Source: a virus | Virus record (IMG/VR): IMGVR_UViG_3300044641_006207 | Span: 1 to 49,324 of that record | Direction: 5' to 3' (one strand) | Length of the DNA: 49,324 bases | In this document: positions 1 to 49,324 of the stretch, one piece after another | Layout: every line of letters starts with the position of its first letter | Numbering within the stretch: position 1 is the stretch's first letter | Program-made: the position numbers and the translations under genes | Notes under the pieces: model-generated | The model's database searches: none | What the model was told of the DNA's origin: nothing | The model's input: the letters and a program-made list of their open reading frames with translations, nothing else

Positions 1-127
1 GTGATTGAACTTTTATTATTGACCAATTTGTCCATACGTTCTTTTCTTGTTCCACTTAAATCGTGAAAGTCGAAGTAGGAGAAGTTTTCCCATTTACGTA
101 TTTCATCTTGCCAAACGTTTAATTTGT
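1..127. repeat. Terminal direct repeat, left copy (circular closure)
   Basis: These 127 bases are identical to 49198-49324. The SNF2 helicase frame runs through the join without interruption, so the repeat closes a circle of 49,197 bp. A length of exactly 127 matches a k-mer size commonly used by assemblers. I therefore read it as an assembly overlap of a circular or circularly permuted genome, not as a biological terminal repeat. Confidence 0.95.
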
Positions 128-314
128 TGGCGACACTTGCTGGTGCGATAATGAGTATGTTTTGAACTTCTAACTTATCAAACGCTAAATGCTCAATCAA
201 CGCTAACATAAGTGCTGTCTTACCAACGCCCATATCAAAGAAAACGCCGTATTGACGTTTATCCTTGATAATTTCTAATGCGTTTTGTTGGTCTTCATTT
301 AAGGTTATTCTCAT
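1..314 (-). CDS. SNF2-type helicase, N-terminal part (gene continues at 49197-48165)
   Basis: This is the first ~104 residues of a superfamily 2 helicase whose remainder lies at the right end of the window. Joined across the circle, the protein is 448 aa. The start is the ATG at 314-312 (MRITLNEDQQ). It lies 20 nt inside the end of the upstream gene, an overlap typical of this arm. Walker A is visible at residues 27-33 (DMGVGKT), followed by a strand and an APASV motif (motif Ia) near residues 54-61. See 48165-49324 for motifs II, III and VI. SNF2-like phage helicases translocate on DNA and are thought to remodel forks or recombination intermediates. Its place beside VRR-NUC, primase-helicase and annealing genes supports that role here. 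The family call is secure; the exact job is inferred. Confidence 0.9.
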   Translation of the reverse strand, partial: MRITLNEDQQNALEIIKDKRQYGVFFDMGVGKTALMLALIEHLAFDKLEVQNILIIAPASVANKLNVWQDEIRKWENFSYFDFHDLSGTRKERMDKLVNNKSSI

Positions 315-900
315 TTTCTATTACCTTGTGCTTCTCTCTGTAAATCTTTGTTGGTGTGGTTGTATAACGAATTGCTTGTGTGATGATACGAATAATGTTT
401 GGTTTTGTTGTTTTAACCATCGTGGTTCTAAAATCCCACAAAATCTTATCGAACTCAAACTCAAATGAATGTATTGCTGTTTTGTCTTCGATATTGATTT
501 TCATTTTCTCATATCGTTCATTGCTAATTCTTGGCATTATAACAACTGGTTTCATATTATATTTTCTAAAATACTTATTAAGGTTTAGTTGTATTCTCAT
601 CAAGGTGTTTTCAAAAATCTTGTTGCTGTTAGTTTTCTTACGATAGTTCTTCACTCTTTTTTGTGCGTGTTTTAGTGAACATAAAGCAATGTGATTTTCA
701 AACTCAACATAGAAGTTTGCGAAATATGTTCTCTTGAAAAACTCTAATGTTCGTTGCGTCTTCTCGATGTGATAGTCGTTATATCTAATATCTGTCGATG
801 TTATACGTGAGATATATCTTTCCAAGTCATAAAGTGTTGGGATTTGTTTTTCTTCAACTACTTCGCTTGGGTTCTTTTTAAGGATTTGAACTTTAATCAT
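295..900 (-). CDS. Hypothetical basic protein, 201 aa
   Basis: I do not recognise this protein. The ATG at 900 (MIKVQILKKNP) follows GGAGG at good spacing and was chosen over a longer frame that opens at 924. The sequence is rich in Lys, Arg, Asn and aromatic residues and looks mostly helical in the middle (residues ~60-130). It has no membrane segment, signal peptide or clear catalytic motif. It overlaps the methyltransferase upstream by 8 nt and the helicase downstream by 20 nt, so it is translationally coupled in the replication operon. A nucleic-acid-associated role is plausible from charge and context only. Confidence 0.75.
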   Translation of the reverse strand: MIKVQILKKNPSEVVEEKQIPTLYDLERYISRITSTDIRYNDYHIEKTQRTLEFFKRTYFANFYVEFENHIALCSLKHAQKRVKNYRKKTNSNKIFENTLMRIQLNLNKYFRKYNMKPVVIMPRISNERYEKMKINIEDKTAIHSFEFEFDKILWDFRTTMVKTTKPNIIRIITQAIRYTTTPTKIYREKHKVIENENNLK

Positions 901-1720
901 TTTTATTTTCCTCCACAAATTCAAATAAAGACACTTGATTATCTTTCTTTATAATCTTTGTAAGGTTGCCAATAAAGTAATTAACCCTATCAACGCCGTG
1001 ATTGTATGTTTCTTGGTCTATCTCAATGCCAATCCATCTGCAACCTAACTTTTCGCAACCAATTGCTGTGGTGTGTGTTCCCATAAAGTTGTCTAACACA
1101 ACGTCAGTAGGTTGCACTTGATATAAACTTAATAACTGTGTGACTAAATTAGAACTGAAACACGCTTTATTTAAGTCGTTTGCGCCATCGTTGTTTGGTG
1201 CTTCAATCATATTTAATTTACCAAATAACTTTTTGAAATACTTTTCATTGAAACTGTCCCAGTCGCTTCTCTTGATAAAAATCCAAACGTTTTCGAATAT
1301 CCTTGAAAGACGTGTGCCATTGGTTAATAAACCAGCAAACGATTTCTTCCAAGCAATTTGGTCAATTAAAACAAAATCTGTATTCTTTTCGATTTCCACA
1401 AGGGCTTTGAAAGTGGTTATGGCTGGTGTTTTCTTTGAAGACATATAATTCATATTAAAGATAACCACGCCATTCTTTTCGAGTAGAAATTCGTATCGCT
1501 TGAAGATTTGAACTAACCATTCGATATATTGTTCTGGTGTTTTCGCATCTGAGAAAGAGTTTGCTTGTGTTGCTGAGTTGTAGTATTCGCTTTCGTGTCC
1601 ATTCATATTGTATGGTGGCGATGTAAGTATGAAGTTTACTTTTCTGTCTTCGTGAATTAAATCGTCCATTACTGCAATGGTATCACCTAAAAATGATTGA
1701 CCTTTTTTTCCAATATCCAT
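893..1720 (-). CDS. DNA methyltransferase, beta class (N6-adenine or N4-cytosine)
   Basis: This 275-aa protein is an S-adenosylmethionine-dependent DNA amino-methyltransferase. The catalytic motif IV (TSPPYN, residues 33-38) comes before the AdoMet-binding motif I (LDNFMGTHTT, around residues 208-217), which is the order that defines the beta class. A following WIGIEID stretch fits motif II. Motif I normally reads D-x-F-x-G-S-G-T-T; here the second half is GTHTT, an unusual His at the second glycine. The start ATG at 1720 follows AGGAGA. No restriction endonuclease lies next to it, so it is an orphan, probably protecting phage DNA from host restriction or marking it. The base modified and the recognition site cannot be read from sequence. 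Confidence 0.9.
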   Translation of the reverse strand: MDIGKKGQSFLGDTIAVMDDLIHEDRKVNFILTSPPYNMNGHESEYYNSATQANSFSDAKTPEQYIEWLVQIFKRYEFLLEKNGVVIFNMNYMSSKKTPAITTFKALVEIEKNTDFVLIDQIAWKKSFAGLLTNGTRLSRIFENVWIFIKRSDWDSFNEKYFKKLFGKLNMIEAPNNDGANDLNKACFSSNLVTQLLSLYQVQPTDVVLDNFMGTHTTAIGCEKLGCRWIGIEIDQETYNHGVDRVNYFIGNLTKIIKKDNQVSLFEFVEENKND

Positions 1721-1729
1721 ATTGTTCTC

Positions 1730-4297
1730 CTAAAATGGTAAGTCATCGTCGTTGATTTCTTCTTCGACAATGCTTACTGTATCTTGTCTTTTATAAACAA
1801 ATTGTTGACCAAATGCGCCTTGACTCTTTCGATAACCTTGACGAACAAAACCCAACTTATCAAATGCACTTTCGATTTGCTCTCTCATTAAATAGTCTGG
1901 TGTTTGTGCGATGTCGCGATTAAAGGCAATGCAGTAAATTTCTTTGAGTGAGAATTCAGTTCGTTTTTCTCTGAATATTTTCTTACCCATAAAATCGAAC
2001 TCAGCACTTTGACTGTAATACTTCTTCATATCCATAATTGGCATATTAAAGTAATTCTTTGGAAACTCGTTGTTGATATACATTTCAACGATTGGCATAC
2101 TATCATTTTCTGCTGTTGCCTTTTCGTTGTATTCGTCCCATATCTTCTTTGCTTCATCGCTGAAACTACCCATAGGATTGAAACCTTGGTCGAAATAATG
2201 TATCGCTTCAGCAAGGCATTGGTTTCGAATATCTTCACTCCAAAATTGTGGGTTATATAATCTTGATGTATTTTTAGAAACTCTTGTATAGAAAGGTAAG
2301 AAACGTCTATTGCCTGTTCTATCTCGCAGTGGTCTAACGTCGTTTGTGGTAGCAATAAATACGCATTGACGTCTGTATTCACTTACACGACGACCATAAC
2401 TTCTTCTATACTTATCGCTTGTCTTTGATAAGAAAGATTTGATTGTAGATGTGTCGCTTTTCTTGTAATACTTTTCGAACTCTGGCAACTCATAAATCAT
2501 AATGCCGTTAAGTTGTTCATAAGCGTCTTTCTTGTCAAATGGTAATTCGTCATCGCCGTAATAGTTTGGTTGACTATCAATAGTTGTCATATCGCCTTTC
2601 CAATATGGAGTAGCAACTGACTTACCAAACTGTGATTTACCAATACCTTGTGCGCCAGATAAAACTAACATCATATCGTATTTAGAACCTGGTCGCATAA
2701 TGCGTTGAATGATACCAACCCACCAAGATTTACTTGCTTCTTTGTAATATGCGTTTGGTGTAATGTCAAATAAATCACAAATGATTGTTTCGATACGTGG
2801 TTTGCCGTCCCAATCTGGTAGATTAGCGAAGAACGACTTGATTGGGTGGCGACGAACTTTGCTGGATTGGTGAACAACTGAGTCGTAGATTAAATCTTTA
2901 CCAGCAATTTGGTAAACTGAGTTTAGATATACACGTATCTCGCTGTCATCTTCATCGGTCACGAAATCACCTTTGGATTTTTCTTTGTTCCAAGGTGGCG
3001 TTCTATCAAAACATATTGCGTCTTTCAAACTATCGTAGTAAAAAAGGTCTTTGAAATAGTCGTCATTTTCGAAAATAAGTTTAATGTTTCTTGCGTTTGA
3101 TTTTGGGTGTCTATCTTTTTCGCCCCCTGTGTAGTCAAGCGTTAACTTCCAATCCCCTTCTTCAACACTATTCTTTTCTGTTTCGACAACGTTAGTAGCG
3201 AATTCCTTTTCGTTCTTATTTAGTTGCTGTATCTCTGGCATATGTCGCATTACTGCTGGGAGATTACCACGAATGTATTCGACCATTGATGTATAAGATG
3301 TGTTCTTATCATACGTGTCATATTCTTCTTGGTCAGTTTTCTTTTCGTCTTGCTTACCAAACTTGTGAATGCGAACAATGTCAAATGCGTTTAACAAGCG
3401 ACCTTGCGCAGGGTCTGTGCCGTGATGTGAGTAAGCATATTGGTCATTAAGAATAACAAGACCACCTTTGCTTTCACCTTGCTTATAAGAATATCTATCG
3501 TTGCCACTCTTTTCGTATTGTTCTTTTAGGAACTCTTCGATTGCTTGGCGAATTGTATATTCTGTATTAAAGGCATTAACGATACGATATTTGGTCTTGC
3601 GACTATCTTTGACTTTGCCATCTTCAATTCTGTCAACCTTTAACCCTTCGATGTAGATTGGTTTTTGAAACTCAGCGATGTTGAGATAGTCCATATATCT
3701 GTCAAGCATATCGTCTGGATTGAGGTCGTTCCAATCGTCCATACCAAACTGTTCGCACACATAATCACCATCAGCGCTCACGCTGGGAAAATACATAATA
3801 CGATTGATTTGGAAAGTGGTTGCGTCGAAGAACTCCATACCAATGATACCTGCAATGGCACGAGCGATAGGTTCATACTTTTCTACTGTAATTTCTTGTG
3901 CTAATGGGACAATGACTCTGAATCTTGGTTCTTCTTTGGTATGACTGTGTGTTGAGTAAACGAAGAATCGAAAGTTTAGTTCCTTTGTTTTTTCTTGTTT
4001 ATCTCTAATAATATCTAAAACGTTCGGTGGGCAATAGTCCATATCAAGTGTTATCATATTACGGCTGCGAATACTTAAAGCGTCGCGTGTATTTCCTTCG
4101 CTTGTTCCAGCGATAAAACCACCTTTATCTTTTGCTTTTAATTTGAAATCTCTGTCGCCCTTCTTGTATTCTTCCATTGTTTCTTTGGTGCGAATGACAT
4201 TTTCTTTGAAGGCACGAAACATCGTTTCTAATGTAAGGTCTTGATAAACCCCAGTTTTAGCGTATCTATTTTGAAAACTTAATAACTTATGCGTCAT
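1730..4297 (-). CDS. Primase-polymerase / VapE-like replicative helicase
   Basis: This 855-aa protein couples a primase half to a helicase half. Residues ~60-200 look like an archaeo-eukaryotic primase (prim-pol) domain: a TLDMD metal-binding pair (D85, D87), an STHSH stretch near 116-120, then RFRVIVPL and an INRIMYFPS strand. The C-terminal half is a VapE-type P-loop helicase. It has Walker A GAQGIGKS near 546-553, an IMIYELPE Walker B-like strand near 600, and an IATTN sensor with an RTGNRRF arginine finger near 650-670. The last residues are NDDDLPF, like the C-terminal tip of bacterial SSB. No separate DNA polymerase is recognised in the genome, so this is the core replication protein. 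Its ATG overlaps the preceding gene's stop region. Confidence 0.9.
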   Translation of the reverse strand: MTHKLLSFQNRYAKTGVYQDLTLETMFRAFKENVIRTKETMEEYKKGDRDFKLKAKDKGGFIAGTSEGNTRDALSIRSRNMITLDMDYCPPNVLDIIRDKQEKTKELNFRFFVYSTHSHTKEEPRFRVIVPLAQEITVEKYEPIARAIAGIIGMEFFDATTFQINRIMYFPSVSADGDYVCEQFGMDDWNDLNPDDMLDRYMDYLNIAEFQKPIYIEGLKVDRIEDGKVKDSRKTKYRIVNAFNTEYTIRQAIEEFLKEQYEKSGNDRYSYKQGESKGGLVILNDQYAYSHHGTDPAQGRLLNAFDIVRIHKFGKQDEKKTDQEEYDTYDKNTSYTSMVEYIRGNLPAVMRHMPEIQQLNKNEKEFATNVVETEKNSVEEGDWKLTLDYTGGEKDRHPKSNARNIKLIFENDDYFKDLFYYDSLKDAICFDRTPPWNKEKSKGDFVTDEDDSEIRVYLNSVYQIAGKDLIYDSVVHQSSKVRRHPIKSFFANLPDWDGKPRIETIICDLFDITPNAYYKEASKSWWVGIIQRIMRPGSKYDMMLVLSGAQGIGKSQFGKSVATPYWKGDMTTIDSQPNYYGDDELPFDKKDAYEQLNGIMIYELPEFEKYYKKSDTSTIKSFLSKTSDKYRRSYGRRVSEYRRQCVFIATTNDVRPLRDRTGNRRFLPFYTRVSKNTSRLYNPQFWSEDIRNQCLAEAIHYFDQGFNPMGSFSDEAKKIWDEYNEKATAENDSMPIVEMYINNEFPKNYFNMPIMDMKKYYSQSAEFDFMGKKIFREKRTEFSLKEIYCIAFNRDIAQTPDYLMREQIESAFDKLGFVRQGYRKSQGAFGQQFVYKRQDTVSIVEEEINDDDLPF

Positions 4298-4590
4298 AGT
4301 AAATCACCTGGCAATAGTGGTTCAAACTCATCTTGCTCAAAACATTTAATGATTAAATCTTTGTCTTTGAAAAAACCAGATTCAACTAATGTTGTAGCAA
4401 TCTTAACTACGCTTGAATGCCGTAAACTCTTTTTATATTCGAGTGTGAGTTCTTTGGATTTACGATTTTCAACGTATCTTGGTATGAAATAATTTCTATC
4501 AATGCCAACTTTAACGATGTGCGTTAAACGAATGCCATTCAACGTTAAAGCGTCAATAAACTTCTTTGGTGTGAATTCTACCATACTCAT
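4294..4590 (-). CDS. Hypothetical protein, 98 aa
   Basis: I do not recognise this protein. The ATG at 4590 (MSMVEFTPKK) was chosen because AAAGGGGG stands 7 nt upstream and the ATG overlaps the TGA of the nuclease gene (ATGA). A longer frame to 4641 has no such signal. The protein is a small mixed-charge polypeptide. A middle stretch, YVENRKSKELTLEYKKSL, is basic, and the C-terminus is acidic and hydrophobic. It is sandwiched by 4-nt overlaps between the Cas4-like nuclease and the primase-helicase, so the three are likely made in fixed proportion. A helicase-loader or accessory role is a guess from position only. Confidence 0.7.
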   Translation of the reverse strand: MSMVEFTPKKFIDALTLNGIRLTHIVKVGIDRNYFIPRYVENRKSKELTLEYKKSLRHSSVVKIATTLVESGFFKDKDLIIKCFEQDEFEPLLPGDLL

Positions 4591-5339
4591 ACAATTACCC
4601 CTTTCTTTATTCTTTCGTTGCATTTGTGCTTGAATTGACAAAACTTACAAGCGTCGATTGAAGGACGATAAACTAAATTACCTGTCTTGATTTCTTCCAT
4701 CGGCTGTATTTTTGATATATACCATTCCATAACTTGATTCATCGTATATGAAACGGCATTCGTATTGTTGATTAAACTTTGAAAAATAGACACGACTACG
4801 TTCTTTGGTATGCTTTTCTTTTGTCGCCATCTGTCTTGAATAACGCCGTAAGCATACATAAGCATTTGGTTGTTATCTTCGGTCTTGACTGGTGTTCTTC
4901 CTGTCTTTAAGTCGATAATCATCAAGTCGCCGTTTTCCAAAATCATTGCGCAGTCGACTGTCCCATTCATTTGTTCGCCGTGAAAGTTTAGTTTGATTTT
5001 GTATTCTAACATAATTTCACTTGGCGAATATGCTTGAACAATCTTTTTAATGTAGGCGATATAGTTATTTACTGTAATCTCAAAATCTTTCGACCATTGA
5101 ACTTTGATTGCTTTATTTTCTTTTCCTTCATACCAATTGTTTAGGTTAGTTAATACGGCAAGTTCTTGTTCGTGGTTGTGTAGATTTATCATTTGGTCTA
5201 ATTTTAAGTATGCTACTTCGTGTTGTAATGTGCCTTTGAGTGTAGTTTCAGTTTCGCCAGAACCTAAATTATGCTGTATAGATGCTGTGCAAGTAAGAAA
5301 TCTTCCACTTGAAGAAGGACTTATTTTGTATTGCGCCAT
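4587..5339 (-). CDS. Cas4/RecB-like PD-(D/E)XK nuclease (DUF2800-like)
   Basis: This 250-aa nuclease resembles phage DUF2800/Cas4-like proteins that process DNA ends for recombination. The active-site signature is visible: GTVDCAM near residue 125, MIIDLKTGR near 140 (the D...D-x-K core) and QMLMYAYG, the QxxxY motif, near 160. One cysteine near the N-terminus (C17) and three near the C-terminus (C231, C234, C240) match the four ligands of the iron-sulfur cluster that holds AddB/Cas4-type nucleases together. The gene lies just downstream of the Sak3-like annealing protein and SSB, a classic exonuclease/annealase set for recombination-dependent replication. The start ATG at 5339 is followed by a conserved-looking ISPSSSGRFLTC N-terminus. 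Confidence 0.85.
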   Translation of the reverse strand: MAQYKISPSSSGRFLTCTASIQHNLGSGETETTLKGTLQHEVAYLKLDQMINLHNHEQELAVLTNLNNWYEGKENKAIKVQWSKDFEITVNNYIAYIKKIVQAYSPSEIMLEYKIKLNFHGEQMNGTVDCAMILENGDLMIIDLKTGRTPVKTEDNNQMLMYAYGVIQDRWRQKKSIPKNVVVSIFQSLINNTNAVSYTMNQVMEWYISKIQPMEEIKTGNLVYRPSIDACKFCQFKHKCNERIKKGVIV

Positions 5340-5441
5340 ATAACCTTACTTTCTATTGGTGGTCTTGCTGAAAGAAGTGAAAGGGGGTGTTCGTATCTCA
5401 TACGGCAAGACCAAGCATATGAGGATTTTCGTCAATCTAAA
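5340..5441 (-). promoter_or_regulatory. Structured gap upstream of the nuclease gene
   Basis: This 102-base gap is long for this tightly packed operon. In the transcript direction it holds GGTCTTGC (5412-5405) pairing with GCAAGACC (5368-5361). Inside that pair, directly next to the first arm, is a second hairpin, CGTAT-GAG-ATACG (5404-5392). I see no SD-preceded reading frame in it. It could be a translational control leader or an RNA processing site for the nuclease gene. The function is inferred. Confidence 0.35.
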
Positions 5442-6275
5442 CTACGATAAGAATTTTTGCAATTCTTTTAATAACGCAAAATCACATTGCGATAAGAGTT
5501 CTTTGCCTTTGGAAGTTAAGAATTCTTTTGCTTTGGTTTGTGCGCTTTTTTCACGAATAACTTTGCGAACTTCTAATAATAAATCTGCGTATTCTTGACT
5601 GTCATTGCCAAACGAGGAAACGATTTTTTCAATGACGCTTGGTTTTGCTGGTTGAGGTGTAGGAACTTTTGTTTCACTAATCACATCGCCTTTTATAAGT
5701 TGTTCAAATGCTGCGTTGTGGGTTTGTGGTTCTACTTCTGTTTTAATGAACTTGGATTTAGGTTTGATATTGATAATGTTATCTTCTTTGTCTTCTTCAA
5801 ATTGACCTTCTTGTTGTTCGAAGATGTCCAAACCAATGCCACTTAATCTTGCAATCAAGCGCACCATACCACGTTGCTTTGCTGTATTTAAGTCAAGCGC
5901 ATCTGGTAGTTTTATAATTTTGGCACTTTGATTGTCGAAGATGGGGTAGTATTCGTGTTCTTCTTGACCTTGCCAAGTTCCCTTCAAGTGAATGAAGAGA
6001 GCAGTGGACGTGGTTTGCTGTAAAACGAGTTCGCCATTTTCATTTGGTAATAAATCTTTACCTTGTAGTTCGACTTTCATCGACCAATTGACGACTTCGA
6101 CTTTACCACCTTGACTTCTAAAAATGCGTTCGATGACTGCCCAAGGGTAGTAGCGAATGACTTTAACTTGTCCTGTCTTCTTGAATTCTTTTTCAATCTT
6201 CTTTACGTAGTTTTCAAGTTGAGCGCAGTCGCCTTCGTTGTTATAGTTTTGTAAGAATAATTTGTTTGCTTCCAT
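5442..6275 (-). CDS. Single-strand annealing protein, Sak3/DUF1071-like
   Basis: This 277-aa protein resembles the phage annealase group exemplified by Sak3 (DUF1071), which pairs complementary single strands during recombination. Supporting signatures are YYPWAVIERIFRSQGG near residues 42-57, a beta region with VEVVNWSMKVEL, and the family's characteristic helix TAKQRGMVRLIARLSGIGLD around residues 130-150. The C-terminal third (residues ~175-277) is a low-complexity Pro/Thr linker followed by a charged helical tail and looks variable. It lies between a small AT-hook-like protein and the Cas4-like nuclease, with SSB two genes upstream. Together they make a recombination module. The start is the ATG at 6275, 2 nt after the previous stop. 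Confidence 0.8.
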   Translation of the reverse strand: MEANKLFLQNYNNEGDCAQLENYVKKIEKEFKKTGQVKVIRYYPWAVIERIFRSQGGKVEVVNWSMKVELQGKDLLPNENGELVLQQTTSTALFIHLKGTWQGQEEHEYYPIFDNQSAKIIKLPDALDLNTAKQRGMVRLIARLSGIGLDIFEQQEGQFEEDKEDNIINIKPKSKFIKTEVEPQTHNAAFEQLIKGDVISETKVPTPQPAKPSVIEKIVSSFGNDSQEYADLLLEVRKVIREKSAQTKAKEFLTSKGKELLSQCDFALLKELQKFLS

Positions 6276-6276
6276 T

Positions 6277-6525
6277 TTATTTATTTCCTTTATTTAATTT
6301 TGGTCTTCCAACTTTACGCTTACGAATACCTTTGATAAGGCGAATTCTAAACGCAATGCTGTCTTGTAGTTCTTCTAATTGTTCCACTAATGATTTACCA
6401 GTGACCGAACTTATAGCAGTCATCACTTCAAGTAAATCTGTGCGAATTTGAATTTGAACTTGTTTGAGTTCTTTTGCGTGTTGTGATACTAATCGTTCGA
6501 TTGCAATTTGATTTTTGCTTTTCAT
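6277..6525 (-). CDS. Small helical protein with AT-hook-like C-terminus, 82 aa
   Basis: Residues 1-62 are amphipathic and likely coiled-coil (QHAKELKQVQIQIRTDLL and EQLEELQDSI). The C-terminus reads RKRKVGRPKLNKGNK, with the GRP core (73-75) flanked by basic residues as in AT-hook minor-groove binders. This suggests a DNA-binding accessory, possibly oligomeric, acting with the SSB and annealase that flank it. The gaps to its neighbours are 10 nt and 1 nt. A single short AT-hook match can arise by chance, so the DNA-binding call is tentative. The ATG at 6525 follows TAGGTG. Confidence 0.75.
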   Translation of the reverse strand: MKSKNQIAIERLVSQHAKELKQVQIQIRTDLLEVMTAISSVTGKSLVEQLEELQDSIAFRIRLIKGIRKRKVGRPKLNKGNK

Positions 6526-6535
6526 AGTTCACCTA

Positions 6536-7150
6536 TTAAAATGGCAATTTATCATCATCTACGGCAATCTTATCAAGGTTGAAACCCTTCCAAGCGTTAT
6601 CGTTCTTTTGAAACGTGTTGGTTTCTCTTAAACCTGTTGAGATTGCTCTGTGAAAGATTGCGTAAACATATTTATTATTTTTCTTTTCGTCGAACCCAAC
6701 TCCAATTTCTAATTCGATAGCGTAGTTGTGTTTCCAACTTTCTTCTTTCGAGATTGGTTTGGTTTGTTCCAAGTCCAAGAATAAGAAACGCTTTTCGCCG
6801 TCTTTGCTTCGATTGGTTAGGTTGATTTTGAATTGCTTGTCCCAATTACCTTCTTTATCAAGGTTGCGAGTGATTAAGCGATATTCTTCCCCAAGCGAAA
6901 TTAAATCTTGCGTGTTAATTTGTGTGCCAGTTGGTAAGATGTCTTTGCCAACAGCTGTAAGTGCCTTGGACACTTCGGTGAGAAAAGGAACTAAATCTGT
7001 TTTGTAATCTGCGCCTTTGATAATACCTGAAGCGAAGAACTTTTCTTCTTTATACTTTTTGAAAAGATAGTCGGTGAATGGAAGTGTGACTGGCGTAAGA
7101 ATTACTGTAATTGTGTTTCGATTTGGATTTGGTAAAATGTTGTATTTCAT
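6536..7150 (-). CDS. Single-stranded DNA-binding protein
   Basis: This 204-aa protein is probably the phage SSB, comparable to DUF2815-type phage ssDNA-binding proteins. The body is beta-rich with aromatic residues spread through it. The decisive feature is the C-terminal tip: an acidic run ending DDDKLPF (residues 198-204), matching the acidic-plus-LPF/IPF tail that bacterial SSBs use to recruit replication and repair partners. The position, directly upstream of the AT-hook-like, annealase and nuclease genes, fits. The fold itself I cannot prove from sequence. The 7147-7150 overlap with the upstream gene (ATG inside the stop) indicates coupling. Confidence 0.75.
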   Translation of the reverse strand: MKYNILPNPNRNTITVILTPVTLPFTDYLFKKYKEEKFFASGIIKGADYKTDLVPFLTEVSKALTAVGKDILPTGTQINTQDLISLGEEYRLITRNLDKEGNWDKQFKINLTNRSKDGEKRFLFLDLEQTKPISKEESWKHNYAIELEIGVGFDEKKNNKYVYAIFHRAISTGLRETNTFQKNDNAWKGFNLDKIAVDDDKLPF

Positions 7151-7629
7151 AATGCTCCTGTGTTTAGAACTTTTGTGTAGCGTGTTCTATCTTGTTCGTT
7201 AAAGAACTTTTTCGCTTCGTAGTATTTACGATAAGATGACAATGAGTTGCCGTCTTTGTATTCGTCAGGCATAGCGCAGGGTGGTGGAGTGAAACCATTA
7301 TCGAGTAAGTTGATAGGTGGTGTCGCAAGTAGTTTTCTTAACTTTAATTCCGTGCCGTGAACCTTGCCATAACGATTTGTATATTCTTCGCACAACGCAA
7401 TGAAGTGTTCGTATAACCATTCATAATGCGCTTTGCTTTGTCTAACCCAAACGGCTGAAGGGTGTTTTGCGTGAGTAGGTTTGTATAAGAGTGGTGCGTT
7501 TTTACTTTCTAATAAATGATGTGCTGTCGATAGAAGTTGGGCGCTTTCAAGAATCATTTTTACAACGTGTTTGTCGCTCATTGCTTTTGCGCTTGTGTAT
7601 GGACTTGTGTGTATGTAAAATATGTTCAT
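7147..7629 (-). CDS. Conserved phage protein of the 'DKHVVKM' family, 160 aa
   Basis: The N-terminus (MNIFYIHTSPYTSAKAMSDK, then HVVKMILESAQLLSTAHH) and the later blocks HPSAVWVRQSKAHYEWLYEH, EEYTNRYGKVH, CAMPDEYK and SYRKYYEAKKFF form a pattern I know from many unrelated phages. The function is unsettled. Conserved His, Asp, Arg and Tyr residues suggest an enzyme, and some homologues are labelled DNA-repair proteins, which I cannot verify. It is cytoplasmic, with no membrane segment. The ATG at 7629 has AGAAAGGG upstream. It overlaps the SSB start by 4 nt, tying it to the replication module. Confidence 0.75.
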   Translation of the reverse strand: MNIFYIHTSPYTSAKAMSDKHVVKMILESAQLLSTAHHLLESKNAPLLYKPTHAKHPSAVWVRQSKAHYEWLYEHFIALCEEYTNRYGKVHGTELKLRKLLATPPINLLDNGFTPPPCAMPDEYKDGNSLSSYRKYYEAKKFFNEQDRTRYTKVLNTGAL

Positions 7630-7643
7630 TGTGTTTTCCCTTT

Positions 7644-8015
7644 CTAAAAATCGTCTTCTACTATAATTACTTTCTTTTTGCCAGTTTCGTAACCAATGAC
7701 CCCCTTTCCTGTTAACGCACCCATTTCTTCGGGTGAAATCATCTTTTCTAAATCGCCAATGCCGATAGGTTTGACAATAGTTTTATACACTTTGTCTTCG
7801 CCAAAAACTTTTGTAAGATAGTTAAGACCTTGTTCTGTAATCATACGTTTGCGCTGACCATCGACGACTTGAATGTTGTCAATTTTTTCTCCTTCGAGCG
7901 CACGAGTTTCAATTGAGAGAACAACATTTTGTAAATACTCAATTGTTTCACGAGCGTTCTTTAATACTTCGCTTACCTTTTCTACGTCTAAATCGATTGT
8001 TTTACATAATAGCAT
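7644..8015 (-). CDS. Hypothetical early protein, 123 aa
   Basis: I do not recognise this protein. I start it at the ATG at 8015 (MLLCKTIDLD): AAAGAAAGGTGG lies just upstream, and a strong promoter (8043-8072) lies between this ATG and the longer frame that opens at 8072. The first ~55 residues are helical (VEKVSEVLKNARETIEYLQN), and the C-terminus is strand-rich (KKKVIIVEDDF). It looks like a small soluble protein, possibly dimeric. It is the first gene after the promoter and precedes the conserved 'DKHVVKM' gene and SSB. No function is assigned. Confidence 0.75.
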   Translation of the reverse strand: MLLCKTIDLDVEKVSEVLKNARETIEYLQNVVLSIETRALEGEKIDNIQVVDGQRKRMITEQGLNYLTKVFGEDKVYKTIVKPIGIGDLEKMISPEEMGALTGKGVIGYETGKKKVIIVEDDF

Positions 8016-8042
8016 TTGTGTGTGCCACCTTTCTTTATTTTC

Positions 8043-8072
8043 ATTATAACATATACTATAATCAATTGTCAA
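8043..8072 (-). promoter_or_regulatory. Strong sigma-70-type early promoter, minus strand
   Basis: Read on the minus strand: -35 TTGACA (8072-8067), an 18-nt spacer, an extended -10 TGtTATAAT with the hexamer at 8048-8043. Transcription should start near 8036, giving a ~21-nt leader to the ATG at 8015. The flanks match the promoter at 9173-9202 closely. Confidence 0.8.
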
Positions 8073-8083
8073 TAGTTTTTGTT

Positions 8084-8266
8084 TTAGTTCTTTTCGTCTT
8101 TTTCATACCATAACTTCGCTTCGTGCATTTGCTGTAATATGTCGTGCTTTTGTTTTCCCAACATATTTATCATACTTTCCACAAAGTTGAGCATATCTTT
8201 TTGTGATTTGAAATACTTTTCTTTTGATACGAACATATAACTTTTTTCTGGTTTTTCGTAGTTCAT
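8084..8266 (-). CDS. Hypothetical small protein, 60 aa
   Basis: I do not recognise this protein. The ATG at 8266 is preceded by GAAAGGAGG at ideal spacing, one of the best ribosome sites in the window, and it overlaps the end of the DUF3846-like gene by 4 nt. The protein is highly charged and helical (KQKHDILQQMHEAKLWYEKDEKN at its end), without membrane segments. A frame-shifted 66-residue frame across the same bases is a shadow. It is probably one of the small host-interaction proteins of the early cluster, on position only. Confidence 0.7.
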   Translation of the reverse strand: MNYEKPEKSYMFVSKEKYFKSQKDMLNFVESMINMLGKQKHDILQQMHEAKLWYEKDEKN

Positions 8267-8619
8267 TTGAAGTCCTCCTTTCTAACAATACACGCTGTTC
8301 CATATATCTCTAAACCAAATAGCGTGTTCATTGTTTTGTTGTAAGATAGTCGCATATTTATGCCGTCTTCATTCACAATAATTAAATGATTTTTAATGTA
8401 ATCACTTGGCACGAGTTCGATATAACCACCAACCCAACTTTGTAATTGTTCCAAAATTGTTTTTCCTTTTTCAAAACCAACTTGACCCACTGTGCCTTGG
8501 GGTGTGACAACAATCATCGAGTTCTTCATTGCTTTTTTGTCGGCGAGTAGTTGCACGATGTCTTTCATTTGTAATTGTTTAATGTTTGAGTCAAACTCTT
8601 GCTGTAATTTTGCGCTCAT
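8263..8619 (-). CDS. DUF3846-like protein, 118 aa
   Basis: The central part resembles DUF3846, a small domain common in phages and mobile elements of Bacillota. It shows EQLQSWVGGYIELVPSDY near residues 60-78, then IIVNEDG, then LSYNKTMNTLFGLEIYGTAC. The N-terminal ~45 residues are a charged helical extension (KLQQEFDSNIKQLQMKDIV). The molecular function of DUF3846 is unknown. It starts at the ATG at 8619 and overlaps both neighbours by 4 nt, so the cluster 8861-8084 is translationally coupled. Confidence 0.75.
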   Translation of the reverse strand: MSAKLQQEFDSNIKQLQMKDIVQLLADKKAMKNSMIVVTPQGTVGQVGFEKGKTILEQLQSWVGGYIELVPSDYIKNHLIIVNEDGINMRLSYNKTMNTLFGLEIYGTACIVRKEDFK

Positions 8620-8861
8620 TGTTCTTGTCCTTGTTTCACTTGCACGTATTCTTCTTCAATTTTTTCTTGTCTTTTAACTTTGGGTTTTTTGGTTTGTCTA
8701 ATGCTGTTTACCAATACACCATTTAATTCATTTGTATCTACACCTACAAAGTTAGCGAACTCTTCTTCGGCGAATGCTTTTGCTTCTTTTCTGTCTTTTG
8801 CGAAGATGTTAATCGTGATTTCGAACGTGCCTTTGATTTCAAATATCTTTTCTCTTTTCAT
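8616..8861 (-). CDS. Hypothetical protein, 81 aa
   Basis: I do not recognise this protein. The start at 8861 (MKREKIFEIKGTFE) has AAAGGGG upstream; a longer frame to 8915 lies inside the preceding gene. The first ~50 residues alternate as beta strands and one helix (FEITINIFAKDRKEAKAFAE), a pattern seen in small ferredoxin-like or SHOCT-sized phage domains. The tail is charged (KKPKVKRQEKIEEEYVQ). It has no cysteine. Its role is unknown. Confidence 0.7.
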   Translation of the reverse strand: MKREKIFEIKGTFEITINIFAKDRKEAKAFAEEEFANFVGVDTNELNGVLVNSIRQTKKPKVKRQEKIEEEYVQVKQGQEQ

Positions 8862-8862
8862 A

Positions 8863-9120
8863 TTATTCCCCTTTTGCGTCTTTGGACGCTTGATATTGAG
8901 CATCTTGACTGTCATTTAGTTTTGTTTGTGCGTATTCTTTTTCCATATCTTCAACTTCGCCTTCGCCAAATCCCAGATAAATTAAAAGTTCAGCACTAAA
9001 ACCAGCGTCAAATAAACTTTTCATCACTTCGTTTGGCGACCAACTTTCGATTGCCATATCTAACAAATAGTTTGCTAACTCTTCCCAATTGACGACTAAC
9101 TTCTTTTTTTCTTGTGGCAT
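8863..9120 (-). CDS. Hypothetical acidic protein, 85 aa
   Basis: I do not recognise this protein. The start chosen is the ATG at 9120 (MPQEKKKLVVNWEEL), preceded by AAAGGGGC and lying downstream of the promoter at 9173-9202; the frame opening at 9177 begins inside that promoter. The protein is helical with a hydrophobic middle (ELANYLLDMAIESW, then SAELLIYLGFGEGEVEDM) and a polar, acidic C-terminus rich in Asp, Gln and Lys. It is soluble and has no known motif. It heads the coupled early cluster. Confidence 0.7.
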   Translation of the reverse strand: MPQEKKKLVVNWEELANYLLDMAIESWSPNEVMKSLFDAGFSAELLIYLGFGEGEVEDMEKEYAQTKLNDSQDAQYQASKDAKGE

Positions 9121-9172
9121 AAATGCCCCTTTCTTTGCGTGTTTTTCACGCATATGTTTTTTGTCTAACACT

Positions 9173-9202
9173 ATCATAACATAAACTATAATTTTTTGTC
9201 AA
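9173..9202 (-). promoter_or_regulatory. Early promoter, minus strand, twin of 8043-8072
   Basis: Minus strand: -35 TTGACA (9202-9197), an 18-nt spacer, an extended -10 TGtTATGAT with the hexamer at 9178-9173. It shares the blocks AAAACTATTGACA, TTATAGT and TATGTTAT with the promoter at 8.06 kb at identical spacing. The -35 lies inside the 3' end of the gene at 9186-9446. Confidence 0.8.
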
Positions 9203-9446
9203 TAGTTTTTGCTACATTTTTTTCTTCCCCTTTCCGTGTTCCAATCTTTCGCAAAATATCTAAATACATAAACGTTGATTCGCTCATTGTCTTTTCGACC
9301 TGGTGAAGTTTGACAGCGAGTTGTTGGATTTCTTTGTCTTCGTGTCCATTGAGATAAGCAACCTCAGCGAAGTTTTTGTAAGCGTCGATAAACAGCGCAC
9401 TCGCTTTTTGAAACTTAAAGAAGTTAATTAAGATTTTGTTTGGCAT
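9186..9446 (-). CDS. Hypothetical protein, 86 aa
   Basis: I do not recognise this protein. The ATG at 9446 follows AAAGAAAGGG. The sequence is almost entirely helical (KFQKASALFIDAYKNFAEVA and KEIQQLAVKLHQVEKTM) and ends in a Lys-rich tail. It could be a small helical bundle or coiled-coil. Its final codons overlap the -35 of the next promoter, so the gene end and the control site are merged. No function is assigned. Confidence 0.7.
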   Translation of the reverse strand: MPNKILINFFKFQKASALFIDAYKNFAEVAYLNGHEDKEIQQLAVKLHQVEKTMSESTFMYLDILRKIGTRKGEEKNVAKTIDKKL

Positions 9447-9506
9447 TTGTTTTGCCCTTTCTTTGCTATATAAGTAGACCGTGTGTGTTCGCCTAAAAAC
9501 GTGCGC

Positions 9507-9746
9507 CTATTTGCGTAATGCGTATCTATCCACGTGCGCTTGGTGTAATATGCGTGTGATAAGTTCGATATTGTTGTTGTCATATATCACAACACTTTCT
9601 TCGCCTATCATTTTATAAATACAATCTTGTTCGTTATACACGGATAACACTTGCTTGTGTTGGTCTTGGACAATCTTATACATAACGCCGTCAACTCGAA
9701 TCGCACGTTCAAATGATTTGGTGAAAAAGATTTTTGCGTTGCCCAT
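9507..9746 (-). CDS. Hypothetical protein, 79 aa
   Basis: I do not recognise this protein. The ATG at 9746 sits 1 nt after the CobT-like gene and has AAAGGG upstream, so it belongs to the MoxR/CobT-like operon and may serve it. The body looks beta-rich (IFFTKSFERAIRVDGVMYKIV, then QVLSVYN, ESVVIYDNN), with a C-terminal helix (ELITRILHQAHVDRYALRK). It contains one cysteine. It might be an adaptor of the ATPase pair or an unrelated early protein. Confidence 0.7.
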   Translation of the reverse strand: MGNAKIFFTKSFERAIRVDGVMYKIVQDQHKQVLSVYNEQDCIYKMIGEESVVIYDNNNIELITRILHQAHVDRYALRK

Positions 9747-9747
9747 A

Positions 9748-11721
9748 TTATTTCATTGACCCTTTCATAACACTTGTGATTGTTTTGACAGCGTCGACAA
9801 CGTATTGGCGCATTTTTGCGTCTTTGAGAATAGCGTCGAAAGCGTTTTTACTTGCGTGTATTTGATGTAGTGCTTTGAAATAGTTGAATCTTTCTTCGTT
9901 ATGAGTGGGTTGCTTTTTTAACCAATTTTCAGCGAGTTGGGTTGCGTGGTCGTATCTAATTTGATATGCCATATCACGTCGACTCATATCCATATGACGT
10001 GCGAGTTTTTCGTCGATAACACACTTGTGTTTGAGTATTTTTTGGTCTTCGTATTTTAGGTATCCAATGAACGCAGTTTGATTAACGTATTGTTGGAACA
10101 ATTTGTTATCTCGTGTGAGTGATTGAATATCGCCGTCGGTAATAACAACGAATAGCGCTTTTTCTTTGGCGTATTTACGCATAACGTTGGCGAGATATGA
10201 AGCGTTAGTTGACATTGCCATATTGTATCGTGTGCCTACGACAGTCGAAGGAATACAAAAATCTTGCTTGTGTTTTTTGGCAAGTAAGTCGCCATAAATC
10301 CACCAGTCACAATCATCGAACGACTTTGCTAACGCATACGCAATCATAGAAAACACAGGCGAGAAAAAGTTGCCACCACCATACGTGGAAGAAGAAACGT
10401 CTTCGAAGATAACAACTTTGCGTAGGAACGAAGCGTCTTTACCTTTGCTGTAAAATACTTTCGGTTCGCTCTTGTTGGACATTGTTTCGACTAATCGTGA
10501 TACGTTGATTTTGGGCGATATATCGGATTTGAACGACTTGCGTTGCGCTTGTGTGATACCACCACGAATAGTCGTGCGTTGTTGCGTGATGAGTGGTATT
10601 TCTACGATAAACATATTCTTGAAGATTGGGTCGTCGTGAACAGACACACGTCGTTTTTCATTTAACGTGCTACTTAAATAATCTTGTTCGGCAACGACAG
10701 TTTCGATGAGTTCTTGCGCTTGTGCAATTTGCTTTTCTAATTGCTTGTTGAGTTCGTCTTCACGCTTTTCGGATTTTGCTTTTGCTTTGTCGTCTTGCTT
10801 GTTGTTGACTTTCTTGTCGTCGCCTTTGTTGTCGTTATCGTTGTTGTCGTCGTCTTTGTCGTCGTCTTTGTCGTCGTTGTTGTTGACGGGTTCGTCGCCA
10901 CCTTGGGTTTTATTTTCGCTTTTACCTTTGCCACGTTTTTTAGGTTTAGGTGGGTTGACAGGTGGTTGCGTTGTTGGTGGGAACATTAGTTTGTGTATTT
11001 CATAAAGCGTGTTGCTCAAATCAATCTCGATATTTTTGTCAGCAATTTCGAATCGACCAGTCGTTTTACTTTTGACAATCTTCGCTTGATTGTAAACAGC
11101 GATATAATGCTCACACAAATGAGCGATTGTTGCGTCAGGTGTTTTACTTGCGTATTTGCCTAAACGCCACGACATAATCTTGCCGTCATCTTGGATAATG
11201 GTTTTGAGTGGGTCAACAATATCGACGAGAAACGTATATTCACGCATTAAAATACGCTCAATACGTTCGTCTTCTATGACGTTCCATAACATATGAACTT
11301 GCTTTTCGTGTATTGTATGCGACGCAACACGTTGTTGTTTGATTTCTTCTTTGTCGGTGAGCGTAGGGTCAAGACCATATTTGTCGTCATACATTTTACG
11401 TAAAACTCTTTCACGTATCGTATCACGCACGTCGTTATGGGTGTATAAAATGTGAGCGAGTTCGTGATAGGCAACGGCATACACGTTAATACCTTTTGTG
11501 AGTTGCTGGACAATGCTATTCATAGCGATAGAAATGCGTTGCGTTTCGAAGTTCATATACGACGTGTCTTCGTATGAGTTGACTTGAACAGAAAACTTTT
11601 GCGCTTGTTCGCCATAATAACGTAGCAAGTATTTGCCAAAAATGTCTTGAAATAAAACTTCGACTAACTTGGGATTTTTGAGAAGTGTTTCGTTGATTTT
11701 TTGAGTAAGTGCTGTTGGCAT
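9748..11721 (-). CDS. CobT-like protein: HExxH metallopeptidase-like domain plus VWA domain
   Basis: This 657-aa protein has the CobT/VWA-peptidase layout. The N-terminal domain carries YHELAHILYTH (HExxH at 86-90, further His at 95) and WNVIEDERIE near 146-155, supplying a third acidic ligand. Residues ~250-330 form a Pro/Lys then Asp/Asn-rich linker. The C-terminal VWA domain has a MIDAS site: DVSSS (441-445, DxSxS), T497 and TDG (528-530). It pairs with the AAA+ ATPase 1 nt upstream, as CobT pairs with CobS in cobaltochelatase and as VWA proteins pair with MoxR ATPases. With no cobalamin genes nearby, a protein-remodelling or maturation role is likelier than cobalt insertion. The target is unknown. 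Confidence 0.85.
   Translation of the reverse strand: MPTALTQKINETLLKNPKLVEVLFQDIFGKYLLRYYGEQAQKFSVQVNSYEDTSYMNFETQRISIAMNSIVQQLTKGINVYAVAYHELAHILYTHNDVRDTIRERVLRKMYDDKYGLDPTLTDKEEIKQQRVASHTIHEKQVHMLWNVIEDERIERILMREYTFLVDIVDPLKTIIQDDGKIMSWRLGKYASKTPDATIAHLCEHYIAVYNQAKIVKSKTTGRFEIADKNIEIDLSNTLYEIHKLMFPPTTQPPVNPPKPKKRGKGKSENKTQGGDEPVNNNDDKDDDKDDDNNDNDNKGDDKKVNNKQDDKAKAKSEKREDELNKQLEKQIAQAQELIETVVAEQDYLSSTLNEKRRVSVHDDPIFKNMFIVEIPLITQQRTTIRGGITQAQRKSFKSDISPKINVSRLVETMSNKSEPKVFYSKGKDASFLRKVVIFEDVSSSTYGGGNFFSPVFSMIAYALAKSFDDCDWWIYGDLLAKKHKQDFCIPSTVVGTRYNMAMSTNASYLANVMRKYAKEKALFVVITDGDIQSLTRDNKLFQQYVNQTAFIGYLKYEDQKILKHKCVIDEKLARHMDMSRRDMAYQIRYDHATQLAENWLKKQPTHNEERFNYFKALHQIHASKNAFDAILKDAKMRQYVVDAVKTITSVMKGSMK
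10810..10875 (-). repeat. Asp/Asn/Lys-rich trinucleotide repeat in the CobT-like gene
   Basis: The plus strand shows runs of GTC and GTT triplets with interspersed TTT; on the coding strand these encode Asp, Asn and Lys (residues ~283-304). An 18-nt unit appears in near-perfect tandem. Acidic linkers between the N-terminal and VWA domains are also found in CobT. The tract is probably variable in length by replication slippage, always in whole codons. Confidence 0.8.
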
Positions 11722-11722
11722 A

Positions 11723-12742
11723 TTACTTGCCCTCCATCATTGTGGTGTATTCGCTTATGAGATTGTCAAACTCAGGTGATAGATTGATGACGGTTTGATA
11801 GTCAATGTTGGCGAATTCTAATTGCGCAACGATATAATCACGAAACGCTTGTGGCGATAAACCCAACATATTTTTGAGTTGTCGCACGTCATTATAGAAC
11901 GGATGAACTTGACCCAAATCTTTGAACATATCGTATATGCGTTTGAGTATGTTGATAAACGTTGCTGGAACACTTGTGCGCTTTTCGAGTTCTTCGTTTG
12001 ACAAGTCCTTGAAGAAAACTGGGAAAGCACGTGATTTGATTGCGTCGGGCATTGTCGATGTGCCAACATCTCGGTGGTTCATCGTTGCGATAAAGAAGCA
12101 GTTTGGGTTCTTGGCGTAAGTTTTTTCTTCGAAGTCAAACGAACCTTCAGTGTCATCGAGTATGGGTTGTTGCGCTTTTAACACGCTCATCGGCTGCGTA
12201 TTGATTTCGTCAATGATAATGATATAACGGCGTTTTGCGTCATCGGTGAGCATTTGAAAGAAGCGATTGAATAAGAACTTCCAAGCGCCATTGTCATCGG
12301 TTTTGGTGGTCTTGAATAGCGACATAACGGTCAAATCTTCGTGTGAGTTTATAACAATGAAATCGTCAATTTGACCACTATCTTTGAGCGATTGGGCAAG
12401 TTTACGAGCGTATGTTGTTTTGCCAGTCGACGGATTACCAAACCACAATTCGAACTTACGTAGATTACGATTTAGTTCGTTAGCAAATGGGTAGTGAGCG
12501 AAGCGATTAGGCATAACAACTTTGGGTTTGGGTGCTTCGACTGTGGGTTGTGGTGCTTCGACTGGGGTTGCTTCGATTGGCGCTGGTTGTGGGTTAGACG
12601 ACCACGAAGAAGACAAATTGGGAACTTTGCGCTTACGAACACGCTTGACGGGTGTAGAAACGACGGGTGTTTGAGTAGGCGCTGTCGGCGTGGACGCATT
12701 GTCCAAAGATTTAAGAATATCGGCGAGTGTAAGGTTAGGCAT
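11723..12742 (-). CDS. MoxR/CobS-type AAA+ ATPase
   Basis: This 339-aa AAA+ ATPase has Walker A GNPSTGKT (102-109), Walker B IIIIDE (174-179), the sensor Asn in ATMN (~222) and an arginine finger in IKSRAF (~238). The layout fits the MoxR/CobS clade that works with VWA partners. The N-terminal ~80 residues are Pro/Thr/Ala-rich with a basic patch (KRVRKRKV) and are probably a flexible tether. I start at the ATG at 12742 (MPNLTLADIL), with AAGAAGG upstream at a long spacing; a frame to 12835 adds residues with no ribosome site. The gene is followed 1 nt later by the CobT-like partner, so the two form one machine powered by ATP hydrolysis. Confidence 0.85.
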   Translation of the reverse strand: MPNLTLADILKSLDNASTPTAPTQTPVVSTPVKRVRKRKVPNLSSSWSSNPQPAPIEATPVEAPQPTVEAPKPKVVMPNRFAHYPFANELNRNLRKFELWFGNPSTGKTTYARKLAQSLKDSGQIDDFIVINSHEDLTVMSLFKTTKTDDNGAWKFLFNRFFQMLTDDAKRRYIIIIDEINTQPMSVLKAQQPILDDTEGSFDFEEKTYAKNPNCFFIATMNHRDVGTSTMPDAIKSRAFPVFFKDLSNEELEKRTSVPATFINILKRIYDMFKDLGQVHPFYNDVRQLKNMLGLSPQAFRDYIVAQLEFANIDYQTVINLSPEFDNLISEYTTMMEGK

Positions 12743-12940
12743 ACGGCTGTGAACCTTCTTTCTTTGTGCGTGGTTTTTCCACGTAGGTATAAAGATAACA
12801 ATGATAGGCAACACATAACGAGTGTCATACGCCACGTGTCGAGCGTGGTAAATCGACTAATACCCCTTTCAAGAGTAGCACCATAGTAGCATACTTACTT
12901 CGTAAGTCGTGTGCGCACACGTGCGTCACGCATACGTGCG
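12743..12940 (-). promoter_or_regulatory. Control region upstream of the MoxR/CobT-like operon
   Basis: This 198-base gap has no gene. On the minus strand it shows an extended -10, TGcTACTAT (hexamer 12888-12883), with the dyad ACTTAC-GAA-GTAAGT (12907-12893) ending 4 bp upstream. Next to it is a perfect 14-bp palindrome, CGTGTGCGCACACG (12908-12921), then TGCGT-C-ACGCA and two copies of ACGTGCG. There is no good -35, so activator-dependent or regulated initiation is likely. The leader to 12742 would be about 134 nt. Confidence 0.55.
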
Positions 12941-13081
12941 TTATAATTCAAAAATAAAAGTATGACCAAAATCTTGACGGCATTCTTTACATAAAACTCT
13001 TGGGTCAATGCTATCGCTTTTTTGACCACAATACGGACAATCACATTTTTTAATTGTCGGTTTTATATTTTTCTTATCCAT
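12941..13081 (-). CDS. Small zinc-ribbon protein, 46 aa
   Basis: The ATG at 13081 (MDKKNIKPTIKK) follows AAAGAAAGGGGG. Two cysteine pairs, CPYC and CKEC, about 20 residues apart make a zinc ribbon, and the rest is a basic N-terminus and a short C-terminal strand (FGHTFIFEL). Zinc ribbons of this size often bind nucleic acid or a host polymerase. It lies 1 nt before another zinc-ribbon gene, so the pair may be paralogous in fold though not in length. The frame to 13132 was rejected because its extra codons overlap the neighbour without a ribosome site. Confidence 0.7.
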   Translation of the reverse strand: MDKKNIKPTIKKCDCPYCGQKSDSIDPRVLCKECRQDFGHTFIFEL

Positions 13082-13082
13082 T

Positions 13083-13343
13083 TTACTTACCCCCTTTCTT
13101 TTTAGGTTTTTCAACCGTCGCACCTTTGTCAAAGTATTCGGTTAAAACGACGCTGTTAGGACGGTTATCGACTTGTGTTCCCATAAAATCTAACTTATAT
13201 TCTTCACGCATTTCAAGATTACAATCATCGCACACAGCGTTGTAATAAACCAAATCGTTATCTTGCGTCCAACCTTCATATCGAACTCTATTTGCGCAGT
13301 ATGGACAATGACCTTGCTTGTGCTGTAAAGTTTGTTTTGGCAT
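13083..13343 (-). CDS. Zinc-ribbon protein, 86 aa
   Basis: This small protein has CPYC (residues ~13-16) and CDDC (~38-41), the four ligands of a zinc ribbon, joined by an aromatic-rich hairpin (RYEGWTQDNDLVYYNAV). The C-terminal half is mixed strand and ends in a lysine-rich tail (KPKKKGGK). This suggests nucleic-acid or polymerase binding in early infection, but no family is recognised. The ATG at 13343 follows AAAGGAGG. Its end almost touches the next zinc-ribbon gene. Confidence 0.7.
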   Translation of the reverse strand: MPKQTLQHKQGHCPYCANRVRYEGWTQDNDLVYYNAVCDDCNLEMREEYKLDFMGTQVDNRPNSVVLTEYFDKGATVEKPKKKGGK

Positions 13344-13358
13344 TTTATTTGCCTCCTT

Positions 13359-13526
13359 TTAGTTATATAAACTTCCAGCGCTCATAACGTCGTGGTCTAT
13401 TGCGAACGCTACAAGTTGGACGATGTCGAAACCGGCAAGACGAGGCAACACTCTATCATAGTAATCTTTATCATATTTACCCATCTTGTCTTTAATTCGC
13501 TGTAATACATATTCCCTTGAAATCAT
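13359..13526 (-). CDS. Hypothetical small protein, 55 aa
   Basis: I do not recognise this protein. The ATG at 13526 (MISREYVLQRIKDK) has AAAGGGG upstream; the longer frame to 13601 would sit inside the preceding gene. The sequence is basic and helical at the N-terminus, with a hydrophobic helix later (FDIVQLVAFAIDHDVMSAG). It is too short for a secure fold. It is one of the string of small early genes between the origin candidate and the MoxR operon. Confidence 0.65.
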   Translation of the reverse strand: MISREYVLQRIKDKMGKYDKDYYDRVLPRLAGFDIVQLVAFAIDHDVMSAGSLYN

Positions 13527-13531
13527 TTGTT

Positions 13532-13789
13532 TTACCCCTTTATTTTGATAATTTGTAATTCTTGACAATGGCAATAGTAGATATTCATAGGTATTCCCCA
13601 CGGTTCGCCTAATTCTTGGTAATCTTGCGCTGTATATTTGTGGGTAAATAACCTATTCGTCTTTGGGTCGATACCAACGATAAGATACATAATAGCGCTT
13701 TCGATTGCTTTTTGTGGGTGAAGCATATTCAAATCACGTGCTTCGGCTGTTGAGTTGCGCCAACTTGGTAGTGTGAATTCGTTAGGCAT
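13532..13789 (-). CDS. Hypothetical protein, 85 aa
   Basis: I do not recognise this protein. The start at the ATG at 13789 (MPNEFTLPSWRN) has AAAGGAGG upstream and overlaps the end of the previous gene by 8 nt. The sequence includes a helix (HPQKAIESAIMYLIVG), a Tyr-rich loop (THKYTAQDYQEL) and a closely spaced Cys pair (YYCHCQEL) near the C-terminus. The Cys pair alone is not enough to call a metal site. It is likely an early protein. Confidence 0.65.
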   Translation of the reverse strand: MPNEFTLPSWRNSTAEARDLNMLHPQKAIESAIMYLIVGIDPKTNRLFTHKYTAQDYQELGEPWGIPMNIYYCHCQELQIIKIKG

Positions 13790-14129
13790 TAACAACACCT
13801 CCTTTCTTTTCCGCTTCGATTTTAACAACCCATTTTGGATTGGGATTTAACATTTTCACAGGATATATCACTAATTCGCCAAAGTTTTCGTCAGCAACAA
13901 TCGCTTTGAACAACTTAAATAAAACAACCGTCTTCACTTCTGCTGGTGCTTCGGCTGCGAAATCAAACTTAACGATATCGACAAGCAAACTTAATAACCC
14001 AAACTCATCGACTTCAACGTAATCGTCAATGAATTCTGCGTTGTCTTCAAGTCGAGTTGCTGTCACGCCTTTATCTCCAATAGCGTAAGTTCTAAAACGA
14101 TATGTATTTTGTGGGTTTTGGTTTGGCAT
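13782..14129 (-). CDS. Hypothetical acidic protein, 115 aa
   Basis: I do not recognise this protein. I start at the ATG at 14129 (MPNQNPQNTYRFRTY), preceded by GAAAGGGG. The protein is acidic in the middle (DNAEFIDDYVEVDEFG), has a hydrophobic helix (LLSLLVDIVKF, then VVLFKLFKAIV) and ends with a short basic strand. It is the first gene after the origin candidate in the direction of transcription and overlaps the next gene by 8 nt. The acidic surface would suit a DNA-mimic or protein-binding role, which is speculative. Confidence 0.65.
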   Translation of the reverse strand: MPNQNPQNTYRFRTYAIGDKGVTATRLEDNAEFIDDYVEVDEFGLLSLLVDIVKFDFAAEAPAEVKTVVLFKLFKAIVADENFGELVIYPVKMLNPNPKWVVKIEAEKKGGVVNA

Positions 14130-14525
14130 ATTTGCCCCTTTCATTTGACGGCGACTACCACAACTTTCTATTTCAATACCACATCTTTTTTGTTCGGCCG
14201 TTGCCGTGGCACACTCTAAAAAGTTGTGCTGTGTAGTAGATGTAGATAGGGAAATATAATAATTGTGAGAGTTTATTAAGATTTACGGAAAAAAGGTGTT
14301 GTATTTGTATTACATATATAGTCCCCCTATATTATAGTGATTTGCCTATCTATCGCTACTATCTACAACAACTTTTTAATGATTTGCTGTAAATAATAGC
14401 GTGATAGCACAACTTTTTTAGCGACTACAACAACTTTTTAGCGATTTGCCCAAACGGCTTTCGTATAACCTTCTACAGCAACGATGTCAGCGATAGCAAG
14501 ATTTACCACAACTTTTTTATAGTCG
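14130..14525. other. Candidate replication origin: iterons and long inverted repeat
   Basis: The gene-free part is 14130-14437 (308 bases). It holds a 34-bp imperfect inverted repeat, arms 14217-14250 and 14345-14378, around an A+T-rich centre of ~94 bp that also contains a small ATATAG-TCCCC-CTATAT hairpin. Copies of ACAACTTTTTA(G/A)CGA lie at about 14157, 14217 (inverted), 14365, 14406 and 14427. A sixth lies at about 14505 inside the adjoining gene, whose stop codon falls in the copy at 14427. Iterons plus an A+T-rich core beside early genes are the usual picture of an origin. No protein evidence ties it to an initiator. Confidence 0.55.
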
Positions 14526-15205
14526 CGTAATTCAACGTGAGTTTTAGTAGCGCCAACTAACCAAACATACAGTTTTACGTTTTCTTTGGTGGTAATGCGA
14601 TAGAACTTCGAAACTTCCATAGTTTTCATATCAATTGCTGTGAAGAAACCTTTTTTGATTGGTTTTTCTTTAACTTTTGGCGCTTTTTCTTGCGATTTTG
14701 TCGAAACTTTTGGTGCTTGTGGTTTGACGGTTTGCGTTGGTGTCGAAGTTGTTTGAGCGAACGAGTTGAATAATTGCGATGCTAACGAGTTTTTCACGAT
14801 AGTTTCCTTTTGTGGTTTTTCCACAGAGATAACAATTTTACCACTTTCAACTTTACTCACAAAATCAATGAAATCGCCCATACTAATCGAGTATTTACGA
14901 CCCTTACTTGTTTTTTGCGTGTAAAGATTGGTATAATTTGAACGATAGGAATGAACTAATGCGTTGAAATCGAACTTTTTGAGCAAGGCACTAACTCTTG
15001 GCACGATTACAGCATACTTTTCGATAAAGGCAACGTCATAACTACGCAACCATAAGCATTGGATAGGCAACAAATAAACACGAGATAATGCGTCTAAATC
15101 GACATTTTTAGGCACAGCAACACCATCACGCTTCGCAAGTTCTAATAGTGCTTGACGCACTAATCCTTGCTTTTCTAACGCCACACGCCCTAACTTGCTA
15201 TTCAC
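14438..15205 (-). CDS. Hypothetical protein, 255 aa, first gene of the early arm
   Basis: I do not recognise this protein. It starts with GTG at 15205 (MNSKLGRVALEKQGL), AAAGGGG upstream. Residues ~1-120 form a basic, mostly helical domain (VRQALLELAKRD and VSALLKKFDFNALVHSYRS). Residues ~140-185 are a Thr/Pro/Lys-rich linker. The C-terminal ~65 residues look beta-rich (KFYRITTKENVKLYVWLVG). Two domains joined by a basic linker, placed first in the early arm and reading into the iteron region, would fit a DNA-binding initiator or regulator; this is inference. Origin iterons occur inside and just after its 3' end. Confidence 0.7.
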   Translation of the reverse strand: MNSKLGRVALEKQGLVRQALLELAKRDGVAVPKNVDLDALSRVYLLPIQCLWLRSYDVAFIEKYAVIVPRVSALLKKFDFNALVHSYRSNYTNLYTQKTSKGRKYSISMGDFIDFVSKVESGKIVISVEKPQKETIVKNSLASQLFNSFAQTTSTPTQTVKPQAPKVSTKSQEKAPKVKEKPIKKGFFTAIDMKTMEVSKFYRITTKENVKLYVWLVGATKTHVELRDYKKVVVNLAIADIVAVEGYTKAVWANR

Positions 15206-15307
15206 GATAAAACCCCTTTCTAACGTGCTTTTCGCTACGTTCTACGCTATACTTACGCACGTCGCCGTGTCGTGTATCACGTATGTTTTGCTTGTGAAAG
15301 CGAGATT

Positions 15308-15330
15308 AGAATAGCAAATGACTTCGTCAT
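15308..15330 (-). promoter_or_regulatory. Early minus-strand promoter with dyad operator
   Basis: Minus strand: an extended -10 TGcTATTCT (hexamer 15313-15308) with the dyad ATGAC-GAA-GTCAT (15330-15318) ending exactly 4 bp upstream. No -35 of quality is seen. The dyad shares the core ACGAAGT and its placement with the one at 12893-12907. Predicted start near 15301, giving a ~95-nt leader to the GTG at 15205. Confidence 0.5.
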
Positions 15331-15416
15331 CACACGCACACGTGAGGCAAAATGGGGGGGTAATCGAACCAAGGTCGCGCACCCGTCGCGCGTGGTAAAA
15401 AAACCCTCCAATTGTG

Positions 15417-15446
15417 TTAACAATAATTTTGGACTTATGTTATACT
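15417..15446 (+). promoter_or_regulatory. Late-arm promoter for the packaging genes (leaderless)
   Basis: -35 TTAACA (15417-15422), an 18-nt spacer, an extended -10 TGtTATACT (hexamer 15441-15446). The base 7 nt after the hexamer is 15453, the A of the TerS ATG, so the transcript should begin at the start codon. No Shine-Dalgarno sequence precedes that ATG. Confidence 0.7.
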
Positions 15447-15452
15447 ATACTT

Positions 15453-15929
15453 ATGAAAATATATAATAACGAGCAAGAACGATTGATTGAAACCAAAATC
15501 AAACCTAATCTCAAAGCAGTGTATAATATGAGAATCAAAGGATTGAAGGATAGACACATCGCCAGTTTCTTAGGAATTAGTTTGGCGCAATTTTTACAAT
15601 GCTTAGAAGCCGACCAAGTTTTAAAAGAAGCATATCAAGATGCCACGATGATATTGTGTAGTGAGTTGAGAGATGTTGTCATTGGTCGAGCATTAGGCAC
15701 AGATAATAAAGTAGATAAAGATGGTGAACTTGTCGGACCTGATGCCAACCTTGCTTTAAGAGTATTAGAAAGATTAGACCCACAATTTAGTAAACAAGAG
15801 AATGAAGTAAAGGTGACTGTGAGCGTTGAAGACATTATCCACGAACTTAATGAGAAGCGACGAATGGAATTAGAAAAGAAAGAAGACATCATCGAAAAGA
15901 ATAAACAAAAAGGTTTAGAGATGTTGTAG
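15453..15929 (+). CDS. terS: Terminase small subunit
   Basis: This 158-aa protein lies immediately before the large terminase, as small subunits do; they bind phage DNA and hand it to the motor. The N-terminal half is helical and carries a helix-turn-helix-like stretch (LKDRHIASFLGISLAQFLQC, residues ~30-50). The C-terminus is a charged coiled-coil (ELNEKRRMELEKKEDIIEKN), suited to oligomerisation. The ATG at 15453 is chosen over a frame opening at 15414 because the homologous-looking N-terminus begins there and it coincides with the predicted transcription start. There is no ribosome binding site, so the message is probably leaderless. Confidence 0.75.
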   Translation: MKIYNNEQERLIETKIKPNLKAVYNMRIKGLKDRHIASFLGISLAQFLQCLEADQVLKEAYQDATMILCSELRDVVIGRALGTDNKVDKDGELVGPDANLALRVLERLDPQFSKQENEVKVTVSVEDIIHELNEKRRMELEKKEDIIEKNKQKGLEML

Positions 15930-15951
15930 GGGGGGTGCTTTTTATACAGAT

Positions 15952-17754
15952 ATGAGCGAAAACAAAAATCCCTTTCTAAAATTAGAAAACTATGAAGATA
16001 TTTTGGGCAACCCAAGGAAGTTCATCGAAAACTTTTGCTATATCACAACCAAGGACGGCAAGTTTGAACTCTTTAAAATAAACGAACCACAAGATAAGTT
16101 GATGAAGTTGATTGAGAAACAGTTGGCAGCCAAGAAGCCGATACGCATTCGAGTATTGAAAGCACGGCAAATGGGGTTCTCAACTTTAATTAGTGCGATT
16201 GGATTTTGGTGGGCAGCGATGAACGAGAACTCTGCTTATGCTGTTGTCGCCCATAAAGATAGTTCAGCCAGTAGCATCTTTGAAAAAAATAAAATCTTCT
16301 ACGACAACTTACCTAAAGCAATGAAGCCGCGCATCAACCGTTTTAACAGCGAAAAAATATCTTTCAACATTGACGGCGAACAACAGGTCGGCGAAGTTAA
16401 AGGATTGAGAAGTAAGATATTCTTTGGCACAGCTGGTGGTGGTGAACTCTTTCGTGGTGAAACGATTTTGTTCTTACATAAATCTGAAATTGCATTCTGG
16501 GAAGATAAAAACGGAGTTCTTAAAAAATCCTTAAACGCCACTGTCCCATATCAGCCCTTTACAGCAATTATTGAGGAAACAACAGCGAATGGATATAACG
16601 AATTCAAAGATGATTGGGATAGAAGTGTGCGTGGACAAGATGACTATATCCCATTGTTCGTTGGTTGGAATGAATTGACAGAATACAGAATGAAGCCCTC
16701 CCAGGGTTTTAAGTTGACAGAAAAGGAACTTGAATTACAGAAAAAGTATGGACTTACGACTGAACAATTGTGTTGGCGTAGGTTCAAGATTGATAACGAC
16801 TATGGGGGTAATGAGTTGTGGTTTCAACAAGAAAACCCACTAACCCCAGAAGAAGCGTTTATTTCAAGTGGTCAAGGTGTCTTTGATGGCGAAACGATTA
16901 AAAAAGGATATGAAAATTGCACTCCACCAATTGCTGAGATGGAAATTAGTTCACAGTTAATTAGAGAAAAACTAAAGATATGGGAAGAACCAGAATCTCA
17001 AGAACTGATTGAATACCAGCAACTTACGCGATGGAATATGAAAGAACAAAAGTATGAATATTATGATGGTGATTTGGAAGTTGGTCGAACTACTGTTTTC
17101 GCTAACTATACAATTGGCATTGATACAGCTGGTATGGGTGCTGACTATAATCAGCTCGTGGTTTGGCACAATACGAAAAAGAAAATGGTAGCAAGACTTG
17201 GCATTAAAAATATAAGTGAAGAAAAACTTGCTTCGATTGTTGTTGAAGTAGCAAGATATTATAATGACGCGATGGTTATCCCAGAAGTAAACTACTCACA
17301 CGCGATATGCGACTATATGATGGCGCTTGGATATGACAAAATCTTCCTTACAGAAAGTATGTCGAGGATTGACAAACAAAAAGGTAGTTTAGAATATGGG
17401 TTCAAGACAACTCGTCTAACGAAACCACCCATCATCTCTACCCTACGTGCGCTACTCAACGAAGTGCCAGACGCGATACCAGATAAAGACTTTTGGTATG
17501 AAACCGAGTATTATGTTTTACAGAATGTTGCCACCAATACAATGAACGCAGTGAGTGGACACCACGATGACATCATTATGGCGAACGCGATTGCTTACTA
17601 TGGTTGCAACTCATTTCAAGCAAAACAAAATTACACACAAAGAAAAGTTAAATATGAAAACGAAGAAAATAATGCTATAATGGATATTGTTAGAAAAGCC
17701 GAAAGAAAAAATGGAAAGAAATTAAAGAAAGGTATCTATAATAACAATGCTTAA
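15952..17754 (+). CDS. terL: Terminase large subunit
   Basis: This is the DNA-packaging motor, 600 aa, with an N-terminal ATPase and a C-terminal RNase H-like nuclease. The ATPase shows the variant Walker A ARQMGFST (71-78) and a Walker B strand TILFLHKSEIAFW with catalytic Glu near 179. The nuclease shows GIDTAGMGAD near 389 (first Asp), an IPEVN strand near 443 and HHDDIIMAN near 537-545 (last Asp). It would cut and translocate DNA into the prohead through the portal encoded two genes on. A run of seven G lies ~16 nt before the ATG, too far for a normal ribosome site, and no in-frame alternative exists; coupling to terS is possible. Confidence 0.95.
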   Translation: MSENKNPFLKLENYEDILGNPRKFIENFCYITTKDGKFELFKINEPQDKLMKLIEKQLAAKKPIRIRVLKARQMGFSTLISAIGFWWAAMNENSAYAVVAHKDSSASSIFEKNKIFYDNLPKAMKPRINRFNSEKISFNIDGEQQVGEVKGLRSKIFFGTAGGGELFRGETILFLHKSEIAFWEDKNGVLKKSLNATVPYQPFTAIIEETTANGYNEFKDDWDRSVRGQDDYIPLFVGWNELTEYRMKPSQGFKLTEKELELQKKYGLTTEQLCWRRFKIDNDYGGNELWFQQENPLTPEEAFISSGQGVFDGETIKKGYENCTPPIAEMEISSQLIREKLKIWEEPESQELIEYQQLTRWNMKEQKYEYYDGDLEVGRTTVFANYTIGIDTAGMGADYNQLVVWHNTKKKMVARLGIKNISEEKLASIVVEVARYYNDAMVIPEVNYSHAICDYMMALGYDKIFLTESMSRIDKQKGSLEYGFKTTRLTKPPIISTLRALLNEVPDAIPDKDFWYETEYYVLQNVATNTMNAVSGHHDDIIMANAIAYYGCNSFQAKQNYTQRKVKYENEENNAIMDIVRKAERKNGKKLKKGIYNNNA

Positions 17755-17968
17755 AATTATGACCACGAAAGAATATCTTGAACTTACAAAAGCCGCTTTG
17801 AAGTTGGAAGAGATTTCACATCAATTAAAAGAAATTGAAAAACAAAATCTACAACTAAAAGAAGAACTTGAAAAAGAAAAAGAAAAAAATATTAAAGAAG
17901 CAAAGAAAAAATCTAATATGAGAATCCAAGCCACTAAAAAATGGCTCAATGGATACCCTGAAGAATAG
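17747..17968 (+). CDS. Coiled-coil protein between terminase and portal, 73 aa
   Basis: The sequence is a heptad-like helix with many Glu, Lys and Leu (EEISHQLKEIEKQNLQLKEE, continuing), then a basic end (KKSNMRIQATKKWLNGYPEE). It overlaps the end of terL by 8 nt and precedes the portal by 8 nt. The start at 17747 is favoured because AAAGG lies upstream at long spacing; a second ATG at 17759 (MTTKEYLEL) is possible. Small coiled-coil genes here may assist terminase-portal docking, which is inference from position. Confidence 0.7.
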   Translation: MLKIMTTKEYLELTKAALKLEEISHQLKEIEKQNLQLKEELEKEKEKNIKEAKKKSNMRIQATKKWLNGYPEE

Positions 17969-17976
17969 GAGATAAT

Positions 17977-19854
17977 ATGGCAGCAAACTATAACGATAAG
18001 GATATTGTTTACCAAGTTTACCAAGAATTCGAACACGCCACTTCTTTTATTGATAGCATCAATTTACGACGTGATATAAAACGTTGCGTTAATTTTGAAG
18101 CAGGTAATCAATGGAATATGGACGAAGATGTAAAAGATTTTCCAAAAATTACACTCAACATCGTCAAACAAATTGGTAAAGTTCGTAAAAGCAATGTCCT
18201 TCAAAACGAATATAGTTATCTTGTTCAAACTGGTGATTTAAAAAGCGTTCGTAAAATCCAAGATTTCTTAAAATATCTTTCAGCAAAATTAAAATTAAAA
18301 CCAAAAGACTTGAAAGTCGTTAATGATACATTTACCAAAGGCACTGGCATTATGTATTTTTATTGGGACGCAGAAAGAAACTCAATTTTAAGTAAAAGTG
18401 GTGGTTGCTTACGTGCAGAAGCGATTGATATTCGTCGTTTTCGCGTAGCAGACCCATATATTCAAGACTTACAAGACCAAGAATACGTGATTTTTACTTC
18501 ACGCGAACGTCTTGATAGTATCAAAGCAAAGTATGGTGTTGATGTTCCACCCACAGCAGAAGATTATACGCAAGAAACTGAAAAACACGTGACAAGCGAA
18601 AATCCAGAACAAGATTTCACCAATGTTTTTACTAAATTTTATCGAAACGAAGAAGGACAAGTATTTTTTACTATCACAACTGAAACTCATTTGTTAAAAA
18701 AACCTACTCCACTCAACCCTTTTTATAAAGGTAGTAGCAAAGAACAACCAAACACAATGTCGACGATAGATGAAATTAAAAATAAACAACTTTCTCAAGA
18801 AGTTTTTGACAAATATCCATTTGCTTCACTTGTGTTTGATGAAAGAGATAATTCTTTCTATGGAATTCCAGGCGCACTCGAAGTTATTGAAGCACAAAAA
18901 TCAATCAACCAACATTTTAGTGTTTATGATAAAGGTATTCAAGACAACGTTCTTGGTGGATTTATTCACAAGCGTGGTGTGTTGGGTGAACAAGAAATTA
19001 CGACAGAAAATGGACAAATTTTACAACTCGATTTATTGCCAGGTGAAAATTGGCAAAACGTTTTTGGTAGAATTCCAGTTAATAACATTCCAACTGACGC
19101 ATTAAATTATTCAAGCAACTTATTAGGTGTTGTTCGTCAAGTTGCTGGTGCGAGTAATGTTCAAATTGGTTCTTCTGATTATGCTGGTCAAAGTGCAAAG
19201 CAAACACAAATGCTTTTACAACGTGCAAGAGAAAACTCCAATGATATGGCGCTTTTATTCAATGAATATAAAAAAGACCAAGCATATATTATGTTTTTAT
19301 TTTCTAAATTTTTCTATGATAATGAAGACTTCGCAGTTGTTGAACACGGTTATATGAAAGACAATATGAGAAATTACGAAGGACAAGAAAAATTTGATGG
19401 AACAAAATACGCAGGTATGGACGTGATGTTAGATATTCGTGTCGGACCTGCACCATCATTTAGCGAATTCTCCTCAATGGAACTTTTAGGTATGATGGTT
19501 CAATCTGGTCAAGCACCACTTGAAGTTTATCTTACCAACTTACCAGATGGATATGTTAACAACAAACAAGAGTTGTTAGATTTGATGAAGAATAATTCTC
19601 AACAACAAATTCAACAATTAGGTCAACAATTACAACAAGCACAACAAGTAATGGAACAAATGAGTAAGGCATATAATCAAGCAAGAAAAGATTTAAGTAA
19701 TGTTGATACCATTATCCAAGAAAACACAAGATTAAAAGGAATGATGGCAGATGTTGCTGCAAAAGCAATCGAAGTATCGAAGACAGCATCACAAGAAAAT
19801 ATGCAAATGACCAAGGAATTACAACAATTATTGGCAATGGCAAAAAAGAATTAG
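17977..19854 (+). CDS. Portal protein
   Basis: This 625-aa protein sits between terminase and scaffold and has the length and composition of a P22-like podovirus portal. An early helical segment, RRDIKRCVNFEAGNQWN (~27-43), is followed by a central mixed region with FDERDNSFYGIPGALEVIEA (~284-304), a typical clip/stem neighbourhood. A long Gln-rich coiled-coil closes the C-terminus (QQIQQLGQQLQQAQQVMEQM near 545-565), like the barrel helices of P22 portal. It forms the dodecameric vertex ring through which DNA enters and leaves. The start ATG at 17977 follows AGGAGA. Confidence 0.88.
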   Translation: MAANYNDKDIVYQVYQEFEHATSFIDSINLRRDIKRCVNFEAGNQWNMDEDVKDFPKITLNIVKQIGKVRKSNVLQNEYSYLVQTGDLKSVRKIQDFLKYLSAKLKLKPKDLKVVNDTFTKGTGIMYFYWDAERNSILSKSGGCLRAEAIDIRRFRVADPYIQDLQDQEYVIFTSRERLDSIKAKYGVDVPPTAEDYTQETEKHVTSENPEQDFTNVFTKFYRNEEGQVFFTITTETHLLKKPTPLNPFYKGSSKEQPNTMSTIDEIKNKQLSQEVFDKYPFASLVFDERDNSFYGIPGALEVIEAQKSINQHFSVYDKGIQDNVLGGFIHKRGVLGEQEITTENGQILQLDLLPGENWQNVFGRIPVNNIPTDALNYSSNLLGVVRQVAGASNVQIGSSDYAGQSAKQTQMLLQRARENSNDMALLFNEYKKDQAYIMFLFSKFFYDNEDFAVVEHGYMKDNMRNYEGQEKFDGTKYAGMDVMLDIRVGPAPSFSEFSSMELLGMMVQSGQAPLEVYLTNLPDGYVNNKQELLDLMKNNSQQQIQQLGQQLQQAQQVMEQMSKAYNQARKDLSNVDTIIQENTRLKGMMADVAAKAIEVSKTASQENMQMTKELQQLLAMAKKN

Positions 19855-19943
19855 TTGACAGATTAAAATCTGTGCTATAATAAAGTTACGTTGCTACTAA
19901 ACGTTAAAGTAGTGTCGCTCCTGAGCGTAAGAAAGGAAACCGT
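19855..19943 (+). promoter_or_regulatory. Promoter and structured leader of the head genes
   Basis: -35 TTGACA (19855-19860), an extended -10 TGcTATAAT (hexamer 19876-19881), spacer only 15 nt. A perfect dyad, CAGATT-AA-AATCTG (19859-19872), lies between the two hexamers. The ~60-nt leader contains CTACT/AGTAG (19894-19912) and CGCT-CCTG-AGCG (19916-19927), then AAGAAAGG before the ATG at 19944. This suggests repressor control plus RNA structure at the scaffold gene. Confidence 0.65.
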
Positions 19944-20696
19944 ATGGCAAACGAAAAAGACACCCAAGTGGTTGTCCAAAAAACTGCCGATGTTAAACCA
20001 GAGGTCAAACAAGAACCGAAGGTAGAAGCGAAAGTAGCCGAGAAAGTAGTAGAAAAAGTTGACGACGATGAGGACTTCATCAATTCACTTCTTGAAGATG
20101 TCGACACTGAAAAAGAAGCAGATGAAAATGAAGAAGAGCAACGTCGAAAAAACAAAGATGCTGAAGAAGCGCGTAAGCGTAGAGCAGCAGAAGCCAAGGC
20201 GAAAGCAGATGAAGATGCGAAGAAAGCCGAATTACAGGCAAAAGTAGCACCTACTCCAGAAGCAAAGCCCCAAGAACAAGCGAAACCCGAACCACAACCT
20301 CAACCTGATGTTAATAAGTTAGGGCAACAACTTGTCGACTTCAAATCCAAGTATCCTGACATTGATTTAGCACAACTTGATAACGATAAAGCATTTAAAA
20401 AGTTTATCGACGGCAAATTATTAGGGAAAAAGGACTTCACAAACCTATACGAAGAATACGTGGAATTAAAAGCCGAAATCACTGGTGTTGAGCAAAAAGT
20501 CGTCAAGACTAATTACCAAAAAGCACAATCCAGCAGTGGTTCAAGCATTAGTCCTGTTGCCAATCGTGGTGAAGTGTTTAGTGAAGAAGAACTTCGAAAG
20601 ATTGCTTCCAGGCTTCCTACAATGAACCCTAAAGAAGCAGCAAAAATCGAAGAAAAATTGAAAAAATCGATTGCTTACTACGACAGCAAGAAATAA
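19944..20696 (+). CDS. Capsid scaffolding protein
   Basis: This 250-aa protein lies between portal and major capsid, the usual scaffold position. It is very rich in Lys, Glu, Ala and Pro. It begins with a charged disordered part (PEVKQEPKVEAKVAEKVV), an acidic stretch, then a long charged helix (KKRRAAEAKAKADEDA-like, residues ~70-100), a Pro/Gln linker near 105-125, and ends with a short helical basic segment (MNPKEAAKIEEKLKKSIAYY) that would bind coat subunits. It would guide prohead assembly and then leave or be digested; no protease gene is seen nearby. It has its own promoter. Confidence 0.8.
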   Translation: MANEKDTQVVVQKTADVKPEVKQEPKVEAKVAEKVVEKVDDDEDFINSLLEDVDTEKEADENEEEQRRKNKDAEEARKRRAAEAKAKADEDAKKAELQAKVAPTPEAKPQEQAKPEPQPQPDVNKLGQQLVDFKSKYPDIDLAQLDNDKAFKKFIDGKLLGKKDFTNLYEEYVELKAEITGVEQKVVKTNYQKAQSSSGSSISPVANRGEVFSEEELRKIASRLPTMNPKEAAKIEEKLKKSIAYYDSKK

Positions 20697-20722
20697 TCGT
20701 AGAGAATTTAGAGGAGTAATTT

Positions 20723-21655
20723 ATGGCAAATACTGAATTTGCAAAATTACCAGCCTTATCGAGTCAAATCTATAAGGAATGGTATCCAAAAACTGTTTTA
20801 GTCCAATCTTGCGACAACAGTTTTGAAGGCGAATTAAACTTAGAAACTCGTGAATTAGATATTCCTGTTTATCACGACTTATCCATTCACACCACGAGCA
20901 TCAAGGAACGCGACTTAAAACCCGCCCCAATTGAATTCGTGAAAGCGTCCACCAAACGTGTTAGCATCGACAAAGGTCGTTACTCTCACTGGGGACAAAC
21001 CAACTTATCCAAGTTATTGGAACGTTTATCTGCTGAAGACAGCGAAGTTCGTAAAAAACTCGTTGCACGTTGGGCAATCGAAGCTGAAAAAGAACTTGCT
21101 GCTTATGTTGCGTTTAATGCTTCAGTTTTAGAAATCGACTTACACAACTTATTAGGTGGTGGTTCTACTGGTTTATTAACTAAACTTAACGTCACCAAAG
21201 CAATGGATATTCTTAAAGCAAAAGTAATGCAACAAGATATGAACCCAGGTGAATTCACCTTATTCGTGTCTGAACGTTTCGAACAAGTCTTACGTGATAC
21301 GCAAATTACGTTTGGTAGCGAACCTGCTGCACAAGCATTTAAACAAGGTTTCATTGCTAACGTTTTAGGTATTGACGTGCGTCATATGCAAGTTGAAGCT
21401 GTCGTCACGCGCGACGCTAACACTGCTCAAGTCGTTAACGAAATTGCGGTTTGGAAAACTCAAGACGGCATTCAATATGTTGTCCCATATAAGAACACTG
21501 TTTCTTATGAAATTATGCCAGACCAAGTGTTGATGGGTGGAACTGCCTATCAAACCGTAGAATACTACGATTTCTTCAACCTCTACCCAACGCGTCTTTA
21601 CAGAGTCAAAATTAAATATGAATCTGAAAACACTGCGTTTAAGAGTGGATTATAA
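20723..21655 (+). CDS. Major capsid protein
   Basis: This 310-aa protein directly follows the scaffold and precedes a decoration-like gene. Its alternating strand/helix pattern suits an HK97-fold coat: an N-arm (MANTEFAKLPALSSQIYKEW), an early strand with RELDIPVYHDLSIH, a spine-like helix (KLVARWAIEAEKELAAYVAF near 112-131), and late strands (EYYDFFNLYPTRLYRVKIKY). Codons here are richer in CGT and AAC than in the neighbouring tail genes, as expected for the most abundant virion protein. The ATG at 20723 follows GAGGAG. The assignment rests on position, size and pattern. Confidence 0.85.
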   Translation: MANTEFAKLPALSSQIYKEWYPKTVLVQSCDNSFEGELNLETRELDIPVYHDLSIHTTSIKERDLKPAPIEFVKASTKRVSIDKGRYSHWGQTNLSKLLERLSAEDSEVRKKLVARWAIEAEKELAAYVAFNASVLEIDLHNLLGGGSTGLLTKLNVTKAMDILKAKVMQQDMNPGEFTLFVSERFEQVLRDTQITFGSEPAAQAFKQGFIANVLGIDVRHMQVEAVVTRDANTAQVVNEIAVWKTQDGIQYVVPYKNTVSYEIMPDQVLMGGTAYQTVEYYDFFNLYPTRLYRVKIKYESENTAFKSGL

Positions 21656-21677
21656 GAAAGGTTAAGGAATAATATTT

Positions 21678-22226
21678 ATGGCAAACAAAAATATTAAGGC
21701 ACTTATTAGTGTCCCAAATCGCGGAATCGGAGTTCCATTAGAACTCAATAACTTCATCGCAAAAGACGCTGGTGGTTATATTCGTATCCCACGTCGTTTC
21801 CCAATGGCTGACGTTGTAGCCCCTGCTGGTTATTTCCGTCACAACATCATTCAAAACGCAAGTGGTCAACAAACACCAGCTACCGATGTATCAAGTGAAA
21901 TTGGTGGCGTTGCTGGTGCTGGTGCATTATCTACGTTAGGTTTTGAATTACCCCCAACTGAAAAACTCATTCTATTAGTCAAAAAAGGCACTGCAGAAAA
22001 CACTGCTGCTACTATCGTTGTCAAAGGTTCTGTTGAATATAAACAAGCCGATGTGACGATTACTCTTCCAGCTGCAGCCGTTCTTGGCACTCTTTTCGAA
22101 ATCGATTTAACAGCCTTTGGTTTGTTTATCGGTCGTAAAGGTGGCTTAACTCATCTTGAAGATGGCATTATTCTCACTCCAGGAGATACTACCACTTCAA
22201 TGGTTTTACTCGTTCGCGCTGCTTAG
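21678..22226 (+). CDS. Head decoration or fibre-like protein
   Basis: This 182-aa protein follows the major capsid gene. It is beta-rich with many Ala, Val, Gly and Thr, and includes PTEKLILLVKKGTAENTAATIVV (~95-115) and VEYKQADVTITLPAAAVLG. It has no cysteine and no membrane segment. A terminator follows at once, so it ends the capsid transcript. The position and composition fit a surface decoration protein of the head; a minor capsid role is the alternative. The ATG at 21678 has AAGAAAGG and AAGG upstream. Confidence 0.65.
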   Translation: MANKNIKALISVPNRGIGVPLELNNFIAKDAGGYIRIPRRFPMADVVAPAGYFRHNIIQNASGQQTPATDVSSEIGGVAGAGALSTLGFELPPTEKLILLVKKGTAENTAATIVVKGSVEYKQADVTITLPAAAVLGTLFEIDLTAFGLFIGRKGGLTHLEDGIILTPGDTTTSMVLLVRAA

Positions 22227-22233
22227 TTTCCCC

Positions 22234-22268
22234 AAAGGTCGTATGGTGTAAAAACTATACGACTTTTT
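22234..22268 (+). terminator. Rho-independent terminator after the head genes
   Basis: The stem GTCGTATGGT (22238-22247) pairs with ACTATACGAC (22254-22263) across a GTAAAA loop, followed by TTTTTCTTTT. Extra A-T pairs extend the base (AAAG with the U tract). It is the only clear intrinsic terminator I find in the window. Confidence 0.85.
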
Positions 22269-22271
22269 CTT

Positions 22272-22297
22272 TTGTCTTTTTTAAAATGTGGTATAAT
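22272..22297 (+). promoter_or_regulatory. Promoter at the head of the neck/tail operon (leaderless)
   Basis: An extended -10 TGgTATAAT (hexamer 22292-22297) with a weak -35 TTGTCT (22272-22277, spacer 14 nt). The predicted start is 22304, the A of ATG. It begins within the U-rich tail of the terminator just upstream, so one site ends the head transcript and starts the tail transcript. Confidence 0.65.
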
Positions 22298-22303
22298 TAT
22301 TTT

Positions 22304-22582
22304 ATGAAAAACAAAACCCTAACCCTATACGAAGTTGAAATCAAATCCAAAGCATTATTGAAAGAAGGTAAGAAATCTTTTATCACTTACTTTCAAGGTG
22401 GTAGAGCAAAGCGCATTATCTCTAACCTACGAATTCTATACCCTCAATATATGAACCCAGATGACAAACCAATGGTCAACATCACCATTATTAGTCGAGA
22501 AGAATACGAAGCAAGAAAAAGTGGAAAGCAAATCCAGCATAAAGCGCATATGATGGAAGCAGAAGGGAATATTGTTAAATGA
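22304..22582 (+). CDS. Hypothetical neck-region protein, 92 aa
   Basis: I do not recognise this protein. It starts at the ATG at 22304 (MKNKTLTLYEVEIKSKALLK), exactly at the predicted transcription start and without a ribosome site. It is small and basic with helix and strand (KKSFITYFQGGRAKRIISNL, then MVNITIISREEYEAR). It overlaps the next gene by 4 nt (ATGA). Its place between the capsid and the head-tail adaptor suggests a head-completion or connector role; its size would also suit a regulatory factor. Confidence 0.65.
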   Translation: MKNKTLTLYEVEIKSKALLKEGKKSFITYFQGGRAKRIISNLRILYPQYMNPDDKPMVNITIISREEYEARKSGKQIQHKAHMMEAEGNIVK

Positions 22583-23331
22583 AGTTATGGGAAATTAAGG
22601 CACAAGCGTTAAGATTGATGTTTGCTGATTCAGACATTCAATTTAGCGAAAACGAATTCCAAACACAAACTATCTACACGAACGCGAACACGCGCGAAAA
22701 ACTTATTCGTATGGAAGATAGCATCAAAAGAGCGATTGACTTATATCACCAATACAATGGCGAAGAAACAAGGGTTGTTTATAAGACACTTGACTCAGCC
22801 ACAGTGAATAACGTTCTAACTTATTACAACACAATTACAGTAACATCAAGTCCAAGTGATTTTGGTTTGCCTTCGAGAATTGACGTTGTAGAAAACCTTG
22901 ATTACAACATTACAGAACTTATCAACATCGCATTTGATTTTGAAGAACCACAAGTTACTGAAAACGCTGGTGTGTTCACGTATCCAAAAATCATCAAGTT
23001 TTTAGATTATGATTTTACTCCATACAAGTCATCTAATGGTGTAACTGTGGTAAGTTTTAGGATTTACTACAAAGCAAAAAAACAAAACATTATCTTTGGT
23101 CAAAACCAAACTGAAATGAATTATGACCTAAATATTCTTAATATTCCAGAAGAAGTTCAACGCCAAATTCCTTTGTATGTAAAAGGCGAACTTTATCAAG
23201 AAGATGAACCCAATATGGCACAACAATCAAAGCAAGAGTATATTCAATTCTTGATACTCAACCAAAGAAAGCAATTTGTAAAAGGCGCTTCTAAAGTTCG
23301 TCGAGCGTTTAAGAGGAATCACGACGTATGA
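22579..23331 (+). CDS. Head-tail adaptor / neck protein
   Basis: This 250-aa protein has the position and length of podovirus adaptor proteins (P22 gp4 or T7 gp11 class) that ring the portal. The N-terminal half is helical (IKAQALRLMFADSDI and IRMEDSIKRAIDLYHQY), followed by strands (NTITVTSSPSDFGLPSRIDV and TVVSFRIYYKAKKQNII). The C-terminus is a helix with a basic end (KQFVKGASKVRRAFKRNHDV). It overlaps the hub gene by 4 nt, so adaptor and hub are coupled. Fold-level homology is not provable by eye. Confidence 0.65.
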   Translation: MKLWEIKAQALRLMFADSDIQFSENEFQTQTIYTNANTREKLIRMEDSIKRAIDLYHQYNGEETRVVYKTLDSATVNNVLTYYNTITVTSSPSDFGLPSRIDVVENLDYNITELINIAFDFEEPQVTENAGVFTYPKIIKFLDYDFTPYKSSNGVTVVSFRIYYKAKKQNIIFGQNQTEMNYDLNILNIPEEVQRQIPLYVKGELYQEDEPNMAQQSKQEYIQFLILNQRKQFVKGASKVRRAFKRNHDV

Positions 23332-26300
23332 CGCAAAAAGAAAGACAAGTCTTTGCGTTAAAAAACTTTCGTGGTTTAGATAAAGAAAATAAACTATTAA
23401 AAGTTGAAAACTATCGCGCGAGTGATGGTTATAACTTTATCATTGATAGCGAAACGTTAAAGACAAGACCTTCTTTTACCCTTAACCACAATCCTAACTT
23501 CTTTTTAGAAGCAGGTGAATATCTTATTGACTGGCATACTTTTGGCATAATGTATGTCTATATTACAAATAAACACATAAGAATTTTTAATGGTGTTAAT
23601 GTGTTAGATGAAACAAGTGCTATTGGAACAATTTCTAACAACAATATTATTAGACCATCTTTTTTAAACACCTTTAATTTTGCTGGATTAAAACCATTTT
23701 TTCAAGAAGAAAAAGAGTGTTTATTTATCTATGGTTTAGGCGACATTTATGTTGTTTCTAATATTGATATTCCTTCTACGCCCACATTTACAATTCCAGT
23801 TTTATATCCTTTAAATAACAAACCATCTAATCCGTTTACACCTAATAGTGATGGTTTTATTTTATTTAACGCCTTGCCAACGGCTTATGTTCCAACCATT
23901 TGGTTAGGTGATAAGGTTTTTGAAGATGTCAATTTACTTTCTAACCAATCAAGATATAAGTTATTTGCTAATCAAACTTCTGCTGCTGGTTCAATAACCT
24001 ATAACTTACCAACTTATTACGATGCTAATAAACACGGTAATTTTTCAAGTTCAAATATTGGCGTTAGTTTCTATAAAGATAAATACGATGGATTTCCAGC
24101 TCAACCTGTTTTTATGGGTGTTCATAATGAAGATTGGTTTGGAATAATCAATGGAAGTGGCGTTATTACTGCTGCTAACAATTGGGGTAGTGAATTACCA
24201 AGTTTTGCTGGAACGATTTTAAACACAGCAAATCCAATTGTTATTGAAAATACCTTTTATCCTGAGCAAACGTTTGAATACACAAACCATAACCCAGAGC
24301 AAATTATTTATGAAGAATATGCACTAACTAAAGATAAGTTCTTTGAAATGATTGTTAAAAACTCTTCAAACCAAACAGTTTTTGAATATCTAATGTCTTA
24401 TATATCAACAAACAAAAATACTATTGGTCTTGCTGCAACTGGTTGGACAGAAAATAAGGTTCTTGTTTTTATTATTCGCGCTCAATACGAAGCCATTCTT
24501 AGAGATAACCAAGACAGAGATATTATTAAAAAAGAAATAAGATGGAAAGACTTTTTAGTTTATGTGCAAATAAGAAAATATGAAACTAAAGTTTCTAAAA
24601 CAGCTCAATCAACAGTTTTCGCCGAAACCATTACAACAAATTTAGGAGATGCTTACGAAAATTATATCGAACCAACACAAGCACAAGGTGCAAACATTTT
24701 TGAAATTGTGACACCAATTCAAGTTCAAAATTTTACACCTTATACAAATGAAACCCAAAGTGGCATACAAGAAGTTGATGAAATTGTTAATTCTTACCTA
24801 TCAACTAAAACACTTCTTAACAACAATTATTACGCAGTTAAACTAAGGTTATATGAAACTTTTTTGATTAACGCAACAACAAGAAGTATCTTTTTTCCAA
24901 CACAAATTGAACAAAACGTTTTAGAAATAGCGCAAACAACTTGGAGTGGTCAATTAGGTAATATAACGTATCCAAACGAACCAGATTTTGATAACAATGA
25001 AAGTTATTCAGTTAAATCTTTAGGTGATATTGTCGCTTCTGGGAACGGTGCTTTTACTTTTACAGTGGGTTCAAGTGAAAGAACATTAATGAACACCCTT
25101 ATTACAAGTTATATCAATAGCAATCAAGCATCAATAGATGGTTTTAATAAAAACTTAGGTTATGGTATTTTCAAAGCAAGAATAAGAAGAGAAAACGCTG
25201 ATGTTCTTGAAACTGGAGAGCAACCAATAACTTTTTATTACGTTGGTTATGTTGTTGTTAAAGTTTCAATTAGTCCAGCGCTTATTGTTCAAGAAAAAAG
25301 ACGGTCAATTACTTATCAAACTCAAGTATTCATTCTCAATAACTGGGTGGGAATACCAACCAACCTATACTCAATCAACTTAAAAGAAAACAACTCTCTT
25401 ATTGAACTCAAAGTCAAAGATTACTTTTACGACTACAAAAACGAACCAGCCATCGAAGTGATGGTGACATATCAACAAAACACAGATTACAATATCGTTG
25501 CCAAAAGTAAGTTTGGTATTACGTTTGGTAGTGAAAATCGTGTTTTCTTAGCAGGTAATAGTGATTTCCCGAACATTGATAGGTTTAATGTTTCTAACGA
25601 TTTACTTGGTGATAATGTCGATAATCAAAGTTATGAATTGAGTTATTTCCCATCAAAGAACTATCGTGTGCTTGGTGGAAAAGGCGCTATCAATGGTTAT
25701 GTTATCGCTACTGACAACCAACTATACGTCACCAAGGAAAACTATCCAAACGACTCAAAGTTATTTATTAGACAACGAAACGTCGATAACCAAGGTCAAG
25801 TCAGTTATATCGAATACAAAACAAACATTACTAAAACACCTTTAAACAATCGTTGTTTAGTTCGCTTCTATAACGATATTTTGGTGCTTTCAAAAGATGG
25901 TCTTTATGGTATTGAAATTTCACAAAACGTTTTAACTGATGAACGATTAGTTAAGTTGCGAAGTGGTTATATTAACAAGGAACTTGTAAAAGCAATTGCT
26001 AACTACGATAATAGCAAGATATTCATTGTCGAAAACAATATCTATATGTATATCTTCATTGGTGGCATTGCCTATGTTGCCGATAGTCGTTATATCTCTC
26101 AAAACGCCAATAGCGCAGCAGAAAACGTTAGTTATGAGTTAATTGAATGGAAGAATAATTTCATCGATACAAGCACACCAATGCAGTCCTTCATTAGTGC
26201 CAAAGTTATCAATGATGTCGTTTATTTCATTGAAGAAAACAATAACTTTATCTATACCCTACAAGATTTTAACGCTGACGACTTGGCGACAAAAGACTCA

Positions 26301-27269
26301 AACGAATTTACACTTACTGACTTCCAAGAAGCAAACCAAGGTCAATTCAAAGTCTTTCAAATATCCTCTACCTTATATAATCAAATTGCTACGAGCGCTG
26401 CAAACGCCTCTAAATATGTTTTTAAATTTATCCAAACAAACCAAGCATATATCCATAAAGCAGTATCTCCAACAGATTATACAACCGTAAGCAGCACAGT
26501 TACTATCGTTAATCCATCTGCTTTTTCAAACGTAACTGAAGGAAGCAAGTTATATTTCAGAGATGTATATACTGCGCCATACACAACATATCTCGAATTT
26601 ACAGTTTCTAATTTAACATCTCAAGGTTTTACAAGAACTAACCAACAAAATGGACAATTTAATAATTTGGTAATGTATCAACGAGTCACGAATACAGATT
26701 TGTATATCACAATAATGTATCAATACAATGGTCAATACTTTATTCGATTGTCTAACTTAAAACCAGACACAGTAGTCATTCATAGCGCTGGAACTTCACT
26801 AACCACAATTAGAACAAATGCTTCTTTTGGTGGTTTATACAACAACATTACGTTTAGTTCTACCACAGTGGTATATGGCGCACTTATAATTAAAAAGAAT
26901 CCAATCAAACTACGTTGGGTAAGTGGCATTACAGATTTTGGTAATAGTCAAATGGAAAAAACATCGTTTAGAATGAACATTTATGCCACAAAGAAGGAAC
27001 TAACAAACACAGTAACCTTTGGTTATCGCACAATGAGAAGACTTGCTGGGTTCACTTCACCAATCGATTTATCCAACAACTTTAACTTTAACGAAGTCAA
27101 TTTTAACAACTATAACTTGGCAAGTTTCGACACCACAGCAGTATCGTTGCCAATGAAAGAAAATAACTTCTTATATATTCAATTCATTTTAGATGGTAAT
27201 GGAAAGATTGAAATGAACTCGATTGAAGTTATCTATAAGAACAACCGTATGCTAAAATCAGTAGGGTAG
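23328..27269 (+). CDS. Tail hub / stabilisation protein, P22 gp10-like
   Basis: This 1313-aa protein opens with ALKNFRGLDKENKLLKVENY and a YNFIIDSETLKTRPSF block, matching the start of P22 gp10-type packaged-DNA stabilisation proteins. These are beta-propellers that plug the neck under the adaptor. Known members are nearer 470 aa, so this one carries large additional regions (roughly residues 280-760 and 950-1230). Strand-rich repeats with Asn, Thr and Tyr run throughout. It has only two cysteines. It probably forms the tail core and may present adhesion surfaces. It begins with an ATGA overlap on the adaptor gene. Confidence 0.75.
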   Translation: MTQKERQVFALKNFRGLDKENKLLKVENYRASDGYNFIIDSETLKTRPSFTLNHNPNFFLEAGEYLIDWHTFGIMYVYITNKHIRIFNGVNVLDETSAIGTISNNNIIRPSFLNTFNFAGLKPFFQEEKECLFIYGLGDIYVVSNIDIPSTPTFTIPVLYPLNNKPSNPFTPNSDGFILFNALPTAYVPTIWLGDKVFEDVNLLSNQSRYKLFANQTSAAGSITYNLPTYYDANKHGNFSSSNIGVSFYKDKYDGFPAQPVFMGVHNEDWFGIINGSGVITAANNWGSELPSFAGTILNTANPIVIENTFYPEQTFEYTNHNPEQIIYEEYALTKDKFFEMIVKNSSNQTVFEYLMSYISTNKNTIGLAATGWTENKVLVFIIRAQYEAILRDNQDRDIIKKEIRWKDFLVYVQIRKYETKVSKTAQSTVFAETITTNLGDAYENYIEPTQAQGANIFEIVTPIQVQNFTPYTNETQSGIQEVDEIVNSYLSTKTLLNNNYYAVKLRLYETFLINATTRSIFFPTQIEQNVLEIAQTTWSGQLGNITYPNEPDFDNNESYSVKSLGDIVASGNGAFTFTVGSSERTLMNTLITSYINSNQASIDGFNKNLGYGIFKARIRRENADVLETGEQPITFYYVGYVVVKVSISPALIVQEKRRSITYQTQVFILNNWVGIPTNLYSINLKENNSLIELKVKDYFYDYKNEPAIEVMVTYQQNTDYNIVAKSKFGITFGSENRVFLAGNSDFPNIDRFNVSNDLLGDNVDNQSYELSYFPSKNYRVLGGKGAINGYVIATDNQLYVTKENYPNDSKLFIRQRNVDNQGQVSYIEYKTNITKTPLNNRCLVRFYNDILVLSKDGLYGIEISQNVLTDERLVKLRSGYINKELVKAIANYDNSKIFIVENNIYMYIFIGGIAYVADSRYISQNANSAAENVSYELIEWKNNFIDTSTPMQSFISAKVINDVVYFIEENNNFIYTLQDFNADDLATKDSNEFTLTDFQEANQGQFKVFQISSTLYNQIATSAANASKYVFKFIQTNQAYIHKAVSPTDYTTVSSTVTIVNPSAFSNVTEGSKLYFRDVYTAPYTTYLEFTVSNLTSQGFTRTNQQNGQFNNLVMYQRVTNTDLYITIMYQYNGQYFIRLSNLKPDTVVIHSAGTSLTTIRTNASFGGLYNNITFSSTTVVYGALIIKKNPIKLRWVSGITDFGNSQMEKTSFRMNIYATKKELTNTVTFGYRTMRRLAGFTSPIDLSNNFNFNEVNFNNYNLASFDTTAVSLPMKENNFLYIQFILDGNGKIEMNSIEVIYKNNRMLKSVG

Positions 27270-27276
27270 GTAAATT

Positions 27277-27705
27277 ATGCCATTTGATGATATTTTAATT
27301 TCACAACAAAAGAAAGAAGCCATTCAAAACAAAGGCGCTGATAAATTGCCTTTGAACCCAACAGCGCAAGGGTATAGTGGTCAACAAATTAGGGCTGCTT
27401 TAGCGGCTGCTACAACTGGCAACGTTGATAGTATTTTAAGCGAACTTGAAACTAAACTTGGCGTTATCAAGGGACACTTTGAATCTTATGTTGGCAACGT
27501 ATCTGTTTTAACATCGCTTCCACAAGACCTTGTGCCATACAACGACACGTTCATCTTTATCAAGAATCAACAAAACGTTATTACAGATGTTTATTACATT
27601 TCCAATGGAACAGCAATCACCACAAGGTTTACAACTTCAAACATAACAGTTGCTGAGAATGAACCACAAGGTCTTCTTGCTGGCGATTTGTGGTTTGACA
27701 TTTAA
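27277..27705 (+). CDS. Fibre-associated protein, 142 aa
   Basis: The N-terminus has KLPLNPTAQGYSGQQIRAAL, a block I associate with the head- or tail-fibre attachment ends of podovirus proteins. A helix follows (VDSILSELETKLGVIKGHFE), then a small beta domain (YNDTFIFIKNQQNVITDVYYI) ending GDLWFDI. That ending resembles the IWYDIN end of the 472-aa fibre downstream. The ATG at 27277 follows GGGTAGG. It probably links or caps the fibres; no enzyme motif is seen. Confidence 0.6.
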   Translation: MPFDDILISQQKKEAIQNKGADKLPLNPTAQGYSGQQIRAALAAATTGNVDSILSELETKLGVIKGHFESYVGNVSVLTSLPQDLVPYNDTFIFIKNQQNVITDVYYISNGTAITTRFTTSNITVAENEPQGLLAGDLWFDI

Positions 27706-27720
27706 TTTTTGTGATATAAT
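27695..27720 (+). promoter_or_regulatory. Candidate promoter upstream of the fibre genes
   Basis: An extended -10 TGaTATAAT (hexamer 27715-27720) lies just after the stop of the preceding gene, with TTGACA at 27695-27700 but only a 14-nt spacer. AGGAG follows before the ATG at 27738. The TGnTATAAT match agrees with the other late promoters. Confidence 0.5.
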
Positions 27721-27737
27721 AAAAACAGGAGAAAAAA

Positions 27738-28142
27738 ATGGCACTCGAAAGCAAAGAAGAATTAGTTAAAAAAATCGTATTACTTGAAGCAGAAAATTTA
27801 AAACTTCATAGTTTGGTTGAAGAATTAAATCAAGTAAAAAAGCAACTTTTAGATGTTCAAAAAAGAAATGAAGAACTCGTTGCTAACGAACATAATATTC
27901 GCAATCAAATGGAAAAAGCAAAAGCAGAAGCACTTGCATTTCCAAAAGCATTAGAAGCAAAAGAAAAACAAATTGAAGGTTTAAAAGCAGAACTAACTAA
28001 ACTTGCTAATTTGTTTGATGAATATATCGCTGCCTATCAAGACCAAGTTAAAATGCTTGGTGTGTTCGTAAAAAATACCCAAACGGTAGAAAAATATCTA
28101 TCGGGTAAAATAGAAGATTTCAATGGAGGAAATAAAAAATGA
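27738..28142 (+). CDS. Coiled-coil protein, 134 aa
   Basis: It is almost entirely a heptad-patterned helix: EELVKKIVLLEAENLKLHSL, then ELNQVKKQLLDVQKRNEELV, then a second coil with LEAKEKQIEGLKAELTKLAN. The C-terminus ends in Asn, Gly and Lys. It could be a trimeric fibre shaft element or a chaperone/scaffold for the fibre encoded next, whose ATG overlaps its stop by 4 nt. It has no cysteine and no membrane segment. The ATG at 27738 follows CAGGAG. Confidence 0.75.
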   Translation: MALESKEELVKKIVLLEAENLKLHSLVEELNQVKKQLLDVQKRNEELVANEHNIRNQMEKAKAEALAFPKALEAKEKQIEGLKAELTKLANLFDEYIAAYQDQVKMLGVFVKNTQTVEKYLSGKIEDFNGGNKK

Positions 28143-29557
28143 TTATTAAACGTTGGAACGGTTCGGCATTCGTAAAAGAATTCCCCCAAACAAAAGCGCA
28201 GTTAATTAGAAACAACGGCGACACAGAGGCTGTATTTGATGGTAATGATAAGATTAAACTTAATTATTTACCAGACGCTGTATTTGATACATTAAGATTT
28301 AACGATGCTTTTAGCGCCGCTTCGAGCGCTGGAACACTTGCTGATTTGTTTATTACAGCAATAGAATCGGTATCTTTACAAAACTCAAAAGGTTTTTATT
28401 TTGTCGTTAATAGTGGCGGAACGGTTGCTGACCAAGGAAGTGCTATTACAGGAACAACTCAAACAACCAAATATATCGCTTGGACATTTGACCACCAAGA
28501 TAGTGGAAGTCAATCAGGTGGTTCTGGTGTTTTAGAGTCTGGTGACTGGATTGTTATCACTCACGTTTCTGGCGTTGGAACAGTTGGAAGTCCTTATACT
28601 CTAACTTTTGTTGTTGTTAATAACGCATATGAATTAGCAACGACTGCTCTTGATGGTATTGTTCGTTTATCTTCAAGAACAACTTATGCTGCTTTAACTG
28701 GCAATAACGTTGTGACTGAAGGCGTATTAAAGACAGTCATTGATAACGCTTCATTTGCTTTATCTACTCACGTTCACGGCAACATTACAAACGCTGGTGC
28801 TATTGGTTCAACGGCTGATTTAGTTGTAGTCACGGGCGCAAGTGGTGTTCTTACTACGCAATCAAGAAGTGGTATTGACTCACGAACCGAATTCACTCCA
28901 GCCTCGCACACGCACGGAAATATTACAAACGCTGGTGCAATTGGTTCAACAGCAAACTTACCATTGATTACAACAACAAGTGGTGTAATTACAACTGGAA
29001 CGTTTGGTTCAACAGCAAACACCTTCACACAAGGTAACGATGCTCGTTTATCAGATGCAAGAACTCCTTTATCTCACGTTCACGGTGATATTACAAACTC
29101 TGGTGCGATTACAAGTGCCGCAATTACTCCTGCGACTGGCGACTACATTATTTTAAGCGATTCAAGTGGTGCAGATGTTTTGAAGCGTGGTATTGCTATT
29201 GGCACAAGCACCACAACTTATTTAAGAAACGATGGAACTTGGGTTACGCCTCCAGACACTAATACGACTTATAGTGAAGCAACTACTTCTACGCTTGGAT
29301 TAGTTGAACTCGCTTTTGCTAAATTAGGTTCATCGCCAGCCTTAACTGAAACCACAACTGCTGGTCGTTATTATGGTGTGTCTTTAAACTCAAATAGTCA
29401 AATGCAAGTCAACGTTCCTTGGACTGATACAACTTACAGTGCTGGTGAAGGTATTACATTATCCTCTACCACATTTAGAATGACGTATCCATTATACGTT
29501 TCTACTACAACTCCAACCACGGCAGTAACAAGTGCGATTTGGTATGATATTAACTAA
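28139..29557 (+). CDS. Tail fibre with His-x-His repeats, 472 aa
   Basis: The N-terminus (KRWNGSAFVKEFPQTKAQL) is a short anchor shared with the next gene. From about residue 210, three repeats read HVHGNITNAGAIGS, HTHGNITNAGAIGS and HVHGDITNSGAITS. In fibre shafts such HxH pairs can coordinate iron along a trimer axis. Other fibre-like segments are NDARLSDARTPL and GIVRLSSRTTYAAL. The protein is rich in Thr, Ser, Gly and Ala, contains no cysteine, and ends IWYDIN. It is likely a receptor-binding fibre. The repeats invite recombination and host-range change. Confidence 0.8.
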   Translation: MIIKRWNGSAFVKEFPQTKAQLIRNNGDTEAVFDGNDKIKLNYLPDAVFDTLRFNDAFSAASSAGTLADLFITAIESVSLQNSKGFYFVVNSGGTVADQGSAITGTTQTTKYIAWTFDHQDSGSQSGGSGVLESGDWIVITHVSGVGTVGSPYTLTFVVVNNAYELATTALDGIVRLSSRTTYAALTGNNVVTEGVLKTVIDNASFALSTHVHGNITNAGAIGSTADLVVVTGASGVLTTQSRSGIDSRTEFTPASHTHGNITNAGAIGSTANLPLITTTSGVITTGTFGSTANTFTQGNDARLSDARTPLSHVHGDITNSGAITSAAITPATGDYIILSDSSGADVLKRGIAIGTSTTTYLRNDGTWVTPPDTNTTYSEATTSTLGLVELAFAKLGSSPALTETTTAGRYYGVSLNSNSQMQVNVPWTDTTYSAGEGITLSSTTFRMTYPLYVSTTTPTTAVTSAIWYDIN

Positions 29558-29571
29558 GGTGGTGTTGGTAA

Positions 29572-30327
29572 ATGCCAAACACAATCTTAAAACGTTGGAA
29601 TGGTTCAGCGTTCGAAGAGTTATATCCTAAGACTACAGTAGGACAAATTTCAGCAACAGGTTCGCCAACTTCATCAACGGCTCTTTTTGGTGATGCTTCT
29701 TGGAAAACAACACCTGCTGGAAGTGGTTCAACCAACCAAATTGCTTATTGGACTGGAACAACTACAGTAGGTGCTTTAACCACAGCTTCTTATCCATCTT
29801 TAACCGAATTATCTTATGTTAAAGGTGTGACGAGTTCAATTCAAAGTCAACTAAATAACGATGTTACAAAATATAACTTTACACAAGTTAATAACGCAAC
29901 AGTCACTCCTGTATTGATTGCAAGTATTAGTATTCCTGCTGCAGGTTATTATCAAATTGAAGCCAACGGTATGTGGTCAAAAGCAATAACTGGTGCTAAC
30001 ACTTCAGTTCTTATTGGAGTAAACGTAGACTCAACTACTGGCACACCAACTTTAGATGGAAAATTTCAATGGTTAAATACATCTGGTGCAACTGGTGATA
30101 CCGTTAATAATATAAACGGTGCAATTACAACCACTCAAAAAACATTCACTGCAAATACAGCAACAACAGCGGCGATTACTACAACTCCTTGGTCTTTTAC
30201 TGGACTTTTTTATTCTGGAACAACGGTTGCTAAATTATTAAGATTTTATGTTTATCAATCTGTTGGAACTACTGGAAACGTGTCTAATGATAAATTTGGA
30301 GTTCTTGCATCTAAATTAGCAGTTTAG
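29572..30327 (+). CDS. Second tail fibre / receptor-binding protein, 251 aa
   Basis: It starts with ILKRWNGSAFEELYPKT, closely matching the start of the 472-aa fibre, so both probably dock on the same tail part. A short middle resembles fibre shafts (GSTNQIAYWTGTTTVGALTT). The C-terminal ~140 residues form a beta-sandwich-like head (PVLIASISIPAAGYYQIEAN, then SVLIGVNVDSTTG and LLRFYVYQSVGTTGN), plausible for receptor binding. It has no cysteine. AAGGTGG precedes the ATG at 29572. An enzymatic function is not indicated. Confidence 0.75.
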   Translation: MPNTILKRWNGSAFEELYPKTTVGQISATGSPTSSTALFGDASWKTTPAGSGSTNQIAYWTGTTTVGALTTASYPSLTELSYVKGVTSSIQSQLNNDVTKYNFTQVNNATVTPVLIASISIPAAGYYQIEANGMWSKAITGANTSVLIGVNVDSTTGTPTLDGKFQWLNTSGATGDTVNNINGAITTTQKTFTANTATTAAITTTPWSFTGLFYSGTTVAKLLRFYVYQSVGTTGNVSNDKFGVLASKLAV

Positions 30328-30336
30328 TGTTATAAT
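30328..30336 (+). promoter_or_regulatory. Extended -10 promoter before the basic-protein cluster
   Basis: TGtTATAAT, hexamer 30331-30336, starts at the stop of the fibre gene. No good -35 is present. AAAGGAG stands before the ATG at 30355. Confidence 0.5.
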
Positions 30337-30354
30337 CTATAAAGGAGATATAAA

Positions 30355-30630
30355 ATGGCAGAAGGAACTCTCAAACGTGTTGGTGTAAGTGGTTATAATA
30401 AACCCAAAAGAACACCATCGCACCCCACTAAATCACACGTGGTGGTAGCAAAAGTTGGTAGCAAAATTAAAACTATTCGCTTTGGTCAACAAGGTGTAAG
30501 TGGTGCTGGTGCAAATCCATCATCGGCTCGTGATAAAGCAAGACAACGCTCATTTAAAGCAAGACACGCTAAGAATATTGCTAAAGGAAAAATGTCAGCA
30601 GCATATTGGGCTGATAAGGTTAAATGGTAA
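30355..30630 (+). CDS. Small basic conserved phage protein, 91 aa
   Basis: The pattern GVSGYNKPKRTPSHPTKSHV, then IRFGQQGVSG, SARDKARQRSFKARHAKNI and MSAAYWADKVKW is familiar from many phages of different hosts, where the protein is annotated only as hypothetical. It is strongly basic with helix-forming Ala/Lys/Arg at the C-terminus, suited to nucleic-acid contact. Its stop overlaps the start of the next gene (TAATG). The setting among virion genes suggests a packaged or head-associated protein. AAAGGAG precedes the ATG. Confidence 0.8.
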   Translation: MAEGTLKRVGVSGYNKPKRTPSHPTKSHVVVAKVGSKIKTIRFGQQGVSGAGANPSSARDKARQRSFKARHAKNIAKGKMSAAYWADKVKW

Positions 30631-30782
30631 TGAAAAAAGGTTTATATGCAAATATTCACGCCAAACGCAAACGCATCAAAGCAGGTAGTGGAGAACGTAT
30701 GCGAAAAGTAGGAAGTAAAGGCGCACCAACGCGCAAGGACTTTATAAAATCAGCAAAAACAGCGAAGAAGGGAGGACGTTAA
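30630..30782 (+). CDS. Small basic protein, 50 aa
   Basis: The reading frame starts at the ATG at 30630 and encodes MKKGLYANIHAKRKRIKAGS, then GERMRKVGSKGAPTRKDF and a KSAKTAKKGGR end. About a third of the residues are Lys or Arg. The block LYANIHAKRxRIKAGSGExM recurs in many phages, so this is a genuine gene despite its size. GAGAT or GATAAGG-like signals upstream are weak, and coupling through the TAATG overlap is likely. It is probably a DNA-binding virion component; the function is not established. Confidence 0.8.
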   Translation: MKKGLYANIHAKRKRIKAGSGERMRKVGSKGAPTRKDFIKSAKTAKKGGR

Positions 30783-30783
30783 T

Positions 30784-30885
30784 ATGCCAAAAGGTATGGG
30801 ATACGGAAAGAAAGCAGTTAAGAAGTTCGGCAAAGCGAAAGTCAACAAGATGCGCAAAGCCAAAGGAATGAAGGTGATGAAGTAA
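30784..30885 (+). CDS. Very small basic protein, 33 aa
   Basis: The frame starts at the ATG at 30784 (MPKGMGYGKKAVKKFGKAKV, then NKMRKAKGMKVMK). Nearly half its residues are Lys or Arg and none are acidic. GGGAGG stands 6-10 nt upstream, and the stop overlaps the next ATG (TAATG), so it is translated in the series. A peptide of this kind resembles DNA-condensing peptides such as the small core peptides of some viruses. That comparison is by composition only. Confidence 0.75.
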   Translation: MPKGMGYGKKAVKKFGKAKVNKMRKAKGMKVMK

Positions 30886-31466
30886 TGACGACAGAAACGT
30901 TAGATTTGATTACTGGTGTAGTAGAAGAAATTATTGCAGCAATTCCACAGATTGTTGTGGTTTTAACGACAGTAGTTTATTCGCTAAACGCAATCAAACA
31001 AAAAGTAAACACCTTTCCTTTGAAGATGGAAGAAACTAAAAAGAACTTAAATACATCTTTCGAACAAACTAAAAAAGACTTGCTTCTTACCACTGATGAA
31101 GTCACGAAAAAAATTCAATTAAGTGTAGAAGCAAGTTTAGTTTCGATGGGCAAAGAATTACAAGGTTATAAACAACAATTACAAAGTGAAAGCGACCAAG
31201 TTAATTTATTGGTTCGTCAAAACAAAGTATTTATTGAACTACTCACTTCGTTAGCAACCAAAGAACCATCTAAATTAAAAGAAGATGTTTCTAAAATCAT
31301 TGCACAACGTTCCATTCTATCCAAACAAGAATTAGAAAACTATCCAACTCTTTTAGTTAAAGAATTACCTATGCTTGAAAAAGCATTGAAAGAAGCGTAT
31401 TTAGTTTTGGGTGAATCTAAGTTAAAAGAAATATTAGGAAAGATTGGATATGGAAAAGAAAACTAA
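30885..31466 (+). CDS. Membrane-anchored coiled-coil protein, 193 aa
   Basis: One hydrophobic segment lies near the N-terminus (EIIAAIPQIVVVLTTVVYSL, residues ~14-33), followed by a long charged coiled-coil (FEQTKKDLLLTTDEVTKKIQ, then LVSMGKELQGYKQQLQSESD). It contains no cysteine. The first of three membrane-associated genes just before the internal virion proteins, it could be part of the DNA-ejection conduit or act at the host membrane late in infection. A holin-like role is possible from the single N-terminal segment but the long coil is atypical. Confidence 0.7.
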   Translation: MTTETLDLITGVVEEIIAAIPQIVVVLTTVVYSLNAIKQKVNTFPLKMEETKKNLNTSFEQTKKDLLLTTDEVTKKIQLSVEASLVSMGKELQGYKQQLQSESDQVNLLVRQNKVFIELLTSLATKEPSKLKEDVSKIIAQRSILSKQELENYPTLLVKELPMLEKALKEAYLVLGESKLKEILGKIGYGKEN

Positions 31467-31968
31467 ATCATATAGAAACAAAGCGCGTGTATTCAAAGCA
31501 CTTGGATACGCTACCACGGGTTTAGGAACTCTTGGTGGTTTTTTTGTTTATCAATTTGTTACTGATTGGGAACAATTTCAAACTCAATTAGAAAACTTTG
31601 TTGTTGTAAATCAAGAAAGCGTTAAGTTAAATTTAGTTCTCGCACTTCCTATCCTTCTTTCCATTATTATCTTCACATCAATCACACTACGCAAAAATCG
31701 TGAATTTTTCAAAGACAAAGTAAGTTTAAGTTTGCTGCTAACCATCGCAGTTTTTTATCTTATTTACAGTATTATCGAAATGACTTTGGCAACATTAACA
31801 GGTGCTTTTCTTGGTTCAATCGTTGATGAATTTGTGTTTACACCAATTGCAAACGCTAACCAACAAAGGTTCTTGGAAAGCAAAGAAGTCGATAATGAAT
31901 ATGATAAAGAAATGCGTCGCATCAAAGCAAGACAGAAAGTTAAGGAAGATTTAGATGGAAGCGTATGA
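31450..31968 (+). CDS. Multi-pass membrane protein, 172 aa
   Basis: At least three hydrophobic segments are visible: GLGTLGGFFVYQFV (~18-32), NLVLALPILLSIIIFTSITL (~57-76) and LLLTIAVFYLIYSIIEMTLA (~92-112), perhaps with a fourth, GAFLGSIVDEFVF. The C-terminus is a charged tail (DKEMRRIKARQKVKEDLDG). I start at the ATG at 31450 (MEKKTKSYRNKARVFKAL); a TTG at 31444 is also open. It overlaps both neighbours, so the three membrane genes form one translational block. The function is unknown: a holin-type lysis protein or ejection channel component are the main options. Confidence 0.7.
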   Translation: MEKKTKSYRNKARVFKALGYATTGLGTLGGFFVYQFVTDWEQFQTQLENFVVVNQESVKLNLVLALPILLSIIIFTSITLRKNREFFKDKVSLSLLLTIAVFYLIYSIIEMTLATLTGAFLGSIVDEFVFTPIANANQQRFLESKEVDNEYDKEMRRIKARQKVKEDLDGSV

Positions 31969-33016
31969 ACAAAAAGATAGTGCGTTTTATGTAGCATACA
32001 CCAAGGCACGTTCTTGGGTTTCTACTTTTTTAGGGATTATATTAACCATTCTTGGTATTGGCGTTGTATTCATTGTTTCCTCGCTTGAAGGCACAAAAGA
32101 AATTAAAGCGCCAAGTGCTGTTTCTGCTGCTATATTAAATGAGTTTCGCGATGAAACAGGTGAATTATTTCCAGAGGAAAGAGCGTATATTATTAACTAC
32201 GAAGGCAAAGAATATTACTTTGTTGTCACGCTTAGAAACCCAATTACAGAAGAACCTCAACAATGGTATTTTGCTTATGATGGTGGATTAGATTATGTTT
32301 TTACAGATTATAAGTTTTATGTTTTAACATCGATTACAAGCGTTGTTTCTATCTATGTTGCCTATGTTAACTATGTCACAACCACACGTAGCGTGATGGG
32401 AACTGAGTCATTTGTGAAGACATTAAAGCACTATCAAGAAAAGAAACAAAAAATTGAAAAGTATACTCAATATATTCCAGACTTTTGTATGTATAAAAAC
32501 AAACAAGCATACGAAAACGCTAAGAGAGATATTGTTGAAGAAGCAGCAATTAGTTATGACATTTATAAACAAAATGAATTTAACTATCCTTTCTTTTCTA
32601 AATTAGCACCTTGGCAAAAGAAGATACTTGCTAAAATCCAAAAGATTAAAGTCAAGAAAATTCACTCAGCTGACCTATTACAAGAACATAACACAGGTGG
32701 TCTTGAATTAAGTATAGAAATGCTACCACAAAGTCAAAAACAACACCAACGTGATTTTGTATGGGGTGGTATCTTACAACGCGTCCTAACAAGCGCTTTA
32801 AGTGGTTTAACGGTCGCTTTTGGCATTGTTTTAGGCAATTGGGTTCTTGGTATAACCTATGGTATTAGCGTCTTTATGAGTTTCGTTTCAGCCATTGTCA
32901 TTGCTACAGATTTTGTATCAACAACCTTACGCAATCGTTTTCTTGCCAAAGCCGACCTATTGAACGAATTCGATAACATCAAAGATAAGTTTATTGTTGT
33001 CGAAAAAAGTGTATAA
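31955..33016 (+). CDS. Multi-pass membrane protein, 353 aa
   Basis: An N-terminal membrane helix (STFLGIILTILGIGVVFIVS, ~19-38) is followed by a small soluble beta domain (~45-115), a second membrane helix (FYVLTSITSVVSIYVAYVNY, ~120-140), a long charged helical region, and two more hydrophobic segments (GLTVAFGIVLGNWVLGITYG and SVFMSFVSAIVIAT, ~280-320). It has one cysteine. With the two preceding genes it suggests an assembly that enters or spans the host membrane. No family is recognised. Confidence 0.7.
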   Translation: MEAYEQKDSAFYVAYTKARSWVSTFLGIILTILGIGVVFIVSSLEGTKEIKAPSAVSAAILNEFRDETGELFPEERAYIINYEGKEYYFVVTLRNPITEEPQQWYFAYDGGLDYVFTDYKFYVLTSITSVVSIYVAYVNYVTTTRSVMGTESFVKTLKHYQEKKQKIEKYTQYIPDFCMYKNKQAYENAKRDIVEEAAISYDIYKQNEFNYPFFSKLAPWQKKILAKIQKIKVKKIHSADLLQEHNTGGLELSIEMLPQSQKQHQRDFVWGGILQRVLTSALSGLTVAFGIVLGNWVLGITYGISVFMSFVSAIVIATDFVSTTLRNRFLAKADLLNEFDNIKDKFIVVEKSV

Positions 33017-33032
33017 TAGAGGGTAGGTAAAT

Positions 33033-34646
33033 ATGGCAATCAATTTAAGTAATATCTTACAACAAGCGCAACGAGATATGCGCACTACAGGACCGAAGCG
33101 TAGTGGCGTTGGTGGTTCAACTGCAAATTACACACCAAACACAGGTCAAGTTGTAGTTCCAAACCCAACATCAACTGCACTACCAAATAACGCTTCTATT
33201 GGTGAAGCGTCGCGTTTTTTATATGATACACGCCTTCAAAATGTGTTCAACGACTATCAACAACAAGTTGCAAGTTTAGAACAATCAGAACAAAAGCAAT
33301 TACAAGATGCTTTTTTTATTCGTGAATTGAGTAAAAAATATCTTGGTGAATACGCTTCTAATGTTGGTATGGGAGATGTCAGTGGAAATTTATTAGACAT
33401 TTACGGCGCTTATCAACAAAACGTTACAGCAATCCAACAACAATCAGAGCAACTTAAACTTGGTCTACAACAAACCTATGACCAACAATCACGTGCGGCG
33501 TTTGAAGGTGCAATTGAAGCGCAATTACAAGCAGAACAAATGCAACTTGATGAAAATGCAAGAACGACTTTATTTAACATTACACAAGGTAATATGGGTG
33601 ATATGGAATGGGACGACTATTTGCAAAGTCAATTAAGTAGTGGTGCAATCACTCAACAATCGTATCAAGTTTTATTCACGCAAGTATATCAAGCAAAGTT
33701 ATCAGAAGTTGAAGCAAACCTTGAACGTAATTTCTATGGATTCAAAACAGACGCAGAAGGTAATCGTGTAATGATGACAAAAGAAGAATATATCGATGCT
33801 AATAAAGGTTGGTTAAATGCAGCAGATTTACAAAGATTAAGAGATTACTCTTTAATTGAAACTGAAGGTAGATTAACGTTAAGCCCAATAGCAAAACCAG
33901 ATTGGTATGATACGTATGGTTTAGGTGGTGCTGGATATAGTTTTACAATTACTGACGAAGATGGAAATAAGATTGTTTACGCAGTAGCGCCAAATAATGT
34001 TGACAATGATACAGAAGCAACATTACAAGTTAGCACAGAAGATTTAACTGATGCTTTTGAAGAAGAATATCCAAATGCTTCACTTATATCTGGTCAAACC
34101 ACTTATGAATATAAAGGCAATTATTATTACTATGTTGATGACCCGTTAAAAGGTGGAACGTGGTATAGAGCAATTAACTATACAGCAACAGATACACTAT
34201 TTAAAGAAATGGGAAAATGGCAAAATCAAGAGTCTTGGGATAAAAGTGCTGTCACAGGAAGTAAGATGAATACTTCGTTTTTTACTTATGATTTAAATGC
34301 AAATGAAATTACCATAAACAACCAAGCACAAACAAAATTAGTATATGATACAGATTATGTTTCAAACGGTGCGAAAGCAACTAATATCACCAAAAACTCA
34401 ACAAGCACTAAAGACCAAGAAACTTATAGAATTTTACAAGCGTTTTATGAAACCCATATAAGAACAAGAAGGGTAACTGAAGAAGAAAGAACATCTGGAA
34501 ATTTAGATGCGTATCGAAGTTGGACTGGAGAAGATGCTTTAAGCAACTCTACAATGGAATTATTAAAAAACACAGTTATATTTTATCAAGGTTATTTTTA
34601 TACAATTGATTACCAAGGCGCTTTAAGAAAATTTAAAAAAGCATAG
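33033..34646 (+). CDS. Internal virion (ejection) protein, 537 aa
   Basis: It lies just before the giant gene and has the Gln-rich helical composition of podovirus internal virion proteins. The first ~65 residues are Pro/Asn/Thr-rich. Residues ~70-240 are coiled-coil with many Gln (FNDYQQQVASLEQSEQKQLQ, then ALEAQLQAEQMQLD-like). The C-terminal part is mixed strand and helix with aromatic clusters (YKGNYYYYVDD). It contains no cysteine. Such proteins travel in the head and leave through the tail to form a DNA conduit. TATAAT (33012-33017) and GGGTAGG precede the ATG at 33033. Confidence 0.65.
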   Translation: MAINLSNILQQAQRDMRTTGPKRSGVGGSTANYTPNTGQVVVPNPTSTALPNNASIGEASRFLYDTRLQNVFNDYQQQVASLEQSEQKQLQDAFFIRELSKKYLGEYASNVGMGDVSGNLLDIYGAYQQNVTAIQQQSEQLKLGLQQTYDQQSRAAFEGAIEAQLQAEQMQLDENARTTLFNITQGNMGDMEWDDYLQSQLSSGAITQQSYQVLFTQVYQAKLSEVEANLERNFYGFKTDAEGNRVMMTKEEYIDANKGWLNAADLQRLRDYSLIETEGRLTLSPIAKPDWYDTYGLGGAGYSFTITDEDGNKIVYAVAPNNVDNDTEATLQVSTEDLTDAFEEEYPNASLISGQTTYEYKGNYYYYVDDPLKGGTWYRAINYTATDTLFKEMGKWQNQESWDKSAVTGSKMNTSFFTYDLNANEITINNQAQTKLVYDTDYVSNGAKATNITKNSTSTKDQETYRILQAFYETHIRTRRVTEEERTSGNLDAYRSWTGEDALSNSTMELLKNTVIFYQGYFYTIDYQGALRKFKKA

Positions 34647-34655
34647 AGGTATATT

Positions 34656-37600
34656 ATGGCATTAAAACTTTATGGAACATCTGAACAAGCGTTTAGAGCG
34701 AAGATTCTTAATGAAGCAAATTACGCTTTTAAACAACTTGCTTTTTCAAAACAAGACGAGTTTAGAACTTTGTTTGAAGACTTTATTAAATCAGTTAAAG
34801 ACCCTTTAACAAATACTTTAAATATAACTTTTGACACTTTAGGTAGTTTAGTTAGTGGAACTTTAAATGGTGTAAGTGATTTTTTTACAAGCGCTGAAGT
34901 TATGTTTAAACAATTTGGTCAAGATGTTGCTTATGACGTTGATAAAGATGGTAGAGAAACAATCAACGACGTTGGTTATGCTTTAGCAAATCAATTTTTA
35001 AGTGCAACAGAAGGTATCACACTTTGGGCTGGTTCTGCTTTTGCCGAAACAGGAAAGTTTTTTTTAGGAACACAATTCTCTGATGGTTTTTATGGAGAAG
35101 GTGGAGTGAGTGAATCATTAAAAAATTGGTTCTCCCAACAAAAAGCAGATTTAAGAAGACAAGAACTTGGTTCAAATTTTTTTAAAACAAATTACACCCA
35201 AGAAGAAATTGAAGCGAATCAAGACCTTATCAATAACTCTTTTTCACAAAGTTTTTTAAACGATATTAAAACTATCTTTGAAAAAAGCGCTGCAAGTAGA
35301 CAAATGTTTGAAAATATGTTTGCAGTCGAAGAAGTATCAAATATGATTCAAAACAATGAGGCTGGTGCTGGTTTTGCACAATTCACAAGAGGTGTTGCAC
35401 AAAGTATTGGTAGAATGCTTCCAGCGATTGCTTTAGCAACAATGACAGGAAAAATAACTTCTGGTTTAACGACAGAATCAGCAAAAATAATTGGTTCTTT
35501 AGTTAAGGTTATTTCTAATTTGTATTTTGCTGGTAGTGTTTTTGGTCAATCAATGGAAGATGCAATTAACAATGGCGCTAACTATGATGATGCTTTAACT
35601 TATGCTTATGGAAGTGCTTTAAGTGAAATGGTAATTGAAAACGTAAGTGGTGTTGTCATTGGCGAAGGCATAACTGTTAATTCGTTTGTTGATTTATTTA
35701 AACAAATGTTAAGTGAAGCAGGTGAAGAAGCAGTCGCAGAAATTGGAACAGTTGGATTTAAAAGAGCCGCGTTGGGTGAAAAGGCATTAACAAAAGCAGA
35801 AAAAGAAGAAAATGCTGGTGGCTTTTTATCTCGTGTATTTATGAGCGCTTTAAGTGGCGCTGTTTCTGGTGGTCTTCTTGGAACTGGAAATGTTCTTCGT
35901 GCGTATTACACTCCCGAAGGACGCGCTGAATATGCTCAAAAAATTCTTCAACAAAACATTGAAAAAGTGGGTGCTAAACAATTTGCTGAATTAGCAGCAC
36001 CAAAAGTGCAACAAACATTAGATGATTTACAAGGAACTAAACTAACACAAGAACAAAAAGATGACATATTCTTTGGAAGTCCAGCGTTATCAAAGGTTAT
36101 CACAAGAACTGAAGGCGCAGATGGAAAAGTTTTTTTTGAGTTAAGCAAAGCTGGAGAACGTTTAATGCAAGGTGAGATTGGTGCTTTCCAAGGCAAAAAA
36201 TCTATCTCAGCAAAAGAATATGCAATGTCTAATGATTTATATCTTGAAGAACTTACAGATTCATTTGACGCTGAGGACGCGCAAGGTAATCCAATTAAAG
36301 TTAAAGTTAAAATCCTTGAAAGACAAGAAGTTTCTAAATTAGACCAAGCAACACAACAAAAAATTCAAGAAACACTTGATGACTTTGACAACGTTATTTT
36401 TGTTGAAATGGACGAAGGTTATAACTCATATGTAGACCCTGAAACAGGTGCTGTATATATTAACATCAATGCTGCTGATAAAGCAGATGGTTTTAGAGCA
36501 TTATACGCACACGAAATTCACGACTATATTAGAAGTTTAAGAGAACAAGGTAAACTTGAACCACAAGCAGCGAAAGCATATGATAGATTTATCAAGTTAT
36601 TAACGAATGAAAAAAGTCGTGAAGCGCTTTTAGATAAGATGCCAAAAGAAATGGCTGCTATTATTCGTCAAGTTACTGAAAACTATTCACCAGAAGACCA
36701 ACCAAGAGAATTTGCTTCTTTCTTCATTCAAAAGATTTTAGCAGCAAAAGATGGTGGCATTAAGGGTTTAGAAACATTATTAGCAGCAAAAGAAGGTGGT
36801 TTTTTAAACTTCTTACGTATCTTTACCAACGAAACAATTCTTTCTCGCTTGATTAAACAATTTGGTAAATCACAAGACTTAAAGACATTATTAGAAGGAT
36901 TAGATAGAGCGTTTGGTGCTGCAATTGCACAATCAAAAGAAGTGTTAACAAAGAAAGATTCTATTGTGTTTGCTAATCAATATTTACAAAACTTATTAGT
37001 GATGGGCGACCAAGAGTTAGAAGCACAACCACAAGCAGTAAAACTTTCTTTCAGTTTAGCGCAAAAGTATCCAATCTTAAACGCAATGGTTGAAGATTCA
37101 CAAGATGCTGTGGATTTCTTAAAAGATGAGTTTACAGAAGTGTTTCAACGTATTTTCTTAGCACACGAACAACTTCGAATTTCAGAAGATATGAAAGAAG
37201 ATGACGAAGCAACAGCAAAACAAATTAGAAAAATTATTAAAGCAATTCAAAATCCAAAAGAAAACTACTTGTTAAATGGTTTTGTCAATGAAAGTATTTT
37301 ATATTTTGGTCAAGATAAGATTGTTTCTGTTTTAGAAAAAATGGCATCAATGATTGAAAAAGGTGCTTATAATGGTTATTTTGAAACTGCTTTAGAGCAA
37401 ATGAAAGATGAGATTTTAGATGCTCTTCAAGTCAAAGTATTTGATTTAGAATCTAAAGAAAGAAAAGCAGGTTTTATTTTTAGTTCTCGTAATGTTTATT
37501 TTGCAAAAGAAGATTTTGAACCATTCTTAAAGCAAAACGAAAACAGAATTTATCAACCAAGATTTAACTTCGTTCATAACACAATGGAAATAACGCATAT

Positions 37601-40600
37601 CTTTAGAACTGAAAAAACTAATTCTTCAATGGCTGATATGTTTTTTAGAAAAACTAATATTGGTGGAAACATTGTAGATGAAAATCTAAGAATAAAAATA
37701 AAGAACCCACTTATCCTTGGTTCTGTTTTAAATCAACAAGCATTGTCTTTCTTACTTAATAATAACTTTCTTGGCGCACAAAGTTTTTCAATCAATAATT
37801 ATGGCGCTTTAGATTCAACTCTTGGTTTCTTTACAGATGCACTTCGTCCAAGTGTAGATTTCGCACCAGAGGGTGACGATTTCCAAATTGGAGAAGACCC
37901 AGAGTATATTGTCAAAATTATTTTAAATCCAAGTGTTATTTCTCAACAAGACACAATTGTTGGTAAAGATGATTTATACGCACCAACAAGACAATTTGAC
38001 CACGTTCTATCTCAAACTTATAAATTAAAATATCAACAAGCAGGTGAAAAAAACAACCTTTCTGATGATATGGGGTTGTTCTCTTATATGGACGTTTTTG
38101 CCAAGACAATTGATTACGTCATTCAAAATAGAGTTCTTTATGGGTTACCAGCAGATGTTAAAAACGTTACAGAAAGAAACTTTAACCAAGTCAAGATGTC
38201 GCAATTGATTCCAGATGATTCCAAATACCTAAATATGACATTAGACAGAATATCGATGTCAACATCATTAGCGAGAAAAAGAGCAAACGAACTTGCTTTA
38301 AAGAAAGATATTAACGATGCCAACTACTTCTACAACACACCTAACGTCGATAGTATTATTGAAAACCTTGCTAACAGTATTGAAACTATAAAAACAGCAA
38401 TCTTGGGTGGCGAACTTGACGCAGATGAATTCGTTGCAATCATTAGAGAGTTAATCTATCAAGGCATTCATTACTTAGGAGATTCTAATCAAAACACAGC
38501 ATTTGAAGGTAGACAAGAGTTGCAAAAGAAATATCAAAAGTTAAAAAAAGAATTTAACGTTCTTGCTTATACGTATCACTTTTACAATTATCAAACTACT
38601 TATATTGCCGAAGGTAGAACTCAAATATACCCAGAAAACATCGAAGTCATTCACTTAACAAGATTTAAAAACAAAAAACCATCAAACGCCAACTACGAAA
38701 AGACAATTGAATGGGCTAAACAAAACAGAATTAAAGTTATCGAAACTGTTGACGTTCAAGGCGCAGAAGACGCTTCTTTTGACCATACAAGAGTTCCAAT
38801 GCGTCAAACCAACGACTTTTTATTAGAACGTAGCAAAACAAAACGTGTCTTCTTATCCAAGGCTGGTTATAAGATTGATGGTGGTCAAGACTTATCAAGG
38901 GATTATCGCGAAGCAATGACTGATTTAGAAGGCAAATTGGTTAATACAAAAACTGCTGTTGCCCAAGCGTTTGATTCTTATTCTCCAGAAATTTATCTAA
39001 GGGCGTATGGTGTTCCACAAAAAGATAGAACAAACCAACAACTAATTTCTCTTGCAAAAGGTATTAAAAATACGCTTACTCAAGTTATATCAAGAGAACT
39101 CGAACAAATGGAAAAAGAAGAAATTCTTGAGTCAACTGATGTATTTTTAGCAATTGATACTTTTTTACAATTGGAATTTTCACCAAACTTATCATCAATC
39201 ACAAACAAACTAAAACAAGATGTGGCGACTTATGGTGTTTTTGAAAAAGCAGTAAAACAAACTATTACAAATAACCTACAAGTATTAAGAGATGGTGGTA
39301 TATCATTAGAGGATTATGTATACAATAGAAGAATTAACCAAATATCGCATAGAGGAGATGTTCTTCGCATAGTAGCACGTATTTATAAAGCATATACAGA
39401 AGCATTTGTAAGTGGAGTTTCTACAGTTCCAAACTATCAATCAGTTGTTCAAAATATTTTACCAAACGAATTGGAAAACATTAAACAATTTTATGATGCT
39501 TTTTTCTCTGACGACCGAAAAGTTAGAAGAGCAATAGGTATGTATAAATCTAACGAATTAAGTCAAACAACTTTACAGTTTGATTATGTTCTCAAAAATA
39601 TGATGCCTGATAAGTTTGAAGAATTAAATTCAAAAATATTTACCACAAACCCAGTGTTCAAAGATAACGCCAAAGAAGGTTTAATGAAGGATAACGAAGC
39701 ATTAAGCAGAATGTTATATGAAAAAGGATATGATTTTGGTTTTAGTTATAAAAAACACGCATTTGCATTTAAGACAAGTGATTTTAACGTTGGAGAAAAC
39801 GAAGCAATCGCTAATATTAGATATGTTAATGTTTCTGGTTTTGCACCTGCATTTTCATATACAGTCTATGTAAAAAATGGCGATAGATTAGAATATGCAA
39901 CCAATAGAATGGTTTATGGCGCTTACGTTACTGTCGAAGATAACGCATTAACTTATATTATCCCAAACCCAATGATAATTGAATTTGGCACTTCTTATGA
40001 CAACGCTATCAATCTTTTGAGTCAAAATAAAATATACGCCCAAAGCGCAAGTGTTTCGCCATTAGCGTCTGAAATAAGCACAGTAACAAGATATGCACAC
40101 AATAGACCAATTGGTGATTTGGGTTGGATAAAAGTGAGATTTTATGTTGACCCAGTTTCTTTAAATAGAGGAAATAACATTTTACTTCCAAACGACGGCT
40201 GGTTTGCTGACAGACAACAAACAACCAGTGGTGTATATTTAGCAGTATCAACTTACACAAATGAAAAACAAAAACCAGTTTCTGAAAGACAAGGTTCTGT
40301 TTTAGCGACCACAGAAGACCAAGTAAGAAAATATGATATGAAACTTGCTACGTTGGCTTTGTCCAATATTGTTATTTCTAATGAATTTAAGGATTCTTCT
40401 TTTGCTGTTGACGCAGATGATTTTGGCACTTACGTTAATATGAATGCAATTGAAGGATTTGTAAAGTTAGTCGCATCAACTGGAATGAATGAAACAAAAA
40501 AAGTTCAAACAATACAAGAAATCAAACAACAAATAGAAAATTCTTTAGACCCAGAATATAGAACATCTTATTTTGCCTTAGTTGATTATTTTTATGAAGT

Positions 40601-43600
40601 GTATTCTGATGTATTTAATGAGTTTAAAACAAACGATGCAGCTGAAAATAGAGCGCTTGTTTCAGCTTTTGGTTCTCTTGTTCAAGCATATTATGAACAA
40701 AATAAAGGAAACTATAAAGTAATGGCTGGACTTATGACAGCGTTTACAAATAAAAACTATCAAATAACAAGAGAAATAAATCAAAAGTATGGTAGCAAAA
40801 TAGCAAATATTGCAAAGGTTATTGATAAACTTCCTTTTAGAACCACTAATACAAATGAAGTAAGATATAACGCTTTAGATGTTCAAGATATTAAAGTGAT
40901 GCAAGTTGATTTAATGGCAAGAGAAGAAAACATTGAAGCGATACAAAATCACCCAGATGTGAAAAAGTTAATTGAAAATGCGAAACAAAAAGGTATTCAA
41001 GTTGTTTTAGTTAATCAATCAAAGGGATACCAAAGTATTAGGGATTCAGCTGACAAGAATACAACAACACTTGAAAAAGACATTGTTCCAGGAAATATAA
41101 ATAAAGACGGAACGCTTAGAAACTTACTATCATCAGACTTAGATTATTTAGATAGAATGCAATCAATTATGGGTTTACAAAACGTTTCAAAGCAAATGGA
41201 AGCGAGTGGCAAAGCGGCTGCAACTCGATATTTAGTTAATACAAAACTAATGTTTAGCAAGAGTCAACGTATTAAAAATGCACGTCAAAAGAAATCGCGT
41301 GAAGTAATGGAACAAGGAAAAGGTAGAATTGTTGAACAAAGCATTGTTCCTTCAACTTTCCAAGACCCAAAATCAGAAGCGCCACAAACACAAGTTAAGT
41401 TTGATACGTCATTATCTAAATTAGATGTGAAGAGTAATCTTTATAAGGTTTTAGTTAGAAACGTAAAGACGTTAAAAATGTTGCTTGAGTTCCAAAAAGA
41501 TAAAAACTTTAAGAAGCAATATCCAGCAGAATCAGCTGTTATCAGTCGCGCAATTACAGATTTAAATAGACAAAAGGCACGTTTAGAAAATCTATTGGGT
41601 GTCAAAGAACCTATTTCTCCATATGACCCAAACCTTGAACAAGATAAAGAAAATACAGAAGTTGAAGGTTTAAGAGAAGCGTTAGCAGAATATCGCAAAG
41701 ACATTTCTGATTTGTATAAAGCGAAAGCGCAAACCAATGCTGTTATGACAAGAATCGAAAGCGTTTTAGTTCAAGCAATCGATAAACTTGACAAGGAAGC
41801 AAACACATCTAAAGAAGCAATCAACCCACAAGGAGAAGTCGCTGTAAAACCAACCACAGCATTAGAAATAGAAGATGTGGCAAAAGACTTAGCGCAACAA
41901 CCAGCATATAAACATTATCTCCATTTATTAAGTGGTTTAAAGCAAGTTAATAAGTTGTTAGATTCAAGTTTTGCTTCAATGGATAGCAATATTAGACAAG
42001 CATTAGGAAAGTTTAAACTTGCCTTAGAAAAAGAAATCTCTCGTATGTTAAACGCTTCTGGTATTAGATTAAAAGACCCACTTAATACAAACATTAGCGC
42101 ATTAGAAAAAGCAGACCCATATTTTACCGAAGAACAAATTAAATCAATTCAAAAGTCTATGTTTGATATGACTTCTTCTGACATTAAAAACAACTACACT
42201 CTTTTACTTGAAAAAAGACAAAAATTCACCAGTATGTTTGAAAAGATGTCAAACGAATTAGAAGGTTTGTCTGAAACAGCATTACAATTGGCACAAGAAA
42301 ATGCGACTATCACAGTTGAACAAGAAACTAAGCAAATAGAAGAAGAACAAAAAGTAATTGACGGACCGATGGTTGAACGTAAATTAGTCAAGGGTGAATT
42401 AGCGTATGTTTTGAGAAAGTTAGTTGATTCAAGAGAAAGAGCGCTTTTTGCTCAACTTGATAATTCCAAAACTCCAGAAGAACAAGCGACAATCAACAAA
42501 TTATTAGGTGAACTTAGAATATTACGTAGAACGTTAAAGAAAATTGAAGTTAAACTTTCAGACGATGTGTTCAAGAGTAATAAAGATACTATCAGCAAAA
42601 TTAGAAAAGACTTTGAAAACACCAAGAGTCTTGATTTATTTATGCAAGTTTACGGTGATTTGTTGAAGACCAAAGAAACTGCAGCTGTTTCAAATGAAAA
42701 GACAGCAAAAGCACGTGAGGTTGCTAAACAAGAAAAAGCAGCGAAAGAACCATACAAACAAAAATACAACGGTCCTGTATATGTCACGATTGATGATTTA
42801 AACTTTAGTCCAGGTATCAACTCTGTTCTTGGAAAGATTATTTTTACCAAACCCAAAGCGTTATCAAAGGGTAAAACTATCTTAGTAAAACCTGCTGGTC
42901 AAACCACTGTTTATAAACCAAACACAAGAAAACAACAAGACCAAATCAATGGTCAAGTTTATGTCGTTGAAAAAGCAAGAACTGCACTTATTAAAGCAAT
43001 CAAAGCATTAGAATCTAACAAAACAAAAACTATAGCAGACTTAAAGAGATTACAAGAAATTGTAGAAAATAGAAAAAAAGATTTAGAAAATGCGGAAAAG
43101 AAATTAGAAAAAATCAAAAGAGAATTGGATATTGTTGAATCTATCGAACAAACTCCAGCAATCACAAGAACTGTTGGTCAAAAGATTTATGTAAAGCAAG
43201 GTGTTCAAATTGAAATACCGAACCTAAAGATAACTAAGTATTTTTTCAATCTAATTAAAGCATTTGATTATATTAACGACTTGATTCATACAGAAGTGCT
43301 AAAACAAAAGAAAGAAGGGAAACTGCCAGAAAATGCTCAACCAGTAACCCCGATTGAAACGCCAACAGCAGCATCTACAAAAGAAATTATGCCATTACAA
43401 CCACTATTAAATAACTTTGCAGTGCCAAATAAACCACAACAAGAAGCACCTGTTTTACCAACTCAAAAACCAGCACAAATGTGGATACCAACAGAAAACG
43501 TTACGGTTGTTTTTGGCGAACAAGCATACACACTAACTCCACAAGAAGTTAAAGACAGAATCGCTAAAAATGATTGGAACTTCTCAAGTGAAGAACAATA

Positions 43601-46600
43601 TATTCAATATCAAAAGTTAGTCCTACAAACAATGGCAGAACAAGCACAAAAGAAAGCACAAGACGCTAAAATGCAACAAGCAGTTGACGCACAAACCATA
43701 CAACCAACCTTGGTTGGAAATCAAAACCTACCAGCACTTGCTCAAGGTATTAACTTCTTTAAACAAGCACAAGTTCAAGCAACAATTAACCAACCAAACC
43801 AGTATGAATTAAACGAAGCACGTTGGCAAACAGTTATCCCAGCAATTGAAGAAAGATTACAAAACAGCAAGAGTAAAGACGACCAACGATTATACAGTAT
43901 CTTTTTACGCCTAAAACAAATCATAATGGGTTATAGAACAGACAATCGTATGTATAACCATATGTCGATGGCTGTTGCAAAAGTTGTGATTGAAGAATTT
44001 GATAAGTTTGCACGTTTATCATCAAAGGGTAAGGTCTATATTCCAAGTAATGCTGACTTACAAAACGTTATTGATAGAGTTAATGGCGCTATATTTGCTG
44101 TTTTAGAATACATTGACACCAATTTACTTGTTAAAGTTAATGTGAGTCCAGAAAACCCAAAAGGTTATTTATACTGGAAAGGTTCGTATTGGTATTTTAG
44201 AGGAATGAAAGACGTTAAAGTTTGGGATAAAACTCAAACAGATGCCTTTAACAACGACTCTCACGGTAATGCTTATCGTCGTTTAATGACTGCGCTTTTC
44301 AACTTTAATAGCAAAGGTTTTGGAATGTTAGAGTTAATCTCTGCTCTTGAAGATTTCGATAAATCCACAGCAGTAGCCCCAGTTGTAGATATGGCTATTG
44401 ATGGTCAAGCAGCGAGAACAGCTGAAACCACTGTTGAACAATGGGTAAGTGATGCTAAAACAAACGAAGAAATCAATGCTGGTGCAAACTTTGAAATAAA
44501 ACCAGCGATTGCTGCTGTATTAGACCCATATACGATTGCAGAAATTGTCGGTCAATTTGATGAAAAATCGTGGGCAATGACGTTGATGAATAAGATTGTT
44601 CAAGCACAAGAACGTGGTTATGAAGTTGACAGAGTGTTTGAAGAAGTGTTTCCAGAAGAATGGCAAAAGCAAAACCAACCCAATCTAATAGAATTAGAAA
44701 AGAACACTAAACCAATCGCTAACCTTGGTGGAACTTCAGTTCCAATGTCGCAAATTATGTATTTAAGAAATATGCTTTTACGTGAAATTGTTCGTAATAG
44801 AATGATTGATATTGGAGTTATAAAAGGAGAAAAGACGCACCACTTTGACAATGGCAATAAAGTGGATATTTTAGCGATTACAGAAATTAAAGAAAAGAAA
44901 CAAAGAAACAAGGTTGTTGCTACAATTGTCGACCAAAACGCTTTATTACAAGAATTAGACTCTATTATTAACCAAGATTCATTTGCTAAATCCTATAACG
45001 AAAAGGTCTATGAATTTATGCGTAGGTCTTACCCACTTATAAACGAAAGATTCAAAGAACTTCAAGGTGCTAACTTGGTTAACGATGGTGAAACAATTCA
45101 AAAAGCAATTCCAACAATGAGTCAAACTCAATTGCAAAAATTAAAAGACATCTTACCACAAGGTATGCAAACACAAGAAGCAGCAAACCTATATATCCCA
45201 ATCTTATTAACGAGTGGTTCATACTTTAAAGCACAAAAGTTAAACTTCAAAGACATCTTAGATTTAGGTGTGTTTGATGGTATGGTGAGCAACTTAACTG
45301 ATACCAATGGTATTGTTTCTGTAGAAAGTATTACAAACGTATTAACAACATATGAAAAAGAAGTTAAAAACTACTATGGTTTCCATCGTGTAGCAAGAGA
45401 TTTAAACTTGATTTTAAATACAGCGATGAAAGACGAAGAAAGTGGTCAAACAGTTTTCTTAGAAAGATTATTACCAAAATGGGCAGTAGAGTATTTCCAA
45501 CGAGTGATTATGGACGCTGCTGGATATGGACAAGTTGAATCTGTCGGTAAGTGGTTGCCTTTAATTAGAAGAAACTTCTATACATCAGCGATTGGTCTTA
45601 ACATCAAGGTTGTTATCACTCAATTCGCTTCGTTTTTAAACTTATGGAACATTTATGGTCAAAGCGACGTAACGTTCCTTGGTAGAATGATTAAAAACCT
45701 TGCAGCACAAGCAGCGCCAAGTCAAAAAGTAATATTAGAAGAAATGGCGAAAAACAACTTACACTATTGGAATAGAAGTAAGGGTGGAACATTTGAAATT
45801 GGTGAAGCAACCCAAGAAGGTATGAAGGCAAAGAGCATTATAGAAACATTAAGAGAGTTTTCTATGAAGGGTATTACGCTAACCGATAATATGATTAACA
45901 AAGCGTTCTACCTAACATTACTTGAAAGCGTAAATCCAGATACCAATCAAAACTATACCCCAGAAGAAGCAAATAAAGTTTTAACAATGGGTATATTAAG
46001 AACTCAAAGCACCAAAGCAGCAATTGGTAAAGCAGAAATTTTAAGAAGCAAGAATGAACTTGTTAGAATTATGGTCAAGTTCTTAGGCGAACCATTAAAG
46101 ACGATTACTCAAGTATATTCTTCTGGTAAAAACATTGAACTCATTCAAAAACTTAAAAAGAATCAAAATAGAATTGAAAACAATGTGAACGCAAGAATCG
46201 CTGTTCAACAAGTAAAAGTTGACCAAGCGAAAGCAAAATTATTAGGTCTTCAATCTGTAGAAAATAGTCAAACTTTTGCAACTGAATCAGAAGAGTTCCA
46301 ACAAACCACAAGAAGTGAAATTGAACGTGCGAAGAGAGAATTACAAGAAGCACAAGAAAGATTAAAGTTAATTCAAGATAGTGGAAAGAGAACACTTGAA
46401 CGTGTTTCAAGAGTTATCGCAAGTGAACGTAAGGTTAGAAGATTGGGTCAAGGACGTATTACAGCGATGATTACTACTATTAACTTCTTGGCATTACTTG
46501 GATTTGGTTTTGATATGGTCAAGAGTGGTGGTGGCGAAAGAGATAAAGAACGCGATGAAGAATTATGGGCATATATGATGAAGAAACTTGGTGGTCGTTA

Positions 46601-47429
46601 TATGGACGAAATTATGGGTATGATTCCATTTGCTCGTGATGTATACGGCGCATTCAAAGGTTATGACTTTGGTTCTATTGGTGAATTCCAAAGCGTTAAT
46701 GCTGTCACTGCTCAGCTTGGAAATATTTTTAGAGCCATCGCTGAAGGTGAAAACATCAATTGGAACAGAACTGTATATAACTTGGCAGTTGGCGTTGGCA
46801 ACTTATTAGGTGTCCCAGTCAAGAGTATCGAAGGATTATTTACGACACCATTATATTACTTCAATGAACCAGCGTTCTATCAATACAATAACTTTATTGG
46901 TGGTCAAGATAGAGATAATATCGAATTAGCACAAGCAATTAAAGAAGATGACTTAGCAATGATTTCTGTTATCGTTGATAGAAAGATTCAAAAGAGAAAC
47001 ATTAAGATTCACGTTGATGTTAAGAACGAAATCAAGGCGTTAATTAGAGAAGGTTTCGATATTAGCATTGTTGGTATCCCAGACAAAGTTACTGAAGATG
47101 GTGTAGAAAGAAAACTTACAGCAGAAGAAAAAGCAGACTTTGCTGAAGTGTATTCCAAAGCAGACTCTATTGTTAGAAAGTTATTAACAAGCGCTCAATA
47201 TAGAAGATTAACTGGCAAATACAAAGCAAGATTGATTCAAGCAGTCTATAACTATTATTATAAGTATGCCAAGCAAGATGTATTAGGTATCGACACATTA
47301 TCAGAAGACCTAACGTTTACTTCGTTAAATGAAGCATATACATACTTCTTAGGTAGAGTAGACGCATATAGAAAGCAACAAGTAAAGGACGCAGATAGAA
47401 ACGTCCCAACCATATCACTTCTTGATTAG
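34656..47429 (+). CDS. Giant multidomain internal virion / polyvalent-type protein, 4257 aa
   Basis: One open frame of 12.8 kb. Residues ~240-420 include Gly/Ala-rich amphipathic or membrane-like segments (ALSGAVSGGLLGTGNVL). Around 560-700 is a metallopeptidase-like domain with AHEIHDY (H619, E620) and a downstream Glu in REFASFF (E685), but Asp replaces the second His of HExxH. Residues ~1768-1872 hold a compact domain (SASVSPLASEISTVTRY, then GDLGWIKVRFYVDP) of a kind seen in phage large polyvalent proteins. Long coiled-coils run ~2200-2900, then a Pro/Gln linker (~2900-3030). The last ~700 residues resemble ejection-protein C-termini with a hydrophobic segment (MITTINFLALLGFGFDMV). No cysteine occurs. 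It is probably carried in the head and injected. Confidence 0.8.
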   Translation: MALKLYGTSEQAFRAKILNEANYAFKQLAFSKQDEFRTLFEDFIKSVKDPLTNTLNITFDTLGSLVSGTLNGVSDFFTSAEVMFKQFGQDVAYDVDKDGRETINDVGYALANQFLSATEGITLWAGSAFAETGKFFLGTQFSDGFYGEGGVSESLKNWFSQQKADLRRQELGSNFFKTNYTQEEIEANQDLINNSFSQSFLNDIKTIFEKSAASRQMFENMFAVEEVSNMIQNNEAGAGFAQFTRGVAQSIGRMLPAIALATMTGKITSGLTTESAKIIGSLVKVISNLYFAGSVFGQSMEDAINNGANYDDALTYAYGSALSEMVIENVSGVVIGEGITVNSFVDLFKQMLSEAGEEAVAEIGTVGFKRAALGEKALTKAEKEENAGGFLSRVFMSALSGAVSGGLLGTGNVLRAYYTPEGRAEYAQKILQQNIEKVGAKQFAELAAPKVQQTLDDLQGTKLTQEQKDDIFFGSPALSKVITRTEGADGKVFFELSKAGERLMQGEIGAFQGKKSISAKEYAMSNDLYLEELTDSFDAEDAQGNPIKVKVKILERQEVSKLDQATQQKIQETLDDFDNVIFVEMDEGYNSYVDPETGAVYININAADKADGFRALYAHEIHDYIRSLREQGKLEPQAAKAYDRFIKLLTNEKSREALLDKMPKEMAAIIRQVTENYSPEDQPREFASFFIQKILAAKDGGIKGLETLLAAKEGGFLNFLRIFTNETILSRLIKQFGKSQDLKTLLEGLDRAFGAAIAQSKEVLTKKDSIVFANQYLQNLLVMGDQELEAQPQAVKLSFSLAQKYPILNAMVEDSQDAVDFLKDEFTEVFQRIFLAHEQLRISEDMKEDDEATAKQIRKIIKAIQNPKENYLLNGFVNESILYFGQDKIVSVLEKMASMIEKGAYNGYFETALEQMKDEILDALQVKVFDLESKERKAGFIFSSRNVYFAKEDFEPFLKQNENRIYQPRFNFVHNTMEITHIFRTEKTNSSMADMFFRKTNIGGNIVDENLRIKIKNPLILGSVLNQQALSFLLNNNFLGAQSFSINNYGALDSTLGFFTDALRPSVDFAPEGDDFQIGEDPEYIVKIILNPSVISQQDTIVGKDDLYAPTRQFDHVLSQTYKLKYQQAGEKNNLSDDMGLFSYMDVFAKTIDYVIQNRVLYGLPADVKNVTERNFNQVKMSQLIPDDSKYLNMTLDRISMSTSLARKRANELALKKDINDANYFYNTPNVDSIIENLANSIETIKTAILGGELDADEFVAIIRELIYQGIHYLGDSNQNTAFEGRQELQKKYQKLKKEFNVLAYTYHFYNYQTTYIAEGRTQIYPENIEVIHLTRFKNKKPSNANYEKTIEWAKQNRIKVIETVDVQGAEDASFDHTRVPMRQTNDFLLERSKTKRVFLSKAGYKIDGGQDLSRDYREAMTDLEGKLVNTKTAVAQAFDSYSPEIYLRAYGVPQKDRTNQQLISLAKGIKNTLTQVISRELEQMEKEEILESTDVFLAIDTFLQLEFSPNLSSITNKLKQDVATYGVFEKAVKQTITNNLQVLRDGGISLEDYVYNRRINQISHRGDVLRIVARIYKAYTEAFVSGVSTVPNYQSVVQNILPNELENIKQFYDAFFSDDRKVRRAIGMYKSNELSQTTLQFDYVLKNMMPDKFEELNSKIFTTNPVFKDNAKEGLMKDNEALSRMLYEKGYDFGFSYKKHAFAFKTSDFNVGENEAIANIRYVNVSGFAPAFSYTVYVKNGDRLEYATNRMVYGAYVTVEDNALTYIIPNPMIIEFGTSYDNAINLLSQNKIYAQSASVSPLASEISTVTRYAHNRPIGDLGWIKVRFYVDPVSLNRGNNILLPNDGWFADRQQTTSGVYLAVSTYTNEKQKPVSERQGSVLATTEDQVRKYDMKLATLALSNIVISNEFKDSSFAVDADDFGTYVNMNAIEGFVKLVASTGMNETKKVQTIQEIKQQIENSLDPEYRTSYFALVDYFYEVYSDVFNEFKTNDAAENRALVSAFGSLVQAYYEQNKGNYKVMAGLMTAFTNKNYQITREINQKYGSKIANIAKVIDKLPFRTTNTNEVRYNALDVQDIKVMQVDLMAREENIEAIQNHPDVKKLIENAKQKGIQVVLVNQSKGYQSIRDSADKNTTTLEKDIVPGNINKDGTLRNLLSSDLDYLDRMQSIMGLQNVSKQMEASGKAAATRYLVNTKLMFSKSQRIKNARQKKSREVMEQGKGRIVEQSIVPSTFQDPKSEAPQTQVKFDTSLSKLDVKSNLYKVLVRNVKTLKMLLEFQKDKNFKKQYPAESAVISRAITDLNRQKARLENLLGVKEPISPYDPNLEQDKENTEVEGLREALAEYRKDISDLYKAKAQTNAVMTRIESVLVQAIDKLDKEANTSKEAINPQGEVAVKPTTALEIEDVAKDLAQQPAYKHYLHLLSGLKQVNKLLDSSFASMDSNIRQALGKFKLALEKEISRMLNASGIRLKDPLNTNISALEKADPYFTEEQIKSIQKSMFDMTSSDIKNNYTLLLEKRQKFTSMFEKMSNELEGLSETALQLAQENATITVEQETKQIEEEQKVIDGPMVERKLVKGELAYVLRKLVDSRERALFAQLDNSKTPEEQATINKLLGELRILRRTLKKIEVKLSDDVFKSNKDTISKIRKDFENTKSLDLFMQVYGDLLKTKETAAVSNEKTAKAREVAKQEKAAKEPYKQKYNGPVYVTIDDLNFSPGINSVLGKIIFTKPKALSKGKTILVKPAGQTTVYKPNTRKQQDQINGQVYVVEKARTALIKAIKALESNKTKTIADLKRLQEIVENRKKDLENAEKKLEKIKRELDIVESIEQTPAITRTVGQKIYVKQGVQIEIPNLKITKYFFNLIKAFDYINDLIHTEVLKQKKEGKLPENAQPVTPIETPTAASTKEIMPLQPLLNNFAVPNKPQQEAPVLPTQKPAQMWIPTENVTVVFGEQAYTLTPQEVKDRIAKNDWNFSSEEQYIQYQKLVLQTMAEQAQKKAQDAKMQQAVDAQTIQPTLVGNQNLPALAQGINFFKQAQVQATINQPNQYELNEARWQTVIPAIEERLQNSKSKDDQRLYSIFLRLKQIIMGYRTDNRMYNHMSMAVAKVVIEEFDKFARLSSKGKVYIPSNADLQNVIDRVNGAIFAVLEYIDTNLLVKVNVSPENPKGYLYWKGSYWYFRGMKDVKVWDKTQTDAFNNDSHGNAYRRLMTALFNFNSKGFGMLELISALEDFDKSTAVAPVVDMAIDGQAARTAETTVEQWVSDAKTNEEINAGANFEIKPAIAAVLDPYTIAEIVGQFDEKSWAMTLMNKIVQAQERGYEVDRVFEEVFPEEWQKQNQPNLIELEKNTKPIANLGGTSVPMSQIMYLRNMLLREIVRNRMIDIGVIKGEKTHHFDNGNKVDILAITEIKEKKQRNKVVATIVDQNALLQELDSIINQDSFAKSYNEKVYEFMRRSYPLINERFKELQGANLVNDGETIQKAIPTMSQTQLQKLKDILPQGMQTQEAANLYIPILLTSGSYFKAQKLNFKDILDLGVFDGMVSNLTDTNGIVSVESITNVLTTYEKEVKNYYGFHRVARDLNLILNTAMKDEESGQTVFLERLLPKWAVEYFQRVIMDAAGYGQVESVGKWLPLIRRNFYTSAIGLNIKVVITQFASFLNLWNIYGQSDVTFLGRMIKNLAAQAAPSQKVILEEMAKNNLHYWNRSKGGTFEIGEATQEGMKAKSIIETLREFSMKGITLTDNMINKAFYLTLLESVNPDTNQNYTPEEANKVLTMGILRTQSTKAAIGKAEILRSKNELVRIMVKFLGEPLKTITQVYSSGKNIELIQKLKKNQNRIENNVNARIAVQQVKVDQAKAKLLGLQSVENSQTFATESEEFQQTTRSEIERAKRELQEAQERLKLIQDSGKRTLERVSRVIASERKVRRLGQGRITAMITTINFLALLGFGFDMVKSGGGERDKERDEELWAYMMKKLGGRYMDEIMGMIPFARDVYGAFKGYDFGSIGEFQSVNAVTAQLGNIFRAIAEGENINWNRTVYNLAVGVGNLLGVPVKSIEGLFTTPLYYFNEPAFYQYNNFIGGQDRDNIELAQAIKEDDLAMISVIVDRKIQKRNIKIHVDVKNEIKALIREGFDISIVGIPDKVTEDGVERKLTAEEKADFAEVYSKADSIVRKLLTSAQYRRLTGKYKARLIQAVYNYYYKYAKQDVLGIDTLSEDLTFTSLNEAYTYFLGRVDAYRKQQVKDADRNVPTISLLD

Positions 47430-47699
47430 TTGCTTTTTAAATACCTTCTCAACAAAAAATACAGCGATAATTAAATTTAAAATCCAAAAGGGAGTAATGG
47501 GAAGCATAATAAATCCCCAAATACTCCCTGCGATGACATAGGCATTATTATCTTTGAACACGAAACCGTAAATTAAAGGTAATAACCAAGGCAACGACGT
47601 AATGATGTTAGCGATACCCCAAGAAATCCAACCTTCTTTGGTTAAGAAAAGGTGTTTTAAAGTTTCTTTGGCAGTGTGTATGGTAAATTTTCTGCCCAT
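47415..47699 (-). CDS. Small membrane protein, 94 aa
   Basis: Two or three hydrophobic segments are visible: NIITSLPWLLPLIYGFVF (~32-50), YVIAGSIWGFIMLPITPFWI (~54-74) and LNLIIAVFFVEKVF (~74-88), with basic ends (MGRKFTIHTAKETLKHLF and KKQLIKK). It is the last gene of the early arm, 43 nt inside the VRR-NUC gene, and its stop overlaps the end of the giant gene on the other strand by 15 nt. Size and topology suit a holin or host-membrane factor; early-arm placement argues a little against late lysis. Confidence 0.65.
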   Translation of the reverse strand: MGRKFTIHTAKETLKHLFLTKEGWISWGIANIITSLPWLLPLIYGFVFKDNNAYVIAGSIWGFIMLPITPFWILNLIIAVFFVEKVFKKQLIKK

Positions 47700-47971
47700 T
47701 CTTCAGCCTCTCTTAATCCTTTTAGTAAGACGTAATGTCCTTTTGACTTGGTAATCTTTTCTTGCCACCATATTTGCATAGGTTGTTGACCATAATAAGA
47801 AGCGCCTTCTTCTTTACCAACCTTCAACTCTACAAAAAATATTTCATCTGCGAATACCAATCTATCTGGGAAACCTTTCATATTATATGAGTTGCCTTTG
47901 ACGTTGAAGATACCACGTCTTTTTAGAATATCGACTAATCTCTTTTCGATATATAATTCGTTTGTTTTCAT
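47657..47971 (-). CDS. VRR-NUC domain nuclease
   Basis: This 104-aa protein is a stand-alone VRR-NUC nuclease of the kind common in phage replication modules beside SNF2 helicases. The signature is present: KGFPDRLVF (Asp of the active site), FFVELKVG (E-x-K) and QQPMQIWWQEKI with a following HYVLLKGL strand. It cuts branched or structured DNA in characterised relatives. The ATG at 47971 overlaps the preceding stop (ATGA). The length is normal for the family. Confidence 0.88.
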   Translation of the reverse strand: MKTNELYIEKRLVDILKRRGIFNVKGNSYNMKGFPDRLVFADEIFFVELKVGKEEGASYYGQQPMQIWWQEKITKSKGHYVLLKGLREAEEWAENLPYTLPKKL

Positions 47972-48168
47972 AAACCAATAAACTCTCCTTTTTTTGTTTT
48001 GTGGTTATCTTTTTCTGGAATGCCATTCACAATCTTTGTATAGATAACATCGTGGTTCTTATTTAAGTCGTAGATAATCATTTCTATAACCTTAACATCT
48101 ATTATAATCGGTAATACAATGGTTTGCCACTCGCCGTCTTTGAATCCAATCACCCATCTATCTCTCAT
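47968..48168 (-). CDS. Hypothetical small protein, 66 aa
   Basis: I do not recognise this protein. It begins MRDRWVIGFKDGEWQTIVLP, then a strand/helix (IIIDVKVIEMIIYDLNKNHD), and a charged C-terminus. It reads like a small beta-alpha domain. ATGA overlaps link it to the SNF2 gene upstream and the VRR-NUC gene downstream, so it is made with them and may bridge helicase and nuclease. That is an inference from coupling. Confidence 0.7.
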   Translation of the reverse strand: MRDRWVIGFKDGEWQTIVLPIIIDVKVIEMIIYDLNKNHDVIYTKIVNGIPEKDNHKTKKGEFIGL

Positions 48169-49324
48169 AAGAACTCTTCCTTTCTCATATCAATTCGCTG
48201 TAAGAAGTCCTTTTGGTCAATCTCTTTGGTAATGACTGCTTTATAAACGTAATCGTCCCACGTGTTTCTCATCAATAGATACATAATCTTTACATCGTGC
48301 TTTTGACCTTGTCGCCATATTCTTTTGTTGCTTTGAAGATAGTTTTCTAATCCCCACATCAATCCAAACCATATGATTGTATAACCACCATATTGAAGGT
48401 TGCCACCGTATTGAAAACTGTAAGGACTGATGATGCCCAACTTAATCTTTCCAGCGTTCCAATCATCTTTGTCTTGTGTTGTTTCGATTGCTTTTGCGCC
48501 TTTAAGTTTAAGTAATCTTGTCTTATCGAACTTAAACGAATAGAACACAAGTATGTTTTCTTCTGGGTGGGTTTCACTGTATCGTTCTACATATTTTAAC
48601 TTTGTATCATCGAATACAGTGTAGTTGCCCTCAGCATCGTGATAGACACAGCCGTTGGATAACTGTAAGCACTTGTTAATAAGGATTTGCTTTGACAAAA
48701 CTGTAATCTCTTCTTTACCAAGTTGTAGTATGTAATCGTCTTTGAAATCTTTAAACGTCTTTTGTTTTTCTGGTGTGAACTCGAAATAGACCTTTTCTTC
48801 AATCTTCTTTGGTAAAGCAATTTTGTCAGAACTTGCGAACACACATATGTCTTTTATTTTATTCTCAATAACTTCTTTGTTGTTTTTGTGTAGTATTCGA
48901 TTGTAATTGATAACGTAGAAATAAGTGTCGATAAACTTCCAAAATGATGTTCCAAGTCGTTCGCCTTTATCTAACAGAAATATTTGCGACCATATATCTT
49001 CCCAACCATTTGGCACAGGTGTTCCACTTAACAGATAAACACGATGTTTGGTTAGGTTAATCATTCTTGCTAATCGCTTAAACCTTTTTGCTTTGGCAGA
49101 TTTGAAGCGACTACTTTCATCGACAATAATCATATCAAACATTAAAAGGTTGCCGTAAGTTTCAAACCACCAATCAATTAAAGCGTCGCTCATAATTGTG
49201 ATTGAACTTTTATTATTGACCAATTTGTCCATACGTTCTTTTCTTGTTCCACTTAAATCGTGAAAGTCGAAGTAGGAGAAGTTTTCCCATTTACGTATTT
49301 CATCTTGCCAAACGTTTAATTTGT
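48165..49324 (-). CDS. SNF2-type helicase, main part (N-terminus at window positions 314-1)
   Basis: Residues 62-448 of the joined 448-aa protein lie here; the last 127 bases duplicate window 1-127. Motif II is VDESS (~130-134), a variant of DEAH; motif III is SGTPVPNG (~162-169); the C-terminal RecA-like lobe has a VFYSFKFDK strand, GIISPYSFQYGG (motif V region) and QSNKRIWRQGQ (motif VI, with the arginine finger near 400). It is an ATP-driven DNA translocase in the replication arm. The apparent ATG at 49232 is internal; the true start is the ATG at 314. Downstream, VRR-NUC follows after one small gene, the usual partnership. Confidence 0.93.
   Translation of the reverse strand, partial: KLNVWQDEIRKWENFSYFDFHDLSGTRKERMDKLVNNKSSITIMSDALIDWWFETYGNLLMFDMIIVDESSRFKSAKAKRFKRLARMINLTKHRVYLLSGTPVPNGWEDIWSQIFLLDKGERLGTSFWKFIDTYFYVINYNRILHKNNKEVIENKIKDICVFASSDKIALPKKIEEKVYFEFTPEKQKTFKDFKDDYILQLGKEEITVLSKQILINKCLQLSNGCVYHDAEGNYTVFDDTKLKYVERYSETHPEENILVFYSFKFDKTRLLKLKGAKAIETTQDKDDWNAGKIKLGIISPYSFQYGGNLQYGGYTIIWFGLMWGLENYLQSNKRIWRQGQKHDVKIMYLLMRNTWDDYVYKAVITKEIDQKDFLQRIDMRKEEFL
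49198..49324. repeat. Terminal direct repeat, right copy (circular closure)
   Basis: Identical to 1-127; see there. When counting genes, these bases should be counted once. Confidence 0.95.

Follow-up and report, generated by a model that had tools for sequence, protein, structure and literature searches.

A phage gene pair at 9748 to 12742, on the minus strand of the IMG/VR record that was analysed as a whole (the window; 49,324 bases, linear, possibly a fragment), encodes an AAA+ ATPase and a partner protein in which an HExxH motif, an acidic linker and a VWA/MIDAS domain follow each other. The two reading frames lie 1 nt apart, and both were found where the original prediction from the sequence had placed them. 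The pair very probably belongs, as a strongly diverged member, to the CobS/CobT-like type known from phages and plasmids. In our main reading, to which we assign a probability of about 0.55 for the mechanism as a whole, a MoxR-class AAA+ hexamer works with a VWA/MIDAS partner that carries a minigluzincin-like zinc-peptidase head, and the pair is better explained as a machine that remodels or cuts proteins than as a vitamin gene. The domain order, an apparently intact and conserved zinc site, the MIDAS and the linkage of the two genes are supported by sequence comparison. Motifs and profiles bore out the assignment of a MoxR/CobS-type ATPase and of a VWA partner with a metallopeptidase-like N-domain. 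The architecture of a MoxR-VWA-like machine was correctly recognised, but it is also found outside this phage: a wide distribution has been described for the viral cobST cluster (PMC8651126), and Iyer and colleagues reported jumbo phages in which a MoxR ATPase accompanies a vWA protein with a metallopeptidase fused to its N-terminus (PMC7824862). The window pair adds a new and very divergent member to an architecture that is already known.

The gene pair in the window

The ATPase gene (11723..12742, minus strand; 339 aa) was classified as CobS/MoxR-type from its reading frame, a match to Pfam AAA_5 (8.6e-11) and profile-profile comparison. The reading frame opens at a GTG at 12835; the ATG at 12742 was preferred as start, with AGAAGG about 11 nt upstream. 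Translation and a six-phage alignment place Walker A (GNPSTGKT, aa 102-109) at 12416..12439 and Walker B (IIIIDE, aa 174-179) at 12206..12223, both on the minus strand, and the invariant residues among the six phages include G102, G107, K108, T109, E179, N222 and R238. The protein thus has the features of the CobS/MoxR class, namely Walker A and B, a sensor Asn and an Arg finger. Against viral CobS it reached an hhalign probability of 97.8 in profile-profile comparison (controls 0.3 or less); phrog_249 was reached only at an E-value of 0.043. A role in defence was considered and rejected, the only matches being weak AAA-type ones to mad8 and TRIP13.

The partner gene (9748..11721, minus strand; 657 aa), which has GGAGGG directly ahead of its ATG, encodes a CobT-like protein with a minigluzincin-like N-domain, an acidic linker and a VWA/MIDAS domain. 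All of its motifs are given here by their positions on the minus strand. HELAH (aa 86-90; 11452..11466) is the predicted zinc-binding and catalytic motif. The alignment places EDERIER at aa 150-156 (11254..11274); its E150, within a helix of aa 124-161, is the predicted third zinc ligand. An acidic, low-complexity linker of about aa 256-345 (10687..10956) is apparent from the translation and from low pLDDT values. The MIDAS sequence DVSSS (aa 441-445; 10387..10401) and a second MIDAS segment, TDG (aa 528-530; 10132..10140), were both located by alignment. No Pfam, PHROG or NCBIfam match of the partner rose above cut-off. Recognition failed with the PHROGs of the viral CobS/CobT-like pair (249, with 1576, 5298 and 17276) and with Pfam CobT/CobT_C, which reflects a limit of the libraries and not the biology; PF06213 was not matched and TIGR01651 was not reached.

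A 79-aa reading frame (9507..9746, minus strand) starts 1 nt after the stop codon of the partner and is a possible member of the operon. Its proposed role as a third component gained no support, as Pfam, PHROG, NCBIfam and profile comparison yielded no relative. A control region of the pair's own, also part of the original prediction, could not be substantiated: 16 promoter-like sites were counted against 16.8 expected. Just upstream of the ATPase gene, the stretch 12895-12945 (minus strand) is GC-rich and by eye contains repeated CGCACGT/ACGTGTGCG elements, possibly an operator.

Relatives in phages and plasmids

Nucleotide and strict protein searches in phages and pattern searches of viral and genome contigs returned no relatives of either window protein. 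Relaxed tblastn searches with the ATPase and the N-domain as queries picked up Bacteroides phages, Gordonia phages and faecal phages, in which the ATPase gene adjoins an HExxH-VWA gene. Chaining through these first relatives reached the viral CobT of Roseobacter phage CRP-810, Rhizobium phage RHph_Y2_11 and Pseudomonas phage hairong, as well as SSU5-type phage-plasmids. Examples of the viral CobS/CobT-like pair are thus found in RHph_Y2_11, CRP-810, Gordonia phage Woes and the phage-plasmid SSU5. A phage CobT protein also matched 1,872 plasmid records, among which 851 are predicted to be conjugative; some of the matches may not be full-length relatives, and conjugative plasmids may commonly carry the pair as well. 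Matches from Ruminococcus and Heliusvirales (L003, L004) look like McrB/McrC and were dropped.

The window has in common with the viral pairs the pairing of the genes and the order of HExxH, ED..IE, acidic linker and MIDAS. It differs from them in sequence, at 13-21% identity, in the spacing between HExxH and ED (about 60 residues in the window versus about 30 in viral CobT) and in the MIDAS, which reads DVSSS in the window and DxSGS in viral CobT. When six phage partners with 16-19% identity to the window protein were aligned, D52, H86, E87, H90, E150, D151, D441, S443, S445, D529 and G530 proved invariant; the same holds for M1 and for E329, which lies in the linker and is probably invariant by chance. 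In a larger alignment of 46 proteins, which includes the window protein and in which identity to it is about 10-18%, only nine columns are invariant, namely H86, E87, H90, D151, D441, S443, S445, D529 and G530. The residues of HExxH and MIDAS are therefore conserved among homologues, as the original prediction demanded. Overall, identity to the window protein is about 10-21% among the homologues, too low to take a shared function for granted.

Membership was assessed with a viral CobT profile of 50 viral representatives, obtained by clustering at 60% identity and with the window left out. The window N-domain scored 28.9 bits against this profile, compared with 2.2 bits or less for 50 shuffles each of the N- and C-domains. 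The reversed full-length partner scored 17 bits, presumably through its low-complexity linker, so that the N-domain score by itself carries the membership call. Profile-profile comparison of the N-domain gave a probability of 96 (controls 9.4 or less). The VWA region reached a weak hhalign score of 26 against the viral profile (controls 13-16; probability 5.6), and the motif alignment together with a low-confidence model suggests a weak VWA homology of the window protein.

Structure models

The AlphaFold2 model of the N-domain had a mean pLDDT of 80 and a pTM of 0.76. In Foldseek its nearest solved folds were mostly minigluzincins, namely selecase (probability 0.89), jannalysin (0.66) and abylysin (0.44), each an individually weak match with an E-value of 0.29 or worse. 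Motifs and model agree on HExxH and the downstream Glu, even though the matches to zincin-like folds are weak. Minigluzincins resemble the N-domain model in having an HExxH helix and then a Glu-bearing helix; unlike the window partner, they are stand-alone small peptidase zymogens.

The model of the full-length partner (mean pLDDT 61) was poorer than that of the N-domain. Its best solved match was NorD of the NorQD complex (probability 1.00, E 4e-3), and its best viral matches were phage VWFA proteins (1e-5 to 6e-5). Like the window genes, NorQ/NorD (PDB 9qhd, 9qhe) is a MoxR-VWA pair with an N-domain and a disordered linker. It matures nitric oxide reductase, and the viral sequence profile matches NorD in the VWA region only.

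Two further candidates were set aside. The DUF2201 metallopeptidase-VWA family (PF13203) was discarded, its DUF2201_N model not matching the window. A match of the N-domain profile A10 to AcrIIA26 (PDB 9zq6_B; E 6e-5) probably arose by chance, since it spans the ED..IE segment only and the Acr was reported as a novel fold.

The zinc site in viral CobT and in the chelatase

Homologues were gathered with patterns based on the VWA region and on a motif located between the MIDAS segments, and not with HExxH, so that the conservation of HExxH does not stem from search selection. Among the viral representatives, 47 of 50 have His at both HExxH positions, and the Glu of ED..IE is present in 48. A bona fide CobT set of 28 alphaproteobacterial proteins, collected in a TIGR01651 search and with loci all above its cut-off, presents a different picture: none has His at either HExxH position (28/28), where RGxADxxALR is found instead, and 26 of them have the second Glu, corresponding to E150. 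Still, the alignment of the solved cobaltochelatase CobT extends over the entire viral profile (E 1e-84), and it shows the same replacement of HExxH. The aerobic cobaltochelatase CobT (TIGR01651; PDB 9uka, 21vt, 21vu) accordingly shares with the viral profile full-length homology, the second Glu and the MIDAS, but it lacks a peptidase site and has CobN as partner, whereas the window protein carries HELAH.

HExxH occurs in 10 of 36 genome representatives. CobT-like proteins without HExxH from beta- and gammaproteobacteria (L034, L056, L098 and similar) fall well short of the cobaltochelatase cut-off, and CobN is missing from several of the genomes that encode them. Magnetospirillum molischianum (L023, L208) holds a true cobaltochelatase CobT and, beside its own ATPase, an HExxH-type CobT-like protein, hence neither kind replaces the other there.

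These data bear on the proposal that the viral genes are auxiliary metabolic genes whose CobS and CobT join host CobN and raise cobalamin synthesis (PMC8651126). The full-length match to the solved chelatase subunit agrees with it, as do the grouping of the window ATPase with viral CobS and the presence of CobN in some hosts (18 of 41 bacterial genomes). The absence of cobalamin genes, stated for the window in the original prediction, nevertheless looks like a rule, given that CobN was found in none of the 29 related viral records searched. CobN is also missing from 9 of the 12 bacterial genomes with HExxH-type copies, and the coexistence of both CobT kinds in Magnetospirillum and the location of the pair in replication modules do not fit the proposal either. 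An apparently intact zinc site that is absent from true CobT, the lack of CobN in the viral records and the proximity to DNA polymerase described below together speak against a vitamin B12 gene, and we regard this explanation as very unlikely.

The pair could also be a pure chaperone, with an N-domain of structural function whose HExxH helix binds metal or nothing, so that targets are remodelled without being cut, as by NorD and CobT. Cellular CobT functions without HExxH, and the viral nickie/hairong lineage has lost HExxH and kept the pair, which indicates that peptidase activity is not always required. On the other hand, the invariance of the HExxH residues and of D151 among 46 such divergent proteins suggests a catalytic or zinc role, which makes a chaperone without peptidase function rather unlikely.

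Gene linkage and genomic context

The two genes travel together, as the original prediction had required. In 48 of the 50 viral representatives the partner gene has a CobS-type ATPase gene no further than 1.6 kb away, usually within 150 nt, and the genes are adjacent in the six phages first compared. In every one of the 20 records in which a DNA polymerase was detected, its gene is found 2.4-7.6 kb from the pair, with 22% expected at random. Many of these records come from a single group of related 100-kb elements and cannot be counted as 20 independent cases, and the proximity to replication genes appears to be a tendency in a few lineages. All 15 records in which the terminase match was usable have TerL 15-55 kb away from the pair, each record being counted as a circle. 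In Hardycor1 the AAA/vWA pair sits in a replication/accessory module. The neighbourhood of replication genes, where tested, is a further point that the window shares with the viral CobS/CobT-like pair, and a lack of CobN, judged from the related records, may be another.

In the window, the leftward block that holds the pair also encodes a DNA methylase, a primase/helicase of the VapE type, a PD-(D/E)XK exonuclease and an annealing protein of the Sak type. From 15.9 kb onwards the opposite strand carries terminase, portal and long structural-looking genes. The longest reading frame (34656-47429, plus strand; 4257 aa) takes about a quarter of the record and has no Pfam or PHROG match at E 0.01. 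Terminases 65-86% identical to that of the window were present on three short viral contigs (L011-L013), which end before the region of the pair, and a primase-based search for relatives of the window phage found none.

For jumbo phages, a function in virion assembly or maturation was put forward, in which the pair folds and proteolytically processes structural proteins (PMC7824862). The group 2.2 MoxR/metallopeptidase-vWA system of that study, likened here by its description, has the same architecture and pairing as the window genes; the paper does not name CobT or CobS, and its assignment to virion assembly draws on the tail chaperone of Acidianus two-tailed virus as an analogue. The identical domain architecture, the precedent of a MoxR-VWA system in virus tail development and the 1313-aa and 4257-aa proteins of the window, which might need processing, are in line with such a function. 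The gene context disfavours the action on the virion that the original prediction had also considered: in relatives the pair adjoins DNA polymerase and is 15 kb or more from TerL, in Hardycor1 and in the window it belongs to replication-type blocks, and the window terminase and portal are on the other strand. Polymerase proximity and distance from the terminase speak, more weakly than the evidence on the vitamin hypothesis, against virion assembly, which we consider unlikely. N4 gp24/gp25 was considered as a parallel and set aside; gp25 is annotated as an HNH endonuclease.

Proposed mechanism and implications

The evidence favours our main reading, in which the pair is predicted to be a machine that uses ATP to remodel or cleave its target during the replication or takeover phase. 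The NorQD structures show a finger of the VWA domain in the pore of the ATPase ring and the N-domain on the side of the ring, and ATP hydrolysis was proposed to twist and stretch the linker (PMC13036017). By analogy, the ATPase ring of the phage pair would bind the VWA domain, and ATP hydrolysis would twist or stretch the linker that joins the VWA to the N-domain, with the ring pulling on it. The MIDAS may dock a target protein complex, from which the zinc head beside the ring would clip or grip an exposed segment. As target we envisage a host or phage protein complex that is encountered while the genome replicates or the host is taken over, presumably no corrin ring and probably not the virion.

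On a wider and more tentative view, to which we give somewhat less than even odds, phage 'cobST' in general is an ATP-dependent metallopeptidase-VWA machine of mobile elements for replication or takeover, of which the window pair would be among the most divergent members, and cellular CobT is a relative with a decayed peptidase site. The contribution of the present comparison would be the link between viral 'CobT' and the jumbo-phage peptidase-VWA proteins together with the contrast of the zinc site to cellular CobT, both drawn at the sequence level. In the literature that was searched, no paper joined viral cobST with the jumbo-phage MoxR/peptidase-VWA system or reported the difference in the zinc site; such papers may exist.

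CobS and CobT have repeatedly been counted among viral auxiliary metabolic genes. If the zinc-peptidase site of viral CobT works, the peptidase annotation of cyanophage cobT, regarded as 'mistaken', may be correct after all, and a vitamin B12 function is probably the wrong explanation for such phages. The contrast between viral and cellular CobT makes the function of this much-cited phage pair testable by one point mutation, the exchange of the HExxH Glu to Ala, which would separate three published or plausible functions.
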